Source: Fulvivirga lutea
GTDB taxonomy: Bacteria > Bacteroidota > Bacteroidia > Cytophagales > Cyclobacteriaceae
Assembly: GCF_017068455.1 (NCBI RefSeq)
Contig: NZ_CP070608.1
Span: 2,089,488-2,153,487 of the forward strand
DNA: 64,000 nucleotides
Direction of reading: 5' to 3'
Shown here: positions 1 through 64,000 of the stretch, piece after piece
Layout of the letters: each line of letters opens with the position of its first letter
Numbering within the stretch: position 1 is the stretch's first letter
Program-made: the position numbers and the translations under genes
Notes under the pieces: model-generated
The model's input: only the letters and a program-made list of their open reading frames with translations
The model's database searches: none
What the model was told of the DNA's origin: nothing

Positions 1-113
1 ACATAGCCCGTGCCACTCGTAGTACCTGTAATTGCTACTACTTTATTGGTCATGTCCTGAGAGTGATTTTTAATAACATCACCCAGATGCACTGTGTCTT
101 TTTGATAACTCAT
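1..113 (-). CDS. Short-chain dehydrogenase/reductase, N-terminal fragment (cut by window edge)
   Basis: Only the first 37 codons lie in the window. The visible reading frame runs into a beta-strand and the glycine-rich TGTTSGTG loop (residues 29-36), which fits the TGxxxGxG NAD(P)-binding motif of classical SDR oxidoreductases. The substrate cannot be told from this fragment. The ATG at 111-113 gives about 20 residues before the usual SDR start; an internal ATG (Met21) directly before the first strand is a plausible alternative start. A partial palindrome lies just upstream (127-147). Confidence 0.7.
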   Translation of the reverse strand, partial: MSYQKDTVHLGDVIKNHSQDMTNKVVAITGTTSGTGY

Positions 114-126
114 AATCTATTTTAAT

Positions 127-147
127 AGTGGATGTATGATACACTAC
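127..147. promoter_or_regulatory. Partial palindrome upstream of the SDR gene
   Basis: The stretch has outer arms TAGTG/CACTA and a perfect core TGTAT-G-ATACA (133-143). It sits 14-34 bp upstream of the SDR start codon, where an operator would lie. It includes the half-site GATACACT that also forms the arms of the palindromes at 9325 and 16829, but the overall spacing differs. No bound regulator can be named. Confidence 0.3.
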
Positions 148-182
148 TAAAATTAATCAATTATGAGTAATGAAGGGTGTTA

Positions 183-632
183 TCAGGCTGCTACCTCAGC
201 TCTTTTTGATTTTCTGTAAAGAAACGTATGAAAGATATTTCGCTTAGCAAATCGCAAAGGTTTATCAGCGTTCACGAATTTAATGTAAAGACTACGGGTT
301 ACACCAAAGTATTCGTACACACTGCCATCCTGGAAGGTAACTTCCAATGTTAGTCCTTTATGCTTAAAATCAGCGATACCTGATTCATTGATTGTCGCGT
401 TGTATGCTTCCAAATTAGCCGCTTTGGTCTCAGGGGCGATGCTTACCAAAAAGTGATAGCCATCGATAATCTGCTGACTTTTTATCTCTGCTTCTGCTGC
501 TAGTGGGTTTCCAGCTTGAAACTTATCAGGGTGCCATTCTTTCACCAAATTTCTGTAAGAAGTTTTAAGTTCTTTCAAGTCAATTGCTCCTGTTACATTA
601 AAAAGTTTTTTGTATTCGTTGATACGTTTCAT
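183..632 (-). CDS. J-domain (DnaJ-like) protein with C-terminal KTSC-like domain
   Basis: Residues 1-65 look like a DnaJ J-domain: helix II with TSYRNLVKEW followed by the diagnostic HPD tripeptide at 34-36 and a third helix around 50-65. The C-terminal half (about 85-145) has the pattern of the KTSC domain (Y-x-Y...V...Y..F...F...I...F.YR), a small lysyl-tRNA-synthetase-associated fold of unclear role. The J-domain predicts stimulation of an Hsp70 (DnaK) ATPase in the cytoplasm; the partner and client are unknown. It lacks the G/F and zinc regions of full DnaJ, so it is a specialised co-chaperone. It is monocistronic, between the SDR gene and the divergent acyl-CoA dehydrogenase gene. Confidence 0.75.
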   Translation of the reverse strand: MKRINEYKKLFNVTGAIDLKELKTSYRNLVKEWHPDKFQAGNPLAAEAEIKSQQIIDGYHFLVSIAPETKAANLEAYNATINESGIADFKHKGLTLEVTFQDGSVYEYFGVTRSLYIKFVNADKPLRFAKRNIFHTFLYRKSKRAEVAA

Positions 633-765
633 AGCTGTGCTTTCAAAATAAGTTGCAAAGCTAACCTTAATTATTGGGATAATAAGATATTCCCCGAAAT
701 TGGAAACACTAAGATTGGCAGATGAGAATGTATTGCTTAATTTAATACGTTAACCCCAAAACCCT

Positions 766-2547
766 ATGCAATACTACGATCCGAAAACGCTGTCTTTCCT
801 TTTGTCTAAAGTTCACCACCTTGACGAGCTGCTTAAGCATGAGCGCTATGCTGCTTATGATAAGGAATCTATTGATCTCCTCCTTGAGGCAGTTAAAGAT
901 TTTAGTGATACCTCACTTTTTCCTTACATAAAGGAGATGGACGAAAAGCCTTCTGTTTTTAAAGATGGAAGAGTAACTGTGCATGAGCAGTTTGGCCCGA
1001 TACTGAAGAAGGCTGGTGAAATGGGTTTGGTAGGTGCTTTTATGGATGAAAAGGATGGTGGCGTTCAATTGCCGATAACGGTTTTTAATGCGCTGTACTT
1101 TATTATGGAGGCGGCTAATAATCATGTAACAGGTTATATGGGTTTGACAGCAGGCTCAGCCAACCTGATAGTAACGTTCGGATCTGAAGAGATCAAAAAG
1201 AAATTCGTGCCCAAGATGCTGGACTTGCAGTGGGGCGGTACCATGTGCCTTACAGAACCACAGGCCGGAAGCTCGCTTTCAGATATTACTTCTTCAGCCA
1301 AAGATTTGGGTGATGGATCATTTTCAATAAAAGGACAAAAGATATTTATCTCGGCTAGTGATCATCAGTTTGCGGATAACTTCATCCACCTGGTGCTGGC
1401 CAGATTGGAAGGCGCACCGGCAGGAACAAAAGGCGTTTCCTTATTTGCAGTGCCGCAGTATCGTGTAAATGATGACGGCAGCCTGGGAGATTACAATCAT
1501 GTAGATGTAGTAGGGGAGTTTGAAAAGCTTGGACAGCGCGGGTATTGTACCAATCACCTTGCCTTTGGGGACAGTGGCGAGAGCATAGGGTATTTGGTTG
1601 GTGATGCCAATAAAGGGCTGAATTATATGTTTCAGATGATGAACGAAGCGCGTATAGCTACAGGCAGAATGGGAGCGGGGATTGCCTCAGCAGCGTATTA
1701 TGCTTCTTTGCAATATGCCAAAGAAAGACCGCAAGGCCGTAAGCTTCAAAGCTCGGGTAAGAAAGATCCGAGCGAAGAGCAGACGTTGATCATCAACCAC
1801 CCTGATGTAAAGCGCATGCTGCTCCACCAAAAAGCGATTGTAGAAGGCAGCTTAAGTCTGGTGATGCAATGTGCTTATTACATTGATAAACAGTTGACTA
1901 CCGAGAGTAATGAGAAAAATAACTACCACTTATTGGCAGAAATACTGACTCCCATTGCTAAAACGTACCCTTCCGAAGCAGGTAAAGATGCTGTGGATAC
2001 TGGTTTGCAGGTATTGGGTGGCTATGGCTATATGATGGACTTTATCCTGCAGCAGTATTATCGTGATATCCGAATTATCTCCATTTATGAGGGTACAACT
2101 GGCATACAGTCGTTGGACTTGCTGGGAAGAAAAGTGACCATGATGGAAGGTGCAGCTATGAAGCTGTTGGCTAAGGAGATTGAGAAAGTTATTGCTGCTG
2201 CTATGCAGCATGACCAGCTGAGTGGCTACGCACTTTCGTTAGGTGAGAATGCCAAGTTGATAGAGACGTGTATGACACACCTGTTGCCTTACGCTATGCA
2301 GGGCAACCATGAGCGCTACCTGGCAGATGCTACCATTTTTATGGACTTGTTTAGTACGGTAGTGATTGGCTGGCAGTGGCTGAAGATGGGATTAGCCGCC
2401 ATGGCTGAAGATACAGCCTTCAAAGAAAGCAAGCTCCATACGCTGGACTACTTCTATAAATATGAGATGTCTCGCTGCCGCGGACTACAGAAAACTATCT
2501 GCCATGATTCTGATGTGATCGTGAATGTAGGGGTGGAGGTTTTTTAG
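766..2547 (+). CDS. Acyl-CoA dehydrogenase (FadE-type, long form)
   Basis: This 593-residue flavoenzyme should catalyse FAD-dependent alpha,beta-dehydrogenation of acyl-CoA in fatty-acid beta-oxidation. The middle domain shows MCLTEPQAGSSLSD (FAD/substrate loop) and the C-terminal helical domain contains QVLGGYGYM and the YEGTTGIQ segment, where the Glu (E442) aligns with the catalytic base of medium-chain ACADs. The extra roughly 120 residues at the C-terminus and the long N-terminus are typical of the bacterial long form rather than the 380-residue form. Chain-length specificity cannot be read from sequence. It is monocistronic with no beta-oxidation partner genes adjacent. Confidence 0.92.
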   Translation: MQYYDPKTLSFLLSKVHHLDELLKHERYAAYDKESIDLLLEAVKDFSDTSLFPYIKEMDEKPSVFKDGRVTVHEQFGPILKKAGEMGLVGAFMDEKDGGVQLPITVFNALYFIMEAANNHVTGYMGLTAGSANLIVTFGSEEIKKKFVPKMLDLQWGGTMCLTEPQAGSSLSDITSSAKDLGDGSFSIKGQKIFISASDHQFADNFIHLVLARLEGAPAGTKGVSLFAVPQYRVNDDGSLGDYNHVDVVGEFEKLGQRGYCTNHLAFGDSGESIGYLVGDANKGLNYMFQMMNEARIATGRMGAGIASAAYYASLQYAKERPQGRKLQSSGKKDPSEEQTLIINHPDVKRMLLHQKAIVEGSLSLVMQCAYYIDKQLTTESNEKNNYHLLAEILTPIAKTYPSEAGKDAVDTGLQVLGGYGYMMDFILQQYYRDIRIISIYEGTTGIQSLDLLGRKVTMMEGAAMKLLAKEIEKVIAAAMQHDQLSGYALSLGENAKLIETCMTHLLPYAMQGNHERYLADATIFMDLFSTVVIGWQWLKMGLAAMAEDTAFKESKLHTLDYFYKYEMSRCRGLQKTICHDSDVIVNVGVEVF

Positions 2548-2792
2548 AGTTTGAGTAACTTATTCTATTAAAACTTTGAATTCTTGCATACACCAACAGT
2601 GTCAATCCTAACTTTGTTAGTAGCCAAAGTATTTGAAAAATTCTAAACGCTTTTGTAAGATTGAACCTGCCCCCTTTTTTAGTCTCAAGTTTGATACAGT
2701 TTATATAGTTTGCTGTTTATTCAAGTATAGAAAATTTTTGACCGTCAGTATTTCGCGGCTTTAACAAGACTACTTTATCCAAAACAACAATC
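2548..2792. other. Convergent intergenic region without recognised content
   Basis: This 245-bp A/T-rich gap lies between the ends of the acyl-CoA dehydrogenase and LRR genes. It contains one TAACTTTG string that resembles a Bacteroidota -7 box, but no ORF follows it. I see no clear terminator hairpin. Confidence 0.4.
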
Positions 2793-5756
2793 TTAATTTT
2801 TAATAAAACGAATCCAACCCGTTCGCTTATTAGATTTTATATTAATTAAGTATGTCCCTTCTTCCAAGAACTGAAGGTTTAGCTTTGTCATGTTTTGGAT
2901 ATCCTTTTTCACAAACATCTTTTTACCTTCTAAGCTCACAATTTGTATATCGAACAACTCGTTTGTAGTAAAGATAACATTGAGTTCATGGCCATTAGTT
3001 GGATTAGGATATACCTTCAACTCATTGATAGAAAATGGGCTATCTATGCTTGTTATCGTTTCAACCTGTATTTTTGCCACATTACTAAAGAATTCCTCCT
3101 TATCCTGTGCAACTAAATAAATATCATAACTGGTTTGACCGTTTAGCCCACGGACAGTTAATTCAGCAACAGTTTCTGATAAAATGTTTTGTGAGCCATT
3201 AAAGATTGCTGGATCGTCAATTGAATTTTTCCCTGCTTTTATTTGCTCTGCAGTCGGAGCAGCATCTCCTTGATCAAGAACGGAGTAATAAATACTTCCA
3301 TCTCTAGTTGTATTAATATTACATATAATATTAGTAGCATTTATCGTTAATAAAGAGGGATATCCTTCAATAAATTCTATTCCTACAGTAGTGGAAGAAG
3401 TTAAGTTATCCATGACAGTATTTATTCCTTCGCCTTCCCCATCTACAGCAACACAAAAAATATCATAGCTACTGTTGATTTCAAGGCCTGAAATAGTAAA
3501 TTGAATTGGTTCATCTTTTGTAATAACGACATTAGCTGCGTTGGCTACTATTTCATCTAAAGCATTAGTGCCTTCAATTATTTGCTTTTCTGTTGGTACA
3601 CTGCTTCCTGCAGGTAAAGCTAAATAATACAATATACCTGTTTTGTTTACAGTGGTTTCTAGTTCTAATGATAATGCATTTTGCACAATGACTGTTGGTG
3701 AATTTGTAAATTCAACTGGAGTTGAAAGTATAATGTCTTCGGTTCGTAATGTTAAATCTGTTACTACTGCATTAGTAATTTCACAATAATAGTTGCCATA
3801 ATCAGCCTCTGAAACTGAAGAAATGACATAATCGGATGATGTGGATTTGTCAGATACAGGAGTACCGTTTAAAAACCATTGATATAGATTGTTATCACCA
3901 GTAACATTTACATTTAAATTGACAGATTCTCCAATGCTTTTTATTATCATATTTGTATCTACATGAAGATTCTTTTGTGGAGAATAATAAAAATCAATAT
4001 TACTATTTGTAATATTCTTTTCAATATCTCCAAATTCAATTCTGTTATTATAAATTACTAATCTATAAAAAGATGGTGCTGCGCTAAAATCAGGAATACT
4101 AGTTATATCATTCCCGGATAGATCCAATTGATAAAAATTATCCCTTGAACCAAATTCAGAAGGGAATATTCCAGTGAAATTATTATCAGATATATCAATT
4201 GCTTGAACATTAACAAGGTCGAGCAACTCATTTGGAATCACTTCTTCAAAATTATTCCCTGAAATTTCTAAATTATATAATCCGGGTATTTTCGACAATG
4301 TTGATAGAATCTCACCCTCGAGCTCGTTATCACTTAATCTAATTCCTGTTAGAGTTTGCATTTGGCTTAATTCAACAGGTATTGAGCCTGTTAAATTTGC
4401 ATTACTTAAATAGAGACCTTTTAAAGCTGTCAGATTGACTATGTCAATAGGAAATTGAGATGGGCTAAAATCATTATTACTTAAATCAAGAAAGGTAAGC
4501 TGATTTAATTCCCAAATCACATCCGGAATAGATTCAAAAGAATTGTTACTTAAGTTTAAGTTTGTTAAAGAAGTTAATTCAGAAAAGTTCTGTGGTAGGT
4601 TGGTAATACTACAGCCACGAAGATCCAGTCTTTCTAATTTAGTAAGTTTTAAAATTTCAGAAGTAAGAGTTGCATTATTGAAATCATTATTGCCCAAATT
4701 CAAGTAGATTAAATTACTTAATTCTCCTATTTGAGTGGGAATTTCCCCATTTAAATTATTAGAAAACAAATTAAGTTCTGTTAGGTTTACTAGAGAGAAT
4801 AGCTCTTCTGGTAAACTCGTTATGTTGCTGAATGTTGATTCTAAACTCACTAAATTCACTAGCTTGTTAATATCAGGCGGGATACTTGATATTGAAGTTT
4901 GGAAAAAATCTATATATTCTAGACTCAATAGATTACCTATTGAGCTTGGAATATCGCCAGATAGAGAGTTGTTGTTGCCAATATTTAAAGATTTTAATGC
5001 AGTTAAATTTCCAATTTCTTCTGGCAGAGAGCCGTTTAAATTATTGCCATAGAAATATAGACGACTAACTCTTGAATTATCCCAAGATACTCCTTCCCAT
5101 TCATAGGGATTGCCGTTTATATCCCACGAGTTGGTCCAATTATCACCATCAGTAGCATTGTATAACGCTACTAATGCATCAACATCGCTTTGGTGGGGAA
5201 TAGGGTTATTATTAAATTCTCCTACAAACTTCAAAGCGGCAAAGTCATTTTCAATGACGTTTACACCATCATTCTTAAGCATTTTACCTCCGCCATATGG
5301 TCCAGCAGCATCACCACTTCCTCCAAATTCTAGCTCAACGTTTTGTCTAAAAACCGCATAGTAGGTCGTGTTTTTATCTAATTCCAAATAATCAAATGTG
5401 TAATTGGTATAAGGGAATTCACCATCGGTTTTTGTGGTGCTTTCTCCTACCAGCACTCCTCCACTACCATCATCAAGATTGGCCGTTGTACTGGGTAAGC
5501 TACTATATATGTACATAATAGGCGCTTCTGTGCCTCCTGAATAAATCACATTAAAGCTGGTCAAGTAAACAGCATCTTCTGAGGTAATTGTTCCTGAGCC
5601 ATCTTCTTGAATTGCCGGCTTGAACACCTGCCCACGAATAGTTGAATTACTATTCCCTGTAACATTTTGTGCTATGGTAAAATCTTGAGCTGTTGAAGAT
5701 ATGGCTATACCGATGAAATATAAAATGATTAATGAAGATTGTAATATTTTAGTCAT
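2793..5756 (-). CDS. Secreted leucine-rich-repeat protein with T9SS sorting domain
   Basis: The 987-residue protein starts with a Sec signal peptide (about 1-23, ending STAQ). After a roughly 150-residue beta domain there is a plant-type LRR cap (DALVALYNATDGDNW..W.GV), then about 16 LRRs of the LxxLxLxxNxLxGxIPxxIGxL type over residues 210-600. An Ig-like segment (about 625-690, C in YYCEI) and two fibronectin/Big-like repeats follow. The last 80 residues (VYPNPTNG ... GTYLINI) match a type A T9SS C-terminal sorting domain, so the protein is predicted to be exported through PorT/Sov-type machinery and attached to the cell surface or released. The ligand is unknown; the LRR array suggests binding to protein or glycan surfaces. 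It shares its overall plan with the protein at 50092-55167. Confidence 0.85.
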   Translation of the reverse strand: MTKILQSSLIILYFIGIAISSTAQDFTIAQNVTGNSNSTIRGQVFKPAIQEDGSGTITSEDAVYLTSFNVIYSGGTEAPIMYIYSSLPSTTANLDDGSGGVLVGESTTKTDGEFPYTNYTFDYLELDKNTTYYAVFRQNVELEFGGSGDAAGPYGGGKMLKNDGVNVIENDFAALKFVGEFNNNPIPHQSDVDALVALYNATDGDNWTNSWDINGNPYEWEGVSWDNSRVSRLYFYGNNLNGSLPEEIGNLTALKSLNIGNNNSLSGDIPSSIGNLLSLEYIDFFQTSISSIPPDINKLVNLVSLESTFSNITSLPEELFSLVNLTELNLFSNNLNGEIPTQIGELSNLIYLNLGNNDFNNATLTSEILKLTKLERLDLRGCSITNLPQNFSELTSLTNLNLSNNSFESIPDVIWELNQLTFLDLSNNDFSPSQFPIDIVNLTALKGLYLSNANLTGSIPVELSQMQTLTGIRLSDNELEGEILSTLSKIPGLYNLEISGNNFEEVIPNELLDLVNVQAIDISDNNFTGIFPSEFGSRDNFYQLDLSGNDITSIPDFSAAPSFYRLVIYNNRIEFGDIEKNITNSNIDFYYSPQKNLHVDTNMIIKSIGESVNLNVNVTGDNNLYQWFLNGTPVSDKSTSSDYVISSVSEADYGNYYCEITNAVVTDLTLRTEDIILSTPVEFTNSPTVIVQNALSLELETTVNKTGILYYLALPAGSSVPTEKQIIEGTNALDEIVANAANVVITKDEPIQFTISGLEINSSYDIFCVAVDGEGEGINTVMDNLTSSTTVGIEFIEGYPSLLTINATNIICNINTTRDGSIYYSVLDQGDAAPTAEQIKAGKNSIDDPAIFNGSQNILSETVAELTVRGLNGQTSYDIYLVAQDKEEFFSNVAKIQVETITSIDSPFSINELKVYPNPTNGHELNVIFTTNELFDIQIVSLEGKKMFVKKDIQNMTKLNLQFLEEGTYLINIKSNKRTGWIRFIKN

Positions 5757-5930
5757 AAATATGGTTGAGCAATTAAATTTTTCGCGAAACTATATTTTAA
5801 ATAGATTTTTTCCAATCGTTTACAACGGAACTATTTTTAATTTATTAATTTTTATTCCACAATTTCTAATACTAATTGTTAAGGAAATTTTAAGTGGTTC
5901 TTATTTTAAAAGAATAAGAAATTAGATCTC

Positions 5931-7286
5931 TTAATTATTAAAAACCAAATAAAAACTAGTGCCATTTCCTTCCTCCGATTTTACTCGAATATTGCCATTG
6001 TGGAGGTGCATGATTTGTTTGGATAAACTCAAACCTATGCCTGAGCCATCTTTCTTGGTAGAGAAGAATGGTACAAAAATTTCCCTAATCTCCTTCTCAG
6101 GGATGCCTGCTCCATTATCCGTAACCTCAATCGTCTTTTTACCATTTTCTATGTAAGCTTTTATTACAATTTTTGGGTCTCGTATATTTTGCAAAGCATA
6201 GGTGGCATTCTTCACCATATTAATAAGCACTTGCTCTATCAAGGCGCTATCGAGCGTCAACTCGTCAATGCCATCCACTGAATACTCAAAACTAATGTTG
6301 TCCTTTTGTAGTTGTGCATGCAGTAAATCGCCAATCGAACCTAAAAACTCCTGTATGTTCACCTTTTCAAGTTTAGGCTTAGCTACTTTGGTGAGTCTGC
6401 GGTAATCATCAATAAAAGTGAGCATACCGTTCGATCTACGTTGGATTGTCTTTAATGAGAACAATAAATCTTCAATCGTTTCATCATCCAGCTCAGTTAC
6501 TTTTTTGGCTTTACCATCAGCTTCAATGACTGACTGCATGGTTTCTGTAAGCGAAGAAATAGGAGTGGCAGAGTTCATGATTTCATGTGTAAGAATCTTA
6601 ATGAGTTTATGCCAGGCCTCAATTTCTTTTTGCTCAATTTCGCCATGGATATCCTGAAAGGTGATGAGCTTGTATTGCGTATCTAACATCTTTATCAAAA
6701 CTACATCCACTGAAAGTGTATGGCTTTGACCTTGGATTGATATTTCTATTAATCGCCTGCCAGACTCGTTCATTTCATTAATTTTAGTTGTAAACGAGCG
6801 ACTCTTTTCTTCCAAAATTCTCCAGTTCTTAATGCCTTTCACACCAAGTATCCGTTCAGCCGATTTGTTCATTAAGGCTATATTCTGGTTATTCTCAAGC
6901 GAGATAATACCGATGTTCATGTTATTTACCACCAATCTCAGGTACTCAAACTGAGCCTGCTTCTCAATTTTGGCTTCTTCGTACGACTGAATGATATCAT
7001 CAAAGGCATCGTGCAGCTCTTCAAAAGATTTGCCAATTTTCGACCTTCTGAAATTGATCGAGAAATCGTTATGTCTAATGGAGAGGATGAATTTCGCCAA
7101 TTCGCGATTCGTATAATTCACAAATCGGATGAGCTCGTACACCTGTAACACCAGCAGAATAAAAAGAATAATCTGATTAAAGAAGAGGCGGTCATCTCCG
7201 AAAATGTAAGCGAGTAGCAATACGGTGATAAGAATAAAACTTATCCGTACAATTACTTTAAAGCTGAACTTTTTAAACAAACTCAT
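5931..7286 (-). CDS. NtrY-like membrane sensor histidine kinase
   Basis: Two N-terminal membrane helices (about 10-28 and 32-52) with almost no periplasmic loop are followed by a HAMP-like linker, a PAS domain (about 115-225, NNMNIGIISLENNQNIALMN), a HisKA helix with LTHEIMNS (phospho-acceptor H234), and HATPase_c with the N-box MVKNATYAL, DNGAGIP and GSGIGLSLS boxes. All catalytic elements are present. It resembles the NtrY-type kinases that in Bacteroidota are coupled to sigma-54 activators; the matching regulator is encoded just upstream on the same strand (7923-9284), separated only by an antiparallel DoxX gene. The near-absent periplasmic loop suggests intracellular or intramembrane sensing. 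Confidence 0.88.
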   Translation of the reverse strand: MSLFKKFSFKVIVRISFILITVLLLAYIFGDDRLFFNQIILFILLVLQVYELIRFVNYTNRELAKFILSIRHNDFSINFRRSKIGKSFEELHDAFDDIIQSYEEAKIEKQAQFEYLRLVVNNMNIGIISLENNQNIALMNKSAERILGVKGIKNWRILEEKSRSFTTKINEMNESGRRLIEISIQGQSHTLSVDVVLIKMLDTQYKLITFQDIHGEIEQKEIEAWHKLIKILTHEIMNSATPISSLTETMQSVIEADGKAKKVTELDDETIEDLLFSLKTIQRRSNGMLTFIDDYRRLTKVAKPKLEKVNIQEFLGSIGDLLHAQLQKDNISFEYSVDGIDELTLDSALIEQVLINMVKNATYALQNIRDPKIVIKAYIENGKKTIEVTDNGAGIPEKEIREIFVPFFSTKKDGSGIGLSLSKQIMHLHNGNIRVKSEEGNGTSFYLVFNN

Positions 7287-7420
7287 TATGTGAATATACA
7301 GAAAGAGGTAACTCCAATGCCAATCAAATTGTAATCTGTCCTATAAAATTTGCCGTTCAACATATTTTAATAGCTGACTGAAAAGTTCTACGTATTAGGT
7401 GTAGGTAGTAAAAACTTCAT

Positions 7421-7807
7421 ATGACAACGAAAAGTAAAATGTGGCTTCGGGGAATAATCATTCTGGTTTTATCGGTACAGTTTCTCGGAGCCGCTTTTGC
7501 TAAATTAACAGGCCAAATGTGTGAACATTTTATGGCCAATGGCCTCGGCTACGAGTTTATGATGTTCATTGGGTTATTAGAGGCCATTTCTGTTTTAGGA
7601 CTTTTTATTCCGGCCACACGAGTTAAAGCCAGTCTCATCCAAATGGCGATCATGTGTGGTGCTATGTATACTCATTTTCAGTCATTTGACGTGTTGATGA
7701 TCCTCGTAAATATTACCAATATCGGACTTTCTTCAATTGTAATTTGGGCAGAACTGGATAAGAAGTATATGTCGGATGAAATGCTTTTGAAGGGTAACGA
7801 GATTTAA
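7421..7807 (+). CDS. DoxX-like four-helix membrane protein
   Basis: The 128-residue protein has four hydrophobic segments (about 8-28, 44-64, 68-88, 92-112) and the DoxX-type pattern with F.KL near the first helix and GLLEAISVLGLFIPATR before the second half. DoxX-family proteins are small inner-membrane proteins; some act in sulfur or oxidative-stress metabolism, but no firm activity can be given. It is transcribed antiparallel inside the kinase/regulator pair (5931-7286 and 7923-9284). Confidence 0.75.
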   Translation: MTTKSKMWLRGIIILVLSVQFLGAAFAKLTGQMCEHFMANGLGYEFMMFIGLLEAISVLGLFIPATRVKASLIQMAIMCGAMYTHFQSFDVLMILVNITNIGLSSIVIWAELDKKYMSDEMLLKGNEI

Positions 7808-7814
7808 AGTCTTT

Positions 7815-7890
7815 GTCCTCGATAGGACGCGGCAGTCTTCTAATTCAAAGATTGCTTCTTCATTCGCTGCGCTACTTCATCGCAATGACG
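7815..7890. repeat. Candidate dispersed intergenic repeat
   Basis: The short gap between convergent genes holds a hairpin GTCCT-CGAT-AGGAC (7815-7828), then a GATTGCTTC...GCTGCGC...CGCAATGACG stretch (7850-7890) whose ends ATTGC/GCAAT are complementary. This G/C-richer string has the look of the dispersed intergenic repeats known from many bacterial genomes, and it differs in composition from the A/T-rich surroundings. Only one copy is seen here, so repeat status is inferred. Confidence 0.35.
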
Positions 7891-7922
7891 ATTCGAGATC
7901 AGTTCTTTGCTCACTGCTCATG

Positions 7923-9284
7923 CTACCCCAACCCATACTTATTCAACCTACGATACAATGCTGTGCGTGTTAAACCGAGTTGCTTAGCGGTGTTAGTAAC
8001 ATTACCCGCGTTTTCATCCAGCGTTTTCTTGATAAATACTTTCTCCATTTCATCCAGGGTAACGGCATCCTCAGCTGTGTGTGAGCTTGAAGCAGCAGAA
8101 CTGGAAATAAATTGATCTGCATTATAAATAGTCTTCTCTTCTGACAGAATAATCGCTCTTTCGGTGGCATGCTGCAATTCGCGAACGTTGCCGGGCCAAG
8201 GGTATACTTTTAACTTTTCAATAACCTGCTCATCTACCGATATCAACGGCTTCTGATATTTTTTGCAGAATATTTGAATGAAGTGATCAAGTAGTATCGG
8301 AATATCTTCTTTTCTTTCCCTTAATGGCGGAAGTTCAATGGCTACCGTGTTGATTCTATATAAAAGGTCTTGCCTGAAAGTACCTTCATTCACCATTTGG
8401 TTGAGATTCATGTTAGTAGCTGATAAAAGCCTGAAGTCAACACTTATTTCTTTGGCAGAACCCACTTTATTGATTCTCTGTGTTTGTAAGGCCGTTAGTA
8501 ATTTGGCTTGCAGAGGTAACGAGAGGTTGCCGAGTTCATCAAGAAAAAGCGTACCATTTTGAGCCATTTCAAAGCGACCCATTTTATCGGCTTTGGCATC
8601 AGTAAATGCACCTTTTACATGCCCAAAAAGCTCCGATTCAAAGAGTGATTCGGTGATAGCTCCTAAATCGACATTGATAAACGATTCGTTACTTCTTTTG
8701 GAAAGGTCGTGTAAAGCTCTTGCCACCAGTTCCTTACCGGTACCATTTTCGCCTAAAATAAGTACATTGGCATCGGTTATGGCCACTTTGCTTATAAGGT
8801 CTTTCACCTTTTCAATGGCGGCAGATGTTCCAATTAAATTTTTGAATGGGTCGTTTTGCTGTTGTACAGCTTTTAATCGGGTAATTTCTTTTTTGGACTT
8901 TCTGTGCTGTATGGCGGAGAGAATAGTGCCTAATAGCTTCTGATTTTTCCATGGCTTCAGAATAAAATCTGCTGCCCCCATTTTCATGGCTTTTACCGCT
9001 AAATCGACTTCACCATAGGCTGTAATGAGAATGACTATCGCTTCAGGGTCGAGTTCCAGAATTTTTGAGAGGTAATGAAAACCTTCTTCGCCATCATTCA
9101 CACCCTTTTTGAAGTTCATATCAAGGAGAATGACATCATAATCTTTGATTTCGAAATAGCCGGGAATCTTTTCAGGGTTTTCTTCAATATCCACACTTGA
9201 GAACTCCTGCTTCAGAAACATGCGGGCTGTTTCGAGAACATCCCGATCATCATCAACAATAAGTATATTGGCTTGGGTCTTCAT
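7923..9284 (-). CDS. Sigma-54-dependent response regulator (NtrC/AtoC family)
   Basis: The product is an enhancer-binding activator with a receiver domain (about 1-120; acidic IVDDD, phospho-acceptor in ILLDMNF, TAYGE, LKPWK), an AAA+ core with Walker A GENGTGKE and Walker B GTLFLDE, and a Fis-type HTH at the C-terminus (NVTNTAKQLGLTRTALYRRL). The sigma-54-contacting loop reads GAFTDA rather than GAFTGA. I chose the ATG at 9282-9284 because the longer frame would begin at a TTG (9323) lying inside a palindromic operator, while this ATG starts directly at the receiver domain (MKTQANILIVDDD). The cognate kinase is very likely 5931-7286. Candidate targets are the genes carrying the TGGCAT-N5-TTGGC element. 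Confidence 0.9.
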   Translation of the reverse strand: MKTQANILIVDDDRDVLETARMFLKQEFSSVDIEENPEKIPGYFEIKDYDVILLDMNFKKGVNDGEEGFHYLSKILELDPEAIVILITAYGEVDLAVKAMKMGAADFILKPWKNQKLLGTILSAIQHRKSKKEITRLKAVQQQNDPFKNLIGTSAAIEKVKDLISKVAITDANVLILGENGTGKELVARALHDLSKRSNESFINVDLGAITESLFESELFGHVKGAFTDAKADKMGRFEMAQNGTLFLDELGNLSLPLQAKLLTALQTQRINKVGSAKEISVDFRLLSATNMNLNQMVNEGTFRQDLLYRINTVAIELPPLRERKEDIPILLDHFIQIFCKKYQKPLISVDEQVIEKLKVYPWPGNVRELQHATERAIILSEEKTIYNADQFISSSAASSSHTAEDAVTLDEMEKVFIKKTLDENAGNVTNTAKQLGLTRTALYRRLNKYGLG

Positions 9285-9324
9285 TAGATCAAAGATGAAG
9301 GTATACTTAGTATTAAGCAACAAT

Positions 9325-9346
9325 AGTGTATCGATTTCGATACACT
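9325..9346. promoter_or_regulatory. Perfect palindromic operator, copy 1
   Basis: The 22-bp inverted repeat AGTGTATC-N6-GATACACT (spacer GATTTC; symmetry extends to 9322-9349) lies between the divergent sigma-54 activator and MarR genes. The identical arms and 6-bp spacing recur at 16829-16850. It may be an upstream activator site for the sigma-54 regulator (including autoregulation), or the operator of the MarR protein, because it sits directly upstream of a TAGCTTTG box in front of marR. Confidence 0.65.
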
Positions 9347-9350
9347 ATTT

Positions 9351-9358
9351 TAGCTTTG
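9351..9358 (+). promoter_or_regulatory. Putative -7 element (TAGCTTTG) of the MarR gene
   Basis: The octamer matches the Bacteroidota housekeeping -7 consensus TAnnTTTG and lies 40 bp upstream of the MarR start. No TTG -33 box is seen at the expected distance; the palindrome at 9325-9346 occupies that place, an arrangement suited to repression. Confidence 0.4.
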
Positions 9359-9397
9359 AATGAATGTTATTAGCTTTAACAAAAGCAAATTATTTAC

Positions 9398-9856
9398 ATG
9401 AGTATAGAGCAGGAATTAAATGTGAAATTCAACAACTCATTTCACAAAAGCATCACCAACCTTTATGTGACCTACAAATGGGTAGATGCTCAGATTAATC
9501 CAATTTTTAAAGCATATAAACTACAGGGTCAGCACTTTAATGTAATGAGAATATTACTGGGGAGTAACCCTAAGCCGTTAAGTCCGAAGGCCATTAAAGA
9601 GGTAATGATGGATAAGGGGCCTGATTTGACAAGATTGGTTGATAAGCTCGTGGAACGCGATTTGGCGGTACGTGAGTTAAATGCTGAGAATAGGAGAGAG
9701 ATGTTAATAAAACTTACTGAAAAAGGAGTTGTGCTTACAAAGAAAATCGATAGTGAATTGATGGAAAGAATCGCTTCTATTAAATCTATTAGTGATAATG
9801 AAGCGGAGGAATTGAGTAAGTTGTTGGATAAGATGCGAAAAGAAAATAAGAGTTAA
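9398..9856 (+). CDS. MarR-family transcriptional regulator
   Basis: The 152-residue protein has the MarR winged-helix layout: an N-terminal dimerisation helix, the segment QHFNVMRILL (helix 2), a recognition helix region GPDLTRLVDKLVERDLAVR and the wing ENRREMLIKLTEKG, followed by a C-terminal dimer helix. Such proteins are usually ligand- or oxidant-responsive repressors of nearby genes. The next gene, DoxX 62 bp downstream, is a classic MarR neighbour, and a 12-bp palindrome TTGTTACAACAA lies between them. The effector is unknown. Confidence 0.88.
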   Translation: MSIEQELNVKFNNSFHKSITNLYVTYKWVDAQINPIFKAYKLQGQHFNVMRILLGSNPKPLSPKAIKEVMMDKGPDLTRLVDKLVERDLAVRELNAENRREMLIKLTEKGVVLTKKIDSELMERIASIKSISDNEAEELSKLLDKMRKENKS

Positions 9857-9882
9857 AAGAACTATATTTTTTATATTTAAGT

Positions 9883-9894
9883 TTGTTACAACAA
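9883..9894. promoter_or_regulatory. Candidate MarR operator TTGTTACAACAA
   Basis: A perfect 12-bp palindrome with TTG/CAA ends, typical of MarR-family operators, sits 24 bp before the DoxX start. A wider inverted repeat TTTGTTA...TAACAAA (9882-9910) encloses it. It differs from the palindrome at 9325, so only one of the two is likely to be the MarR site. Confidence 0.4.
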
Positions 9895-9917
9895 ATAAAG
9901 TAATAACAAATAAAATT

Positions 9918-10295
9918 ATGAAAAGTAAAATTGTATTTGCCATTAGCCTTTTGTTTGGTTTAATGATGATTAACTCCGGGTTAAATAAGTTTCTGAATTA
10001 TATGCCCTGGCCTGAGATGCCTGAACCTGCAATGAATTTAATGACTGCCTTTATGGAAAGTGGCTGGGTGTTTCCACTGGTGGCCGTTGCAGAAATTGTT
10101 GGTGGTATTCTATTTATTCTTCCGAAGTATAGAGCATTAGGAGCCATTGTATTGTTCCCTGTGGTAGTAGGTATATTTTTATTCCATGCTGTTTTAGAGC
10201 CGTCTACCATGCCTGTGGCAATTATTATTCTGGCAATTAACCTTTATGTAATCTATGAAAATAGAGAAAAGTACATGCCTATGATTAAATCGTAA
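9918..10295 (+). CDS. DoxX-family membrane protein
   Basis: This 125-residue protein has four predicted membrane helices and the DoxX signature LMMINSGLNKFLNYMP in helix 1 and AEIVGGILFILPKYRALGAIVL in the middle. It follows the MarR gene by 62 bp and is probably its regulated target. An activity cannot be assigned; DoxX proteins are linked in some bacteria to thiol or oxidant homeostasis. Confidence 0.78.
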   Translation: MKSKIVFAISLLFGLMMINSGLNKFLNYMPWPEMPEPAMNLMTAFMESGWVFPLVAVAEIVGGILFILPKYRALGAIVLFPVVVGIFLFHAVLEPSTMPVAIIILAINLYVIYENREKYMPMIKS

Positions 10296-10319
10296 ATGTA
10301 AGGTTATTGATAACAGGCG

Positions 10320-10350
10320 GGACTTAATTCATTCAATTAAGTCCTTTTTT
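10320..10350 (+). terminator. Intrinsic terminator of the DoxX gene
   Basis: The arms GGACTTAATT (10320-10329) and AATTAAGTCC (10335-10344) are perfectly complementary around a 5-nt loop and are followed by six T. The right arm and T-run also encode the last codons of the convergent DUF885 gene. Confidence 0.85.
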
Positions 10351-12201
10351 GTCTTCGATATAATTATTTACCAACCGTTCTAGTATTGCCAAAGGCACAG
10401 CGCCATTGGTGAGTACAACGTCATGAAATTCTCCAAGATCAAAGGCAGAACCAAGTTCGGCCTTTGCTTTTTCGCGTAATTCTAGAATTTTCATCATTCC
10501 TATTTTATATGCACAAGCCTGACCAGGTAATACAATGTAGCGTTCTATTTCTGCTGTTACGTCCGAAATAGGCATACCGGTGTAATTTACCATGTAGTTG
10601 ATGGCTTGCTCTCGTGTCCATCTTTTGCTATGAATACCAGTGTCCACCACTAACCTCACAGCTCTGAAAATATCACCCTGTAATCTTCCCAAATTACCGA
10701 ATGGATCATTTTCATAAAAACCAAGTTCATACGCGAGTAATTCTGTATATAGTGCCCAGCCTTCTGTATAAGCTGTAAATGGAATTACATTTCTAAACGT
10801 GGGTAATCCTTCCAGCTCAGTTTGTATGGCTATCTGAAAATGGTGCCCCGGAATGCCTTCATGATACGCCAGTGTTTTCATCCCATATTTAGGAATATTC
10901 TCTACTTCAGCCAGATTAATGTAAAATACACCACCACGGGAACCATCCACAGCTGGTCTTCCATAATAGGCGAGTGCCTGACCATCTTCACGATATTCTT
11001 TAATACGTTTCACTTCCAAATCTGCTTTAGGTCGTGTATTAAATGCATCTCCAAGGTTTTGCTCGATATGTTCTATTATGGCCGTATAATCTGCTATAAT
11101 CTGATTTCTTCCTTCATCGCTATCAGGATATAGAAAGCGCTCCTCATTATTTAATTCTAAAATAATTTCGCCCAGCGTTTTAGTCGTGTCCTGGTACCCT
11201 TCCTGATTCAGGATTGCCCTCATTTCTGATGCTATTCGTTTTACTTCTTTCAGACCGATGGAATGAATTTCTTCCGGACTTAGTGAGGTGGTGGTATGAA
11301 ATCCTACGAGGTATTTATAATATTCCTCCCCATTATCAAACTTCCACACGCCTGCTGAACTGTCCGATTTGGTTTTAAGCTGTACAAAATAGTCCTTAAG
11401 CTGGCTGTAAGCACTGAATGCATCATTTCTTACAGCATCTTCTATCTTTTGGAGGTATTCTTCCTTTTCGGAGTCATTTAAATCTTCTATTGATGAAAGC
11501 TTTTCTTTAGCGATACTGTATAGCACGTTACCTCTCACTGCATCAATAGAAGCCTCTTTTTCTATTGCCAAAGAATCTCTACCCAAAAAACTATCGAGTT
11601 GACCAATGATTTTATCAATGATGTAATTGGGAGGAATCACGCCTTGCTCTTCCCTGATTTTTAATCCTTCAATTACCTGATTAAATTTTGTGTTGAATTT
11701 TGACAGTCGGCTGATATAAGCATCCAGATCATCTTTGCTCTCTAGCCGGTGATAGTCTGTTAAGATTTCAGGAAGCTCTGCCTGGACACCAAACATCTGA
11801 TTTACAGGATAATCATTGTAGAAAAACTCTTTCCTTTTGATTTCTTGCTCTATATACCACTTGAGTATATCGTAGTTTAACTGTTCTTCTTTGGGGAGTG
11901 ATTCGTAATCATAGCTTGAAAGCGTTTCATAACTATCTTCATACACTTTCATTTGCTCTCGAAGTGCCTCGTCCGAAACATCAGTAAGTTCATCTTTTGT
12001 TAGATCATAGAGAACGGGCACACCTAATTGTGTAATGATCTCCGGGTTGTCCAGTGCAAAATTTATAAATACTCGTTCATAGAAATGCCGAATATTAAAT
12101 GGTTTGAACCAGATAAGATTAACAACCCAAATGATGCCTAGAATAAGGCAAAATAAAACAATACGTTTAAGCCAGGACAACAAGCCAGTTTTTTTAGGCA
12201 T
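10333..12201 (-). CDS. DUF885 family protein, putative zinc-dependent peptidase, membrane-anchored
   Basis: The 622-residue protein begins with an uncleaved-looking hydrophobic segment (about 12-30), so the body is likely periplasmic and tethered. The C-terminal half holds the DUF885 hallmark AYHEGIPGHHFQ (H447, E448, H453/H454), a metallopeptidase-like motif, plus TEGWALYTE downstream, whose Glu could complete a zinc site. Family members are usually annotated as putative carboxypeptidase-like lipoproteins; the substrate is not known. It is monocistronic and its 3' end overlaps the terminator of the convergent DoxX gene. Confidence 0.82.
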   Translation of the reverse strand: MPKKTGLLSWLKRIVLFCLILGIIWVVNLIWFKPFNIRHFYERVFINFALDNPEIITQLGVPVLYDLTKDELTDVSDEALREQMKVYEDSYETLSSYDYESLPKEEQLNYDILKWYIEQEIKRKEFFYNDYPVNQMFGVQAELPEILTDYHRLESKDDLDAYISRLSKFNTKFNQVIEGLKIREEQGVIPPNYIIDKIIGQLDSFLGRDSLAIEKEASIDAVRGNVLYSIAKEKLSSIEDLNDSEKEEYLQKIEDAVRNDAFSAYSQLKDYFVQLKTKSDSSAGVWKFDNGEEYYKYLVGFHTTTSLSPEEIHSIGLKEVKRIASEMRAILNQEGYQDTTKTLGEIILELNNEERFLYPDSDEGRNQIIADYTAIIEHIEQNLGDAFNTRPKADLEVKRIKEYREDGQALAYYGRPAVDGSRGGVFYINLAEVENIPKYGMKTLAYHEGIPGHHFQIAIQTELEGLPTFRNVIPFTAYTEGWALYTELLAYELGFYENDPFGNLGRLQGDIFRAVRLVVDTGIHSKRWTREQAINYMVNYTGMPISDVTAEIERYIVLPGQACAYKIGMMKILELREKAKAELGSAFDLGEFHDVVLTNGAVPLAILERLVNNYIEDKKGLN

Positions 12202-12251
12202 GTCGATGATTTTTGATGAGTAACGAATTTAAATAAAATCATCCTGAAAAA

Positions 12252-12277
12252 AAATGCCGGAAATTAAACCGGCATTT
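12252..12277 (-). terminator. Intrinsic terminator of the sigma/anti-sigma operon
   Basis: The arms AAATGCCGG and CCGGCATTT (loop 8 nt) are perfect. Read on the minus strand, the stem is followed by a run of eight T, directly after the stop of the anti-sigma/YCII gene. Confidence 0.85.
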
Positions 12278-12287
12278 GGGTATTTAT

Positions 12288-12842
12288 CTAATCTAGTCTT
12301 TCAATCGGCCTCACTTCCACACCACCTCCGTAACCTACATGTGGGTGTTTTTCTGCGATGGCAAGTGCCTCATCAAAATCATTGGCCAGAATGATAAAGT
12401 ACCCTGATAAGGCACTATTCGAATTTCTGGTACTCTGGTTGCCTAACCACTTGCCGTTATCGGCCAACTTTTCTGCACCACTTAACTTGCCTTTTTCACT
12501 CATTTTAATTGCCCAGTTGGTGTATTCCTCAACAAGATCACTCATATTGGCGGCTGCGAATGATTCATTTTCGTATAAGAAAAGGGCGTATTGATTCATG
12601 TCTGTTGGCGGTGTAGTTGAGTCCTGAAATGTTGTTCCGATAAATAGTCCGCACACTAAGGCAGTTATTGTTGCTGCGGCCCAATAAATATGTATTTGTT
12701 TCATTTTCGTTTCTTTTTTAATTAATTCTAGCTGAATGAGTCGATCAGTCACCTTGTTTTTCAAGCGTTCAGGCGTTTTTATGCCGGCCTTTAAATTCTC
12801 CAATGCCTGAATTTCTTTCGGAGTGAGATTATCATTTTTCAT
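12288..12842 (-). CDS. Membrane anti-sigma-like protein fused to a YCII-related domain
   Basis: The first about 48 residues form a charged helical cytoplasmic segment (LTPKEIQALENLKAG...RLKNKVTDRL) like short anti-sigma N-termini. One membrane helix follows (about 51-70), and then a C-terminal domain (about 82-182) with the YCII/DGPF-type ferredoxin-like pattern (QYALFLYENE ... GYFIILANDFDEALAIAEKHPHVGYGGGVEVRPIE). The gene overlaps the upstream ECF sigma gene by 11 bp, so translation is coupled. By topology the YCII-like domain should lie in the periplasm. YCII proteins are usually soluble and cytoplasmic and some are encoded beside ECF sigma factors; here the two modules are in one polypeptide. 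Anti-sigma function is inferred from position and architecture. Confidence 0.7.
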   Translation of the reverse strand: MKNDNLTPKEIQALENLKAGIKTPERLKNKVTDRLIQLELIKKETKMKQIHIYWAAATITALVCGLFIGTTFQDSTTPPTDMNQYALFLYENESFAAANMSDLVEEYTNWAIKMSEKGKLSGAEKLADNGKWLGNQSTRNSNSALSGYFIILANDFDEALAIAEKHPHVGYGGGVEVRPIERLD

Positions 12843-13362
12843 ACTGATAGTCTTTCATTAATTCCCTCATTCTTTTTCTGGCTTGGAAGAGCTGACTTTT
12901 GCTTGTGCCTTCATTGATGTGAAGTATGTCGGCAATTTCACGATGTTTATATCCTTCCAGGTCATGTAATAATAATACCATTCGAAAACCTTGCGGCAGC
13001 GCCTTTATCGCTTCCTCTAAATCCATGGAAACAGAAGTATTGGTTTCGGTAGAGTTTTCAAATTGTAATTCACCTATGTCGTCATTTACTTTAAATTTTC
13101 GTAAATGGTCATAGTTCTTATTGATCAATATGCGCGTCATCCAGGTAGAAAGTCTTGACCTTCCTTCAAACTTTTCGAGGCTCTGAATTATTACTACCCA
13201 GGTTTCTTGAATCAGGTCATGCAGGTAGCTATCATTTCCTTTTGACAGGAAATAAGCCACACGATACAAGGCAGGGTTGCAGTACTCATAAAGCCTGTTA
13301 AAACTTTCACTAGACCTGTCCTTTAAAAAGCTTTCTACTAGTTCTTTGTCGGTTGAATTCAA
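12832..13362 (-). CDS. ECF-type RNA polymerase sigma factor
   Basis: At 176 residues the protein has region 2 (about 20-90; LIQETWVVIIQSLEKFEGRSRLSTWMTRILINK, the -10-binding helices) and region 4 (about 115-170; LPQGFRMVLLLHDLEGYKHREIADILHINEGTSKSQLFQARKRMR, HTH). There is no C-terminal extension such as the TPR tail of ECF42 factors. It is the first gene of a two-gene operon with the membrane anti-sigma/YCII protein, so it is probably released by an envelope signal. It is divergent from the lipoprotein gene at 13439, a possible target. Confidence 0.92.
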   Translation of the reverse strand: MNSTDKELVESFLKDRSSESFNRLYEYCNPALYRVAYFLSKGNDSYLHDLIQETWVVIIQSLEKFEGRSRLSTWMTRILINKNYDHLRKFKVNDDIGELQFENSTETNTSVSMDLEEAIKALPQGFRMVLLLHDLEGYKHREIADILHINEGTSKSQLFQARKRMRELMKDYQYEK

Positions 13363-13438
13363 ATCCTACAATTTGATCATTAGAGTAAGTAAGATAGTAA
13401 ATGGTTGTATGATCTCTTGCTTTTTATTTAGTATTACA

Positions 13439-15487
13439 ATGATTGACAAACGGGGAAAGGCTATCAAACAATTAAGAAATATATTATTCTCAATAATCTT
13501 AATACAGGGTTGTATGCCTGACGATATAGAGGTGCCTGCATGGGAGGCGGAATTTCTTTTCCCATTAGTGAATGCGGCCTTCAATATAGAAGATGTTACT
13601 CTTTCCGATTCGTTATTTTTAAGAGAAGACAGTATTGGAGCTTTAACACTGGTGTATATAAGTAGTGAAGACTCGGTGAGATTGCTGGAGTTGTTTGAGA
13701 TTCCTGATCAAACATTTGATATCGATTTGCCCGGCATACCCAATACAATTCCAGACTTTGATTTTGGAGGAACGATAGGTTTGCAAGATCTTGGTTTAGA
13801 AGCGGGCACTATTATTTCTATTCCACCAATTGATTTTCCTGAACTGCAGTTACCTATTGATATTACTGATGTTTTTATTGAAGCTGAGTTTGAGTCGGGT
13901 TTCATAAATTTTTCATTAGAAAATGGATTGCCTGTTACTATTAAATCAGGCGCGGCAGTGATTCTAAAAAATGCTTCTGATAATAGTGAGGTAGCAACAC
14001 TTCCTGTTATAACCGATATTCTCCCAGGTCAGGTTTACACTTTACCCACGCCTGTTTCACTCAACAATAAAATTGTAGAGGGTAATTTAATGATTGAATT
14101 ACAAAACTTGTCCACTAATGGAGCTTCAAATGTTGATGTACTGCCAACTGATCAACTGTCTTTAAGTTTTTCAATTGAAGACATAGCATTTCGAGAGGCA
14201 ACACTTACGGTACCTGCATTCAATTTTGATATTACCGATCAAACTTTTGAATTTGAATTGCCCAACAACGCTCAAATTACTGAGTTGGTAACCAATTCAG
14301 GCCTTCTTAGTCTGAACGTTAGCTATGGAAATTCTTTACCAATAACCATTGAATTTGAGTTCCCACATATACGAAATCCTAATGGTATATTAATGCCCGC
14401 TATACAATTAGAAAACTCTGCAAATACTCAGGTAGATTTTGCCAACACCACTGCCGACTTAACTTCGAACGGATTATTTAATGCCAATAGCATTGTGCTA
14501 AATGTAAATGTCTCTTCTCCCGGTTCGGCCTCACCCATTACAATAGATTTCGAATCCAGAGTAACTGGTGCAATCAGCTTACAAAATCTTAGCATTCATT
14601 CTGTATTTGGTTATTTAGGCTATTACCAAGACCTGCTGGAAGGCTTTGCTGAAATTGATTTTTTTGATCAGGTTTCAAGTGGCTCAATCTCTTTTAATGA
14701 CCCGAAAGTGATTGTAAATATTAGCAATGAATTAGGTGTTACTGTGGGGTTTTTAGACAATCAGGAGCTTTATGTGCGTGCTAGAAACAATAGGCTATTT
14801 CCGGGAGTGGAAGTAAATATGAGGGAGTCTTTAACCGATTTCATTATTAATGGAGCAACTTCAGTGGGAGAGAAGCAACAATCTCAACTAGTAATAGGTG
14901 GTGCGAATGAACCCTCTTTTGGGGAATTTATTAGCTTGCTTCCAAAACAAGTAGACTATTCATTTCCCATTTTTATTGGAACAGAAAATGTTGATTATAA
15001 CCAGTTTGTAATAGACACCAGCCAGGTAAAAGGGAATATTCAAATTGAAATGCCCCTTGATCTACAATCTAAAGATTTAACAATTACTGATACGCTGGAT
15101 TTTGATATAGAAATTGATACGGAGTATGCTGAGTTTATTGAAGGCGTACTAACTAATAAAGTAGAGAATTACTTCCCTCTAGAATTTTTGCTACAGGCCT
15201 ATTTTATGGATAGTCTATATCAACGGGTAGATTCAGTATTTCTAGAAAAGCGATTAATAAGCCCAGGGGAATTGAATAGTGAAGGCAGAGTAGATACCCC
15301 CTTTCGGATTAATTATGAAATTAATGTAGGTAAAGAAAAACTGGAAAATATTAAAAGGGCAAGATACATTCAGCCCGAGTTTGTTTTAAATACTACTTCT
15401 CAGGAGCGAGTGAAAATTTTCAACAACACTGTTATTCTCTACAAACTCAATGGCGATTTCCAGGTATTCCTTCCAAATGAATTATGA
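13439..15487 (+). CDS. Large beta-rich lipoprotein of unknown function
   Basis: I chose the ATG at 13439 because the longer frame (13346) would overlap the divergent sigma gene and has no signal sequence, while this start gives a 25-residue lipoprotein signal with lipobox IQGC (Cys25). The mature part (about 655 residues) is rich in alternating hydrophobic strands and N, S, T, D, with several paralogous stretches (for example PITIEFEFP, PITIDFES), suggesting repeated beta-sandwich units. I do not recognise a named family. Its stop overlaps the start of the barrel protein at 15484 (ATGA), so the two are translationally coupled and likely act together at the outer membrane. Confidence 0.65.
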   Translation: MIDKRGKAIKQLRNILFSIILIQGCMPDDIEVPAWEAEFLFPLVNAAFNIEDVTLSDSLFLREDSIGALTLVYISSEDSVRLLELFEIPDQTFDIDLPGIPNTIPDFDFGGTIGLQDLGLEAGTIISIPPIDFPELQLPIDITDVFIEAEFESGFINFSLENGLPVTIKSGAAVILKNASDNSEVATLPVITDILPGQVYTLPTPVSLNNKIVEGNLMIELQNLSTNGASNVDVLPTDQLSLSFSIEDIAFREATLTVPAFNFDITDQTFEFELPNNAQITELVTNSGLLSLNVSYGNSLPITIEFEFPHIRNPNGILMPAIQLENSANTQVDFANTTADLTSNGLFNANSIVLNVNVSSPGSASPITIDFESRVTGAISLQNLSIHSVFGYLGYYQDLLEGFAEIDFFDQVSSGSISFNDPKVIVNISNELGVTVGFLDNQELYVRARNNRLFPGVEVNMRESLTDFIINGATSVGEKQQSQLVIGGANEPSFGEFISLLPKQVDYSFPIFIGTENVDYNQFVIDTSQVKGNIQIEMPLDLQSKDLTITDTLDFDIEIDTEYAEFIEGVLTNKVENYFPLEFLLQAYFMDSLYQRVDSVFLEKRLISPGELNSEGRVDTPFRINYEINVGKEKLENIKRARYIQPEFVLNTTSQERVKIFNNTVILYKLNGDFQVFLPNEL

Positions 15488-16806
15488 GGCGATGTTCAAT
15501 CATATTGGCATTGCTTCTAATGCTGTCCATTTGTACAGTTAGCGCACAAAATAACCTTCAGCTGCAATATGGCTATCGGGGCTCTTTGTCGGGTGCCAAG
15601 TTTTTGCCCTCAACACTAGAGTTGGGTAATTATCAATGGCAAATTGGATTTAACTATAAGTTATGGATAGCCAACAGGTCCTTATCATATGGTAACATCA
15701 ATGATTTTCAAACTAGTGGCAGACTGACTAACGAAGATCTTAACGACTTTATTTCAGAACTTGATAAGGATAATATCATCGGTGTTGGTCAGGATATTAT
15801 GCTCTTGGGAGTAGCGAGAAAATTTAAGATCAGAAAAAGACCCATCACCTTCTCTTTTGCTATTAATGAGCGTATGTCGGCAAGTTTTAGATACCCCAAA
15901 GCCTTGCTACAATTGGCTTGGAAGGGCAATAAACAGTTTGAAAATAAGCCTGTAGATATTGCCGGGTCCTTAGATGCCAGGTATTTTAGGGAATTCTCTC
16001 TGGGTACTTCCTTTAAATTAGCCGAGCCTGTAAATGGCCTTAAAATAAGGTTTGGTGCTGCCTTTAAGTACTATCAGGGGTTGGCGGCCATTTACATGCC
16101 CAATAACTATTTAATTTTTGAAACGGGCCCAGAAGGCGACTACCTTTCTTTTGATTACAACTACGACATCTTTTTAGCTGGCACTGAGAAATTTTCAGTG
16201 ACCGATACCAAAGGAGAAGGGTATGGTGGTAGTATTGGAATCACAGCAAAATGGAAGAAAAGATACAGCCTGGATATCGGTTTAAGTGATATAGGTGGAA
16301 TAACCTACTATACAGATACTCAGAAATTCTCTGATAAAGGATTTGTTTCTTTCTCCGGGCTGTCTCGTGAAGACTTTGACGACCTGACTAATTATGCTGA
16401 TAGCCTTACCGCAATTTTCGAAAATGAGGTTGTAGAAGGTAATAGCTTTTACATGCCACTGGGAGTGCGATTTCAGGTGCAATTGGCCTATCATTTTTTA
16501 TATGATAATGAAGCAGCCAATCCCGGTAATTTATTCTTCACTTATATTCAAGGCTTTCAGGAATTACCAGGCGTAACAAGAAGACCCAGATTCTCTTTGG
16601 GCTATAATCAACGTTTATGGAAACGATTATATCCGGGTGTAAGCGTCTCGTACGGTGGGTTTAACAATTTGGCCATTGGTGCAATGTTATCCGCCAGATT
16701 TGGTAAAACCCGTTTTGGTATTCATGCTGATGATTTTACAGGAGCTATTATACCTAGTCGAGGTACAGGTTTGGGATTTGGTTTGGTTTTTCAATGTTAC
16801 TTTTAA
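15484..16806 (+). CDS. Outer-membrane beta-barrel protein (DUF5723-like)
   Basis: The 440-residue protein has a clear signal peptide (1-21, ending VSAQ) and a body of amphipathic strands with aromatic girdle residues, ending in GLGFGLVFQCYF; the terminal aromatic is typical of outer-membrane barrels. The N-terminal YGYRGSLSGAKFLPS and the central GGSIGITAKWKKRYSLDIGLSDIGGI resemble the DUF5723/PorV-like proteins of Bacteroidota. It overlaps the lipoprotein gene by 4 bp. A transport or assembly role with the lipoprotein is inferred; no ligand can be named. Confidence 0.7.
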   Translation: MRRCSIILALLLMLSICTVSAQNNLQLQYGYRGSLSGAKFLPSTLELGNYQWQIGFNYKLWIANRSLSYGNINDFQTSGRLTNEDLNDFISELDKDNIIGVGQDIMLLGVARKFKIRKRPITFSFAINERMSASFRYPKALLQLAWKGNKQFENKPVDIAGSLDARYFREFSLGTSFKLAEPVNGLKIRFGAAFKYYQGLAAIYMPNNYLIFETGPEGDYLSFDYNYDIFLAGTEKFSVTDTKGEGYGGSIGITAKWKKRYSLDIGLSDIGGITYYTDTQKFSDKGFVSFSGLSREDFDDLTNYADSLTAIFENEVVEGNSFYMPLGVRFQVQLAYHFLYDNEAANPGNLFFTYIQGFQELPGVTRRPRFSLGYNQRLWKRLYPGVSVSYGGFNNLAIGAMLSARFGKTRFGIHADDFTGAIIPSRGTGLGFGLVFQCYF

Positions 16807-16828
16807 TGTAACGTTTTCATTACATTAC

Positions 16829-16850
16829 AGTGTATCGTTTTTGATACACT
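16829..16850. promoter_or_regulatory. Perfect palindromic operator, copy 2
   Basis: AGTGTATC-N6-GATACACT (spacer GTTTTT) repeats the arms and spacing of the 9325-9346 site. It is centred about 85 bp upstream of the -12 part of the candidate sigma-54 promoter at 16911, a usual distance for an enhancer-binding activator. Confidence 0.65.
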
Positions 16851-16910
16851 CTTTGCAACACATCGAGCTTAATTCCTTGTTTTTAGTAAATTGAGATAGT
16901 TTGCCTTAAA

Positions 16911-16926
16911 TGGCATCTATTTTGGC
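16911..16926 (+). promoter_or_regulatory. Candidate sigma-54 (-24/-12) promoter of the permease cluster
   Basis: TGGCAT-CTATT-TTGGC keeps the TGGCAC-N5-TTGC spacing of sigma-54 promoters but has TTGG at the -12 box. It ends 21 bp before the first permease start and recurs almost unchanged at 28913 and 58553. Confidence 0.55.
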
Positions 16927-16947
16927 ATTCACTATTCAAATTTTGGA

Positions 16948-19374
16948 ATGATGCTCAGAAATTATCTAAAAATCACCCTCAGGAATGTTAAAAAAGATAA
17001 GTGGTTTTCGCTTATCAATGTCATCGGATTGACTATCGGTATTGCAGGAAGTTTGCTCATTTATATTCACATCAACCATGAGCTGAGTTATGACAATTTT
17101 CATAATGACTCTGATCGGTTGTATCGTATAGTGAGAGCATCTGATAGGTCTGAAGGCAAGGATTACGAACCTAACGTACCGTACCCATTGATAAATTCGC
17201 TTCATTCGGATTTTACTCAATTTGAATCAGCAACCTTATATCATAATGATGAGGATGCTACTGCCACTATCGATGGTGAAAAATTTGGCTTTATAAATGG
17301 TGTTTTTGCAGATTCGAGCTTCTTTGATGTATTCAATTTCAAAGTTCTAAGTGGTGATCCTAAAAAGAGCTTATCTCAACCGAATTTTATTTTTCTCTCA
17401 GAGTCAACAGCTCAGAGACTGTTCAAGGATAAAGATCCTATTGGCAGAAAATTAAAGCTCAATAATTTACTTGAATTAGAAGTGGTTGGTTTGTTTGAAG
17501 ACATACCTTCTAATACAGAATTTGAATTTGAGTATGTAGTGTCTTACCCATCATTTTCAAGTGAATATTTTGCAGATCTCAACATTGATTCATGGCAAAT
17601 GAGTGCCGAAGGCTTTGCATTTGTAAAGTTGAAGAAGGGAGTAGACCCAAGTTCAGTTGAATCTCAATTTAAAGAAGTCATTAAAAAATATTTTTCAAAT
17701 CAAGATGCTGGAAGAAGAAATTACCTGCTACAACCACTCAATGAAATTCATTTCGATCCAAGATGGAATAGCAATGCCACTAATACAACTACGCTGATAA
17801 CAATAGGTTTAATTGGTGCATTTATACTTCTTGTTGGTTGTGTGAATTTTATTAACCTTTCCACTGCTTTGGCAGTGAGAAAATCGAAGGAAATTGGTGT
17901 AAGAAAAACTTTAGGTGCACAGAAATTTCAATTGGTTGTTCAGTTTCTTGGAGAGACGTTCTTAGTAACGCTAGTGTCAGCAATTCTTGCTGTGGCAATA
18001 GCTGAGCGGTTAATTCCATTATTCAATAACTATTTCAATACCGAATTATCCTTAAATGTATTGCAAGACTATAACGTACTAGGCTTTGTAGCACTAACCA
18101 TTTTGATAGTTACTTTCTTGGCCGGAACATATCCCGCTATGGTAGTTTCTGGATTCAACCCTATCAAGGCATTAAAAAACAATATACACTCTCAAAGCGC
18201 TAGTTCATTATTTATGAGAAAGGGGTTGATCGTAGTTCAATTTATTATATCCCAGATTTTAATTATTGGAACTATTATCATATCCAGTCAAATGGATTAC
18301 TTTTTAAATAAGCCATTGGGCTTTGAGAAAGATGCTGTAATAAATGTTCGCATTGGTGAAAACGATGAGCAGAAACAACAGGCTTTTAGGGAAAGGTTAT
18401 TGCAAAACCCAGCTGTCAAAGAAGTCTCATTTAATATGGCTGCTCCAATATCAGACAATAGCTTCCAAACATTTTTCTGGCCTGCCGATCAAACTGATGA
18501 ACAAGGCATGCAATTGCAAGTGAAGCCTGCTGATATCTATTATAAAGATACTTATGGAATAGAGCTTCTACATGGAAGATGGTTCTCTGAGTCTGACGAG
18601 CAATTGGCTACCAATATTTTCAAAGAAGATGCTGGTGAAAAGGCCTTGGTTTATATTCTTAATGAAACAGCCGTAAATAAGCTCGGTTATGCTAACCTTG
18701 AAGATGCAATTGGCACACAAGTAACTTCCGGAGTGGGTGGTATGACTGGCCCAATAATCGGTATTGTCAAAGATTTTCATACAAGTTCTTTGCATGAGGC
18801 AATTAAGCCAACAGCCATTGTAAACTTTAGGTTGTTTTATTACAACGCTGGCGTAAAAATCAGTATGCAGAATAGCAGGGAAACAATTGCGCAAATGAAG
18901 AACACATTTGAAGAAATATTTCCAAATGAAATATTCGAGTACGATTTTATGGACGATGCAATTGCAGATTTCTATCAGGCTGAACAGCGTGCTTACAACT
19001 TACTTGTGGTATTTAGTATGCTCTCGATATTTATATCGTGCCTTGGCTTGCTCGGAGTAATTTCATTTGTAGTTGCACAAAAGAATAAAGAAGTAGGCGT
19101 GAGAAAAGTATTAGGTGCAAGTATAGCTAGCCTAGTGATATTATTTACTAAAGATTTTCTTTCACTGGTTATAATTGCTTTCCTAATTGCTGCGCCAATT
19201 GCATGGTATTTCTTAGATGGCTGGTTGAATAATTTTGCCTATCAAATAGATATGGAGGTATGGTTCTTTGCCGCGGGTTTTATCCTTTCAGCCATTATCA
19301 CTTTTATTACCATTGGCTATCAATCGCTCAAAGCGGCTATCTCTAATCCGGTAAATGCACTTAAAGACGAATAA
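16948..19374 (+). CDS. MacB/FtsX-type ABC transporter permease 1
   Basis: The 808-residue protein has the long MacB-like double architecture: an N-terminal TM (about 20-42), periplasmic MacB_PCD domain (45-270), FtsX core with three TMs (about 280-420; VNFINLSTALAVRKSKEIGVRKTLGA), TM at about 430-450, a second periplasmic domain, and a second FtsX core (about 680-808; SCLGLLGVISFVVAQKNKEVGVRKVLGA), ending in NPVNALKDE. The EIGVRK(T/V)LGA coupling motifs would contact the ATPase encoded at 28957. It is the first of four tandem paralogs, 2 bp before the next. Such transporters use mechanotransmission to move lipoproteins, lipids, peptides or drugs out of the periplasm. Confidence 0.9.
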   Translation: MMLRNYLKITLRNVKKDKWFSLINVIGLTIGIAGSLLIYIHINHELSYDNFHNDSDRLYRIVRASDRSEGKDYEPNVPYPLINSLHSDFTQFESATLYHNDEDATATIDGEKFGFINGVFADSSFFDVFNFKVLSGDPKKSLSQPNFIFLSESTAQRLFKDKDPIGRKLKLNNLLELEVVGLFEDIPSNTEFEFEYVVSYPSFSSEYFADLNIDSWQMSAEGFAFVKLKKGVDPSSVESQFKEVIKKYFSNQDAGRRNYLLQPLNEIHFDPRWNSNATNTTTLITIGLIGAFILLVGCVNFINLSTALAVRKSKEIGVRKTLGAQKFQLVVQFLGETFLVTLVSAILAVAIAERLIPLFNNYFNTELSLNVLQDYNVLGFVALTILIVTFLAGTYPAMVVSGFNPIKALKNNIHSQSASSLFMRKGLIVVQFIISQILIIGTIIISSQMDYFLNKPLGFEKDAVINVRIGENDEQKQQAFRERLLQNPAVKEVSFNMAAPISDNSFQTFFWPADQTDEQGMQLQVKPADIYYKDTYGIELLHGRWFSESDEQLATNIFKEDAGEKALVYILNETAVNKLGYANLEDAIGTQVTSGVGGMTGPIIGIVKDFHTSSLHEAIKPTAIVNFRLFYYNAGVKISMQNSRETIAQMKNTFEEIFPNEIFEYDFMDDAIADFYQAEQRAYNLLVVFSMLSIFISCLGLLGVISFVVAQKNKEVGVRKVLGASIASLVILFTKDFLSLVIIAFLIAAPIAWYFLDGWLNNFAYQIDMEVWFFAAGFILSAIITFITIGYQSLKAAISNPVNALKDE

Positions 19375-19376
19375 TC

Positions 19377-21770
19377 ATGGTCAAAAATTCAATTCGCCTG
19401 ATCGTTAGATTATTAGCTAAAAATAAGGCACATACATTAATTAATATCCTTGGGCTTAGCATTGGAGTTAGTGCTGTCATCTTGGTTGCACTTATCATCA
19501 ACTTCAATCTGAACTTCGATAAATTTCACGACAACACAGAATCTATTTATCGCCTGGTACAGCACCATGTGGATGAAGGTAGAATAGGACGAGATTCGGC
19601 CACGCCATTTCCATTGCGGCTGAATTTCAAAGATGATAATCCACAGGTAGAATATTTTACTATGGTGGATGGCAACAATACTCAAGGGCTCGTCTCATTA
19701 ATGAGGAATGGGAACAAGGTAAAGTATGAAGAAGATGATCGTATTCAAGTCTTCGTACAGCCCGATTATTTTAAAATTTTTCATGTGGACTTCCTATTGG
19801 GTGACAAAGAACATGCCCTGGATGAGCCTTACACAGTTGTTATATCTAAAAATTTAGCACAAAAGTATTTTGGCGAGTATTCATTGGCATTGGGCAAAGT
19901 TTTAAAAATTGATAATGTGTACGATTTGACGGTTACAGGCATTATTGATAATCCACCTTTGAATACTGACTTACCTTTTGAAATGCTCATTTCATTTTCT
20001 ACTGATGAAAAAAACCGAGCATGGGAATCCTGGACAGCATCTTCAACCACGGTCAACTCTTTTATAAAGTTGGTTGAGGGCACCAATGTAGAATCCTTCG
20101 AAAAACAAGTTGTAAACTATATTGAAGACCGCAAGGAGGAGTCAGATCCTACCGTGGTACAACTGGCTTTGCAACCTTTCGAAGAAATACATCATGACGA
20201 TCGGTATTTTAATTATGGTGAGCGCGTGGCAACCTATCATGAGTTGTTGGCCATGGCGATTATTGGCTTGCTGTTACTAATTACAGCATGCATTAATTTC
20301 ATTAATCTGAATACAGCTTTTGCAGTAAAAAGATCAAAAGAAATTGGAATTAAGAAAGTATTGGGCGGCTCTAAAAGTTCCATTCAAATACATTATTTAC
20401 TTGAAACGGGCATTATAACGCTCGTTTCTATAGTTATTGGTTTAGGTTTAGCTGAGTTGATTTTATTTCGAATAGACGAAATCATTGGCTATCGACTTCC
20501 TGGTTTAGAGTATAACCTAAACCTGCTGGCATTGCTCAGTACTTTATTAATTGTTGTAACACTGCTGGCGGGAATTTATCCTTCCTGGATCATATCCAGA
20601 TTTTCTCCAATTCAAGCACTAAAGAATAAAATGAGTACGGTTTCTGGCAGTGGTTTGTCACTTAGGAGAGTGCTTATTGTAAGTCAGATTCTGGTCTCTC
20701 AATTTTTGATTATTGCCGTAATAGTAGTGCATGAACAAGTAGAATATTTTATACAGCAACCTTTAGGTATTGATACAGAAGCTATTGTCGAATTTCGAAT
20801 TCCAACTACCGATGATATAGATTTTGGGTTATTAGGGGAGAGAATTAACAGGATTGATGGTGTTGAGTCGGTGACATTTTCTAACACTGGAACGGCATCT
20901 ACAAATACATGGGGCGGCACTGCTAGCTTTAATAATGGTGATGAAACCATAAATACCCACATGCAGGTAAAACTAGCTGATAGTAGCTATTTGTCAACCT
21001 ATGGCATCAAATTAATCGCTGGTAGAAATATTTCAAACAATGATTCTATTAGAAGCTACTTGCTGAACGAAAAGGCGGTTCAAGATTTAGGTGTCACTAA
21101 TGAAGAAATACTAGGTAGAAAACTTAATGTTTGGGGTAAAGATGGGATAGTTATTGGTGTAATTGAAAACTTCGCTACCATGTCGTTACACAACAGTCAA
21201 AGACCAATTGCTTTATGGTATGCGCCTTCTATGCACTTTAGAGGTACTGTTAAACTAAGAGGTGGAGATTGGAAAACTACCATTAATCAAGTTCAAAACG
21301 AGTGGGAAGTTTTCTTCGGTGACTATTTCTTCAATTACTACTTTCTGGATGATGAGATTGAGAACTTCTACAAAGAAGAACAGAGGTTAGCTAAAACCTT
21401 TGGTATGCTTTCAGGAGTAGCTGTTTTTATAGGTGTAATCGGATTACTTGGCTTAATGTCCTATATGGTCAATTCAAAAATGAAAGAAATTGGTATTAGA
21501 AAAGTGCTTGGCGCGAAGGTGAGCCAAATTCTTGCACTGTTATCCGCTGATTTTGTAAAGCTTTCTCTCATTGCGTTTGTCATTGCTGCTCCAATAGGTT
21601 GGTATATAATGAACAGCTGGTTAGAAGATTTTGCATTTCGCATAACCATAGGTGTTCAGGTTTTTGCTGTAGCATTAGGAGTATCATTATTCTTTACACT
21701 AATAACCATCAGTTACAAATCACTTAAGGCGGCTAATGTGAATCCTGTAGATGTACTAAAAGACGAATAA
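19377..21770 (+). CDS. MacB/FtsX-type ABC transporter permease 2
   Basis: A 797-residue paralog of the preceding gene, with the same order of TM, MacB_PCD, FtsX, TM, PCD, FtsX. Coupling motifs read FINLNTAFAVKRSKEIGIKKVLGG (first half) and MVNSKMKEIGIRKVLGA (second half), and the tail is NPVDVLKDE. It starts 2 bp after permease 1 and ends 10 bp before permease 3, so co-translation is certain to be close. The periplasmic domains differ much more than the membrane cores, which suggests that the paralogs contact different cargos or partners, or form heterodimers. Confidence 0.9.
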   Translation: MVKNSIRLIVRLLAKNKAHTLINILGLSIGVSAVILVALIINFNLNFDKFHDNTESIYRLVQHHVDEGRIGRDSATPFPLRLNFKDDNPQVEYFTMVDGNNTQGLVSLMRNGNKVKYEEDDRIQVFVQPDYFKIFHVDFLLGDKEHALDEPYTVVISKNLAQKYFGEYSLALGKVLKIDNVYDLTVTGIIDNPPLNTDLPFEMLISFSTDEKNRAWESWTASSTTVNSFIKLVEGTNVESFEKQVVNYIEDRKEESDPTVVQLALQPFEEIHHDDRYFNYGERVATYHELLAMAIIGLLLLITACINFINLNTAFAVKRSKEIGIKKVLGGSKSSIQIHYLLETGIITLVSIVIGLGLAELILFRIDEIIGYRLPGLEYNLNLLALLSTLLIVVTLLAGIYPSWIISRFSPIQALKNKMSTVSGSGLSLRRVLIVSQILVSQFLIIAVIVVHEQVEYFIQQPLGIDTEAIVEFRIPTTDDIDFGLLGERINRIDGVESVTFSNTGTASTNTWGGTASFNNGDETINTHMQVKLADSSYLSTYGIKLIAGRNISNNDSIRSYLLNEKAVQDLGVTNEEILGRKLNVWGKDGIVIGVIENFATMSLHNSQRPIALWYAPSMHFRGTVKLRGGDWKTTINQVQNEWEVFFGDYFFNYYFLDDEIENFYKEEQRLAKTFGMLSGVAVFIGVIGLLGLMSYMVNSKMKEIGIRKVLGAKVSQILALLSADFVKLSLIAFVIAAPIGWYIMNSWLEDFAFRITIGVQVFAVALGVSLFFTLITISYKSLKAANVNPVDVLKDE

Positions 21771-21780
21771 CAACAAACTC

Positions 21781-24177
21781 ATGATAAGAAATTATTTAAT
21801 AACAACGCTGAGAAACGTTTATCGCAATCGAGTAAACTCATTTCTCAATATTTTCGGGTTGTCGTTAGGGATAACTTCATCCATAGTGCTATTCCTGCTT
21901 TACAGCTACTATGTTAGCTTCGATACCTTTCAATCGAATTATGACAACATCTACAGGTTAGTTACCGAATCTGATGGAGCTGGTGGAAACAGGGATTACA
22001 ACCCGGGAGTTGCGCCTCCTTTAACTGATGCTTTTGCGGAAGATTTTGAGAGTATCGATGCCATTACGCTCGTGATCGATTTATATGGCCCTCAGTTATT
22101 TTATCTGCCTTCAACTGATAAGATTTTCGATGAATCTTATGAACTACGCCTGGCCTATTCCACACAAAGCTATTTCAATATTTTCGACCTCGATATTCTG
22201 AAAGGAAATCCAGAAAATATGTTGAGCACTGCAAATCAGGTAGTAATCAGTGAGCGGTTGGCACAGAAGTATTTTGGGGAAGCAGATCCATTGAATAAAG
22301 TAATTCAGCATCAAAAAAATACTGATTATGTGGTGACAGGAGTTTTTGCCAACCCACCAAAGAATTCAGACTTTCCGTTCGAGATGATTCTTTCTTATCA
22401 AACAATAAAAAAGGAACATCTAAAACGAGGATGGCGAAGTGTAACTAGTAACGATCAATGCTATCTTTTAATAAAAGACAAGCAGCAATTAGCTCAGATA
22501 AAAAGTGGGTTAGATGCTTTTGTAAAGAAGTATTATGGCAAAACTCCAGAGGAGCACGACAATCGGGTGATCAGCTTGCAACCACTAAGCAACCTTCATT
22601 TCAATGCTCAATATGATAATTTTTCATATGAAACGATGACTGATTCTGACCTGCTAATTATAGTGTTGGTGGCCATTTTTCTAATCATTACTTCATGCAT
22701 CAATTTCGTTAATCTTTCAACGGCCATTGCTGTCAAACGCTCAAAAGAAGTTGGTGTTCGAAAAACGCTGGGTGGAACTAGGTCAGAATTAATTTTTCAG
22801 TTTTTGGGTGAGTCGTTCGCATTAACTTTTATATCAGTAGCACTGAGTTTAGGGCTTACAGAGCTATTCTTACTTTATATCAACCCTTACCTAGAGTTAT
22901 CGCTCGATTTAAACCTAATCGGCAATCTCAATCATTTATTATTTGTAGTTATACTCTTAGTGTCTGTAACTCTGGCTGCAGGCTTATACCCTGCATTTGT
23001 TTTGTCAAGCTTTAAACCCGCAATAGCCCTTAAGAACAATATTAATTCTGCTTCTTCTAGTAAATTTTCATTAAGAAAGGCATTAGTGGTTTTTCAATTC
23101 CTTATTTCTCAAGTGTTCATTATTGCCACAATAGTAATGGCCTATCAAATGCACTATGTAATGAACAAAGATCTGGGCTTTAAATCCGATGCTATTTTGA
23201 ATGTTGAATTACCAGGATCAGATCATCAGAAGAAGCATATTTTAAAATCTCAATTGCAAGGTATTGAAGGTGTTGAGATGGTTAGTTTGGCAGGTACTAA
23301 TCCGGCATCAAGTTCTATTGGTGTAACCAATATTTCAATTAGTGGAGTAGAAGGAGAATTCGATGTATCGATTAAACATGCGGATAATCAATACATAGAT
23401 GTCTTCCAGATTCCTTTATTGGAAGGTAAAAACATTGGTGCTTCCGATACCATTTCAGGCATAATGGTGAGCAAAGAATTGTTAAGGTTAGCGGGACTGG
23501 ACAATGCCGAAGATGTGGTAGGAAGAGAGGTGAAAATATATGGTAAAAAAGTACCAATCACCGGTGTGATTGACGATTTTAATTCACTATCACTAAACCA
23601 TGAGCTCATACCTGTAATTGTGTACAGTCAATTACCAAGTTATAGAATAGCCTGCATTCAGGTTAAAATGGCAAACGTAAATGCTACTTTAACTAAGATT
23701 GAACAAACGTGGAAAAAGCTATACCCTGAATATAATTTTGATTACAGCTTTTTAGATGAGCAACTGGCCGAGTTCTATGAAGGTTATCAAAGGCTTTCTG
23801 TGGTTTTTACGATTTTTTCTGGTATTGCAATCTTTATTGGCTGCCTTGGATTGTATGGCCTGACTGCTTTTACGGTTAATCAGAAAACAAAAGAAATAGG
23901 AATTAGAAAAGTTTTGGGCGCATCAGTGGTGAGCATTCTTATGTTGTTTTCAAAAGAGTTTTTCACATTAGTAATTGTGGCCTTTGTTTTTGCTTTGCCA
24001 ATATCCTGGTACATGACAGATGGATTGCTTCAGGAGTTTCATTATAAAATTGAATTGAGTCCATTAATCTATGCAGCAGGATTCTTCGCTACATTACTAA
24101 TTGCCATTATAACAGCTGGTTACAAGTCTGGCAAGGCTGCTATGGCTAATCCCGTTCAAAGCTTAAGAGACGAATAA
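21781..24177 (+). CDS. MacB/FtsX-type ABC transporter permease 3
   Basis: The 798-residue third paralog shows FVNLSTAIAVKRSKEVGVRKTLGG in the first FtsX core and TVNQKTKEIGIRKVLGA in the second, ending in NPVQSLRDE. All eight expected hydrophobic segments are visible and no frame damage is seen. Only 1 bp separates it from permease 4. Like its neighbours it has no ATPase domain of its own, unlike true MacB, and must rely on a separate nucleotide-binding subunit. Confidence 0.9.
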   Translation: MIRNYLITTLRNVYRNRVNSFLNIFGLSLGITSSIVLFLLYSYYVSFDTFQSNYDNIYRLVTESDGAGGNRDYNPGVAPPLTDAFAEDFESIDAITLVIDLYGPQLFYLPSTDKIFDESYELRLAYSTQSYFNIFDLDILKGNPENMLSTANQVVISERLAQKYFGEADPLNKVIQHQKNTDYVVTGVFANPPKNSDFPFEMILSYQTIKKEHLKRGWRSVTSNDQCYLLIKDKQQLAQIKSGLDAFVKKYYGKTPEEHDNRVISLQPLSNLHFNAQYDNFSYETMTDSDLLIIVLVAIFLIITSCINFVNLSTAIAVKRSKEVGVRKTLGGTRSELIFQFLGESFALTFISVALSLGLTELFLLYINPYLELSLDLNLIGNLNHLLFVVILLVSVTLAAGLYPAFVLSSFKPAIALKNNINSASSSKFSLRKALVVFQFLISQVFIIATIVMAYQMHYVMNKDLGFKSDAILNVELPGSDHQKKHILKSQLQGIEGVEMVSLAGTNPASSSIGVTNISISGVEGEFDVSIKHADNQYIDVFQIPLLEGKNIGASDTISGIMVSKELLRLAGLDNAEDVVGREVKIYGKKVPITGVIDDFNSLSLNHELIPVIVYSQLPSYRIACIQVKMANVNATLTKIEQTWKKLYPEYNFDYSFLDEQLAEFYEGYQRLSVVFTIFSGIAIFIGCLGLYGLTAFTVNQKTKEIGIRKVLGASVVSILMLFSKEFFTLVIVAFVFALPISWYMTDGLLQEFHYKIELSPLIYAAGFFATLLIAIITAGYKSGKAAMANPVQSLRDE

Positions 24178-24178
24178 T

Positions 24179-26626
24179 ATGTTAAGGAATATCATAAAAA
24201 TAGCGTATCGAAATTTCATTAAAACTGGGCTTTACTCAATGCTCAATGTTGCCGGATTGGCGGTTGGCATTGCTTCTTGCTTGTTAATCTCAAGTTATGT
24301 ATTGCATGAAACAAGTTATGATACGTTTTATAAGGATACTGATCGAATGTATCGAGTAAACATGACCAACATTTGGATGCCTGAAGGTGGAATTATGGGG
24401 TCTACTGTTCCGCCTCTTGCTTTGGTCCTTAGTTCTGATTATCCTGAAATTGAAGCTGCCTTGAGGATAAACACGATGGGAAGCAATATTTTCAGGCTAG
24501 AGAATGACCAGAAAATGACATCGTATTACGAAGAAGATATTCTTGCTGCTGATTCTAATTTCTTCTCATTTTTTGACTTTGAGTTACTTTATGGCGACCC
24601 TGCAAGTGCGCTTATTGGTAAAAATAAAATTGTAATCTCGGAGGCTGTAGCTATCAAATATTTTGGCAAAACTGATGTAATCGGTCAGGAACTGCTGATG
24701 GGTCAAGAAAGAACTCCATTGACTATTACAGGTGTGACAGCTAAACAACCCACTAATGCTCATTTTAATTTTGATTTTCTCTTATCAATCTACTCTAATG
24801 ATCGAATTAAAGATGTAGAAAATAACTGGATTTGGACACAGGTTGTAACGTATATAAAATTATTGCCTGGAGCAGATCCGTTGCAGCTGGAGGCGAAGTT
24901 AAGCGATTTAGCACCAACACATGCAGCTCCCGTTTTAGAACGATGGGGCATTAACTACGAAGAATTTTTAGCGAACAAAGGCGATTGGTTGTTTTATGTA
25001 CAACCTGTCAAAGACATTTACCTTAATTCAGCAAATATCGGTAATCGCATAGGACCTGTAAGTGATTCTAAGTACATGTATATATTTTCATTTACAGCTA
25101 TTTTCATTCTTATTCTAGCGGTAATCAATTTTATTAATCTTGCAACAGCGCGGGCAACGGTAAGGGCAAAAGAAATAGGCATTCGAAAGGTGCTCGGCTC
25201 AGTGAGATCTCAGCTTGTTTTGCAGTTTATTTCAGAATCTATCATCAATTGTCTGCTAGCAGGGTTGTTGGCGTTAGGCCTTTCGGAGTTTCTAAAAATA
25301 GGTATAGAGAATTATCTTGGTTCAACTTTTTACACTACTAGCTGGACTAATTTATCCACTTTGTTAGTGATATTCTTCGCTTTAATTGTGCTTGGCATCA
25401 CTGCTGGTTTGTACCCGGCATTTAGCATTTCGGCTTATAAACCAGTAAATGTTTTAAAAGGTCAATTACGTTCAGGCAATAAAGCCAAATGGTTCAGAAA
25501 TGCATTAGTTGTTCTTCAGTTTAGTATTTCATCAGTGTTAATGATATGCACCTTTGTCGTCTATCAGCAACTCCAGTATTTTATGGAGAAAGATTTAGGC
25601 TACGATAGGGAGAATGTGATTGTGCTTAATTGGGCTGATAAATTGGGAACACATTTAGAAAAATTTCAAAATGAAGTACTGAATCACCCACAAGTTATTA
25701 ATGCTTCTGTGAGTATGGATGTTATTGGCAGAGGTTCATATGAAGATATCTTTGGTGATGCTGCCTCAGGGCATGAGCAGCCCATTGCCATGATGAAAGC
25801 CGATGAAAGGCAATTGGAAACCATGAAAATTGACTTGAAATATGGTCGATTTTTTGAAAAAGGGAATAAGGCGGACGAACGCGCAGTAGTGATCAATGAA
25901 TCTACCATGGAGTTGTTTGGTTACACAGAAGAGAATGTGCTCGGTCAGGAGATTTACTATGGAGGCGATGATATGGGCAAGGCAAAAGTGATAGGGGTAG
26001 TAAAAGATTTCAACTTCTATACGCTGCATGCGCCTATAGCTCCTTACATATTTTATCATATAAATGCAGGTTCAGGAGTTTGGGGTAATACCCGAGTGTT
26101 ATCTATTCGCACTAATGAAGTCAATCCAACAGAAGTCATCAATTTTCTAGAAAATAAGTGGAATGCCTATGTTGATAATGCCCCATTCGACTTTAGCTTT
26201 TTAGATCAGGAGTACGAAAATCAGTATAGACAAGAACAGCAGTTGGGTGGATTATTTGCCGTATTCACGCTCATAGCCATTTTAATTGCGTGTTTAGGCT
26301 TATTTGGTTTGGCGTCTTATGTAACCAATGAAAGAGCGAAAGAAATTGGAATAAGAAAGGTCTTAGGTGCATCTGTTTCTGACATTCTCAGCCAGTTTGG
26401 TAGCGGTTTTGGCAAATTAATTTTAATTGCCTTTTTAGTAGCAGCTCCGGTAGCTTGGTATGTCATGAATAGCTGGTTGTCTCAATTTATTTATCGTATT
26501 AATATTCAATGGTGGGTTTTTATATTGATAGGTAGTATGGTTATTAGTATTTCAATACTAACCGTTGGCTATCATTCGCTTAAAGCATCATTTACCAATC
26601 CAACAGAAGTTTTAAATGATGAGTAG
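24179..26626 (+). CDS. MacB/FtsX-type ABC transporter permease 4
   Basis: At 815 residues this is the most divergent of the four. Its first FtsX core reads FINLATARATVRAKEIGIRKVLGS and its second ASYVTNERAKEIGIRKVLGA, with tail NPTEVLNDE. The ERAKEIGIRKVLGAS motif is the one most often met in stand-alone Bacteroidota permeases, so this copy may be closest to the ancestral gene and the others later duplicates (inference). It ends the permease block, 69 bp before the TPR-kinase gene. Confidence 0.9.
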   Translation: MLRNIIKIAYRNFIKTGLYSMLNVAGLAVGIASCLLISSYVLHETSYDTFYKDTDRMYRVNMTNIWMPEGGIMGSTVPPLALVLSSDYPEIEAALRINTMGSNIFRLENDQKMTSYYEEDILAADSNFFSFFDFELLYGDPASALIGKNKIVISEAVAIKYFGKTDVIGQELLMGQERTPLTITGVTAKQPTNAHFNFDFLLSIYSNDRIKDVENNWIWTQVVTYIKLLPGADPLQLEAKLSDLAPTHAAPVLERWGINYEEFLANKGDWLFYVQPVKDIYLNSANIGNRIGPVSDSKYMYIFSFTAIFILILAVINFINLATARATVRAKEIGIRKVLGSVRSQLVLQFISESIINCLLAGLLALGLSEFLKIGIENYLGSTFYTTSWTNLSTLLVIFFALIVLGITAGLYPAFSISAYKPVNVLKGQLRSGNKAKWFRNALVVLQFSISSVLMICTFVVYQQLQYFMEKDLGYDRENVIVLNWADKLGTHLEKFQNEVLNHPQVINASVSMDVIGRGSYEDIFGDAASGHEQPIAMMKADERQLETMKIDLKYGRFFEKGNKADERAVVINESTMELFGYTEENVLGQEIYYGGDDMGKAKVIGVVKDFNFYTLHAPIAPYIFYHINAGSGVWGNTRVLSIRTNEVNPTEVINFLENKWNAYVDNAPFDFSFLDQEYENQYRQEQQLGGLFAVFTLIAILIACLGLFGLASYVTNERAKEIGIRKVLGASVSDILSQFGSGFGKLILIAFLVAAPVAWYVMNSWLSQFIYRINIQWWVFILIGSMVISISILTVGYHSLKASFTNPTEVLNDE

Positions 26627-26646
26627 TTAAATCTCGTTTAGCTGTT

Positions 26647-26662
26647 TTACAAAAATTTGTAA
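26647..26662. promoter_or_regulatory. Inverted repeat TTACAAA-AA-TTTGTAA upstream of the TPR-kinase
   Basis: A perfect 7+7 palindrome lies 33 bp before the start codon in a 69-bp gap between permease 4 and the kinase. It could be an operator for a separate kinase promoter. A second hairpin, TTCAGT-TCGT-ACTGAA (26681-26696), touches the start codon. Confidence 0.35.
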
Positions 26663-26695
26663 GCAATTAGTATATTGTTGTTCAGTTCGTACTGA

Positions 26696-28807
26696 ATGAA
26701 AAAACTGATATACTATATTCTGTGGTTCTCCCTATGCTTCAACTGCGAGTTTTTACAAGCTAATAAACTTGATAGCTTAAAGAATGCTTTAGCAACTGCT
26801 GAATCTGATTCTGCTAAATCCTACATTCTCATAGATTTGGCAAAAAGAGTTTATGCCTCAGACCTCGATCAAGCCAGAGACTATTGCCTTCAGGCACTGG
26901 ATGTATCAGTAGCTTCAGGTCAGATGAACCCTTTTGCTAATGCGCATAACATTTTAGGATTATATCACGAAAGTAAAAGCAACTTTACAAAAGCGCATGA
27001 ATATTTGACTTCCGGGGTGGTAGTGGCTCAGGAAATAGGAGATTCCCTGCTGGTATCCAAGTTTTATAATAATCTGGGCCTCGTTTACAAAAATACCGGC
27101 AGGTTACAGTTGGCTGTAGAGTACTACATTAAATCACAAAAAATTGCCGAACAGTATGGCACTTCTGTAGATGAAGCTGCATCGTTTAACAATCTGGCCA
27201 TTGTCTACAAACTACTTGGCGATTATAGTTATTCGCGAGTTTATACGCGCAAAGCCTATGATATATTTAAACAAGATGGCGATAGTGTAGGTATGTCGGC
27301 AGCTTTAAATAATCTGGGCCTCAATTTTAAAGACAGTAAATCGTACGATTCTGCACTATTTTATTTGAGACAATCACTAGACATAAAAGAGGCCATTAAC
27401 TACAAAAAAGGGGTAGTTTCTTCGCTCTATAATATTGGAGAATTATACCTCGAGGTAGGCCTGGTCAATGAGTCATTAGAATATTTTGATCGATCATTAA
27501 AGCTGGCCAGAGAAGAAGGTATCAAACGCCATATAGCTAAAGCTTACCATCACAAAGCAAATGCACTGCTCCAGCTCAATAGAATAGATGATGCTATCGA
27601 GAACTATGAACAATCCCTTAAAATCAACCATGAAGTGGGTGTTCCAATAGAAACGAAAGAAGACTATAAAATGCTCGCTGAAAGCTATGAAATCAAAGGT
27701 GATTTTAATCAGGCATATTCCTACTTATCGAAAGCGCTGGCTATCGAAGACTCTCTGTTTGACAGCCAAATGGGCGAGGCGGTAACCAAACTCAGGTTTG
27801 AGTATGATCTCGATGCTAAAAATCGGGAAATTGAGAATTTAAGATCTAAAGAAGCACAATCGCAACTGCAGCTGGAAAAGGATCGATTAATTTATTACTT
27901 CTCCTCGGCAGCCATACTTTTTATGGTGATTTTAACTGTGATTCTATATCAAAGTAATAAGCGGCAAAGAAAGGCCAATATTAAAATAGACATCCAAAAA
28001 GATGAGTTGGAAAGGGCGCATTCCCTGATCAGCCAAAAAAACGAACAACTAGCTAGTCAGAATAGAGACCTCGAAGAAGAGGTAAAACTAAGAACAGAAG
28101 AGTTAGATAAACTTCTAAAAGAATTTGATTTGTTCGTCTATAAGTCAGCACACGACTTGAGAAACCCAGTAGCTCAAATTCTTGGTATTTATAACCTTCT
28201 CAAAATTGATAAAGATAATCCTGAACTGTTAGATAAGTTAAAAAATACAGCAGAATTGATGGATAGACTGCTTTCTAAGCTTAGTACCATTCATATTATA
28301 AGAAATAAAGAAATTGACTACCGTTGGGTATCAATAGAAAAGTTAGTGCATCAACTAATGGAAAAGCATGAATCGGATAATGCGCTGACGAATATTAAAA
28401 TGCAGGTCATCAATTCTGACGATGTACAGTTTAAGAGCGACAAAGAAATGATGCTCAATTTATTGGATGAACTAATTTCCAATTCGATAAAATATAGAAA
28501 TGAGAATGCTAAGCTTAAGGTTACAATAGCCTTGGAATTGAGTGCTGAGGGAGTAAGACTTCTATTTTCAGATAACGGAACAGGTATTGAAATCGAACAT
28601 CAACCAAGTGTATTTGATATGTTTTACAGAGCCAATGCGGCTTCTAAAGGACATGGCCTGGGTCTGTATCAGGTACTAGTTATTGTTAGAAAGTTAAACG
28701 GCAAGATAGAGCTCGTAAAGTCAGATAAGAATGGTACTCAATTTGAAATTTTGCTGGAAACAGAAACTAAGAGTAATACGAAAGTCTCCGATATCGACCA
28801 GTTTTAG
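26696..28807 (+). CDS. TPR-containing sensor histidine kinase
   Basis: The 703-residue protein has a signal peptide (about 1-22), six to seven TPR units in the periplasm (about 60-350; repeated NNLG...Y......A..Y...S), a coiled coil, one membrane helix (about 400-420), a second coiled coil, a HisKA helix with SAHDLRNPVAQ (H486), and HATPase_c with LISNSIKYR, DNGTGIE and HGLGLYQ. All kinase residues are in place. No response regulator is adjacent, so it is orphan in this locus. Its place between the permeases and their ATPase suggests it monitors or controls that transporter. Confidence 0.88.
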   Translation: MKKLIYYILWFSLCFNCEFLQANKLDSLKNALATAESDSAKSYILIDLAKRVYASDLDQARDYCLQALDVSVASGQMNPFANAHNILGLYHESKSNFTKAHEYLTSGVVVAQEIGDSLLVSKFYNNLGLVYKNTGRLQLAVEYYIKSQKIAEQYGTSVDEAASFNNLAIVYKLLGDYSYSRVYTRKAYDIFKQDGDSVGMSAALNNLGLNFKDSKSYDSALFYLRQSLDIKEAINYKKGVVSSLYNIGELYLEVGLVNESLEYFDRSLKLAREEGIKRHIAKAYHHKANALLQLNRIDDAIENYEQSLKINHEVGVPIETKEDYKMLAESYEIKGDFNQAYSYLSKALAIEDSLFDSQMGEAVTKLRFEYDLDAKNREIENLRSKEAQSQLQLEKDRLIYYFSSAAILFMVILTVILYQSNKRQRKANIKIDIQKDELERAHSLISQKNEQLASQNRDLEEEVKLRTEELDKLLKEFDLFVYKSAHDLRNPVAQILGIYNLLKIDKDNPELLDKLKNTAELMDRLLSKLSTIHIIRNKEIDYRWVSIEKLVHQLMEKHESDNALTNIKMQVINSDDVQFKSDKEMMLNLLDELISNSIKYRNENAKLKVTIALELSAEGVRLLFSDNGTGIEIEHQPSVFDMFYRANAASKGHGLGLYQVLVIVRKLNGKIELVKSDKNGTQFEILLETETKSNTKVSDIDQF

Positions 28808-28811
28808 AATT

Positions 28812-28831
28812 GGTGTCCGATATCAAACACT
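28812..28831. promoter_or_regulatory. Degenerate GTGT...ACACT inverted repeat before the ATPase promoter
   Basis: GGTGT-N10-ACACT lies about 100 bp upstream of the candidate sigma-54 promoter at 28913. Its outer arms resemble the 9325/16829 palindromes but the spacer is 2 bp shorter, so it is a weak candidate for the same regulator. Confidence 0.25.
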
Positions 28832-28912
28832 ATATTCCATAAGCGGACAATTCATAACTACATAAATTACGTACATTCGTACAATACGGCCTTGAATGCC
28901 TTATTTGATAGT

Positions 28913-28928
28913 TGGCATATTTATTGGC
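28913..28928 (+). promoter_or_regulatory. Candidate sigma-54 (-24/-12) promoter of the ATPase-TolC operon
   Basis: TGGCAT-ATTTA-TTGGC has the same halves and 5-bp spacer as the elements at 16911 and 58553 and ends 28 bp before the ATPase start codon. Confidence 0.55.
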
Positions 28929-28956
28929 TTAATGTTTCACAATTAAAATAGTCGGA

Positions 28957-29646
28957 ATGATAAAACTTAAGAATGTCGACAAATATGTCGATAGCAGATT
29001 TCAGAGAACATTCATCTTAAAAGGCGTAGACCTGGAGGTAAAAGAAGGTGAATTTGTTACTATCATGGGGCCGAGCGGGGCAGGTAAATCATCGATCATG
29101 AACATCATTGGCATGCTGGATGAGCCATCACAAGGAGAGTATTACTTCTACGATGAGCCGGTTCATAAAATGAAAGAGCGTAAGAAATCAGAAATGCACA
29201 AGCATCATATAGGTTTCATCTTTCAGGCGTATCATCTCATTGATGAACTTACAGTGTATGAAAACATTGAAACCCCATTGCTCTATAAAGGAGTAAAAGG
29301 CTCTGAAAGAAAAAGCATGGTGGCCGAAATGTTAGATAGATTTCAAATGGTAGCCAAGAAAGACTTGTTCCCTGAGCAACTTTCTGGTGGACAGCAGCAG
29401 TTGGTAGGTGTGGCAAGAGCTATTATCGGCCAGCCAAAACTTTTATTGGCAGACGAGCCAACAGGTAATTTACATTCCGAGCAAGGCGAAGAAATCATGG
29501 ACATTTTTAAGAAGTTAAATGATGAAGGCATGACCATTATTCAGGTAACGCATTCCGAAAAGAATGCAGAATATGGTAATAGAACCATCAGGCTTGTAGA
29601 TGGCGCCATCGTTTCCGATGAAAGAAAAGAAAAAGTAGGAAGTTAA
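28957..29646 (+). CDS. ABC transporter ATP-binding protein (MacB/LolD type)
   Basis: This 229-residue nucleotide-binding subunit has Walker A GPSGAGKS (38-45), the Q-loop in IGFIFQAYHL, signature LSGGQQQ, Walker B LLLADEP and the H-loop VTHS. In the signature the usual QQQRVAIARA is QQQLVGVARA, with an unusual Leu for Arg. It is the only ATPase in the transporter locus, so it probably energises all four permeases at 16948-26626. It starts a new transcription unit with TolC 7 bp downstream. Confidence 0.93.
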   Translation: MIKLKNVDKYVDSRFQRTFILKGVDLEVKEGEFVTIMGPSGAGKSSIMNIIGMLDEPSQGEYYFYDEPVHKMKERKKSEMHKHHIGFIFQAYHLIDELTVYENIETPLLYKGVKGSERKSMVAEMLDRFQMVAKKDLFPEQLSGGQQQLVGVARAIIGQPKLLLADEPTGNLHSEQGEEIMDIFKKLNDEGMTIIQVTHSEKNAEYGNRTIRLVDGAIVSDERKEKVGS

Positions 29647-29653
29647 ATTTACT

Positions 29654-30985
29654 ATGAAAAGGATACTTATCTCAATAACAACAATTCTTATAAGTGCTGG
29701 ATTTTCAGTAGCTCAAGAAAATACTCTTTTATTCTCAGAGGCCGTAAAGATTGCGTTAGATAATAATGTAAGTCTCAAGCAACAAAACAACCAACAATAT
29801 GTGAACCAGGCACAAAAGCGTTCAAGTATGGCAAGAGTTGCCCCATCAGTGAATGCATTTGCTCAGGCTTGGAGAGTGCAAGGTAACCAATTCATTGAAC
29901 AGGAGGCCAGAGTTGTTAATGATGCTGAGACCTCTAACTTCTATGGCACTGTGGATGCTAATATGGTTTTGTTTAATGGAATGAGTAATATGAATACCAT
30001 CAGACAGGCCGATGCGAACCTTGAAGCACAGCAGCACTTGGTGGCACGAACAAGGCAAGATGTTATCACCAATGTTTCTAATCAATATCTACAATGCTTG
30101 CTAGATTCCGAATTACTTAGAATTGCGCAGGAAGATTTGAAAAACCAGCAAACACAATTAAATCAGGTTACTGAAATGGTGAAAGCCGGAAGTAGAGCGA
30201 AAGTAGATCAGTATAATCAGGAAGCAACTGTAAAAGCAGCAGAACTGGCAGTGCTAAGAGCGCAGATTAGGTTAAGGAGAGATAAGGTAACCCTCTCTCA
30301 AACATTATTAATTGATCCTGAGACTTCTTTTGAAATTGAACAACCAAGCTGGTCATTTAATCGCGAAGAGCTCGATGATAATACTTTAGAAAGCTTATAT
30401 ATTACCGCCATGAGCAATAGAGGAGATTTGCTTAGAGCAGAAAAAAATGTGTTTTCAACTAAAAAAGGAATGGCCATTAATAGATCTGCATTCATACCTA
30501 CACTATCGGCTTATGGTAGTTTAAATTCACGCTACAGTGACGCATCAATACCAAGTTTTTCAGATCAATTTGATGCTAACCTCAGAAAAGAGTATGGGTT
30601 GAGACTTAGTATTCCAATTTTTACCGGAATGCAAAATAATACCAACTATGTAAGATCAAGAGTAAATCATGATAATGCTAAACTCGATTATGAAAATGCA
30701 AAAGTTGCTGTTAAAGCGGATGTTTTAAATGCTTACCAAAATTATCGTGATGCTTCTGTTAGTTATGATGCATCTAAAGCACAGTTAGAAGCAGCTGAAC
30801 TATCCTTTAGATTGGAAAGTGAGAGATATCAGCTTGGAGTATCTGATTTAGTGGCGTTTACACAGGCTAACCAAAGGTACGTGCAGGCAAAAGGGGATAT
30901 GGCACAAGCTAGCTATACATTGTTATTTCAAGACATCTTGCTTCAATATGCAACAGGTACGCTAACTGTAGACGATATTCCGTAA
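29654..30985 (+). CDS. TolC-family outer-membrane efflux protein
   Basis: The 443-residue protein has a signal peptide (1-20, ending VAQ) and the two-fold repeated long-helix/beta pattern of TolC: SEAVKIALDNNVSLKQQNNQ at the N-terminal repeat and RSRVNHDNAKLDYENAKVAVKADVLNAYQNY in the second. It would form the outer-membrane exit duct for an ABC exporter. It follows the ATPase gene by 7 bp and precedes a DoxX gene by 23 bp. No periplasmic adaptor (MacA/HlyD type) gene is present between or beside them. Confidence 0.9.
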   Translation: MKRILISITTILISAGFSVAQENTLLFSEAVKIALDNNVSLKQQNNQQYVNQAQKRSSMARVAPSVNAFAQAWRVQGNQFIEQEARVVNDAETSNFYGTVDANMVLFNGMSNMNTIRQADANLEAQQHLVARTRQDVITNVSNQYLQCLLDSELLRIAQEDLKNQQTQLNQVTEMVKAGSRAKVDQYNQEATVKAAELAVLRAQIRLRRDKVTLSQTLLIDPETSFEIEQPSWSFNREELDDNTLESLYITAMSNRGDLLRAEKNVFSTKKGMAINRSAFIPTLSAYGSLNSRYSDASIPSFSDQFDANLRKEYGLRLSIPIFTGMQNNTNYVRSRVNHDNAKLDYENAKVAVKADVLNAYQNYRDASVSYDASKAQLEAAELSFRLESERYQLGVSDLVAFTQANQRYVQAKGDMAQASYTLLFQDILLQYATGTLTVDDIP

Positions 30986-31008
30986 CTTTAGCAGGTAACA
31001 ATCCTGCC

Positions 31009-31407
31009 ATGAACAAATACTCCAAAATAATATCAATGGCTGTAAGACTTATTGCAGCCATTATTCTTTTGCAAACGCTCTTCTTTAAATTTTCAGGCGC
31101 TGAGGAGAGTATTTATATATTCACTAAAGTAGGTATGGAGCCGTGGGGCCGCATAGGGTCTGGTATAGGAGAGTTAATCGCTGCAGTATTGTTTTTAATC
31201 CCTTCAACCATCTGGCTGGGTGCATTAATGTCACTAGGTATTATTTCAGGAGCCATCTTTTTTCATTTAACAGTGTTGGGCATTGAAGTGCAAGGTGATG
31301 GTGGACAGCTTTTTATTTATGCACTATTGGTTTTCGTTTGCTCATTCATTGCCTTAGTAATCCATAGAAAGCAAATTCCATATATTGGTTCAAAGTTCCA
31401 GGGTTAA
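31009..31407 (+). CDS. DoxX-like membrane protein
   Basis: This is the third DoxX-like gene in the window. The 132-residue protein has four hydrophobic segments, with LLQTLFFKFSGAEESI in helix 1 and GIGELIAAVLFLIPSTIWLGALM centrally, as in the DoxX family. It lies 23 bp after TolC and so is probably in the ATPase-TolC operon. Role unknown. Confidence 0.72.
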   Translation: MNKYSKIISMAVRLIAAIILLQTLFFKFSGAEESIYIFTKVGMEPWGRIGSGIGELIAAVLFLIPSTIWLGALMSLGIISGAIFFHLTVLGIEVQGDGGQLFIYALLVFVCSFIALVIHRKQIPYIGSKFQG

Positions 31408-31446
31408 AGTTTGTATTGTCTCAACATTAAAACTTCGCGCCAGAAC

Positions 31447-31547
31447 TAACCAACAACCAACAACCAACAACCAACAACCAACAACCAACAACCAATTACC
31501 AACAACCAGAAACCAACTTCCAACCCCCAACCCCCAACCCCAAAAAA
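31447..31547 (+). repeat. CAACCAA heptamer tandem repeat, decaying into CA-rich DNA
   Basis: About six consecutive copies of a 7-bp unit (CAACCAA) are followed by degenerate copies and C-runs. The plus strand over roughly 100 bp is almost free of G and has few T. It lies in the gap after the DoxX gene and encodes nothing convincing. Such heptamers are prone to slippage. Confidence 0.85.
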
Positions 31548-31602
31548 TAGCTACTCCATACTCATTAATTAGAACTATATAGCAAAATCCAAAAATAATT
31601 TC

Positions 31603-31610
31603 TAACTTTG
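31603..31610 (+). promoter_or_regulatory. -7 promoter element TAACTTTG of rpsA
   Basis: The octamer matches TAnnTTTG, the Bacteroidota housekeeping -7 box; no clear -33 TTG is seen. It predicts a transcript start close to 31615 and a leader of about 110 nt. Confidence 0.55.
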
Positions 31611-31614
31611 CGCT

Positions 31615-31725
31615 CCCATTCGAGTGAGTGGGCCTTTATTTCAATTATTAATAAAGGAAAGTAAAATAAAATTTGCTGTCCGATTGCTCTAAGGCAGCAT
31701 GTAATCAAGAGCTACTATTCATATC
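31615..31725 (+). ncRNA. Structured 5' leader of rpsA, candidate autoregulatory RNA
   Basis: Three hairpins follow each other: 31615-31632 (7 bp with one G-U, loop GAGT), 31633-31657 (8 perfect bp CCTTTATT/AATAAAGG) and 31674-31699 (7 bp TGCTGTC/GGCAGCA with one G-U). Loop bases GCTCT (31686-31690) of the third can pair with AGAGC (31708-31712), giving an H-type pseudoknot that ends 13 nt before the rpsA start codon. S1 is autogenously regulated in E. coli through leader hairpins; a similar role here is inferred. Confidence 0.5.
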
Positions 31726-33828
31726 ATGGCAAAAGAAAAAGCTAAAGCAGAAGAAGTAAAAGACGAAACTGCTAAAAAAACCACTGCTAAAAAGACAACA
31801 GCTAAAAAGACTACTAAAAAAGCTGAGCCAAAAGCAGAAAAAGAAACTAAGAAAGCTACTACTAAAGCGGAGCCAAAAGCTGAGAAGGCTGAAGCTAAAG
31901 TTGAAACAGTAGAAGCTAAAAAAGAGGAAGCACCAGCAAAAGAAGAAAAAGCTGAAAAAGCGGCTCCTAAAAAAGAAACTAAAAAACCTGCTGAAAAAAG
32001 AGAGCTAGAAACTCCAGGCGAATTTGACTGGGATGCTTTCGAAACTAAAGGATTTGGTGAGGGATACTCAAAATCGAAGCGCGAAGAAATGGCTTCTGTT
32101 TATGAAGATACTCTAACCACTATCGATGAGAAGCAAGTTGTTGAAGCTACTGTTGTAGGTATCAACTCTAGAGACGTAATATTAAACATCGGCTTTAAGT
32201 CTGATGGTTTAGTATCTGCGACTGAATTCAGAGATACTCCTGACATGAAAGTTGGTGATAAAGTGGAGGTTTTCATCGAAGAGCAGGAAAATGCAAACGG
32301 ACAGTTAGTTCTTTCCAGAAGAAAGGCTAAAATCGTTCAGGCATGGGAGAATATCCAAAAAGCATTAGACGAAGATTCAGTAATTGAAGGATTCGTTAAG
32401 AGAAGAACTAAAGGTGGTTTGATTGTAGATATCTACGGAGTAGAGGCTTTCTTACCAGGTTCTCAAATAGATGTGAAGCCTATCAGAGACTTTGATGTAT
32501 TTGTAGGTAAAGCAATGGAAGTGAAAGTTGTGAAAATCAACTACACTAACGATAACGTTGTTGTTTCTCACAAAGTATTGATCGAGAAAGACATCGAAAA
32601 ACAAAAAGCAGAAATTCTTGAAAACCTTGAGAAAGGTCAGGTACTTGAAGGTACAATCAAGAACATGACTAACTTCGGTGTATTCATCGATCTTGGTGGT
32701 GTTGATGGTTTACTTCACATTACTGATATCTCATGGGGTAGAATTAACCACCCAGAAGAAGTATTAAACCTTGACGATACTGTAAAAGTGGTTGTTCTTG
32801 ATTTCGATGAAGATAAGAAGAGAATTTCATTGGGTATGAAGCAATTAACTGAGCACCCATGGGATTCACTAGATAAAGGAATTGACGTAGGATCTAAAGT
32901 AAAAGGTAAAATCGTAAACGTTGCAGATTACGGTGCATTCCTAGAGCTTCAGCCTGGAGTAGAGGGACTTATCCACGTTTCTGAAATGTCTTGGTCTCAG
33001 CACTTGAGAAATCCTCAAGACTTCATCAACATTGGTGATGAGCTTGAAGCTGTTGTATTGACATTGGATAGAGAAGAAAGAAAAATGTCTCTTGGTATTA
33101 AGCAGTTAACTGAAGATCCTTGGACTAAACAAAACGTTCTTACTAAATACGCAGTGGGTACTACTCACAAAGGTGTGGTAAGAAACTTAACAAACTTCGG
33201 TTTATTTATTGAGCTTGAAGAAGGTATCGATGGTTTAGTACACGTTTCAGACCTTTCTTGGACTAAGAAAATTAAGCACCCATCTGAATTTGTAAAAGTA
33301 GGTGAGGAGTTAGAAGTAATGGTTCTTGAACTTGATGTAGATAACAGAAGATTGGCATTAAGCCACAAGCACTTAGAGGAGAATCCTTGGGATACATTCG
33401 AAACTGTATTCACTCCAGGATCTACTCATAAGTGTACTATCATGAACATCAATGAGAAAGGTGCTACTCTTGAGTTACCTTACGGAATTGAAGGATTCTG
33501 CTCTGCTAAAAACTTAGTAAAAGAAGACGGTTCTAAAGGTGAAGCTGGTGAGACATTAGAATTCAAAGTATTAGAATTCTCTAAAGACGATAAGCGTATC
33601 GTTCTTTCTCATAAAGCAATGTACTCTGCTGAAGAAGAAAAAGTAGAAGCTCCTAAGAAAGCTGCAGCAAAAAAATCTGCGCCAAAAGCTAAAAAAGAAG
33701 AGCAAAAATCTACACTTGGAGATCTTGAGGCACTAAGTGCGCTAAAAGATAAAATGGAAGATGCAAAGAAACCAGCTCCAAAGAAAGCAGCTAAAAAAGC
33801 TGATAAAGAAGAAAAATCTGAAGACTAA
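31726..33828 (+). CDS. rpsA: 30S ribosomal protein S1 with Lys/Ala-rich tails
   Basis: The 700-residue protein carries six S1 RNA-binding domains (about 135-200, 215-285, 305-375, 390-460, 475-548, 560-625); domains 3-5 show the canonical GxVxNxxxFGxFIxLxxGxxGLxHxS pattern. S1 brings mRNA to the 30S subunit, which matters where Shine-Dalgarno sites are absent, as here. About 105 residues of Lys/Ala/Glu/Thr repeats precede the first domain and about 60 similar residues follow the last one. These low-complexity basic tails resemble histone-H1-like sequences and lengthen the protein well beyond the E. coli 557. It is monocistronic, with its own leader and terminator. Confidence 0.95.
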   Translation: MAKEKAKAEEVKDETAKKTTAKKTTAKKTTKKAEPKAEKETKKATTKAEPKAEKAEAKVETVEAKKEEAPAKEEKAEKAAPKKETKKPAEKRELETPGEFDWDAFETKGFGEGYSKSKREEMASVYEDTLTTIDEKQVVEATVVGINSRDVILNIGFKSDGLVSATEFRDTPDMKVGDKVEVFIEEQENANGQLVLSRRKAKIVQAWENIQKALDEDSVIEGFVKRRTKGGLIVDIYGVEAFLPGSQIDVKPIRDFDVFVGKAMEVKVVKINYTNDNVVVSHKVLIEKDIEKQKAEILENLEKGQVLEGTIKNMTNFGVFIDLGGVDGLLHITDISWGRINHPEEVLNLDDTVKVVVLDFDEDKKRISLGMKQLTEHPWDSLDKGIDVGSKVKGKIVNVADYGAFLELQPGVEGLIHVSEMSWSQHLRNPQDFINIGDELEAVVLTLDREERKMSLGIKQLTEDPWTKQNVLTKYAVGTTHKGVVRNLTNFGLFIELEEGIDGLVHVSDLSWTKKIKHPSEFVKVGEELEVMVLELDVDNRRLALSHKHLEENPWDTFETVFTPGSTHKCTIMNINEKGATLELPYGIEGFCSAKNLVKEDGSKGEAGETLEFKVLEFSKDDKRIVLSHKAMYSAEEEKVEAPKKAAAKKSAPKAKKEEQKSTLGDLEALSALKDKMEDAKKPAPKKAAKKADKEEKSED

Positions 33829-33852
33829 TCTTCAATGATTTTCATATACTTC

Positions 33853-33884
33853 AAAGGCTGCCCCAAAAGGCAGCCTTTGTTTTT
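33853..33884 (+). terminator. Intrinsic terminator of rpsA
   Basis: Perfect 10-bp stem AAAGGCTGCC/GGCAGCCTTT with a 6-nt loop followed by GTTTTT, 25 bp after the rpsA stop. Confidence 0.92.
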
Positions 33885-33935
33885 GAACTTACTTTAATAA
33901 TTAATCATCTACTATCAGAAGAGGTTACTACTTCT

Positions 33936-33943
33936 TAACTTTG
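33936..33943 (+). promoter_or_regulatory. -7 promoter element TAACTTTG of the cystathionine beta-synthase gene
   Basis: It matches the TAnnTTTG consensus and sits 17 bp before the start codon, so the leader would be very short. No distinct -33 TTG is visible. Confidence 0.5.
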
Positions 33944-33960
33944 CAAAAAATTATTTTCGC

Positions 33961-35331
33961 ATGTATTACAATTCAATAATCGAAACCATTGGCAATACGC
34001 CATTAGTTAGACTTAACAGTGTTAATAAGGGAATTAAAGGCACTATACTTGTTAAGGTGGAGTATTTCAATCCTGGCCATTCAATTAAAGACAGAATGGC
34101 TGTGAAAATGATCGAATTGGCTGAAGAGCGTGGTGACCTGAAACCTGGTGGAACTATTATTGAATGTACTTCTGGTAATACAGGAATGGGGCTGGCATTG
34201 GCAGCCTGTTGCAAAGGATACAAATGTATATTCACCCTTGCCGATAAGCAGTCAAAAGAGAAAATTGATGCTTTGAGAGCGTTGGGTGCAGAAATTCACG
34301 TTTGCCCAACCAATGTTGCTCCAGATGATCCAAGGTCTTACTATTCTGTTGCAAGAAGAAAACATGAAGAAACGCCTAATTCAATTTTTGTTAACCAGTA
34401 TGACAACCCGGGTAATGCAATAGCTCATTATGAAACAACTGGTCCTGAAATTTGGGAACAAACAGAAGGCAAGATTACCCATTATGCTGTTGGCGTTGGA
34501 ACTGGTGGAACAGTAAGTGGAGTTAGCAAGTATCTAAAAGAGCAGAACCCTAATGTATATACTGTAGGGATAGATTCTTATGGCTCTGTATTTAAAAAAT
34601 ATAAGGAGACTGGAATTTTCGATGAGAATGAAATCTATTCATATCTTACTGAGGGTATTGGAGAAGATATTCTTCCTAAAAATGTTGATTTCAGTGTAAT
34701 TGATGAGTTTATAAAAGTAACCGACAAAGATGGTGCTTTAATGACCAGAAGGTTGGCGAAAGAAGAAGGATTATTTGTAGGTTGGTCAGCGGGATCAGCA
34801 GTGCATGGAGCGCTGGAATATGCCAAAGAGAATTTGAAGGAGGATGATATGATGGTGATCATACTGCATGATCATGGCACTCGATATCTTGGTAAAGTAT
34901 TCAATGATGACTGGATGAAGGATCACGGATTTCTTGATTCTAGTGATTTCGGTACCGCAAAGTCAATTGTAGATCAAAGAAATGGCTCTGATCAGTTGTT
35001 CACTGTAAGTAAAGACCTGACAGTTGGTGAGGCGATTAAATTACTAACCAAAGAAGGTATAGATCAAATACCAGTCGTTAATGATAATAATTTTGTGGGT
35101 AGTGTATCAACAACCAGGCTGTTGGAACAATTGATTGATAATCCAGAGATCAAATCTAATAAAGTAGAAGAAATCATGGATGAGCCAATGCCATTTGTAG
35201 CAATGGATAATACATTGGATGTTTTATCTTCCATGATAAATAAGACAAATCGTGCACTTTTAGTAAGAGATAGTGCACACAAAGTGCATATTATTACACA
35301 TCACGATATCCTTCAGGCGATGAGTAATTAA
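33961..35331 (+). CDS. Cystathionine beta-synthase (PLP enzyme with CBS pair)
   Basis: The N-terminal about 320 residues are a fold-type II PLP enzyme: PLP-lysine K43 in HSIKDRMA, substrate loop TSGNTGMG, phosphate-binding GTGGTVSG and the WSAGSA segment. The C-terminal about 120 residues form a tandem CBS (Bateman) pair. This matches cystathionine beta-synthase (serine + homocysteine to cystathionine) rather than plain cysteine synthase, which lacks CBS domains; cysteine synthase activity remains possible. The Bateman module suggests adenosyl-ligand control. It is monocistronic, bounded by terminators. Confidence 0.88.
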   Translation: MYYNSIIETIGNTPLVRLNSVNKGIKGTILVKVEYFNPGHSIKDRMAVKMIELAEERGDLKPGGTIIECTSGNTGMGLALAACCKGYKCIFTLADKQSKEKIDALRALGAEIHVCPTNVAPDDPRSYYSVARRKHEETPNSIFVNQYDNPGNAIAHYETTGPEIWEQTEGKITHYAVGVGTGGTVSGVSKYLKEQNPNVYTVGIDSYGSVFKKYKETGIFDENEIYSYLTEGIGEDILPKNVDFSVIDEFIKVTDKDGALMTRRLAKEEGLFVGWSAGSAVHGALEYAKENLKEDDMMVIILHDHGTRYLGKVFNDDWMKDHGFLDSSDFGTAKSIVDQRNGSDQLFTVSKDLTVGEAIKLLTKEGIDQIPVVNDNNFVGSVSTTRLLEQLIDNPEIKSNKVEEIMDEPMPFVAMDNTLDVLSSMINKTNRALLVRDSAHKVHIITHHDILQAMSN

Positions 35332-35344
35332 CATAAAATGGCTT

Positions 35345-35378
35345 AAAAAAATGGTTCTTCGGAACCATTTTTTTTTTA
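35345..35378 (+). terminator. Intrinsic terminator with TTCG tetraloop
   Basis: AAAAAATGGTTC/GAACCATTTTTT arms close a TTCG loop and a run of nine or more T follows, 14 bp after the cystathionine beta-synthase stop. The A-run on the left would give a T-run on the other strand too, so it could work in both directions. Confidence 0.92.
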
Positions 35379-35434
35379 GTTAAGTACTTCTCTTTCAAAA
35401 ACTTACATTGTGATATATCCATTCCCATAATTTG

Positions 35435-35442
35435 TAACTTTG
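35435..35442 (+). promoter_or_regulatory. -7 promoter element TAACTTTG of the TPR-HisKA gene
   Basis: The box matches TAnnTTTG and ends 5 bp before the ATG, so the transcript would be leaderless or nearly so. TTG at 35408-35410 is too far for an ideal -33 box. Confidence 0.5.
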
Positions 35443-35447
35443 CAGTT

Positions 35448-36953
35448 ATGAGGAAATTGGTATTATGTTCAATCATACTTGTTGGACTACTTTCTAATTC
35501 AAGAGCTCAGAATTATGAGTTAGATAGTTTGAAACAGCAACTGTCACTTACGAATACAGATAGCATTGAAGTTCAATTATTGAATGAAATCGCCTTCAAA
35601 AACATTAATGTTAATCCAATAGTTGCTAAGGACGATGTAATTGTTGCCTATGATAAAGCAACTAAGATTCAATATAGTCAGGGTATAGCCAGGTCTTTGG
35701 CAGTAATGGGAGGTGTGTATTGGGGGTTTGGTAACTATGAGCAAGCACTGGCTCATTACCTTGATGCGCTTAAAGAATACCAAAAGTTAGATGACCTTAA
35801 AGGAAGGTCAGATTGCCTCAATAACATAGGTGAAGTATATAAAAAGTTAGGCCAATACAACAACTCACTTGACTACTTAAAGCATGCACTTACATTAAAA
35901 GAAAAATTGCATGGTGATAATGTACCTGCACTTTCATATAATAATTTAGGTGAGGTTTATACACTAATGGGTGATTTTGAGAAGGCAAAAGAGGCGTACG
36001 AAATAGCAATAGACGCTGCCAAAGAACAGAAGGATACACGTGTGCTAGCTTATGCTACTGATGGTTTTGGAGCACTCTATTTAGCTCAAAAGAATTATGA
36101 ACAGGCTGTTCCGTATTTTAACAAAGCCATTGAGCTTAGAACTGAAATAAACGATTACAGAGGTTTGGCATATACTTATACTAATCTTGGTAAGTGCTTT
36201 TATAATCAATCTCAGTTAGATTCCGCATTACACTTTTATGAAAAAGGATTAACATCTTCCAAAAAGGCAAGTGCTGCTGATGTAAAGGCTAATTTATTTT
36301 ATCTAATCTCTAAAGTTGATTCAGTGAAAGGTGATTATGAAGGGGCTTATTTTAATTACTATCGACATGATCAAGTGAAAGACAGTATCTATACGATTGA
36401 AAAATCAGCACAGATTGCAAGAATGCAAGCGGAGTATGAGAATGAAATACTCCGAAAAGATAATGAAACCAAAGAAGCACAAGTTAGTGAGCGTAATACA
36501 CTCATAATTGCAGTTATCATGTTGTTAATACTCACTTTGGCGCTGGCTAACGCATTTTACAATCAACGAACTGTACAGAAGAAAGCTAACAAATCTTTAA
36601 GTCAGAAAAACGAGCAAATAGAAAAACAAAATCAGGAAATTCAGACTCAGGCTATTAAGTTGCGAGACTTAAACGATAACCTCGAAAACCTTAATCAAAA
36701 CCTGGAAGAGAAAATTAGAAGTAGAACCAAGGAACTAGAAAAAACCAATAAGGAGTTGGCAGAATATGCATTTATTCATGCTCATGAACTAAGGGCGCCA
36801 GTCGCCAATATTTTAGGACTGGTTCAGTTGCTCAGGCATGCGGAAATGGATGCTAAAGACCATGATATGGTGGAGCACTTATACGCAGCTACGGAACAGC
36901 TCGATAAAGTGATTCAGGGAATAGTAAATAAAGAACAGCAGAAAGACATTTAA
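35448..36953 (+). CDS. TPR protein with coiled coil and lone HisKA domain (no ATPase domain)
   Basis: The 501-residue protein has a signal peptide (1-20), five to six TPRs in the periplasm (about 60-300), a membrane helix (about 352-371), a long coiled coil (380-430) and then a HisKA-like helix with IHAHELRAPVANILGL (H446). It stops 55 residues later, so the HATPase_c catalytic domain is completely absent. The 3' end meets the convergent gene at 36950 with a 4-bp overlap, so there is no room for a lost exon-like remnant downstream. It may act as a phospho-acceptor dimer domain for another kinase, or as a TPR sensor adaptor. The domain plan is otherwise that of the full kinase at 26696. Confidence 0.78.
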   Translation: MRKLVLCSIILVGLLSNSRAQNYELDSLKQQLSLTNTDSIEVQLLNEIAFKNINVNPIVAKDDVIVAYDKATKIQYSQGIARSLAVMGGVYWGFGNYEQALAHYLDALKEYQKLDDLKGRSDCLNNIGEVYKKLGQYNNSLDYLKHALTLKEKLHGDNVPALSYNNLGEVYTLMGDFEKAKEAYEIAIDAAKEQKDTRVLAYATDGFGALYLAQKNYEQAVPYFNKAIELRTEINDYRGLAYTYTNLGKCFYNQSQLDSALHFYEKGLTSSKKASAADVKANLFYLISKVDSVKGDYEGAYFNYYRHDQVKDSIYTIEKSAQIARMQAEYENEILRKDNETKEAQVSERNTLIIAVIMLLILTLALANAFYNQRTVQKKANKSLSQKNEQIEKQNQEIQTQAIKLRDLNDNLENLNQNLEEKIRSRTKELEKTNKELAEYAFIHAHELRAPVANILGLVQLLRHAEMDAKDHDMVEHLYAATEQLDKVIQGIVNKEQQKDI

Positions 36954-37537
36954 ACAATCAGTACGCGCTGATAAGGCAATTCTTTTTCCAATCCGGGAGG
37001 AGGGCCAAAGTGCCGTTTCGAGAAGTTATCTAGTTCATCCAGTGTTTCTGCAGAAAGCAATGCAGCTACAGCTTCTAAAGTTTCTCCGCTTACCAGGTAA
37101 GGCATCTGCCCTAATACCATTTTATCTCCTTTACACTGAGCAAATATCTGATACTCATTCAGTTCACTACGATTTTTGCCGGTCACCAAGCATTCATTCA
37201 TCCAATCATCCGGGTTTTCAGATTCAGAGCTCATTAATTCCATTCTTTTCAAAACATTCACATTTTGAGCGAAATAGCTTTCTAAACTCTGCATAGATTC
37301 CTTCGACATAGATTTTCTCATTCGTTCTGCACATTGCAGGCAAATAGCATATTCAAAAATCACATCGTGAGCAGAGAAACCTTGATATTTTTTCACTGCT
37401 TTTTCAATGAAGTAATCCGTTTCATCACCCAGCAAGTATTTATCACATTCTATGCAATGCTCAAACTTGCCCTTTGAATCAAATGAATGAAATTCCTGTG
37501 GTATCTCGGTATAGCCTTTATGAGGGAAATGCATCAA
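36950..37537 (-). CDS. Conserved hypothetical protein with two CxxC pairs
   Basis: The 195-residue soluble protein has CIEC (28-31) and CLQC (66-69), four cysteines suited to binding one zinc ion, followed by a helical region and a C-terminal alpha/beta part ending in YQRVLIV. I do not recognise the family. Its start overlaps the stop of the heme protein gene by 4 bp (both minus strand), so the two are co-translated and may share a pathway. Confidence 0.6.
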   Translation of the reverse strand: MMHFPHKGYTEIPQEFHSFDSKGKFEHCIECDKYLLGDETDYFIEKAVKKYQGFSAHDVIFEYAICLQCAERMRKSMSKESMQSLESYFAQNVNVLKRMELMSSESENPDDWMNECLVTGKNRSELNEYQIFAQCKGDKMVLGQMPYLVSGETLEAVAALLSAETLDELDNFSKRHFGPPPGLEKELPYQRVLIV

Positions 37538-37986
37538 TATTTCTCCATTACTTTTTTAGCCCAATTCATGAGAGCTTCTTTTTCCTCTACCGTTAATCTG
37601 GCTTCTCCGTGTGCTATTGTATAACTGGTTAAAGGCATTTCACCTTCTTCCACTTCTTCAATCAGCTCATCCATTTTATGCTCTTTTCTCTCCGCACTAT
37701 ATTCTCCCCATTTGGCAAAATTCATATGTTCCCTTCCTTCTTCAATGTGATGGCCAATCCACCAGGATAGTGGAGCTACATTGGTGTACCATGGATATTT
37801 TGTTTCATACGAATGGCAATCATAGCACGCTCGTTGCATAATGTCTTTCACTTCTGTAGGTGCATTCTCATAAACGAGTATGTCCATTTGAGGGTCACTT
37901 GCTTCAACGGATTTATCGATTCCAAAAAATTGAATAACAATTAAAATGATGGCAACAGCCGCTAAGATTTTTTTTGATGTTTTCAT
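37534..37986 (-). CDS. Periplasmic c-type heme-binding protein (haem_bd family)
   Basis: The 150-residue protein has an N-terminal signal/anchor (about 7-23) and a single CxxCH heme site (C54, C57, H58; CYDCHSYETKYPWY), with downstream PLSWWIGHHIEEGREHMNFAKW. This is the pattern of the haem_bd domain common in Bacteroidota. It should be an exported single-heme cytochrome-like protein involved in electron transfer or heme sensing. It is first in a two-gene unit with the CxxC protein. Confidence 0.85.
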   Translation of the reverse strand: MKTSKKILAAVAIILIVIQFFGIDKSVEASDPQMDILVYENAPTEVKDIMQRACYDCHSYETKYPWYTNVAPLSWWIGHHIEEGREHMNFAKWGEYSAERKEHKMDELIEEVEEGEMPLTSYTIAHGEARLTVEEKEALMNWAKKVMEKY

Positions 37987-38102
37987 AGGTCTTAATTACG
38001 CAGTAAATATATAAGAAAAATTGGTTCTTGTTTTCGCACTTTTTTTGGTAAGCCAAACTTATCGACTTAACTTTTAACTTCCTTTTTTCAATACCAATAA
38101 AA

Positions 38103-41100
38103 ATGAGTCAAAAATTAAAAGAAATAAAGAAACTTCTCGTAGCTAATCGAAGTGAAATTGCAATCAGAATTTTCAGAGCGGCTTCAGAATTAAAAATTAG
38201 AACCGTTGCCATCTATACCTTTGAAGATCGCTACTCACTGCATCGCTATAAAGCCGATGAAGCTTACCAAATTGGCGAAGATAATGATCCGTTAAAGCCC
38301 TATTTAGATATAGAAGAGATTATTACTGTGGCGAAACGCAATGGTGTCGATGCCATACATCCAGGATACGGATTTCTTTCAGAGAATGTAAAGTTTGCGC
38401 GCAGGTGCAAGGAAGAAGGAATTATTTTCGTTGGCCCCGAGCCTAAAGTGATGGAGCGATTGGGCGATAAGGTGGCTGCAAAATTAGTGGCAATAGAAGC
38501 CAATGTTCCAATTATACAAGACAGCCAGGTTGCTTTAGATAATGCTGATATTACTTTAAAAGAAGCTAAAAAAATAGGTTATCCTGTCATGTTAAAGGCT
38601 GCTGCAGGTGGTGGTGGAAGAGGTATGCGCGTTCTAAGAAGTGACGAAGAACTGAAAAAAGGATATGAGGAGGCAAGAAATGAAGCGAAAAATGCCTTTG
38701 GCGATGATACCGTTTTCCTTGAAAAATTCATTGATCAGCCAAAGCACATTGAGGTGCAAATAATGGGTGATAACTATGGTAATCTGGTTCACTTATTTGA
38801 AAGAGATTGCTCGGTACAACGAAGGTTTCAAAAAGTAGTAGAAGTAGCTCCGTGTATTTCAATAAAGAAAGAGACAAAAGAAAAGCTCTACCAATATGCG
38901 CTGGCTATTACCAAGGCTGTAAATTATAACAATGTTGGTACGGTCGAATTTCTTGTCGATCGTGACGAGAATATCTACTTCATTGAAGTAAACCCAAGAA
39001 TACAGGTAGAACATACGATAACTGAAGAGGTTACGGGAATCGATATTGTACGATCTCAAATTCTCATTGCCAAAGGGTATGAGCTAGCCGATCCACGAAT
39101 ATTTATTAAGAGTCAGGAAGATGTTACTTGCAACGGTTATGCAATACAGTGTAGAGTTACTACGGAAAATCCTTCCGACAACTTCAAGCCAGACTATGGA
39201 ACCATCATAGCCTACAGGAGCGCTAGTGGTTTTGGAATTCGTTTGGATGCTGGTAACTGCTATTCAGGGGTTACCATATCTCCGTTTTTCGACTCCTTGC
39301 TGGTGAAAGTTTCTTCATGGGGTCGAACACTCAAGGGGGCATCTGAACGATTATCAAGAGCATTAAGCGAGTTTAGAATACGAGGTGTAGAAACCAATAT
39401 CGCGTTTCTTGAAAACGTAATAACTAACCCTACTTTTTACAAGGGAGAAGCAACGGTTAATTTTATAGCAGATCATCCCGAATTGTTCAAAATGCCGCGC
39501 AGGCATAATCGTGGCACAAAGCTTTTAAACTATTTGGCACATGTTGCAGTAAATGGCAATCCAGATGTAAAGCGAATTGATAAAAGTAAAGTACTTACAA
39601 ATGCCAAAGTGCCCGAGTTTAATAGACTATCGCATCATCCAAAAGGCTCAAAAGATAAACTTAACGAGCTTGGAAGAGAGGGCTTTGTAAAATGGCTCAA
39701 AGAAGAAAAAGCGATACAATTTACTGATACAACTTTCCGAGATGCACATCAATCTCTTCTGGCAACACGAGTTAGAACTCTGGATATGCTGAAGGTAGCC
39801 GAAGGCTTTTCAAAATCGCACCCTAACATCTTTAGCATGGAAGTTTGGGGCGGAGCAACTTTTGATGTATGCATGCGCTTTTTAAATGAAAATCCATGGG
39901 AACGTCTTGAGCTACTTAGAAATGCGATGCCTAATGTGCTTCTGCAAATGCTCTTAAGAGGATCAAATGGAGTTGGTTACAAAGCCTATCCAGATAATCT
40001 CATTGAAAAATTTATTGAGAAGTCTTGGGAAACAGGAATTGATGTTTTCAGAATATTCGACTCGCTTAACTGGGTGGAGGCTATGAAAGTGAGCATTAAG
40101 ACTGTGCGGGAAAGAACTGAAGCATTAGCTGAGGCGTGCATTTGCTACACCGGAGATTTATATAAACCAGATGCTAAATATGATCTTCAATATTATTTGG
40201 ATTTAGCACGCCAATTGGAGGATGAAGGCGCCCACATTATTGCCATTAAAGATATGGCTGGGCTGTTAAAACCTGCAAGTGCTACTCTTTTAATTACAGA
40301 ATTGAAAAAGGCTATTGATTTGCCTATTCATTTACACACCCATGATACGGCTGGCATTCAGTGTTTAACGTATCAAAAGGCCATAGAAGCTGGTGTAGAT
40401 GTAGTAGATGTTTCTCTGAGCTCAATGTCCGGGCTCACATCCCAGCCGAACTTTAATTCGCTTCTGGCATCATTGCAAGGTCATGAGCGCGAAAATATTT
40501 TTGATATCAAATCACTTAACAAATATTCTAACTATTGGGAAACGGTTAGAGAGTGGTACTATCCGTTTGAGTCTGGGCTGAAAGCCAGCACGGCAGAAGT
40601 ATATGAACATGAAATTCCGGGGGGTCAATACTCTAACTTGAGACCACAAGCAAGAGCATTAGGGCTGGAAGATAAATTTGATAAGATCAAGGAAAATTAT
40701 GCGGCAGTAAATAAGTTGTTTGGCGATTTGGTGAAAGTGACACCTTCCTCTAAAGTAGTGGGAGATATGGCGCTTTACTTAACTTCCAATGATCTGACCA
40801 CCCAGGATGTTTTGGAGCGAGGTAACACTTTGTCGTTTCCAGAATCTGTAGTGAGTTTATTTAAGGGTGAGCTAGGTCAGCCCTATAAAGGATTTCCCAA
40901 AGAGTTGCAGAAGATAATACTGAAGGGCGAAAAACCGTTTACTGATAGGCCAAACGCTCATCTAGAGCCGGTAGACTTTAAGAAGGAATTTACTGAGTTC
41001 CAAAAGAAGTTTGATGAATACTGTGATGAGTTGGACTTCTTATCCTACAAATTGTATCCAAAGGTTTTTGAAGAATTTTATGCCAGATGGCAGGAGTATG

Positions 41101-41549
41101 GTGAGCTTTGGCGCTTACCGACCAGGGCATTCTTCTATGGGCTTAAAAATAATGAAGAGATATTTGTTGAGATTGGAAAGGGCAAGGCAATCATTATCAA
41201 AAAACTATATGCTTCCAAGCCTGATGAAGATGGAATGTGCAATGTTTATTTTGAAATGAATGGACAAGCGCGTGTAATTCAGGTAAAAGACACCAACTTT
41301 AAATCGACTAAAGTCACGAATGTTAAAGTCACGACTGATAAGCATGTTGGTGCACCATTGCAAGGTAGGTTAGCCGAAGTAAAAGTGAAAGCTGGTGATA
41401 AGGTAAAGGAAAATCAACCTTTGTTTGTGATTGAGGCTATGAAAATGGAAACGAGTATTAGTGCTCCTGCTAATGGCAAAGTGGCAAGAGTTTACCTGCA
41501 AGCTGGTGATATGGTTGAGCAAGATGATTTAGTGATTGAAATGGAATAG
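38103..41549 (+). CDS. pyc: Pyruvate carboxylase
   Basis: The 1148-residue single-chain enzyme carboxylates pyruvate to oxaloacetate (anaplerosis, gluconeogenesis). Domains in order: biotin carboxylase (about 8-460; glycine-rich AAAGGGGRGMR, ENVKFARRC, QVEHTITEEVTG), carboxyltransferase DRE-TIM barrel (about 535-810; DTTFRDAHQSLLATR, the carboxylated Lys region IKDMAGLLKP), PYC/OADA C-terminal domain, and biotinyl domain (about 1080-1148) with EAMKMETS, biotin-Lys K1114. All diagnostic motifs are intact and length matches alpha4-type pyruvate carboxylases. It is monocistronic and divergent from the heme-protein pair. Confidence 0.97.
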   Translation: MSQKLKEIKKLLVANRSEIAIRIFRAASELKIRTVAIYTFEDRYSLHRYKADEAYQIGEDNDPLKPYLDIEEIITVAKRNGVDAIHPGYGFLSENVKFARRCKEEGIIFVGPEPKVMERLGDKVAAKLVAIEANVPIIQDSQVALDNADITLKEAKKIGYPVMLKAAAGGGGRGMRVLRSDEELKKGYEEARNEAKNAFGDDTVFLEKFIDQPKHIEVQIMGDNYGNLVHLFERDCSVQRRFQKVVEVAPCISIKKETKEKLYQYALAITKAVNYNNVGTVEFLVDRDENIYFIEVNPRIQVEHTITEEVTGIDIVRSQILIAKGYELADPRIFIKSQEDVTCNGYAIQCRVTTENPSDNFKPDYGTIIAYRSASGFGIRLDAGNCYSGVTISPFFDSLLVKVSSWGRTLKGASERLSRALSEFRIRGVETNIAFLENVITNPTFYKGEATVNFIADHPELFKMPRRHNRGTKLLNYLAHVAVNGNPDVKRIDKSKVLTNAKVPEFNRLSHHPKGSKDKLNELGREGFVKWLKEEKAIQFTDTTFRDAHQSLLATRVRTLDMLKVAEGFSKSHPNIFSMEVWGGATFDVCMRFLNENPWERLELLRNAMPNVLLQMLLRGSNGVGYKAYPDNLIEKFIEKSWETGIDVFRIFDSLNWVEAMKVSIKTVRERTEALAEACICYTGDLYKPDAKYDLQYYLDLARQLEDEGAHIIAIKDMAGLLKPASATLLITELKKAIDLPIHLHTHDTAGIQCLTYQKAIEAGVDVVDVSLSSMSGLTSQPNFNSLLASLQGHERENIFDIKSLNKYSNYWETVREWYYPFESGLKASTAEVYEHEIPGGQYSNLRPQARALGLEDKFDKIKENYAAVNKLFGDLVKVTPSSKVVGDMALYLTSNDLTTQDVLERGNTLSFPESVVSLFKGELGQPYKGFPKELQKIILKGEKPFTDRPNAHLEPVDFKKEFTEFQKKFDEYCDELDFLSYKLYPKVFEEFYARWQEYGELWRLPTRAFFYGLKNNEEIFVEIGKGKAIIIKKLYASKPDEDGMCNVYFEMNGQARVIQVKDTNFKSTKVTNVKVTTDKHVGAPLQGRLAEVKVKAGDKVKENQPLFVIEAMKMETSISAPANGKVARVYLQAGDMVEQDDLVIEME

Positions 41550-41570
41550 AAAGTTCTAATTACTTTTCTT

Positions 41571-42737
41571 TCAACCGACAGAGTTCCATTTCCTTATTAG
41601 CGTATTATGAATACCTAATGCACTTAAGATAGCTAGGGCAGGATACAGAGGCACGAAAAAACGTGCATCCCAATCTACCCATGTACCTGAAACTATTAAC
41701 GAGTGAATCAAGGCGTAAACGAATAGGGCTGATAAGAATGTGCTGTTTATCAGTTTACGCCTAATGGCAATTGCTGTAAAGTAGTAACTCGGCCAAATCA
41801 TAACTATTGACGCCACAATGTGTCCCCATGACCAGTAGGGTCTTACATGCGAGATAAATACAAGAAATTTGGCCGCTACCAACTTCACCCAAAAAAAGAA
41901 ATTGTTGAAAATGAACGAGGTCATATTATATAGCAATGGACCTTCCTCATCAGGAATGTATAAATCGGCAGGTGGTTCAATGATTAACATCTGACTAAAA
42001 GGGTTTGAAGGAATTTGATGCATGGCGAATATGATATCACCTTTACTGTAAATCAACATTACCCTGTGCATCGTTAACATCTCATTAGCCAAGAATAGTA
42101 CAAGACAGAAAGCCAACACCGAGCCGACAAGTTTAAATGCTCTATAACTAGGATTTGAGTAAAAGGTGATTGCTATCGGAGTTATTAACGCCAGTATTAA
42201 TGCCGGAGAGGTTGGCTTGGCAAAAAAGCATAGAACAAGAATAACTAGTAGAGTTATGAGGTTCTTTGTGCTCTTATTTTCAATATATTTTATAATAAAA
42301 TATAAGCTTATGCATAGTAGCGAACTGTAGATTGATTCTGTGAGAATGTACGAGTGCCAAAATAGATTATCAGGATAAAAGATGAAAAGCAGGCATGCAA
42401 TCATTGCCACCACATTATGTCCAGTCAATTTTTTTGTAGCCTGGTGTAATGCAAAAATTGCTACAAGCCCCAACAGATACTGGCTAACTACAATGGGAAC
42501 AAGACTTTCTGTAAAAAATTGATGTACATAAACGAATACTACATAAGTAAAATACCAAATATTGAGCGGGTCTATGTAAAAGCCAGAATTTAGGTTTTGT
42601 GCATACCCAATGTATCTGGGAGAGTCATTAACTACCTTAACACCATATTTACTATGTAGATAGGCACCCACAGCAATGTAAACAACTGCTAGAAATGCCA
42701 GTGTATTTAACTGGCTGAGCTTAAACTTTAACGCCAT
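41571..42737 (-). CDS. Polytopic membrane protein, glycosyltransferase-39-like
   Basis: The 388-residue protein has about nine to ten hydrophobic helices and an early periplasmic loop VVNDSPRYIGYAQNL, where an acidic residue fits the Asp/Glu of GT-C fold enzymes that use polyprenyl-phosphate sugars. Other features are FIFYPDNLFWHSYILTESIYSSLLC and a C-terminal segment WDARFFVPLYPALAILSALG. This fits PMT_2/GT39-type transferases, but no motif is decisive. It lies 45 bp downstream of plsC on the same strand, so it may share its transcript, suggesting an envelope role. Confidence 0.6.
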   Translation of the reverse strand: MALKFKLSQLNTLAFLAVVYIAVGAYLHSKYGVKVVNDSPRYIGYAQNLNSGFYIDPLNIWYFTYVVFVYVHQFFTESLVPIVVSQYLLGLVAIFALHQATKKLTGHNVVAMIACLLFIFYPDNLFWHSYILTESIYSSLLCISLYFIIKYIENKSTKNLITLLVILVLCFFAKPTSPALILALITPIAITFYSNPSYRAFKLVGSVLAFCLVLFLANEMLTMHRVMLIYSKGDIIFAMHQIPSNPFSQMLIIEPPADLYIPDEEGPLLYNMTSFIFNNFFFWVKLVAAKFLVFISHVRPYWSWGHIVASIVMIWPSYYFTAIAIRRKLINSTFLSALFVYALIHSLIVSGTWVDWDARFFVPLYPALAILSALGIHNTLIRKWNSVG

Positions 42738-42782
42738 TAAATTGATAAATAAGTTGTGGCTGGTATAGAATAAAAGTTTTGA

Positions 42783-43529
42783 CTAATGATCATTTGAATA
42801 TTGCACCAACAGTGATTCCATTGCTTTAAATGTGTGATCTTTTAAATCATTTACCTCATTCATGGTGTATCCATCTACTGGAATGGCTTCTCCAAAAACC
42901 ACCTTTATTTTGCCAGGTTTAACCTTCATTGTTCCAGGAGGCATCAACTTGCCTGCACCAATTACAACCATTGGCATAATGGGAGTACCTGTTTCAATAG
43001 CTGTTCTAAAAGCACCACTATAAAATGGTTGCAAAAGTTGGTCTGTTCTATTTTGAGTACCCTCAGGGAAGATTAATATAGAAACTCCTTTTTTAATAAT
43101 GTCTTTTAGTTTTTGTAGACTGGCCTTTCTGCTTTCCTGGCTAGATCTGTCTACCACCACGGTTACTACTCTCACGATCAAACCAAAAACAGGTATTTTT
43201 AAAAGCTCTTTTTTTGCCAAAGGCCTAAACTGATTGGGTATGGCAAGTGCTATGCCGGGCGCATCGAGAAATGATGTATGATTGCACGTGTAAATGTAGG
43301 ATGCTTTAGGGTTCACATTCTTTTTACCTATGATTTTATAGGGTATGAAGTTTAGAATGCTAAAAATCCTCGACCATATTTTCAAACCGTAAAAGGTACC
43401 CATTCCAACACGCACATGAATAAGTATAGGAAGTACTATCAGTGGTAAAAGAATTAGCATGAAGGTGGTGAAGACTATCAGCACCCAAATCATGTATAAT
43501 TTTAAAAATATGGTTTTTATGATGTTCAT
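42783..43529 (-). CDS. plsC: 1-acyl-sn-glycerol-3-phosphate acyltransferase
   Basis: This 248-residue inner-membrane enzyme transfers an acyl chain to lysophosphatidic acid, making phosphatidic acid. The catalytic NHTSFLD (H84-D89, HX4D), the substrate motif FPEGTQNR and the later GTPIMPMVV match the PlsC/LPLAT family. Two N-terminal hydrophobic helices (about 7-38) anchor it. It is the first gene of a probable two-gene unit with the GT39-like protein. Specificity could include other lysolipids. Confidence 0.9.
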   Translation of the reverse strand: MNIIKTIFLKLYMIWVLIVFTTFMLILLPLIVLPILIHVRVGMGTFYGLKIWSRIFSILNFIPYKIIGKKNVNPKASYIYTCNHTSFLDAPGIALAIPNQFRPLAKKELLKIPVFGLIVRVVTVVVDRSSQESRKASLQKLKDIIKKGVSILIFPEGTQNRTDQLLQPFYSGAFRTAIETGTPIMPMVVIGAGKLMPPGTMKVKPGKIKVVFGEAIPVDGYTMNEVNDLKDHTFKAMESLLVQYSNDH

Positions 43530-43626
43530 GAATCGGCCAAATTACGAAATGATGGTTAATAATGATTTCTAGGCTGGTATTTTTTGGTGAGAATACTTCT
43601 GAATAACTTCGTACAAATTCATTTCT

Positions 43627-46440
43627 ATGAAACTACAACTAACTGCCGTCATACTATTGCTCATTGTATCTACTGCTAATGCGCAACTGGGTAAATTTTT
43701 AAAGGAAAAGGCAAAGTCTGTTACAGAATCCGGGGTAATACAGGAAAAGATAAAAGACCTGGCCAGTGAGAAACTAGCCGATGCCCGTGCTGAAGTAGAT
43801 TCTACATCTTTCAGCTTTGCCATATCAGTAAGTGATAACTCAGACTTAATTAATGCTGATACTGGTAAGGATAAAGCTATAAAACTGATAAGCACCTTTA
43901 AAAGCAATGAAGATGACTCTGAGCAAGTAAAAGCGCGGAAGCTTAAAGATGCCGGTGAGCTGGCGTATGCCAAAGGCTATTATCAAAAGGCTGAATATTT
44001 ATTGCTTTCAGCCAAAACAAGCTATGAAGAAAGTTCAACAGATGATATCAATTACTATACTACCATATCAAACTTAGGCCTCCTTTACAGTACCATGGGT
44101 AGGTTCACTAAAGCATTCGAATTTACAAATCAGGCCCTTGAGTTAAGGAAAGAGAACTTAGGAGAGTCAAGTCTGGCCTATGGAGTATCGCTTAATAACT
44201 TGGCTGTTTTGCAGAACGAAACCGGTAGTTATAATGAATCAGAATCAAATATCACGAAAGCCATTTCAGTAATAGAATCTACTTCTGGTAAGGAAAGTAT
44301 GCAAACGGCCATCGCTCTGAATAATAAAGCAATGCTATATCAATCGGTAGGAAGGTTTGAAGACGCATCTGAGTTAATGAAGCAAGTGATTACCATTTCT
44401 GCTGACATACAAAGTGAAAATTCAAATAACCATCAAAAGTTTTTATCGAATCAGGCACTTTTATATACTGAGATTGGAGATTATCAAAAGGCTATTTCTA
44501 TTTACAAAGAGCTTATTAGGATCAAGGAACGCAAGTTTGGAACAAAGCACCCAGATTATGCACATATGCTCAATAACTTAGCGTCAGTCTATCTGCTTAC
44601 TGGCGAAGAAGGGGAGGTGGAGTCTTTGCTAAAAAGGGCAATTGATATTTATGAAGACAAGTTTTCAAAAGAACATAAACTATATGCTTCAGCAATTAGC
44701 GATTTAGGAAACTATTATCGCTATGCTGGACGATTTGAAGAGGCTAAAAAATTACTAGATGAGGCGTTAAGTATCAATAAAGATGTATTAGGCGAGGATC
44801 ATCCCGATTATGCAAAGAGTCTCGAAGATTTGGCCGTTGTGGAGTGGAAGCTAGGTAATTACAACGAGGCATCTGACCTCTTTGATAATACGCTGGGTAA
44901 AACTTTGACCTTTATCAATAGTTACTTTCCACCTATGAGCGAATCTGAAAAAACGAAGTATTGGGACCAGTTGAGACCGCGATTTGAAGCATACTATTCC
45001 TTTGTATTTGATCCTAAAAACTCACTAAATGAGTTAGAGATTAACGCCTATAATTATCACATCGCCACTAAAGGGCTTTTGCTGAGTTCAACCAATAAAA
45101 TCAAAAACAAGATTTTAAATAGTGGCGATGATGAGCTGATAGAGCGATATAAGTTGTGGCTCGATCAAAAAGAAATGCTAGCGCAGTATTATTCTTATTC
45201 AAAGGAAGAGCTAGCAGAGCAGAAAATTAATAGGGACTCATTAGAAATTGCAGCCAACAGAACTGAAAAGCAACTCTCTCAAGAATCTAAATTATTTCAA
45301 GAAGGATATTCGCTATCTGAAACAAAATGGAATGATGTGCAGGCCAAACTCGCATCAAATGAATGTGCAGTGGAAGTAATTCGATACAGGTATTTTGGGA
45401 GATACCTTGGTGAGGAGATAAGATATGCAGCTATTGTTTTTGGGAAAGAAGGTGGGATACTAACCACCGTTTTCGAGAATGGAGCGCACTTGGAAGGCAG
45501 ATACTTCAAATATTATAATAACGCTATTCATCAAAAATTAGATGACGGTTACTCTTACGATCAATATTGGAAACCCATTCATTCACTCACGGCAGGCAAA
45601 AAAGTTGTTTATTTTTCTGCTGATGGAATATTTAACCAGATCAACCTAAACGGCTTAAAGTCCGATCAAGGTTATGTTATAGATAGTTATGAAATCCACT
45701 ATGTTGGAAATACAAAATTTATAGGGACACAATCCGGGCAAAAATCGTTAAAAACTGCATTTGTTTTAGGAAATCCAAGTTTTGGAAGCGACCAACTAAA
45801 CCCTCTTCCCGGTACTGCGAAAGAAGTTAGTATTTTGAGTACGAAGTTAAAAGCCGCTGGTGTAAGTACTAAGACCTATGTGCAGGATGAAGCCACTGAA
45901 AATGCTGTGAAGAATGTTAAAGAGCCAGGATTGCTGCATATAGCAACGCATGGATATTTTCTTCAAGACCTTGATAACAGCGGTAATAAAGTATTTGGGG
46001 TAAATGTTGAAAGTGCTCGCAACAACCCGCTTCTGAGGTCTGGTTTATTATTATCTGGTGCGGGCAACGTGTTAACCAATGCAGCTCCTATGGAAGGTAG
46101 CAATAATGGAGTGCTCACGGCTTATGAAGCCATTAACCTTAATTTAAATGGTACCAATTTAGTGGTTCTCAGTGCTTGCGAAACAGCGGTTGGTGATGTT
46201 AAGGCTGGCGAAGGTGTATATGGTTTGCAGCGTGCCTTTTTAGGAGCCGGAGCTCAATCGCTACTTATGAGTTTGTGGAAGGTAGATGATGCTGCCACAC
46301 AGGAACTAATGACAAATTTTTATACTAATTGGTTGAAATCAGGGAATAAAAGGTCTGCTTTTAATCAGGCTCAAAAGACATTAAAACAGAAATATCCACA
46401 TCCATATTACTGGAGCTCTTTTGTTTTGGTAGATAATTAA
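43627..46440 (+). CDS. Exported TPR protein with C-terminal CHAT (caspase-like) protease domain
   Basis: The 937-residue protein begins with a signal peptide (1-19, ending ANAQ), has about nine kinesin-light-chain-type TPRs (about 110-430; KxHPDYAxxLNNLAxxY), a helical linker, then a CHAT domain (about 630-937). The catalytic pair is visible: H775 in HIATHGYF and C851 in VVLSACETA, followed by GLQRAFLGAGAQSLLMSLWKVDD. CHAT domains are clan CD cysteine peptidases related to separase and caspases. The signal peptide predicts a periplasmic or surface location, and the TPRs probably bind a substrate or activator. Monocistronic with a strong terminator. Confidence 0.88.
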   Translation: MKLQLTAVILLLIVSTANAQLGKFLKEKAKSVTESGVIQEKIKDLASEKLADARAEVDSTSFSFAISVSDNSDLINADTGKDKAIKLISTFKSNEDDSEQVKARKLKDAGELAYAKGYYQKAEYLLLSAKTSYEESSTDDINYYTTISNLGLLYSTMGRFTKAFEFTNQALELRKENLGESSLAYGVSLNNLAVLQNETGSYNESESNITKAISVIESTSGKESMQTAIALNNKAMLYQSVGRFEDASELMKQVITISADIQSENSNNHQKFLSNQALLYTEIGDYQKAISIYKELIRIKERKFGTKHPDYAHMLNNLASVYLLTGEEGEVESLLKRAIDIYEDKFSKEHKLYASAISDLGNYYRYAGRFEEAKKLLDEALSINKDVLGEDHPDYAKSLEDLAVVEWKLGNYNEASDLFDNTLGKTLTFINSYFPPMSESEKTKYWDQLRPRFEAYYSFVFDPKNSLNELEINAYNYHIATKGLLLSSTNKIKNKILNSGDDELIERYKLWLDQKEMLAQYYSYSKEELAEQKINRDSLEIAANRTEKQLSQESKLFQEGYSLSETKWNDVQAKLASNECAVEVIRYRYFGRYLGEEIRYAAIVFGKEGGILTTVFENGAHLEGRYFKYYNNAIHQKLDDGYSYDQYWKPIHSLTAGKKVVYFSADGIFNQINLNGLKSDQGYVIDSYEIHYVGNTKFIGTQSGQKSLKTAFVLGNPSFGSDQLNPLPGTAKEVSILSTKLKAAGVSTKTYVQDEATENAVKNVKEPGLLHIATHGYFLQDLDNSGNKVFGVNVESARNNPLLRSGLLLSGAGNVLTNAAPMEGSNNGVLTAYEAINLNLNGTNLVVLSACETAVGDVKAGEGVYGLQRAFLGAGAQSLLMSLWKVDDAATQELMTNFYTNWLKSGNKRSAFNQAQKTLKQKYPHPYYWSSFVLVDN

Positions 46441-46520
46441 GCCTTTTGGTATTGACAAAGAGCTAAGAAGCTTGCAATTTTACTCTTATTAAAAATTAAT
46501 TATTCACTCTTTGCTTGCAG

Positions 46521-46551
46521 CCCTGGCGGTCTCCGTCAGGGTTTTATTTTT
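46521..46551 (+). terminator. Intrinsic terminator of the TPR-CHAT gene
   Basis: CCCTGGCGG/CCGTCAGGG (one G-U) with a 3-nt loop and TTTTATTTTT tail. The tail overlaps the stop region of the convergent gene at 46544. Confidence 0.88.
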
Positions 46552-47317
46552 CAGGTTGATTTTTAAAATCAGTTAGACATTGGTGGATAACCACTGTGAT
46601 TTCATATTCAGTAGCCTTTTCAATGAACCCACGGTCAATAACACAGAACTCCATGAAATCCTCTATTTTGTCGTCAGGTAGGCCCGTGATTTCCTTCACC
46701 ACTTGCTCGTTGTATTTAGCTTCCAATTGCTGGAATTGATGTGTATTTTTCTCGGCCTGTGCCAGAAGTTTGCGTTCCTTGTTTTCTTTACTGAATACTC
46801 CAGCAATAGCTGTTAAAGGACTGGTAAAGGCAGAATTTTTCCATTCTTTTCTAGGGCCATAATAAAATCCGGGAAGCTCTATACCTTTTTTCTCATCTTC
46901 CATGGGTACTTCCGCATCCAAAATAGCTCGCTTCAGCGCATATTCATCTTTATAGGCAAAGACCTTCACAGACTCGAGTTCTAACGTAGCTTGACTAAGC
47001 GCTATGGTTACCAGCATCTTATCAGTAGTAACCCTTTCATTAATTACAAACTGATATGTCTCAAAACCTATAGCAGAAAACAGCAGGGTATCTCCCGGGT
47101 TAATACGGATCCAAAACCTTCCTTCCGTATTACTAGCTACTCCTTCTTGGGTGTGTTTGTTAATTATGTGCACGTAAGGCACTGCATCTTTAGTTTCAGC
47201 ATCAATTATTTCTCCTACCAACTCAATTTTAGATTGCTGGCTGAAGGCTATCGAAGGAATCACTAAAATGAGTAGAAATAAGAAAATCCTCATCAACAAG
47301 TTCATACGTGTTTGCAA
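46544..47317 (-). CDS. Carboxypeptidase-regulatory-like domain protein, exported
   Basis: The 257-residue protein has a signal peptide (about 1-26, ending AFSQ) and a CarboxypepD_reg-like beta-sandwich (about 30-112; LVGEIIDAETKDAVPYVHIIN...GVASNTEGRFWI...DTLLFSAIGFET), a fold seen at the start of TonB-dependent receptors. The rest (about 115-257) is charged and helical, without barrel or plug domain. So it is a stand-alone periplasmic or surface module whose role is unknown. Proteins of this build are common in Bacteroidota. Confidence 0.75.
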   Translation of the reverse strand: MQTRMNLLMRIFLFLLILVIPSIAFSQQSKIELVGEIIDAETKDAVPYVHIINKHTQEGVASNTEGRFWIRINPGDTLLFSAIGFETYQFVINERVTTDKMLVTIALSQATLELESVKVFAYKDEYALKRAILDAEVPMEDEKKGIELPGFYYGPRKEWKNSAFTSPLTAIAGVFSKENKERKLLAQAEKNTHQFQQLEAKYNEQVVKEITGLPDDKIEDFMEFCVIDRGFIEKATEYEITVVIHQCLTDFKNQPEK

Positions 47318-47390
47318 TGATAAGGATACATAAGAATATTTGACTTCAGCTTCTTGTTTTTTATATCTTTACTTAACTAAAACCAACTCT

Positions 47391-49172
47391 ATGAAATTAT
47401 CTCTAACAGTTTTATTGTCTTTTATTTTTGTTATTCTTTATGGGCAGGAATATAGCCAACGCTATGAGTTGGTGAATTTAGGCAGGAAGGTCAATACTGC
47501 ATATCACGAAGGTGCACCTGTAATTTCTGCTGATGGTAAAGTGCTTTACTTTTTCGTACATAACCACCCTGAGAATACGTATGGCAAAGAAGGGAGTCAG
47601 GATATATGGTATTCAGAGATGGGTGAAGACGGACATTGGGGTGAAGCCAAGCATATGGGCAAGCCTTTGAATGAACACCAGGCCAATCAGGTTTTTACCG
47701 TTATGCCGGATAACGAGACACTTTTTATAAGAGGAGGAGGTTCAAAAAATAGAGAAGGGTTTTCATTTACACATAAAGAAGGTACATCGTGGAGCAAGCC
47801 GGAAGATATTGATGTAGACGATTTTAAAAATATGCACAAAGGTAAATTCTATGGCGCTACAATGTCTACTGATGCCAAATTTATGATACTATATTTTAGT
47901 GAGCGGGAGAATAGTGAATTCAATGATCTGTATCTAAGCAAAAACCTTGGGGATAACAAATGGTCGAGGCCAGTAAAATTAGGATCGAATTTAAATACCA
48001 ATAGAGATGAATTTGCACCATTTTTAGCACCCGATGATAAAACCATGTATTTCTCCAGTACTCGTAAAGATATGGGAATTGGTTACTCCGATATTTACAA
48101 AACAGTTCGTTTAGACGATACCTGGATGAACTGGTCTGATCCGGTAAATGTGGGCAGGCCTTTAAATACCAGAGCTTATGATGCTTACCTGTCTGTAGAT
48201 AATCACAATAATGTTTTTACCACCCAATCAGGAAATACTATTGATGGCGGTAATCTGGATATTTTTTCGTTAAAGCTCAAGGATATTCACATTAGCCTGA
48301 AAGGTCTGACCCTTGATGAGAAAACAAGACAGGGAATCCCTGATGCGCATATGACCATTGTTCGTAATGATGAAATTATTGATACGCTCATATCGTCTGT
48401 AGAGGCTACTTATTCGGTGGTACTTTTAGAAGGCAATGGAGATTTTGCTATAAATGTATCTGCCGATGGATATCACCCTGGACTAACAGAGTTTACTCTT
48501 GGGGAGATTACCCATGATACTACAGTGATAAAAGACATTATGCTGCAACCTATTAAAAAGAAAGTGCTGTTAAGCGGCATTGCCTATGATGAAAAAACAG
48601 GTGATCCATTAGTTGCTGCTTTAGAGTTTAATTTACCTGATGCTGACAGGACCAGAAAGATAAAGACCAACGAGGCGGGTTACTACGAGATTGAACTTCC
48701 TAAAACTGGTTTATATCGCATGGTGGCAAAAGCTGAGGGTTATTTAAATGCGAATGATAGTTTGGAGCATCTTGATGAAGAGAATATAGCCTATACAAAA
48801 GACCTATATTTAAAACCCATTGAAATTGGAACGACCGTACGACTAAATAATATATTCTTTGATTTTGATAAGACTACACTCAAATCTGAATCATTTGTTG
48901 AGCTTGATAAAGTTGTAGAATTCCTTCAGGAAAATAGGTCACTTGAAATTGAAATTGCAGGGCATACTGACAGTAAAGGTTCAGATGAATACAACCTGAA
49001 TTTATCACAAGGTAGGGCTCAGGCTGTGGTAGACTATATTATTTCTAATGGAATTGAAGATTATCGGCTGGTCGCAAAAGGTTATGGTGAAACTGTGCCT
49101 TTAGAAAGTAATGATACAGATGAAGGTAGGGCATTTAACAGAAGGGTTGAGTTTACGGTATTAAAAAAGTGA
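47391..49172 (+). CDS. OmpA-family protein with PD40 beta-propeller repeats
   Basis: I start at the ATG at 47391 because it opens a standard signal peptide (about 1-19, ending LYGQ); the longer frame adds 17 non-signal residues. The mature protein has WD40-like PD40 repeats (about 35-300; repeated DxKxMYFSSxR patterns), two carboxypeptidase-regulatory-like domains (about 310-480), and an OmpA peptidoglycan-binding domain (about 490-593; IFFDFDKTTLKSES ... GHTDSKGSDEYNLNLSQGRAQAV). The PD40-CpepD-OmpA order matches outer-membrane proteins of Bacteroidota such as the PorE type of T9SS. It likely ties outer membrane and cell wall together. Confidence 0.88.
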   Translation: MKLSLTVLLSFIFVILYGQEYSQRYELVNLGRKVNTAYHEGAPVISADGKVLYFFVHNHPENTYGKEGSQDIWYSEMGEDGHWGEAKHMGKPLNEHQANQVFTVMPDNETLFIRGGGSKNREGFSFTHKEGTSWSKPEDIDVDDFKNMHKGKFYGATMSTDAKFMILYFSERENSEFNDLYLSKNLGDNKWSRPVKLGSNLNTNRDEFAPFLAPDDKTMYFSSTRKDMGIGYSDIYKTVRLDDTWMNWSDPVNVGRPLNTRAYDAYLSVDNHNNVFTTQSGNTIDGGNLDIFSLKLKDIHISLKGLTLDEKTRQGIPDAHMTIVRNDEIIDTLISSVEATYSVVLLEGNGDFAINVSADGYHPGLTEFTLGEITHDTTVIKDIMLQPIKKKVLLSGIAYDEKTGDPLVAALEFNLPDADRTRKIKTNEAGYYEIELPKTGLYRMVAKAEGYLNANDSLEHLDEENIAYTKDLYLKPIEIGTTVRLNNIFFDFDKTTLKSESFVELDKVVEFLQENRSLEIEIAGHTDSKGSDEYNLNLSQGRAQAVVDYIISNGIEDYRLVAKGYGETVPLESNDTDEGRAFNRRVEFTVLKK

Positions 49173-49239
49173 TGAAAATCATTTATCTGGTTGATTTCCA
49201 ATTGGTAATCAGTTAGTTATTAGAATCTATTTTTGAACT

Positions 49240-49317
49240 ATGAAAGTCTTGAAATTGATTGTTGTATGCATTCTTTGTATTTCAATTATTGCAGGCTTGG
49301 TATTACTTTTCAACTAA
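49240..49317 (+). CDS. Small single-helix membrane protein (25 aa)
   Basis: An ATG-initiated 25-codon frame encodes a Lys-started hydrophobic peptide (MKVLKLIVVCILCISIIAG...), long enough for one membrane helix, and ends 11 bp before the DUF2892 gene. Position, spacing and composition support a translated small membrane protein, but there is no homology evidence. Confidence 0.4.
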   Translation: MKVLKLIVVCILCISIIAGLVLLFN

Positions 49318-49328
49318 TATATTAAACT

Positions 49329-49532
49329 ATGAAACCTAATATGGGAAAAGCAGATCGGATAATTCGAATTATTATTGCTCTGCTAATCGGCTATCTTTAT
49401 TATACAGGTGTATTAAGCGGTACAGTAGCTATAATTCTTGGTATTCTAGCAGTCATTTTTGTAGCAACAAGCTTTATCAGTTTTTGCCCGCTTTACTTAC
49501 CTTTTGGCTTGTCTACAAGAAAGAAAGGTTAG
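49329..49532 (+). CDS. DUF2892 (YgaP-like) inner-membrane protein
   Basis: The 67-residue protein has the DUF2892 pattern: N-terminal MGKADRIIRIIIA, two membrane helices (about 12-30 and 32-50), and SFCPLYLPFGLST at the end. In some bacteria this module is fused to rhodanese (YgaP); here it stands alone. Function unknown. Confidence 0.85.
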   Translation: MKPNMGKADRIIRIIIALLIGYLYYTGVLSGTVAIILGILAVIFVATSFISFCPLYLPFGLSTRKKG

Positions 49533-49981
49533 TCGATTATTACATCGAATATTGAGAAGCCTGGCTTAATTCTTCGTGCTTCATCACGGTTGAAGAAGTT
49601 CAGTCTATTTACTTTGAGTGTATTTTGGCAGCATCTGCTATCACTGCTAAAAGTGTAGTCTATTGCTACGCTATCAATGAGCATGTTGTCGTAAGTAAAA
49701 AGTACTGTATCCGGGCTTTCAAACTCCATATTCATTGGACTTAAATTGGCTACGTAGAAGGTGTCTTCTTCTACTACCTCCCGGTCGATAGTATAGCTAT
49801 TATTATTTAAATCGATAATAGTAAGAAGGGTAGGGTCGTCCAGAATTTCTTCACGATTGGAATCAACAAAACGAAATCTTGCCGATAAGTCATTGGAACA
49901 TTCGTCACAACTTTCACAGCCCGAAAAAGCAGAAGCACAACCAAATAGAACAAACAGCTTAAAAAGTAAATTTTGCTTCAT
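49529..49981 (-). CDS. Cysteine-rich lipoprotein of unknown function
   Basis: The 150-residue product has a lipoprotein signal with lipobox FSGC (Cys22), followed at once by further cysteines (C25, C28; CESCDEC) and a later CC pair (SRCCQN). The mature part is short and beta-rich. The clustered cysteines could form disulfides or bind metal. I do not recognise the family. Its end overlaps the convergent DUF2892 gene by 4 bp. Confidence 0.65.
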   Translation of the reverse strand: MKQNLLFKLFVLFGCASAFSGCESCDECSNDLSARFRFVDSNREEILDDPTLLTIIDLNNNSYTIDREVVEEDTFYVANLSPMNMEFESPDTVLFTYDNMLIDSVAIDYTFSSDSRCCQNTLKVNRLNFFNRDEARRIKPGFSIFDVIID

Positions 49982-50038
49982 CTAAACTAACGTCACTTAT
50001 TGTGACAAACGAATTTAAGAAAGAAATTCTGATTATAT

Positions 50039-50074
50039 AAAAAAAGAGGTGCAGGTTAACCAACACCTCTTTTT
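50039..50074 (-). terminator. Intrinsic terminator of the large LRR gene
   Basis: Perfect 11-bp stem AAAAAGAGGTG/CACCTCTTTTT with a 12-nt loop lies 18 bp after the stop of the LRR gene and has a T-run on the minus strand. Confidence 0.9.
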
Positions 50075-50091
50075 ACTTTAGTGTCTTATGA

Positions 50092-53000
50092 TTATCTAAT
50101 CAAAGCAATTCTAATGGTTCCTAATATCTCATTATCATTTTTAATGGTTAAAATATAGGTACCGGCATCATAAATATAAGTAGGTATTTCCAATAACCTA
50201 CTTTGGTTAATGGCTTCACCTCGGAAATTATCCTCAAAAACTTTTTCACCAGTGGTTGAAGTAATGTTCACATTTACTTGTCCTTTAAATTGAATAGCAT
50301 CCGTAAATTCTATTTTAATGGTTTCAACCGCAGGGTTAGGATATACATTTACTTTTCTTACTAATTCATCTAATAGACCAGTCGTTGAAACAATTCTAAC
50401 TGAAATCTTCCCTTCATCTACTAAGGCTTCCAAATTATAGTCGTTGTTCTTACTTGCTTCAATGACAATGTCAACATCGGTTTCATTATCCATAGGGTAG
50501 CCCGGATATTGAATGTTTATTCTATAGTCTGCTACAGGAAGATTCTCAAAGAAAAACTCTCCATTTTCATTGGTAAAAACATAATCGACCAAATCGTAAA
50601 CGGTTTCTTCACCTTTTCCGGTTTCTCTCGCTCTCCTCATTGTAACCCCGGCACCGCTTACTCTTCCTCGGGCATTAATTCTACCTCCCGGGTCATTGCC
50701 TTGATCCAACTCTTCTTCAACAAAACCTGCAACCTGTCCCGGGCCTGTTTCTTCCCTTGGTTCTTCAATTAATCTGATATTGAAAGTTGGATTAGTTGCC
50801 TCAATTAATAAGGTATCGGCTTCTTCCCATAAGTCTGTAGCCTCAAAATAGGTAGGCAATTGTCCAGGAAACGATGTTCTGTTTGGTTTACCCAATGCCA
50901 GGTAATCGCCAATTACAATGTTGCCAAAGGTGAAATTACCTTGATTATTGAGTGTAGTAGCCAGCGTGTCGAAAGCAGTTGCCTCCTGGTTAATCTCAAA
51001 GAGTAATACTTCACCATTCGTAACAGGATCGCCTGTAGAGGTTACTATTTGTCCACTTGCAGTGGTAGTTTCGGCTACGAATGAAATATTTTGCGGCACG
51101 CCTCTTACACCATTTGCATCTCTAGGCCATATCATCATATTTACAGTGGCGCCTGGTGTAATTTCTCCCAGCTTTGGTCTGAATAATACTTCTACAGGGT
51201 TTCCGGGCTGCAACCTTCTAACAGTTCCCCTTTGTTTCAATTCACCATTTTCACCCAACCTGTAGTTTAGGAATGTGATATTAGATGCCACTTCATTTTT
51301 AGCATTTACGTTTATTCGTATTCTGCCAATATCGTTTAACGCGAATATATGTGGGATAGGTGCAAGACCTGAAAGCACATAAGGATCTGCGCCTGAAAAT
51401 GCTCCAGCATTAGCTGTAGTTTGAAAGTCGTTATCTATGGACAATGTACCACTGTTGTTTTCAAAATTGGCAGTGGCAAAATCATCAATAGTGCCAGATT
51501 CTGAAGCAACCAAAGTCGCCTCATTTACATTAATAATATTGTTGGTTAGTGTTATATTCTCTAAGCTATCCGTAAGCAGACCAATAGTGTTTCTATTGAA
51601 GACTACATTTTCCATCACATTGCGGGAAGCTGTAGCCCTAGTTACAATGGTAGTTACAGTGTCGATAATGTTATTTGAAAATTCTAAATTTTGATAAGAA
51701 CGGCTAGTGTTCAAAGTAAACACCGGAACAAACAAAATCTTTTCTATGAAGTTTTTGCTAATTATATGATCTCTGTTATCATCAATGATAGATAATTGCT
51801 CAATTCTATTATGCGACAGAGTGACATTGGTTAGGGTATCATTAATGTAGGAGAGGTTATTATTTAAAAACAAAGAACTTAAGTCTAAACCGCTTACAAC
51901 ACTTCCTTCAGCACCTTTTTTAAACAAAAGTTGATTTACATAAGCTGTATCTATGGATGCCTGAGTTTCGGGATTATTTCCTAAAAAGTACCCAGGCCCA
52001 TAAATAACCCTAGTTCTTTCAATTAATTTGCCACCAACATTATAAGGAATCTGTGAACCCATAACATATAAAGTGTCATTTGAACTTGTTCCATAAACTG
52101 CGGCATATAAAGATTTAAAATCGGCAACAGAACCTGGACTATTATCAACTGTCCATGCTTTTGGTGCTACTGAAGACGATACATTATAAAATGGTGTTGT
52201 TAATGTAAGGTCAGGTGCTGCGGAGTTTGTAACATAAGCAAAATAGCCACCTAAGTCATTATTTGTGGCACCTGTGATTTGGTAGTTAGCCTGTGTATCG
52301 TTTAATGCTAATGTATCCTGCTGGTTTCTTACCCACGTAAATTGGTTGCCAGATGTAGTGTATGAATTAATCAAAAGCAAATCACCACCTTCATCCACTT
52401 CTAAATATTCATCTGGACTTCTTCTATTTTGAGGAATATATCTAAAATCTGCTATGCCAAGATTTGGTATTATAGAATTGAAGTCTAATTGATTGTTATT
52501 TACTTCAAAGTAGCCAACTGGTAAACTTGAAATATCAGGAAAAGAAGTGAACTGGTTACCTGCAATGGAGCCGGCCTGAAGGTTTGTGAGGCTATTTATG
52601 GCAGGAAAATCCCCAGTTAAAGTGTTACCAAACAACCATAGCCCTGTTAAGTTAACCAGATCATTTATTTCAGGGTTTATCGTCCCTGTAAAGCGATGAC
52701 CACCAACATCTAATACGAGTAAATTAGTAAGGCTATAAAATTCTGTTGGAAATGGACCACCAATAGGAACTGTTCCAGAAATTCCAAGAACTTGTAGCTG
52801 TGTTAACGAAGATAAATTTGTTGGAAGCGTAACAGATAATTCTGGGTTGTAATCTACTTGAATGAACCTGATAAGAGGTAATTGCCATATTTCATCAGGT
52901 AAATTACCAGATAATTGATTATTGCGTAAATTAACTTCTTGCAAAGAAATAGCATTTCCAATTTCTGCTGGGATTGCTCCTGTAAGCTGATTGCCCTCAA

Positions 53001-55167
53001 TTACCAAAGTATTTAATGAGGTTAGGTTTCCAATTGTTGATGGGATACTCCCTGTAAGATTCATTCCGTTGTCTTCATCATCCCATAGGTTGATAAATTG
53101 AAGATTAGTGTTATTAAATAATTCTGGTGGAAGATTGCCGGTAAAATTATTACCACCTAAGTCAATAACTGTTAAATCCAATAGCCCAACAGCTGGAGAA
53201 ATTGTACCAGCAATGCTATTACCACAACAAAACTGAATGCTATTCAGAGTTGAGATATTCCAAAAAGAGGCTGGTAATGTTCCACCAACGCTATTACCTA
53301 AGAAATCAATATTTTCCAGTGCCGATAATGCACCAATGGATGCCGAAATACTTCCTGTTAAATTGTTGTTACTTAAAAATAAATCAGTAACCCTTCCGCC
53401 ATTGACACCAACGCCAAACCACGTGTTTACATTACCCACCAGCCAATTGGTATTGTCCAACCAATCAGGCCCATTGGTAGTATTATACAGCTCTACCAAG
53501 GCCAGTGAGTCACTTTCCAATGTAGTTCCATCTAACAAGAAAATTGGGTTAGATGCCCGAGCACAACCCCCTGAACCAGCCACCTCTACGTAGTAAGATC
53601 CATTGGTTAAGAATACGTTTCCAATCACCAATTCACTTCTCGTAGAATCTGTAATTGGCAATCCGTCTTTAAACCACTGATAAGTGTATACGCCTCCTCC
53701 AGGATCAAAGGCCGTTAACGTTTCACCTGGATTCAATAACTCATCTTCTGCTGTTACATTAACAAGAGGTATCGGTCTATTAGGTACCCAATCAGTTATT
53801 ATAATATTGGCACCCGTATTTTTATTTAAACTTGCAAAAATTAAGTTTTCAGGAACACCAGTAAGATAATCACTACTGTAACCAAACTTATTTTCATAGG
53901 ATAAATTGTTGGCAGGGTTTGCATCTATTGAACCATCTGCTGCACCATAACCAAAAACATGATGTCCGAAGGTTGGAGGAAATCCTAAATCACCCACAGG
54001 ACTATAATTTAATGATTCTGTAAACAGTTGCACTCCTGCGTAGTACACGTTTGAAGAAGCTCCATAGTTAATAGTGGTTGCAAATTCAATTCCAGCACCT
54101 ACTCCGGCATCAACTCCTCCTAGTGATGCTGCCCAGATATAATTTCCATTAATATCTAATGCACCCACTAAAGCCTGTGACCCAAGCCCTGCATCATTAA
54201 TTACATTACCGATAATATTAATTGACTCGTTAAAGTTGCCTACAAATCCAATATTCCCAGATGCATCGAAATCTACGTCAAGAATGTTACCGAAACTTGC
54301 AGTCGAGCCATTATCAAATCCTCTCACCCAAATTGATGCACCTGTGGCCGGATTTAATTTTGCCAGGTAAGCATTAGTTGTCGCATTATTAGCAGCCGTA
54401 TGTGTAGCGGCTCCAAATGCAATAGTACCTGTAAAATGTCCACCTACAACAATCTCATTACTAGGAGCAACATCTACCACCCAGGATCTTCCACGCCCAT
54501 TACTCCCTGTTGACTGAACAGCCCATAATTCGCTACCGGATGCTCCGTCCAAAGCCATTACAAATGTTTCTGACCTTCCAACAGTAGTATTTAAACTTGA
54601 AGCGCCAATGACCATAGGTCCTGAAAAAGCTCCAGATACTATTAGTCTACCGTTACCATCTTCCACTGCGGAATACGGATTTACTTGGGCTCCAAATGGC
54701 AGATTCGAAGAAGTTACATCAACCTGATAAGCGTTAGACCAGGAAGGCGTACCATCAGTCCCTGAGAAAGATTCTACTTTCAACTCGTGAACTGTACCGT
54801 TAGATTCGATAGAAGTGGCAGCAATAAATACATTGTCCGCTGTGGCTGTTAACGCTGGGTTTGTGGTGAAAAAGGAGGTGCCAGTTATCTGTCTAGACCA
54901 TATTAAATTACCAGATAAATCATGAGCCATTAGTATGAGACCTCTGGCATCAAAACCGAAATCATCCTGGAAATAATCAATACCACCAATGTTCACAGAG
55001 CCTTGAAATTCCGCAAGGGAAAATACTTGTGTTCCATTGGTATTAACTTCCCAAATGGTTAGATTTTCATCTTCAAGAATAGTTATGTCACCGGAACAAC
55101 TTTGAGCATAAGAATTTTGTGCAAACGATACAGTTATTGCACATAAAAGAAGTAAAACTTTTTTCAT
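50092..55167 (-). CDS. Giant secreted LRR protein with T9SS sorting domain
   Basis: The 1691-residue protein has a signal peptide (1-21, ending YAQS). Residues about 25-470 are beta-propeller-like (SBBP type, repeated G.I.W......G). An Ig-like part follows (about 475-545), then a plant-type LRR cap (LVELYNTTNGPDWLDNTNWLVG) and about 13 LRRs (about 560-905), a second Ig-like part, a beta-helix-like stretch rich in N/T/I (about 1060-1260), two carboxypeptidase-regulatory-like domains (about 1370-1600), and a type A T9SS sorting domain (VYPNPAVETIKIEF ... GTYILTIKN). It should be exported by T9SS and surface-bound. It is the longest gene in the window and is monocistronic. Confidence 0.85.
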   Translation of the reverse strand: MKKVLLLLCAITVSFAQNSYAQSCSGDITILEDENLTIWEVNTNGTQVFSLAEFQGSVNIGGIDYFQDDFGFDARGLILMAHDLSGNLIWSRQITGTSFFTTNPALTATADNVFIAATSIESNGTVHELKVESFSGTDGTPSWSNAYQVDVTSSNLPFGAQVNPYSAVEDGNGRLIVSGAFSGPMVIGASSLNTTVGRSETFVMALDGASGSELWAVQSTGSNGRGRSWVVDVAPSNEIVVGGHFTGTIAFGAATHTAANNATTNAYLAKLNPATGASIWVRGFDNGSTASFGNILDVDFDASGNIGFVGNFNESINIIGNVINDAGLGSQALVGALDINGNYIWAASLGGVDAGVGAGIEFATTINYGASSNVYYAGVQLFTESLNYSPVGDLGFPPTFGHHVFGYGAADGSIDANPANNLSYENKFGYSSDYLTGVPENLIFASLNKNTGANIIITDWVPNRPIPLVNVTAEDELLNPGETLTAFDPGGGVYTYQWFKDGLPITDSTRSELVIGNVFLTNGSYYVEVAGSGGCARASNPIFLLDGTTLESDSLALVELYNTTNGPDWLDNTNWLVGNVNTWFGVGVNGGRVTDLFLSNNNLTGSISASIGALSALENIDFLGNSVGGTLPASFWNISTLNSIQFCCGNSIAGTISPAVGLLDLTVIDLGGNNFTGNLPPELFNNTNLQFINLWDDEDNGMNLTGSIPSTIGNLTSLNTLVIEGNQLTGAIPAEIGNAISLQEVNLRNNQLSGNLPDEIWQLPLIRFIQVDYNPELSVTLPTNLSSLTQLQVLGISGTVPIGGPFPTEFYSLTNLLVLDVGGHRFTGTINPEINDLVNLTGLWLFGNTLTGDFPAINSLTNLQAGSIAGNQFTSFPDISSLPVGYFEVNNNQLDFNSIIPNLGIADFRYIPQNRRSPDEYLEVDEGGDLLLINSYTTSGNQFTWVRNQQDTLALNDTQANYQITGATNNDLGGYFAYVTNSAAPDLTLTTPFYNVSSSVAPKAWTVDNSPGSVADFKSLYAAVYGTSSNDTLYVMGSQIPYNVGGKLIERTRVIYGPGYFLGNNPETQASIDTAYVNQLLFKKGAEGSVVSGLDLSSLFLNNNLSYINDTLTNVTLSHNRIEQLSIIDDNRDHIISKNFIEKILFVPVFTLNTSRSYQNLEFSNNIIDTVTTIVTRATASRNVMENVVFNRNTIGLLTDSLENITLTNNIINVNEATLVASESGTIDDFATANFENNSGTLSIDNDFQTTANAGAFSGADPYVLSGLAPIPHIFALNDIGRIRINVNAKNEVASNITFLNYRLGENGELKQRGTVRRLQPGNPVEVLFRPKLGEITPGATVNMMIWPRDANGVRGVPQNISFVAETTTASGQIVTSTGDPVTNGEVLLFEINQEATAFDTLATTLNNQGNFTFGNIVIGDYLALGKPNRTSFPGQLPTYFEATDLWEEADTLLIEATNPTFNIRLIEEPREETGPGQVAGFVEEELDQGNDPGGRINARGRVSGAGVTMRRARETGKGEETVYDLVDYVFTNENGEFFFENLPVADYRINIQYPGYPMDNETDVDIVIEASKNNDYNLEALVDEGKISVRIVSTTGLLDELVRKVNVYPNPAVETIKIEFTDAIQFKGQVNVNITSTTGEKVFEDNFRGEAINQSRLLEIPTYIYDAGTYILTIKNDNEILGTIRIALIR

Positions 55168-55467
55168 AGTACAGGTTGAATTTATATAGCTTTTTATAGA
55201 CCAATAGTCCGATCCTACTGTTGGTTAATAGGAAGTTCTGATTTTTGGTAGGTTAGTACGAAAGTAGCAAAAAAGTAGGAAGAAATCTAAGAAATTAGTC
55301 TTCCCTTTTTACATGTGTATACCAATCATGTTCCAATTCCAGATATCCATATTCGTAACAAAAATGAGAAATAACCTTGGTCTCAATAGCCAAAATATTC
55401 GTGTGAAGAATTGTGCATTCAGAATTACAAAAGGCCTAAATTCATAGCCTGTTTTATGTGTTATCTG
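55168..55467. other. Intergenic region, promoter area of the LRR gene only
   Basis: These 300 bp between the LRR gene start and the UspA gene end (both minus strand) are A/T-rich. I found no ORF, no strong hairpin and no repeat. The part next to 55167 must hold the LRR promoter, but no clear TAnnTTTG box is seen. Confidence 0.4.
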
Positions 55468-56307
55468 TTATCTATCGATGAGTAAAAGAACTGGTATTTG
55501 GGTGTGGTAGATAAGTTTTGTAGAAACGCTGCTATGAAAAAGATCTTTTAGAAAGTTTCTATTTCTTGGAATAGCCATTAATAGGTCAGGCCGGTCTTCA
55601 TCAATGTATTTAATAATTCCTTCAAAAGCTTCCATATCCGCAATAGGTTTGTGTTCATGATCAATATTAGAAATATACCTATGCAATGCGGTATTTTTCA
55701 TTTCAGCTTTTAAATCTTTATTCTTTCCATCTTCAAAAACATGAAGCACGTTAAATTTTATGTTTTCTCGTGAGGCAAAATCTTTGAGGAGTGTTAAGGA
55801 TTTATTGTTCACATTTAAGGATTCATTATCAGCAGTAAGCGTGATGTTATTCACTCCCTTGTACTGCGCCTCCTTTGGAACAGCAAGCACGGGACAGTTG
55901 ATTTTTTTTATAACTTCCGCAGTATGTGTGCCAAGAGTCATTCGTTCGAAACTGCCTCGTTCTCGAGTACCCATAATAATCATATCGGGTTCTTCCTCAT
56001 CAACTAATTTTTTTATTACTTCAGTAACATTACCGCGCTGAAAAACCTGCTTAACATCTAATCTATTTTTTAATGAATTTACCCTTTCATCTAACTTATC
56101 CTTTAATTCTTCCTTGAGACTGTCGTTTTCTATAACAGGTATGGCAGGAGTATTTGAATAAGGCACAAAGTGCTTGTGGGCATGTACGAGAATACCTTCA
56201 ACATTATCGCCTACCAGGTCTTTTGAAAATTGGATTCCGTATTCCATTGCATTATCTGCTGCATCGGTGAAATCTGTGGCAAAAATCAATTTTAATTTTT
56301 TAATCAT
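55468..56307 (-). CDS. Universal stress protein, tandem UspA domains
   Basis: The 279-residue protein has two UspA folds (about 1-145 and 150-279). The first retains the ATP-binding signature G-x(2)-G-x(9)-G-type (MGTRERGSFERMTLGTHTAEVIKK) and ends PVLAVP; the second (RNRNFLKDLFHSSVSTKLIYHTQIPVLLL) has lost the glycines. So one ATP site per chain is likely. UspA proteins protect or sense energy stress in the cytoplasm. It opens the stress cluster and is divergent from the ArsC-like gene. Confidence 0.9.
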   Translation of the reverse strand: MIKKLKLIFATDFTDAADNAMEYGIQFSKDLVGDNVEGILVHAHKHFVPYSNTPAIPVIENDSLKEELKDKLDERVNSLKNRLDVKQVFQRGNVTEVIKKLVDEEEPDMIIMGTRERGSFERMTLGTHTAEVIKKINCPVLAVPKEAQYKGVNNITLTADNESLNVNNKSLTLLKDFASRENIKFNVLHVFEDGKNKDLKAEMKNTALHRYISNIDHEHKPIADMEAFEGIIKYIDEDRPDLLMAIPRNRNFLKDLFHSSVSTKLIYHTQIPVLLLIDR

Positions 56308-56636
56308 GGTTTTTTATTTTAGGTACAATGCAACTACTGTTTATAGCGCACTTATCTTCTAATGCGCAATAAACATGCGATTGTGTAATACAGAATAATA
56401 ATTGACAGAATAACGACCTGGATAAGGTATAGTAAATTACTTTTTAAATACTGTAGAGATTGTTCACACATGGCCAGGTAATGTGTTGATCCTTTGCCAC
56501 AGTAGATCAGATCATATGACCCTATTTTACTTAGAGTAGCTTAATAGATTCTCGGTACAGTCTTAGCAGCCAATACATGTAGGAGTCAGGTACTAATTGT
56601 AATCCTTTTTGCCTGTAAGAATCTAAATCGACTAAC
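56308..56636. other. Divergent promoter region of the stress cluster
   Basis: This 329-bp gap separates the minus-strand UspA gene and the plus-strand ArsC-like gene. It holds a small hairpin GCGCA...TGCGC (56346-56367). A weak -24/-12-like string, TGTAAT-CCTTT-TTGCC, ends at 56613, 23 bp before the ArsC-like start. No ORF is present. Confidence 0.35.
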
Positions 56637-57011
56637 ATGATGGTTAAAGACAATGAAATACTATTTATTTATAACCCAACCTCTATTAAGGATCGGGAGG
56701 CATTAGCCTACGCAAATAGCCTTAAACACTACAAAGTAAAAGAATATGATGTAACAAAGCAGGTGCCTACCAAAAGGCAGCTTGCAGAGTTGTCAGAAAA
56801 GTTAGGGGTAGGCATACATTCTCTCGTAAATCATAAATCTGAAACTTATATAGAAAAGTATCAACACGCTGATTTAGATAGGGATGATTTACTGAAAGCA
56901 ATTGTGAAGAGCCCAAGTATTATAAAAACACCCATTGCTGAATTTAAAAATACGGCAGAATTCGTGGATTCAACCTATGAATTTATAAAAAAGGATATGA
57001 AGAATAAATAA
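56637..57011 (+). CDS. ArsC/Spx-like protein lacking the catalytic cysteine
   Basis: The 124-residue protein follows the ArsC-family pattern: beta strand then IYNP-T-SIKDRE (arsenate reductases have NPRCSKSRE), YDVTKQVPTKRQLAEL, LVNHKSETY, and the DRDDLLKAIVKSPSIIKTPI stretch that equals the ArsC LLEALVEHPILIQRPI. The redox cysteine is replaced (NPTS), and there is no other Cys in the protein. It therefore cannot be an arsenate reductase and may be a binding or regulatory protein, as for Spx-like members. It is the first of a four-gene unit (gaps 20, 41 and 11 bp). A second ATG follows directly (Met2). Confidence 0.72.
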   Translation: MMVKDNEILFIYNPTSIKDREALAYANSLKHYKVKEYDVTKQVPTKRQLAELSEKLGVGIHSLVNHKSETYIEKYQHADLDRDDLLKAIVKSPSIIKTPIAEFKNTAEFVDSTYEFIKKDMKNK

Positions 57012-57031
57012 TCCTTAATAAGGAAGATCAA

Positions 57032-57334
57032 ATGAATAAGACGCAACAAAAAATACAATATCTACTAAATGAAGTATTAGACCATGCTGATAAAAAAGTG
57101 GACTCACTTCAAATGAGAATAGTTAATGCGTCAGAAATACAAAGAAATAGTTTGATCAGGGCTATTGCTAAAATTAGGAATGAAAAAGAAATTATCGAGA
57201 ATAGCATCCTGAATACTATGCTGAAATCAGAGAATTGGGAAAAAACAATAGAAAAGTCAGAACGACTTATTCATAAGTCAAAAGCGAAAATAAATCGCCT
57301 TTGTGATGAGGCTAAGAACCCAATAGTAAACTGA
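57032..57334 (+). CDS. Small all-helical protein of unknown function
   Basis: The 100-residue sequence is Lys/Glu/Ile-rich with heptad-like hydrophobic spacing throughout (for example SEIQRNSLIRAIAKIRNEKEII), so a helical hairpin or coiled coil is expected. There is no signal peptide, membrane helix or known motif. It is 20 bp downstream of the ArsC-like gene and 41 bp upstream of the YceI gene, in the same unit. Confidence 0.6.
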   Translation: MNKTQQKIQYLLNEVLDHADKKVDSLQMRIVNASEIQRNSLIRAIAKIRNEKEIIENSILNTMLKSENWEKTIEKSERLIHKSKAKINRLCDEAKNPIVN

Positions 57335-57375
57335 AAAAAGAATTTTTTAAGATTAAAAATTTAAACTATAACGCC

Positions 57376-57915
57376 ATGAAAAAATATAAGCTAGATACAG
57401 ATAGAAGTAAGATACTTTGGACAGGAAAAAACAAAAAGATGACTATTAATGGTGAAGTTGAATTTGAAAAAGGAAATTTTTTTGTTGAGTTGGATGGTAA
57501 ACTCGTAGGTAAACTAAAAATTGACCTTAAATCTATAAAATTGGCTTCTAATGACGATATAAATGAAAATCAGGAGAAAGATTTCCTAAATCATTTAGCT
57601 TCTGAAGATTTTTTCAATGTTGATGAATATCCTTTCGCAGAGTATGAAATTAAGGAAATAACCGAGAAAGACGCTGAACATACAATTTTTGGAATACTGA
57701 AAATGAAAGAAAAAGCCTTTGGATTAAATACCACAGGCAAAATTGACATAGAAAAAAATGGTATAGTTGCTGAAAGCTCCTTTAAGTTGTCAGATGTAAA
57801 CAAAGCGATTACTGATAAGATAACTCAAAAATATGATGGCGAGCCGATTGAAAGCATACATTTAAAAACATATGTGAAAGCAGATATATCAAAGGAAAAG
57901 TCGCTCAACAATTAA
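57376..57915 (+). CDS. YceI-family protein, cytoplasmic form
   Basis: The 179-residue protein has the YceI lipocalin-like beta-barrel pattern: YKLDTDRSKILWTGKN at the N-terminus, then INGEVEFEKGNF, KIDLKSIK, FLNHLASEDFFNVDEYPFAEYEIKEI, and a C-terminal FKLSDVNKAITDKI. YceI proteins bind isoprenoid-type or amphiphilic ligands and are mostly periplasmic; this one has no signal peptide, so it appears cytoplasmic. Third gene of the stress unit. Confidence 0.87.
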   Translation: MKKYKLDTDRSKILWTGKNKKMTINGEVEFEKGNFFVELDGKLVGKLKIDLKSIKLASNDDINENQEKDFLNHLASEDFFNVDEYPFAEYEIKEITEKDAEHTIFGILKMKEKAFGLNTTGKIDIEKNGIVAESSFKLSDVNKAITDKITQKYDGEPIESIHLKTYVKADISKEKSLNN

Positions 57916-57926
57916 GTTAGACATTT

Positions 57927-58424
57927 TTGATAACCAAATATAAAAACACGCCATTTCAACCAGCCAAACCATTACTGGTGTGGGATGGCGACTGCGGTTT
58001 TTGTCAATACTGGTTGCTTTGGCTTCTAAACCAAACAGGTGATCGTATTAATCATGAACCTTACCAGAAAATAGCTGATAGCATACCAGGCCTTCCTAAA
58101 TGGGCATTTCGCGAGGCTGTTAGATTTATTGAAACAGATGGTTCAGTATTTAGCGGTGCTTCAGCTTTTTATCAGGCATACACCTACACTAATTCTAAAA
58201 GTAACACGCGACTAATTAGGATGTATAACCACCGATCGTTTTTCAGGTATATGAGTGATCACAGCTATTCATTTATCTCCAAAAATAGAAGGTGTATGTT
58301 CTTCCTCACAAAGTTATTTTGGGGTAAAAACCCTGTAAAGCTCAAGAAATATTGGCTGATCTATCTAATAATAGTTACACTTCTACTCACTTGGTTGGTT
58401 GTAAGCACGCTGAGTATTATATAA
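57927..58424 (+). CDS. DCC-family thiol-disulfide oxidoreductase (DUF393)
   Basis: The 165-residue protein shows the family motif WDGDCGFC (D20, D22, C23, C26), a thioredoxin-like redox site, and a C-terminal membrane helix (about 143-163). I use the TTG at 57927, since no ATG occurs before the motif. DUF393 proteins are putative thiol-disulfide oxidoreductases. It ends the four-gene unit, 11 bp after the YceI gene. Confidence 0.82.
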   Translation: MITKYKNTPFQPAKPLLVWDGDCGFCQYWLLWLLNQTGDRINHEPYQKIADSIPGLPKWAFREAVRFIETDGSVFSGASAFYQAYTYTNSKSNTRLIRMYNHRSFFRYMSDHSYSFISKNRRCMFFLTKLFWGKNPVKLKKYWLIYLIIVTLLLTWLVVSTLSII

Positions 58425-58552
58425 CAATGTGTGCAAAATTCTACTCTTTAAAATTCTACATAATTCAAGGTTAACGGGTAAAATATTCCCCATCAAAATG
58501 ATAAAATGAATAATAAACAGGTAATAACATGTTTTATTCAACACTAGAAAAT

Positions 58553-58568
58553 TGGCATCTATTTTGGC
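58553..58568 (+). promoter_or_regulatory. Candidate sigma-54 (-24/-12) promoter of the 58599 gene
   Basis: TGGCAT-CTATT-TTGGC is identical over all 16 bp to the element at 16911 and close to that at 28913. It ends 30 bp before the start codon. Confidence 0.55.
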
Positions 58569-58598
58569 CTTTATGTATCAAATCAAATCAATTAAATT

Positions 58599-58991
58599 AT
58601 GGATGTATTAGCAATTATTTTATACTTATTCGTTTTTGCACTTTTAATTACGGCCATTTCCGGATTGGCATTTAAAACACACGGCCCTTGGGGCTCATAC
58701 TGGCCGTCTTTTCTTTTAACTTTTCTATTCATTTGGGTAGTATCATTATGGACGGAACCTGTAGGGCCCGTTTATTATGGAGTATCGTGGGTGCCAATAA
58801 TATTTGCTGGTGTAATAATGGCAATCTTACTTGCTGCAGTTACACCGCCACAATTAAGAAGACAGCGCAAAATAATTCTTAAAGACAATAAGGAAGATCG
58901 AAATCCTGGAACGGCAATAGCTTTAGGTATATTATTCTGGGTTGTAATTATCATTCTTATTGTAGGAATTATTGCCAAATACACTGTTTAA
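58599..58991 (+). CDS. Small polytopic membrane protein of unknown function
   Basis: The 130-residue protein has four hydrophobic segments (about 3-25, 31-49, 60-83, 105-128) separated by short loops; the loop before the last is basic (RRQRKIILKDNKEDR). A GPWGSYW string lies after helix 1. I do not recognise a family. It is the first gene of a two-gene unit with the SpoIIAA-like gene 11 bp downstream. Confidence 0.68.
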   Translation: MDVLAIILYLFVFALLITAISGLAFKTHGPWGSYWPSFLLTFLFIWVVSLWTEPVGPVYYGVSWVPIIFAGVIMAILLAAVTPPQLRRQRKIILKDNKEDRNPGTAIALGILFWVVIIILIVGIIAKYTV

Positions 58992-59002
58992 AAACTTTTA
59001 CT

Positions 59003-59374
59003 ATGATTGATAAAATAGATTTAAAAAATGATAATGTTATTGGCTTCAAGGTAAAAGGAAAAGTAGATGACCTATCATTCAAGGAAAGTGCTCTTGAGAT
59101 ATTAGACGCCCTGGAAGATGACAGTCACTTTAACATATACCTTGAGATTGAATCACTATCAGGTGTCGAATTTCAAGTGTTATTTGATAGCCTTAAACTT
59201 GGTTTAAGCCATTTGGGCGACTACTTAAAGAAGGTAGATAAAATTGCAGTTGTTACAAATATAGGTTGGTTCGAAAGAGCTACCAAAATTGAAAATAAAC
59301 TAATATCTAGTATTGAAGAAAAAGTGTTCAAGCCTGGTGAACGAGAAATGGCTAAAGCTTGGGTGAGCACATAA
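59003..59374 (+). CDS. SpoIIAA-like (STAS-related) protein
   Basis: The 123-residue protein has the pattern of the SpoIIAA-like family: VIGFKVKGKVDDLSFKE, YLEIESLSGVEF, KKVDKIAVVTNIGWFERATKIENKL and a C-terminal EREMAKAWV. The family has a lipid/anti-anti-sigma-like STAS fold. It lies 11 bp after the membrane protein gene and probably works with it. Confidence 0.83.
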   Translation: MIDKIDLKNDNVIGFKVKGKVDDLSFKESALEILDALEDDSHFNIYLEIESLSGVEFQVLFDSLKLGLSHLGDYLKKVDKIAVVTNIGWFERATKIENKLISSIEEKVFKPGEREMAKAWVST

Positions 59375-59516
59375 GTATTTATTGTCACTCAACCTGGACA
59401 CCTCAATTCATTAAAAGATTCATGACAACGATCTGAATGTAAAAAAGAGATAAAGCCATCTTAAAATGGATTGAGCACAACAATCGTTGTCTGCTTTAGC
59501 TGAATATGTTACAAAG

Positions 59517-59570
59517 AAGACCTAACAATGGGCAATCATATATTGCATCACTGTTAGGTCTTATTAACTT
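59517..59570. terminator. Bidirectional terminator-type hairpin
   Basis: Perfect 11-bp arms AAGACCTAACA/TGTTAGGTCTT (59517-59527, 59552-59562) enclose a second inner stem GCAAT/ATTGC. It lies between the convergent ends of the SpoIIAA-like and baeRF genes; the T-rich tail favours the plus direction. Confidence 0.75.
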
Positions 59571-59630
59571 TTACAAGCGGTAATAATTCGAAAATTACTG
59601 ATTAACCCACTTCATAAGGAATTATAAATG

Positions 59631-60794
59631 TTATGGAGTTACCACCTCATAACGAAATATAGCATTAAGTGGAGAAGTAGAATCTGGCATTTCTTCACCT
59701 TCAAGAACGAATACGCGCCCGTCTTTCAGAATCGTATGAACTGCTGAAAAATTAGCTAAATCCGCATTGTTGATTGATTCTTCCTTATGAGTGTCCACTT
59801 CTCCTGTTTTAAGATTATAATGCCCATATAAATTAGTGTTTTCTTTCACAAAAAGCGTGTTTATCTGGCCATTGTAAGCTGCCGCCACTATTTTATCTAT
59901 GTCACTTGATGATTCACCTTTATTGAGTAAGCTATTATAAGATTTCATCAAATTTTTCAAGTTATTGTTGGGCTGTTCGCGCAGCATTTTCAAACTACGT
60001 TCATGGAGTTCGCTTTCCTTTGTTTCTTCATGATTTCCCTGGATCGGCTTATCCAACATTCCATCGTAATTATTCACGCTTTTATATAGATGAAAAGATC
60101 GTTCTTCACTGGCTATAATAAGAGGAATTTCACTGGACGTTTCGACCTGTGCCATCAAATTTTCATCTATTTCTTCAAATAGCTTTTTAAGTTCTCTTTT
60201 CTTTTCAGAGTCACCACCGCTACCCTGGCCGTGATACATACCACCACCGGTTTCTCCTTGGCCACTTCTATATTGCAATGCCTTTTGTTCATAATCTGAA
60301 CCTACAACATCTTCAAGGCTTTCTGGCAGTATATTATGTTCATTAAGTTGATCGTTACTGCCTTTGAAGAATCTGATATTATTTTCACCTAATACCAATA
60401 AGTAAAATTCTTTTTTCTTGTCGAGATCTGATACTAGCTGCACCAAGTTCAGATGATCACCAACATATGTTTGCTGTGTAAATTTTTCATCTGAAAAATA
60501 GCTCTCTAATTTGTTGTCATAATAATACAGTGCTAAACCATTGGATCTATTTCTCCAAAATTCAACATCATTAATCAAACCCTCTATTGTCTCATTAACT
60601 TTGGAAATTTCTCTTGATTTTAGTTCGTATGTTTCAAGCTTACTTGTTACTTCCTTCAAGCAGTTTTTAAGCATTATCTTGTTAGCATCGATATGTTCTA
60701 CTTCCGTAGGCATGTAAATTGATATGCAATGTGGAGCTCTTACATTGGCTAGTTCTTTAAATCTTTCTTTACTTATATAATTCATAATTTTCAT
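59631..60794 (-). CDS. baeRF-family protein (eRF1-like, stress associated)
   Basis: The 387-residue protein shows the baeRF domain order: N-terminal CISIYMPTE, GLALYYYD, VSDLDKKKEFYLLVLGENNIRFF, then a glycine-rich insertion GGGMYHGQGSGG (about 195-206), and the C-terminal eL30-like part (IIASEERSFHLYKSV ... KIVAAAYNGQINTLFV). baeRF proteins are relatives of eRF1/Pelota suggested to rescue or hibernate ribosomes. The glycine-rich loop is at the place where eRF1 carries GGQ, so a peptidyl-tRNA-related role is conceivable (inference). Two nearby starts exist, Met1 and Met4. Confidence 0.78.
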   Translation of the reverse strand: MKIMNYISKERFKELANVRAPHCISIYMPTEVEHIDANKIMLKNCLKEVTSKLETYELKSREISKVNETIEGLINDVEFWRNRSNGLALYYYDNKLESYFSDEKFTQQTYVGDHLNLVQLVSDLDKKKEFYLLVLGENNIRFFKGSNDQLNEHNILPESLEDVVGSDYEQKALQYRSGQGETGGGMYHGQGSGGDSEKKRELKKLFEEIDENLMAQVETSSEIPLIIASEERSFHLYKSVNNYDGMLDKPIQGNHEETKESELHERSLKMLREQPNNNLKNLMKSYNSLLNKGESSSDIDKIVAAAYNGQINTLFVKENTNLYGHYNLKTGEVDTHKEESINNADLANFSAVHTILKDGRVFVLEGEEMPDSTSPLNAIFRYEVVTP

Positions 60795-61065
60795 TTTTAT
60801 TTAGACTTTCACTGTCATATATCACAAGAAGTGTTCCTTATAATTTCTAATTGACCAGAAACGAAAATTGCCACGTAGGAGCACCTAATGGTAGATAATG
60901 CAGGAGTTGCATTTTAACCTACTACCTTTTGCGGAAGATATTTCTACATTGTGTACCCAAAGTGTGAAATTGTTACACACTTTATAAGTAGGTATCTCGA
61001 CTTTAGAAATCTGATGTAGTGCAGTTTATCTTTTACCCAATTGAAGAGCATAGCCTTAATTATAT
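60795..61065. promoter_or_regulatory. Upstream region of baeRF with inverted repeat AAAGTGTG-N9-CACACTTT
   Basis: The arms at 60959-60966 and 60976-60983 are perfect. It sits about 165-190 bp upstream of the baeRF start and 100 bp after the MgtC gene stop, so it may be an operator or the operon terminator, although no T-run follows. A weak GG-N10-type string (AGGAAC-ACTTC-TTGTG) lies 30 bp before the baeRF start. Confidence 0.35.
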
Positions 61066-61542
61066 TTAAATGCCCTTTGAGAAGCGATGAACTACATAAT
61101 TTACAATAAGAATAAAAACTGTTAATAATACAGCTAACAGATAGTGATGGAGTGCCACGCAAATGCCAATACCGCTCGAGTAGAGTAGGGTGGCTGCTGT
61201 GGTTATTCCATAAATATTATGTTCATCTTTCTTTTTAAGTATGGTACCGGCACCTAAAAAACTGATACCTACTACAATTGCCTCAAATAGTCTTATGGGG
61301 TCGGCATTAATAGAATTTGGATAATTGGATTCCAAGAATAAGATGATTGGCTTGCTTAGTAAAATAATGAGACAGGTTGCTCCACCAACTATCATATTGG
61401 TGCGTAACCCCGCTTCTTTATCAGCCTTTTCCCTTTCATAACCTACTACCATTGTAAGTAATGTGGCAATAACCACATCGCCAAAAATGGCAAGTTCTTC
61501 AGGATGTATGAGTTCACCCACAAGGTTTAACATCGGTTCCAT
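61066..61542 (-). CDS. MgtC/SapB-family membrane protein (short form)
   Basis: The 158-residue protein has four to five membrane helices and the family signature VVGYEREKADKEAGLRTNMIVGGATCLIILL, then GAGTILKKKDEHNIYGITTAATLLYSSGIGI. It lacks the cytosolic ACT-like domain of Salmonella MgtC. Family members affect Mg2+ stress survival and inhibit F-ATPase in pathogens. It is last of the USP-GNAT-MgtC unit, 16 bp after the GNAT gene. Confidence 0.88.
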   Translation of the reverse strand: MEPMLNLVGELIHPEELAIFGDVVIATLLTMVVGYEREKADKEAGLRTNMIVGGATCLIILLSKPIILFLESNYPNSINADPIRLFEAIVVGISFLGAGTILKKKDEHNIYGITTAATLLYSSGIGICVALHHYLLAVLLTVFILIVNYVVHRFSKGI

Positions 61543-61558
61543 GAATCTAGGAGCTTAT

Positions 61559-61855
61559 TTACGCTGATTCTATAATCAATTCTTTATATTCAGGATTTCT
61601 ATCGATATAATCCTGTACAAAAGGACATGAAGGTATTATTTGTAAATTTTCTTTCTGGGCATGTTCTAATACATGTTCTACAATAGAGGTAGCAACCCCT
61701 TTTCCTCTAGCTTTCTTTGGTACGTATGTTTCCTTCAAATCCAGTATATCCAGATTTTCAGATTCATATTGCACGTATGCCTGGGAATTTTTCAAATTCA
61801 CAAAGAATCTTTCATTTTTCTGACTGTGTTCTACATTTAGATTATTCAATACCAT
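61559..61855 (-). CDS. Small GNAT-type N-acetyltransferase
   Basis: The 98-residue protein belongs to the short GNAT group (YidJ/GATL type): AYVQYESENLDILDLKETYVP, the acetyl-CoA loop with RGKGVA (50-55), and IIPSCPFVQDYIDRNPEYKEL at the end. Acetyl-CoA binding is expected; the acceptor is unknown. It sits between the UspA gene (22 bp) and MgtC gene (16 bp). Confidence 0.87.
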   Translation of the reverse strand: MVLNNLNVEHSQKNERFFVNLKNSQAYVQYESENLDILDLKETYVPKKARGKGVATSIVEHVLEHAQKENLQIIPSCPFVQDYIDRNPEYKELIIESA

Positions 61856-61877
61856 AGTTTTTTATTTTTATAGTTAC

Positions 61878-62717
61878 TTACTTTAAAATTAACATTGGAA
61901 TACCTGCCTTTCGGATCATTTGCTTTCGAGTACCTGGGCTAAATAATCGCTTGAAAAATCCATGATCTCTGTAGAGCAATACCAGTAAATCCATGTTTTG
62001 AGCATCAATAAATTCTTGAATTCCTTCGGTAATATCGCTTTCTATTATAGTGTGGTATTTGAAATGATGAATATCATTATTTAGCATTTTTTCTTTCAGT
62101 GACTGATAAATATCTTTTTGGGCTGTTGTCAGCTCTTCAGTTTTCTTTTCTGTAACATGAAATGCTTCCACAGAAGCTTCATAGCGAACTATAAAGGGCT
62201 GTAAGTCCTCTAACGATATTTCATCTTTTGTTTCACCTTCATCAAGTGCTAACCCTACTCTTTTTAAAGGTTGGTATTTATAATTTTCCGGAATTATTAA
62301 TACTGAGCAATTAGATTCTCTAGAAAGCAATTCAGCTTTTGTTCCAAAAAATGCTTCCAAATCGGTAGATTCTTCACTGTTTAGCACAAGCAAGTCAGGA
62401 GTAAATTCTTCTGGCATATTCGACAATAGCGTATGCGCTGATCCCGGCATCACTAATAATTGATATTCAATATCTTGTAACTCAGAAAGTTCGTTTAATC
62501 TCTTTTCTGTGCTTTCACGAATTTTATCTTCATCGAATGGTTCAATCGGTGCCGTTAATCCTCCAAATTGCTCCGTTGTAAATTCCTCAGTATAAATAGG
62601 ATAGCACTTCAGCAAAATTAACCGCGCATTCAACTTTTTTGTAAGTTGAATTGTCGGTTTTAAATGTGATGATAATTGATCGGTAAGATCGATTAGTGCT
62701 AGAATATTGTTAATCAT
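61878..62717 (-). CDS. Universal stress protein, tandem UspA domains
   Basis: The 279-residue protein has two UspA folds (about 1-142, 145-279). Both ends, NSEESTDLEAFFGTKAELLSRESNCSVLIIP and YRDHGFFKRLFSPGTRKQMIRKAGIPMLIL, have the strand-loop-helix shape of the ATP site but lack the full glycine signature, so ATP binding is doubtful. It is a paralog of the protein at 55468 and has the same length. It opens the USP-GNAT-MgtC unit. Confidence 0.88.
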   Translation of the reverse strand: MINNILALIDLTDQLSSHLKPTIQLTKKLNARLILLKCYPIYTEEFTTEQFGGLTAPIEPFDEDKIRESTEKRLNELSELQDIEYQLLVMPGSAHTLLSNMPEEFTPDLLVLNSEESTDLEAFFGTKAELLSRESNCSVLIIPENYKYQPLKRVGLALDEGETKDEISLEDLQPFIVRYEASVEAFHVTEKKTEELTTAQKDIYQSLKEKMLNNDIHHFKYHTIIESDITEGIQEFIDAQNMDLLVLLYRDHGFFKRLFSPGTRKQMIRKAGIPMLILK

Positions 62718-63048
62718 ATTTAGTTTAATTGTGTTCTGTTATACAGTCTTTTAAGTACAAGCACTATACCACTAATGCAGAACAAGGTCTGGTAATCATT
62801 TAGAGTGTTTTGCCCTTTTAGCCACAAACTCCTGTAGAAAAATGTACCCATCTTAGTAATGCAGTCGTAGAAATAACTTCTCAGAAGTGCACACATTTAA
62901 CTCTCTTCTTATTATAACAGCGAAATAAATAGTAGGCATAACTTTTGGCGAATATTATAGAAAAGGCAATCCTGTTGTAACGGGTTAGTAGTCAATAAAT
63001 TAACCCTTATATACTATCCTAAAGTAGCAAGCCCTAAAAAAAGACGTT
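62718..63048. other. Divergent promoter region, no gene seen
   Basis: This 331-bp gap separates the minus-strand UspA operon and the plus-strand DUF2383 gene. It has one weak -24/-12-like string on the minus strand (TGGTAT-AGTGC-TTGTA, 62771 down to 62756) and the octamer TGTACCCA, also seen near 60953. No ORF or strong hairpin is visible. Confidence 0.35.
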
Positions 63049-63504
63049 ATGAATAACAAGAAAACGAAAATAAAGCAGCTGATTAAAAAATTAAAAATGG
63101 CTGAAGAAATTTATAAAAGAGCGTCTATCAAAGTTCATGATCGACCTATGACAGAATATTTTGCAGCTTTGGCCAATAAGAAAAATGGATTCATTGATAC
63201 ATTGGTTGCCAACTCTCAATTAGGTCAAGAAAATGTGTCTATTGGAGTAAAAGATCGTTTTCGTGTTGAAATGGAGAAAATAGGTATTGAAGTGAATAGT
63301 ATTTTAATAAGGCTCAATGAGTTTGAATTGATGGATTTCTGCATTAAGCGTGAGGAAGAACTTGTATCAATGTATCAAAACGTGCTGAACGAATATGACG
63401 ATCAAGATTTTGTTGAGAAAATGATACTGGATCAATTAGTATACTCTAAAGACATACTCATTAGGCTTAATGAGAAAAAAGATACCTATGAATATAAATA
63501 TTAG
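63049..63504 (+). CDS. DUF2383 (PA2169-like) four-helix-bundle protein
   Basis: The 151-residue protein is entirely helical, with four helices and a ferritin-like layout; E-rich patterns such as FCIKREEELVSMYQNVLNEY and YFAALANKKNGFID match the DUF2383 family of stress-induced proteins. It has no signal peptide. Metal binding is possible but not shown by the sequence. It is 111 bp upstream of the final response regulator gene, same strand. Confidence 0.75.
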   Translation: MNNKKTKIKQLIKKLKMAEEIYKRASIKVHDRPMTEYFAALANKKNGFIDTLVANSQLGQENVSIGVKDRFRVEMEKIGIEVNSILIRLNEFELMDFCIKREEELVSMYQNVLNEYDDQDFVEKMILDQLVYSKDILIRLNEKKDTYEYKY

Positions 63505-63615
63505 TATTAGCTAGCCAGAGTTCCGGAATAATAAACGGGAATTATCATTCATTTTTAGTATATTTTGTTTCCAATCAAAATCTTCAGTTTTTAACGAAGA
63601 ATATAGGAGGAATTA

Positions 63616-64000
63616 ATGATCAAACCCGCTTCCAGAAGTATTCTCATCATTGACGGTGACGAAAGTATTAGCATTAAGTTGAATAAGTATCTCTCAAAAA
63701 AGGGATTCAATGTTCTTGTAGAAGATAGTGTTCAAAGTGCTCTTTCGCTAATCAAAAAGGAAAAAATAGATCTGGTAATTACAGATTTTGAGCTGGCTAA
63801 ATATACTGGCATTGAGTTATTGCAAAAGGTTAAGATTTACAACCCTGCTATTCAGGTAATTATTGTTACCGCTTATGCTGAAATTCGTTTAGCCGTTGAA
63901 GCTCTTAAAAAAGGTGCCTTTGATTATGTTACTAAACCTTTATTTCCCGATGAAATTTTAGACACTATCAACAATGCACTGGAGGCACGATTAGAAGCAC
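63616..64000 (+). CDS. Response regulator receiver domain, NtrC-like (cut by window edge)
   Basis: 128 codons are visible and give a full receiver domain: acidic pair in LIIDGDES (D13, D15), phospho-acceptor D57 in VITDFEL, T85 in VTAYAE and K107 in YVTKP. The style (TAYAEIRLAVEALKKGAFDYVTKP) is that of NtrC/AtoC-type sigma-54 activators, so AAA+ and Fis domains probably follow outside the window. The start is set by AGGAGG (63605-63610), an unusually good Shine-Dalgarno sequence for this organism. It may regulate the adjacent stress cluster. Confidence 0.85.
   Translation, partial: MIKPASRSILIIDGDESISIKLNKYLSKKGFNVLVEDSVQSALSLIKKEKIDLVITDFELAKYTGIELLQKVKIYNPAIQVIIVTAYAEIRLAVEALKKGAFDYVTKPLFPDEILDTINNALEARLEA

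Follow-up and report, generated by a model that had tools for sequence, protein, structure and literature searches.

The 64,000-nucleotide stretch of Fulvivirga lutea DNA analysed here (contig NZ_CP070608.1; hereafter the window) is likely to encode an ECF sigma factor and a transmembrane anti-sigma factor as one autoregulated unit of two genes, in which a degenerate periplasmic YCII domain would act as the input module. The initial annotation, made from the letters of the window, had interpreted the membrane protein as anti-sigma-like, with a YCII-like domain that could be the signal input, and our analysis indicates that this interpretation is probably right. If so, YCII, which is common and largely uncharacterized in function, would gain a concrete role as an input module in the envelope.

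Organization of the locus

The sigma factor gene (12832..13362, minus strand) starts with TTG and encodes 176 residues. A Pfam search revealed Sigma70_r2 (54.1 bits) and Sigma70_r4_2 (60 bits), both above the cut-off, indicating a protein of regions 2 and 4 only, and the sigma genes of the relatives can be aligned to it along the full length. The sigma gene (13362..12832, in reading direction) overlaps by 11 bp the gene of a 184-residue membrane protein with an ATG start and a C-terminal YCII domain (12288..12842, minus strand), so that the latter is coupled to an ECF gene as is found for membrane-bound anti-sigma factors. Both the coordinates of this frame and the 11-bp overlap had been given correctly in the initial annotation.

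Just 3' of the stop codon of the membrane protein lies a terminator-like hairpin of 9 pairs with a loop of 8 and a T run (12252..12277, minus strand), which fits the plus strand too. The scan yielded four such sites in 1.9 kb against a mean of 1.7 (sd 1.4) in shuffled sequences, and the hairpin is therefore weak evidence; its position suggests that the transcription unit probably consists of two genes. A DUF885 protein (576.9 bits) is encoded beyond the hairpin at 10333-12201 (minus strand), and this intervening hairpin makes it unlikely to be a third member of the operon. A MarR-type regulator adjoins a DoxX protein at 9398-9856 and 9918-10295 (plus strand). Divergent from the sigma gene is a 713-residue frame (13346-15487, plus strand) with a lipobox-like stretch near its start and no Pfam match, followed by the gene of a DUF5723 protein.

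Architecture of the membrane protein

The AlphaFold2 model of the membrane protein, built with 31 sequences (mean pLDDT of 83.8), revealed helices at residues 8-20 and 25-37 and a long helix at residues 49-73, followed by the strands and helices of YCII. The pTM is 0.56; the model does not fix the mutual placement of head, helix and YCII. The model and an alignment of the heads define an N-terminal head of residues 1-45 (12708..12842, minus strand) comprising the first two helices, which we propose as the sigma-binding part. This head gave no Pfam match at all and fitted no anti-sigma model of Pfam or NCBIfam, and neither collection identified it as a zf-HC2 or Class I anti-sigma head; the whole membrane protein gave no NCBIfam match over the cut-off.

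The long helix (12624..12698, minus strand) contains the top 19-residue hydrophobic stretch, with a mean Kyte-Doolittle value of 1.85, which bears out the membrane helix previously placed at residues 51-70. Four Lys or Arg residues are found in the 15 residues before it and none in the 13 after it. In 32 of the 34 proteins compared, Lys and Arg are more frequent on the N-terminal side of the helix than on its C-terminal side (mean 3.4 versus 1.0); one protein shows equal numbers and one, L056, the reverse. This charge pattern is of the N-in type, and the YCII domain is therefore predicted to be periplasmic. A cytoplasmic head on an N-in helix, as expected of membrane-bound anti-sigma factors, is thus predicted for the window protein.

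The profile PF03795 matched residues 84-182 (12297..12593, minus strand) with 27.1 bits (E 5.8e-6) against a curated cut-off of 24, a real but modest match; the relatives L053 (20.6), L074 (18.1) and L013 (22.5) score under this cut-off. A Foldseek search with the model gave PA1349 (1s7i) as the best match (E 4.6e-7) and HI0828 (1mwq) as the second (E 4.1e-4). Superposition by VIA-align yielded a Z of 12.8 for PA1349 (rmsd of 2.8 over 103 aligned residues), 10.9 for HI0828 and 10.8 for ClcF. The YCII assignment of the initial annotation, for which a profile search and a structure prediction had been suggested, thus holds in both profile and fold. The F. lutea genome has four YCII matches.

Distribution of the fusion and loss of the DGP motif

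Searching other genomes for the same fusion, as suggested with the initial annotation, revealed that it recurs in distantly related bacteria. Among 86 distinct YCII sequences, 33 carry a head of the window type and an upstream sigma gene, two are sigma-linked without this head (L039, with zf-HC2, and L041, whose head is unreadable in the same frame), and the remaining 51 are free. An ECF sigma gene lies upstream of all 33 proteins bearing the window-type head; only this count is a test, since possession of a sigma gene was what placed the 35 sequences in the sigma-linked set. Sequences were called free when a profile of 11 partner sigmas matched nothing near them at E 1e-6, and weak ECF matches (E 2e-4 to 6e-4) are present near three of them (L021, L022 and L027). 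With 33 distinct sequences of the same architecture, a chance or misassembled fusion was rejected.

With the window protein as query against 98 related genomes, matches over the full or most of the length were found in its own genome and in 10 further ones, always with a sigma gene in front. The gap between sigma and anti-sigma genes ranges from -11 to +11 nt in the 11 loci measured, with the starts as chosen in this analysis. The fusion is present in nine of the 15 genomes of the same genus, its own included, and is therefore patchy even among close relatives. Of 390 family genomes searched with a profile of the fusion, 24 matched it over the greater part of its length, all of them with the head, YCII and an upstream sigma gene; of 395 genomes from the whole phylum, three matched at E 1e-20 or better, the genome of the window and two of one other family. 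Scanning of contigs yielded 48 loci, with window-type heads in Fulvivirga, Roseivirga, other Bacteroidota, Ignavibacteriota, KSB1, Zixibacteria and Planctomycetota. A search of plasmids gave no match. On a KSB1 contig, a YCII domain of the sigma-linked type follows a sigma gene at L041:3781-4332 (plus strand), and its unreadable head points to a sequence error or a broken gene.

The DGP motif is found in none of the 35 sigma-linked YCII domains, the window protein included, versus 46 of the 51 free ones; these counts are for DGP alone, although the expression used to class fused and free domains also accepted DGA and DGL. By this motif, the window protein falls outside the DGPF subfamily. Conserved in the sigma-linked domains over wide distances are E/Y/W residues at positions 106, 107 and 110, PH at 167-168 and YGG at 171-173, where PH..GG is part of the pattern PH[LVT][KGR]YGGxIE that recruited loci in the contig scan and is thus conserved by construction in those loci. 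A tree built from 85 rows and 119 columns sets the sigma-linked YCII domains apart from the free ones by a single branch (96/95); it has few columns, six long end branches and an arbitrary root, and L042 was excluded from it because its domain had been split by the profile. This single division gives no support to more than one origin of the fusion.

Exchange of heads and outer domains

Two further proteins carry YCII on other heads. L039, on the same contig as L151, combines zf-HC2 (29.1 bits, cut-off 22.2), a helix and YCII (27.5 bits, cut-off 24), overlaps an ECF gene, and has a YCII domain on the sigma-linked side of the tree. L152 bears a third type of head on YCII (26.6 bits) and overlaps its ECF gene by 4 bp. 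A search with the head against its own genome returned the window protein as the only convincing match (E 5.8e-28, the next being 0.013). In 196 genomes of the family there were eight strong matches, seven with YCII plus G020, and the rest, at E 8.9e-7 or weaker, lie mostly over the helix. An ECF match was present in all 29 family loci fetched after this search. As L039, L152 and the repeat protein of L113 described below show, heads and outer domains are swapped at one constant position beside ECF genes, which is the behaviour of anti-sigma factors. Judging from these sequence comparisons, the window protein would be a transmembrane anti-sigma factor that inhibits its sigma factor.

A window-type head was also observed on a 438-residue protein of SPAFxELMK-like repeats (L113:738-2054, minus strand) that overlaps an ECF gene; the repeats may be another outer domain of the same type of anti-sigma factor. 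An OSCP match in this protein (24.9 bits, over the cut-off, with no stretch passing) was taken as spurious. A related repeat protein of 353 residues is encoded next to it (L113:2696-3757, minus strand).

Promoter-like motif upstream of the sigma gene

The sigma gene of the window is preceded by the promoter-like motif ATACAACC-N17-CTCTAA (13380..13410, minus strand). The pattern CAAC[CT]-N16/17-C[AT]C[TC][ACT]A, abbreviated CAACC-N16/17-CACTMA, is kept upstream of 27 of the 35 sigma genes, that of the window included, and is absent from eight. First-order resampling gave a mean of 0.14 and a maximum of 2 of 35 loci, and the opposite strand gave none. Visual inspection of 21 loci had given the motif, and nine of the 14 held-out loci have it. 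In the genome of the window, the strict motif has two sites versus none for the control, the second inside a frame that is open across the whole 3-kb locus, and a looser motif has seven sites versus three for the reversed control. The scans of this genome with the strict and the looser motif revealed no regulon beyond the unit's own promoter. As for the two DUF6265 genes of this genome, L153 is without the motif and L154 has one off-pattern site.

Partner genes

At least one of three types of partner gene, encoding a DUF6265 protein, a double glyoxalase-fold protein or a member of an unnamed family of about 200 residues, is present in 30 of the 35 sigma-linked loci; the five without partners are the window, L013, L039, L104 and L106. 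Of the 30 loci counted, 13 had served to build the profiles and 17 had not, and the flanks of the loci are unequal in length, some being just 0.5-1.5 kb. DUF6265 scored 117 to 127 bits in four proteins tested, and the double glyoxalase fold 61 to 69 bits in three. In 27 of the 30 loci, no more than about 150 nt separate the end of the anti-sigma frame from the start of a partner; the partner lies upstream in L046 and L053, and is found about 500 nt on in L093. Judged by eye, the N termini of the partner proteins are signal-peptide-like. The unnamed family also has such starts in its members next to the fusion genes at L042:4630-5220, L056:4461-5042 and L080:4605-5210 (plus strand), where no Pfam match exceeds the cut-off.

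DUF6265 is also encoded near 10 of the 51 free YCII genes, which provides an independent link between the two families. In a single frame, L111:874-1854 (plus strand), DUF6265 (119.3 bits) and a DGPF-type YCII domain (53.1 bits) follow a start that resembles a signal peptide; this may be an exported YCII unconnected with anti-sigma factors. The model of a DUF6265 protein (L037:4561-5037, plus strand; pLDDT 82.0) superposes on nitrobindin with a VIA Z of 14.9 and an rmsd of 2.2 over 116 aligned residues; Foldseek gave nitrobindin an E of 1.3e-3, and no match at 0.001 or better. The same model is also similar to RsfG of Streptomyces tsukubaensis (7qh3, Z 13.1), titled an anti-sigma factor. A heme role for DUF6265 was rejected, as the lone invariant His in nine aligned proteins sits in KHF and no His of the C-terminal region is kept in all. 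Searching the PDB by sequence brought up no relative of either DUF6265 or the unnamed family.

Proposed mechanism and alternatives

The computations themselves yield the order of the genes, their domains and fold, the charge pattern, the conserved motif, the partner genes and a single YCII clade; the inhibition of the sigma factor, the sensor role of YCII, the signal and the way of release are inferred. We propose that the sigma factor and the membrane protein would be translated together. The cytoplasmic N-terminal head would sequester the sigma factor, with one helix spanning the inner membrane and YCII standing in the periplasm as the putative signal-input module. Upon the binding of a small molecule or an exported partner protein by YCII, or upon its unfolding or cleavage, the head would free the sigma factor through a conformational change or regulated proteolysis. 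The freed sigma factor would then transcribe its own operon from the CAACC/CACTMA promoter. Since the operons of most relatives encode exported-looking nitrobindin-like (DUF6265) or glyoxalase-fold proteins, the cue is likely to be an organic or reactive small molecule present in the envelope.

In one alternative, the protein is still a transmembrane anti-sigma factor, with YCII as a non-sensing module for dimerisation, stability or docking and with the signal acting elsewhere, be it on a protease, on the membrane or on an exported partner to which YCII binds. The nearest folds of our model include dimeric alpha+beta proteins such as ClcF, from a superfamily known for dimerisation. The loss of DGP would fit a lost ancestral ligand site, and the partner genes in 30 of 35 loci would also agree with such a role. 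However, residues are invariant over wide distances (106, 107 and 110; 167-168; 171-173; PH..GG being not independent in the loci recruited with it), and we consider a non-sensing YCII unlikely.

The remaining alternatives concern the function of the protein as a whole. That it is a positive regulator of the sigma factor, or some other sigma-linked membrane protein that does not inhibit, would be in keeping with a head unrecognised by Pfam and NCBIfam. However, the relative L039 has a zf-HC2 head in the same place, and the overlapping, sigma-first gene order is typical of known anti-sigma pairs, making such a role very unlikely. The glyoxalase-fold and nitrobindin-like partners suggest detoxification, and YCII might thus still be an enzyme, moved to the periplasm and merely co-regulated; with DGP gone in 35 of 35 domains, with a head and a helix that would serve no purpose, and with no reaction known to us that could be named for YCII, we regard this as highly improbable. 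The preferred reading is that of an anti-sigma factor with a YCII input. A broader and tentative view, possible though short of probable, is that a cytoplasmic toolkit of YCII, glyoxalase-fold and nitrobindin-like proteins was moved to the envelope and wired to transcription. YCII might then serve as a degenerate receptor in the periplasm, joined to anti-sigma heads of a new class and present in several phyla with exchanged heads, and might control exported proteins that bind or detoxify small molecules.

Comparison with known systems

Membrane-bound anti-sigma factors of ECF sigmas include the RseA and RskA types and those with zf-HC2 or class I heads. Similar to the RseA and RskA types, the window pair has a sigma overlap, a short cytoplasmic head, one helix, an outer C-terminal domain and a promoter-like motif before the sigma gene. 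The differences are in the head, which Pfam does not know (zf-HC2 is found in L039 only), and in the outer domain, which is YCII. In the available part of PMC7406223, class I anti-sigma domains are located near 6% of Bacteroidetes ECFs, as heads with varied fused domains beside ECF genes, a layout like that described here. Unlike those domains, the window head matches no known model; to ECF genes that seldom have a recognised class I anti-sigma factor nearby, the window thus adds a head new to Pfam.

The available portion of PMC8999054 describes YCII proteins beside ECF42 genes and a YCII fused to an ECF sigma factor in Caulobacter, and that of PMC6180224 an ECF42 locus with YCII in Sinorhizobium and a long TPR extension of the ECF42 sigma factor. 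As in the window, YCII goes together there with an ECF sigma factor, and a regulatory role has been suggested for it. In the ECF42 systems, as far as these portions go, YCII is separate or on the sigma factor, the sigma factor has the TPR extension, and no anti-sigma factor is identified. In contrast, the 176-residue sigma factor of the window is short and without this extension, and its YCII domain, lacking DGP, is on a membrane protein and predicted to be outside.

A fusion of YCII to an anti-sigma factor was not found described in the literature searched, the coverage of which is incomplete, in agreement with the initial annotation, which knew of no such use. The outer domain is thus new to this role in the papers searched, and the motif and partner genes make the pathway testable. 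Among proteins of known structure, PA1349 (1s7i) and YciI HI0828 (1mwq) share the fold of residues ~79-184. Those two are free-standing proteins of 124 and about 100 residues, whereas the window domain is without DGPF and is carried by a membrane helix.
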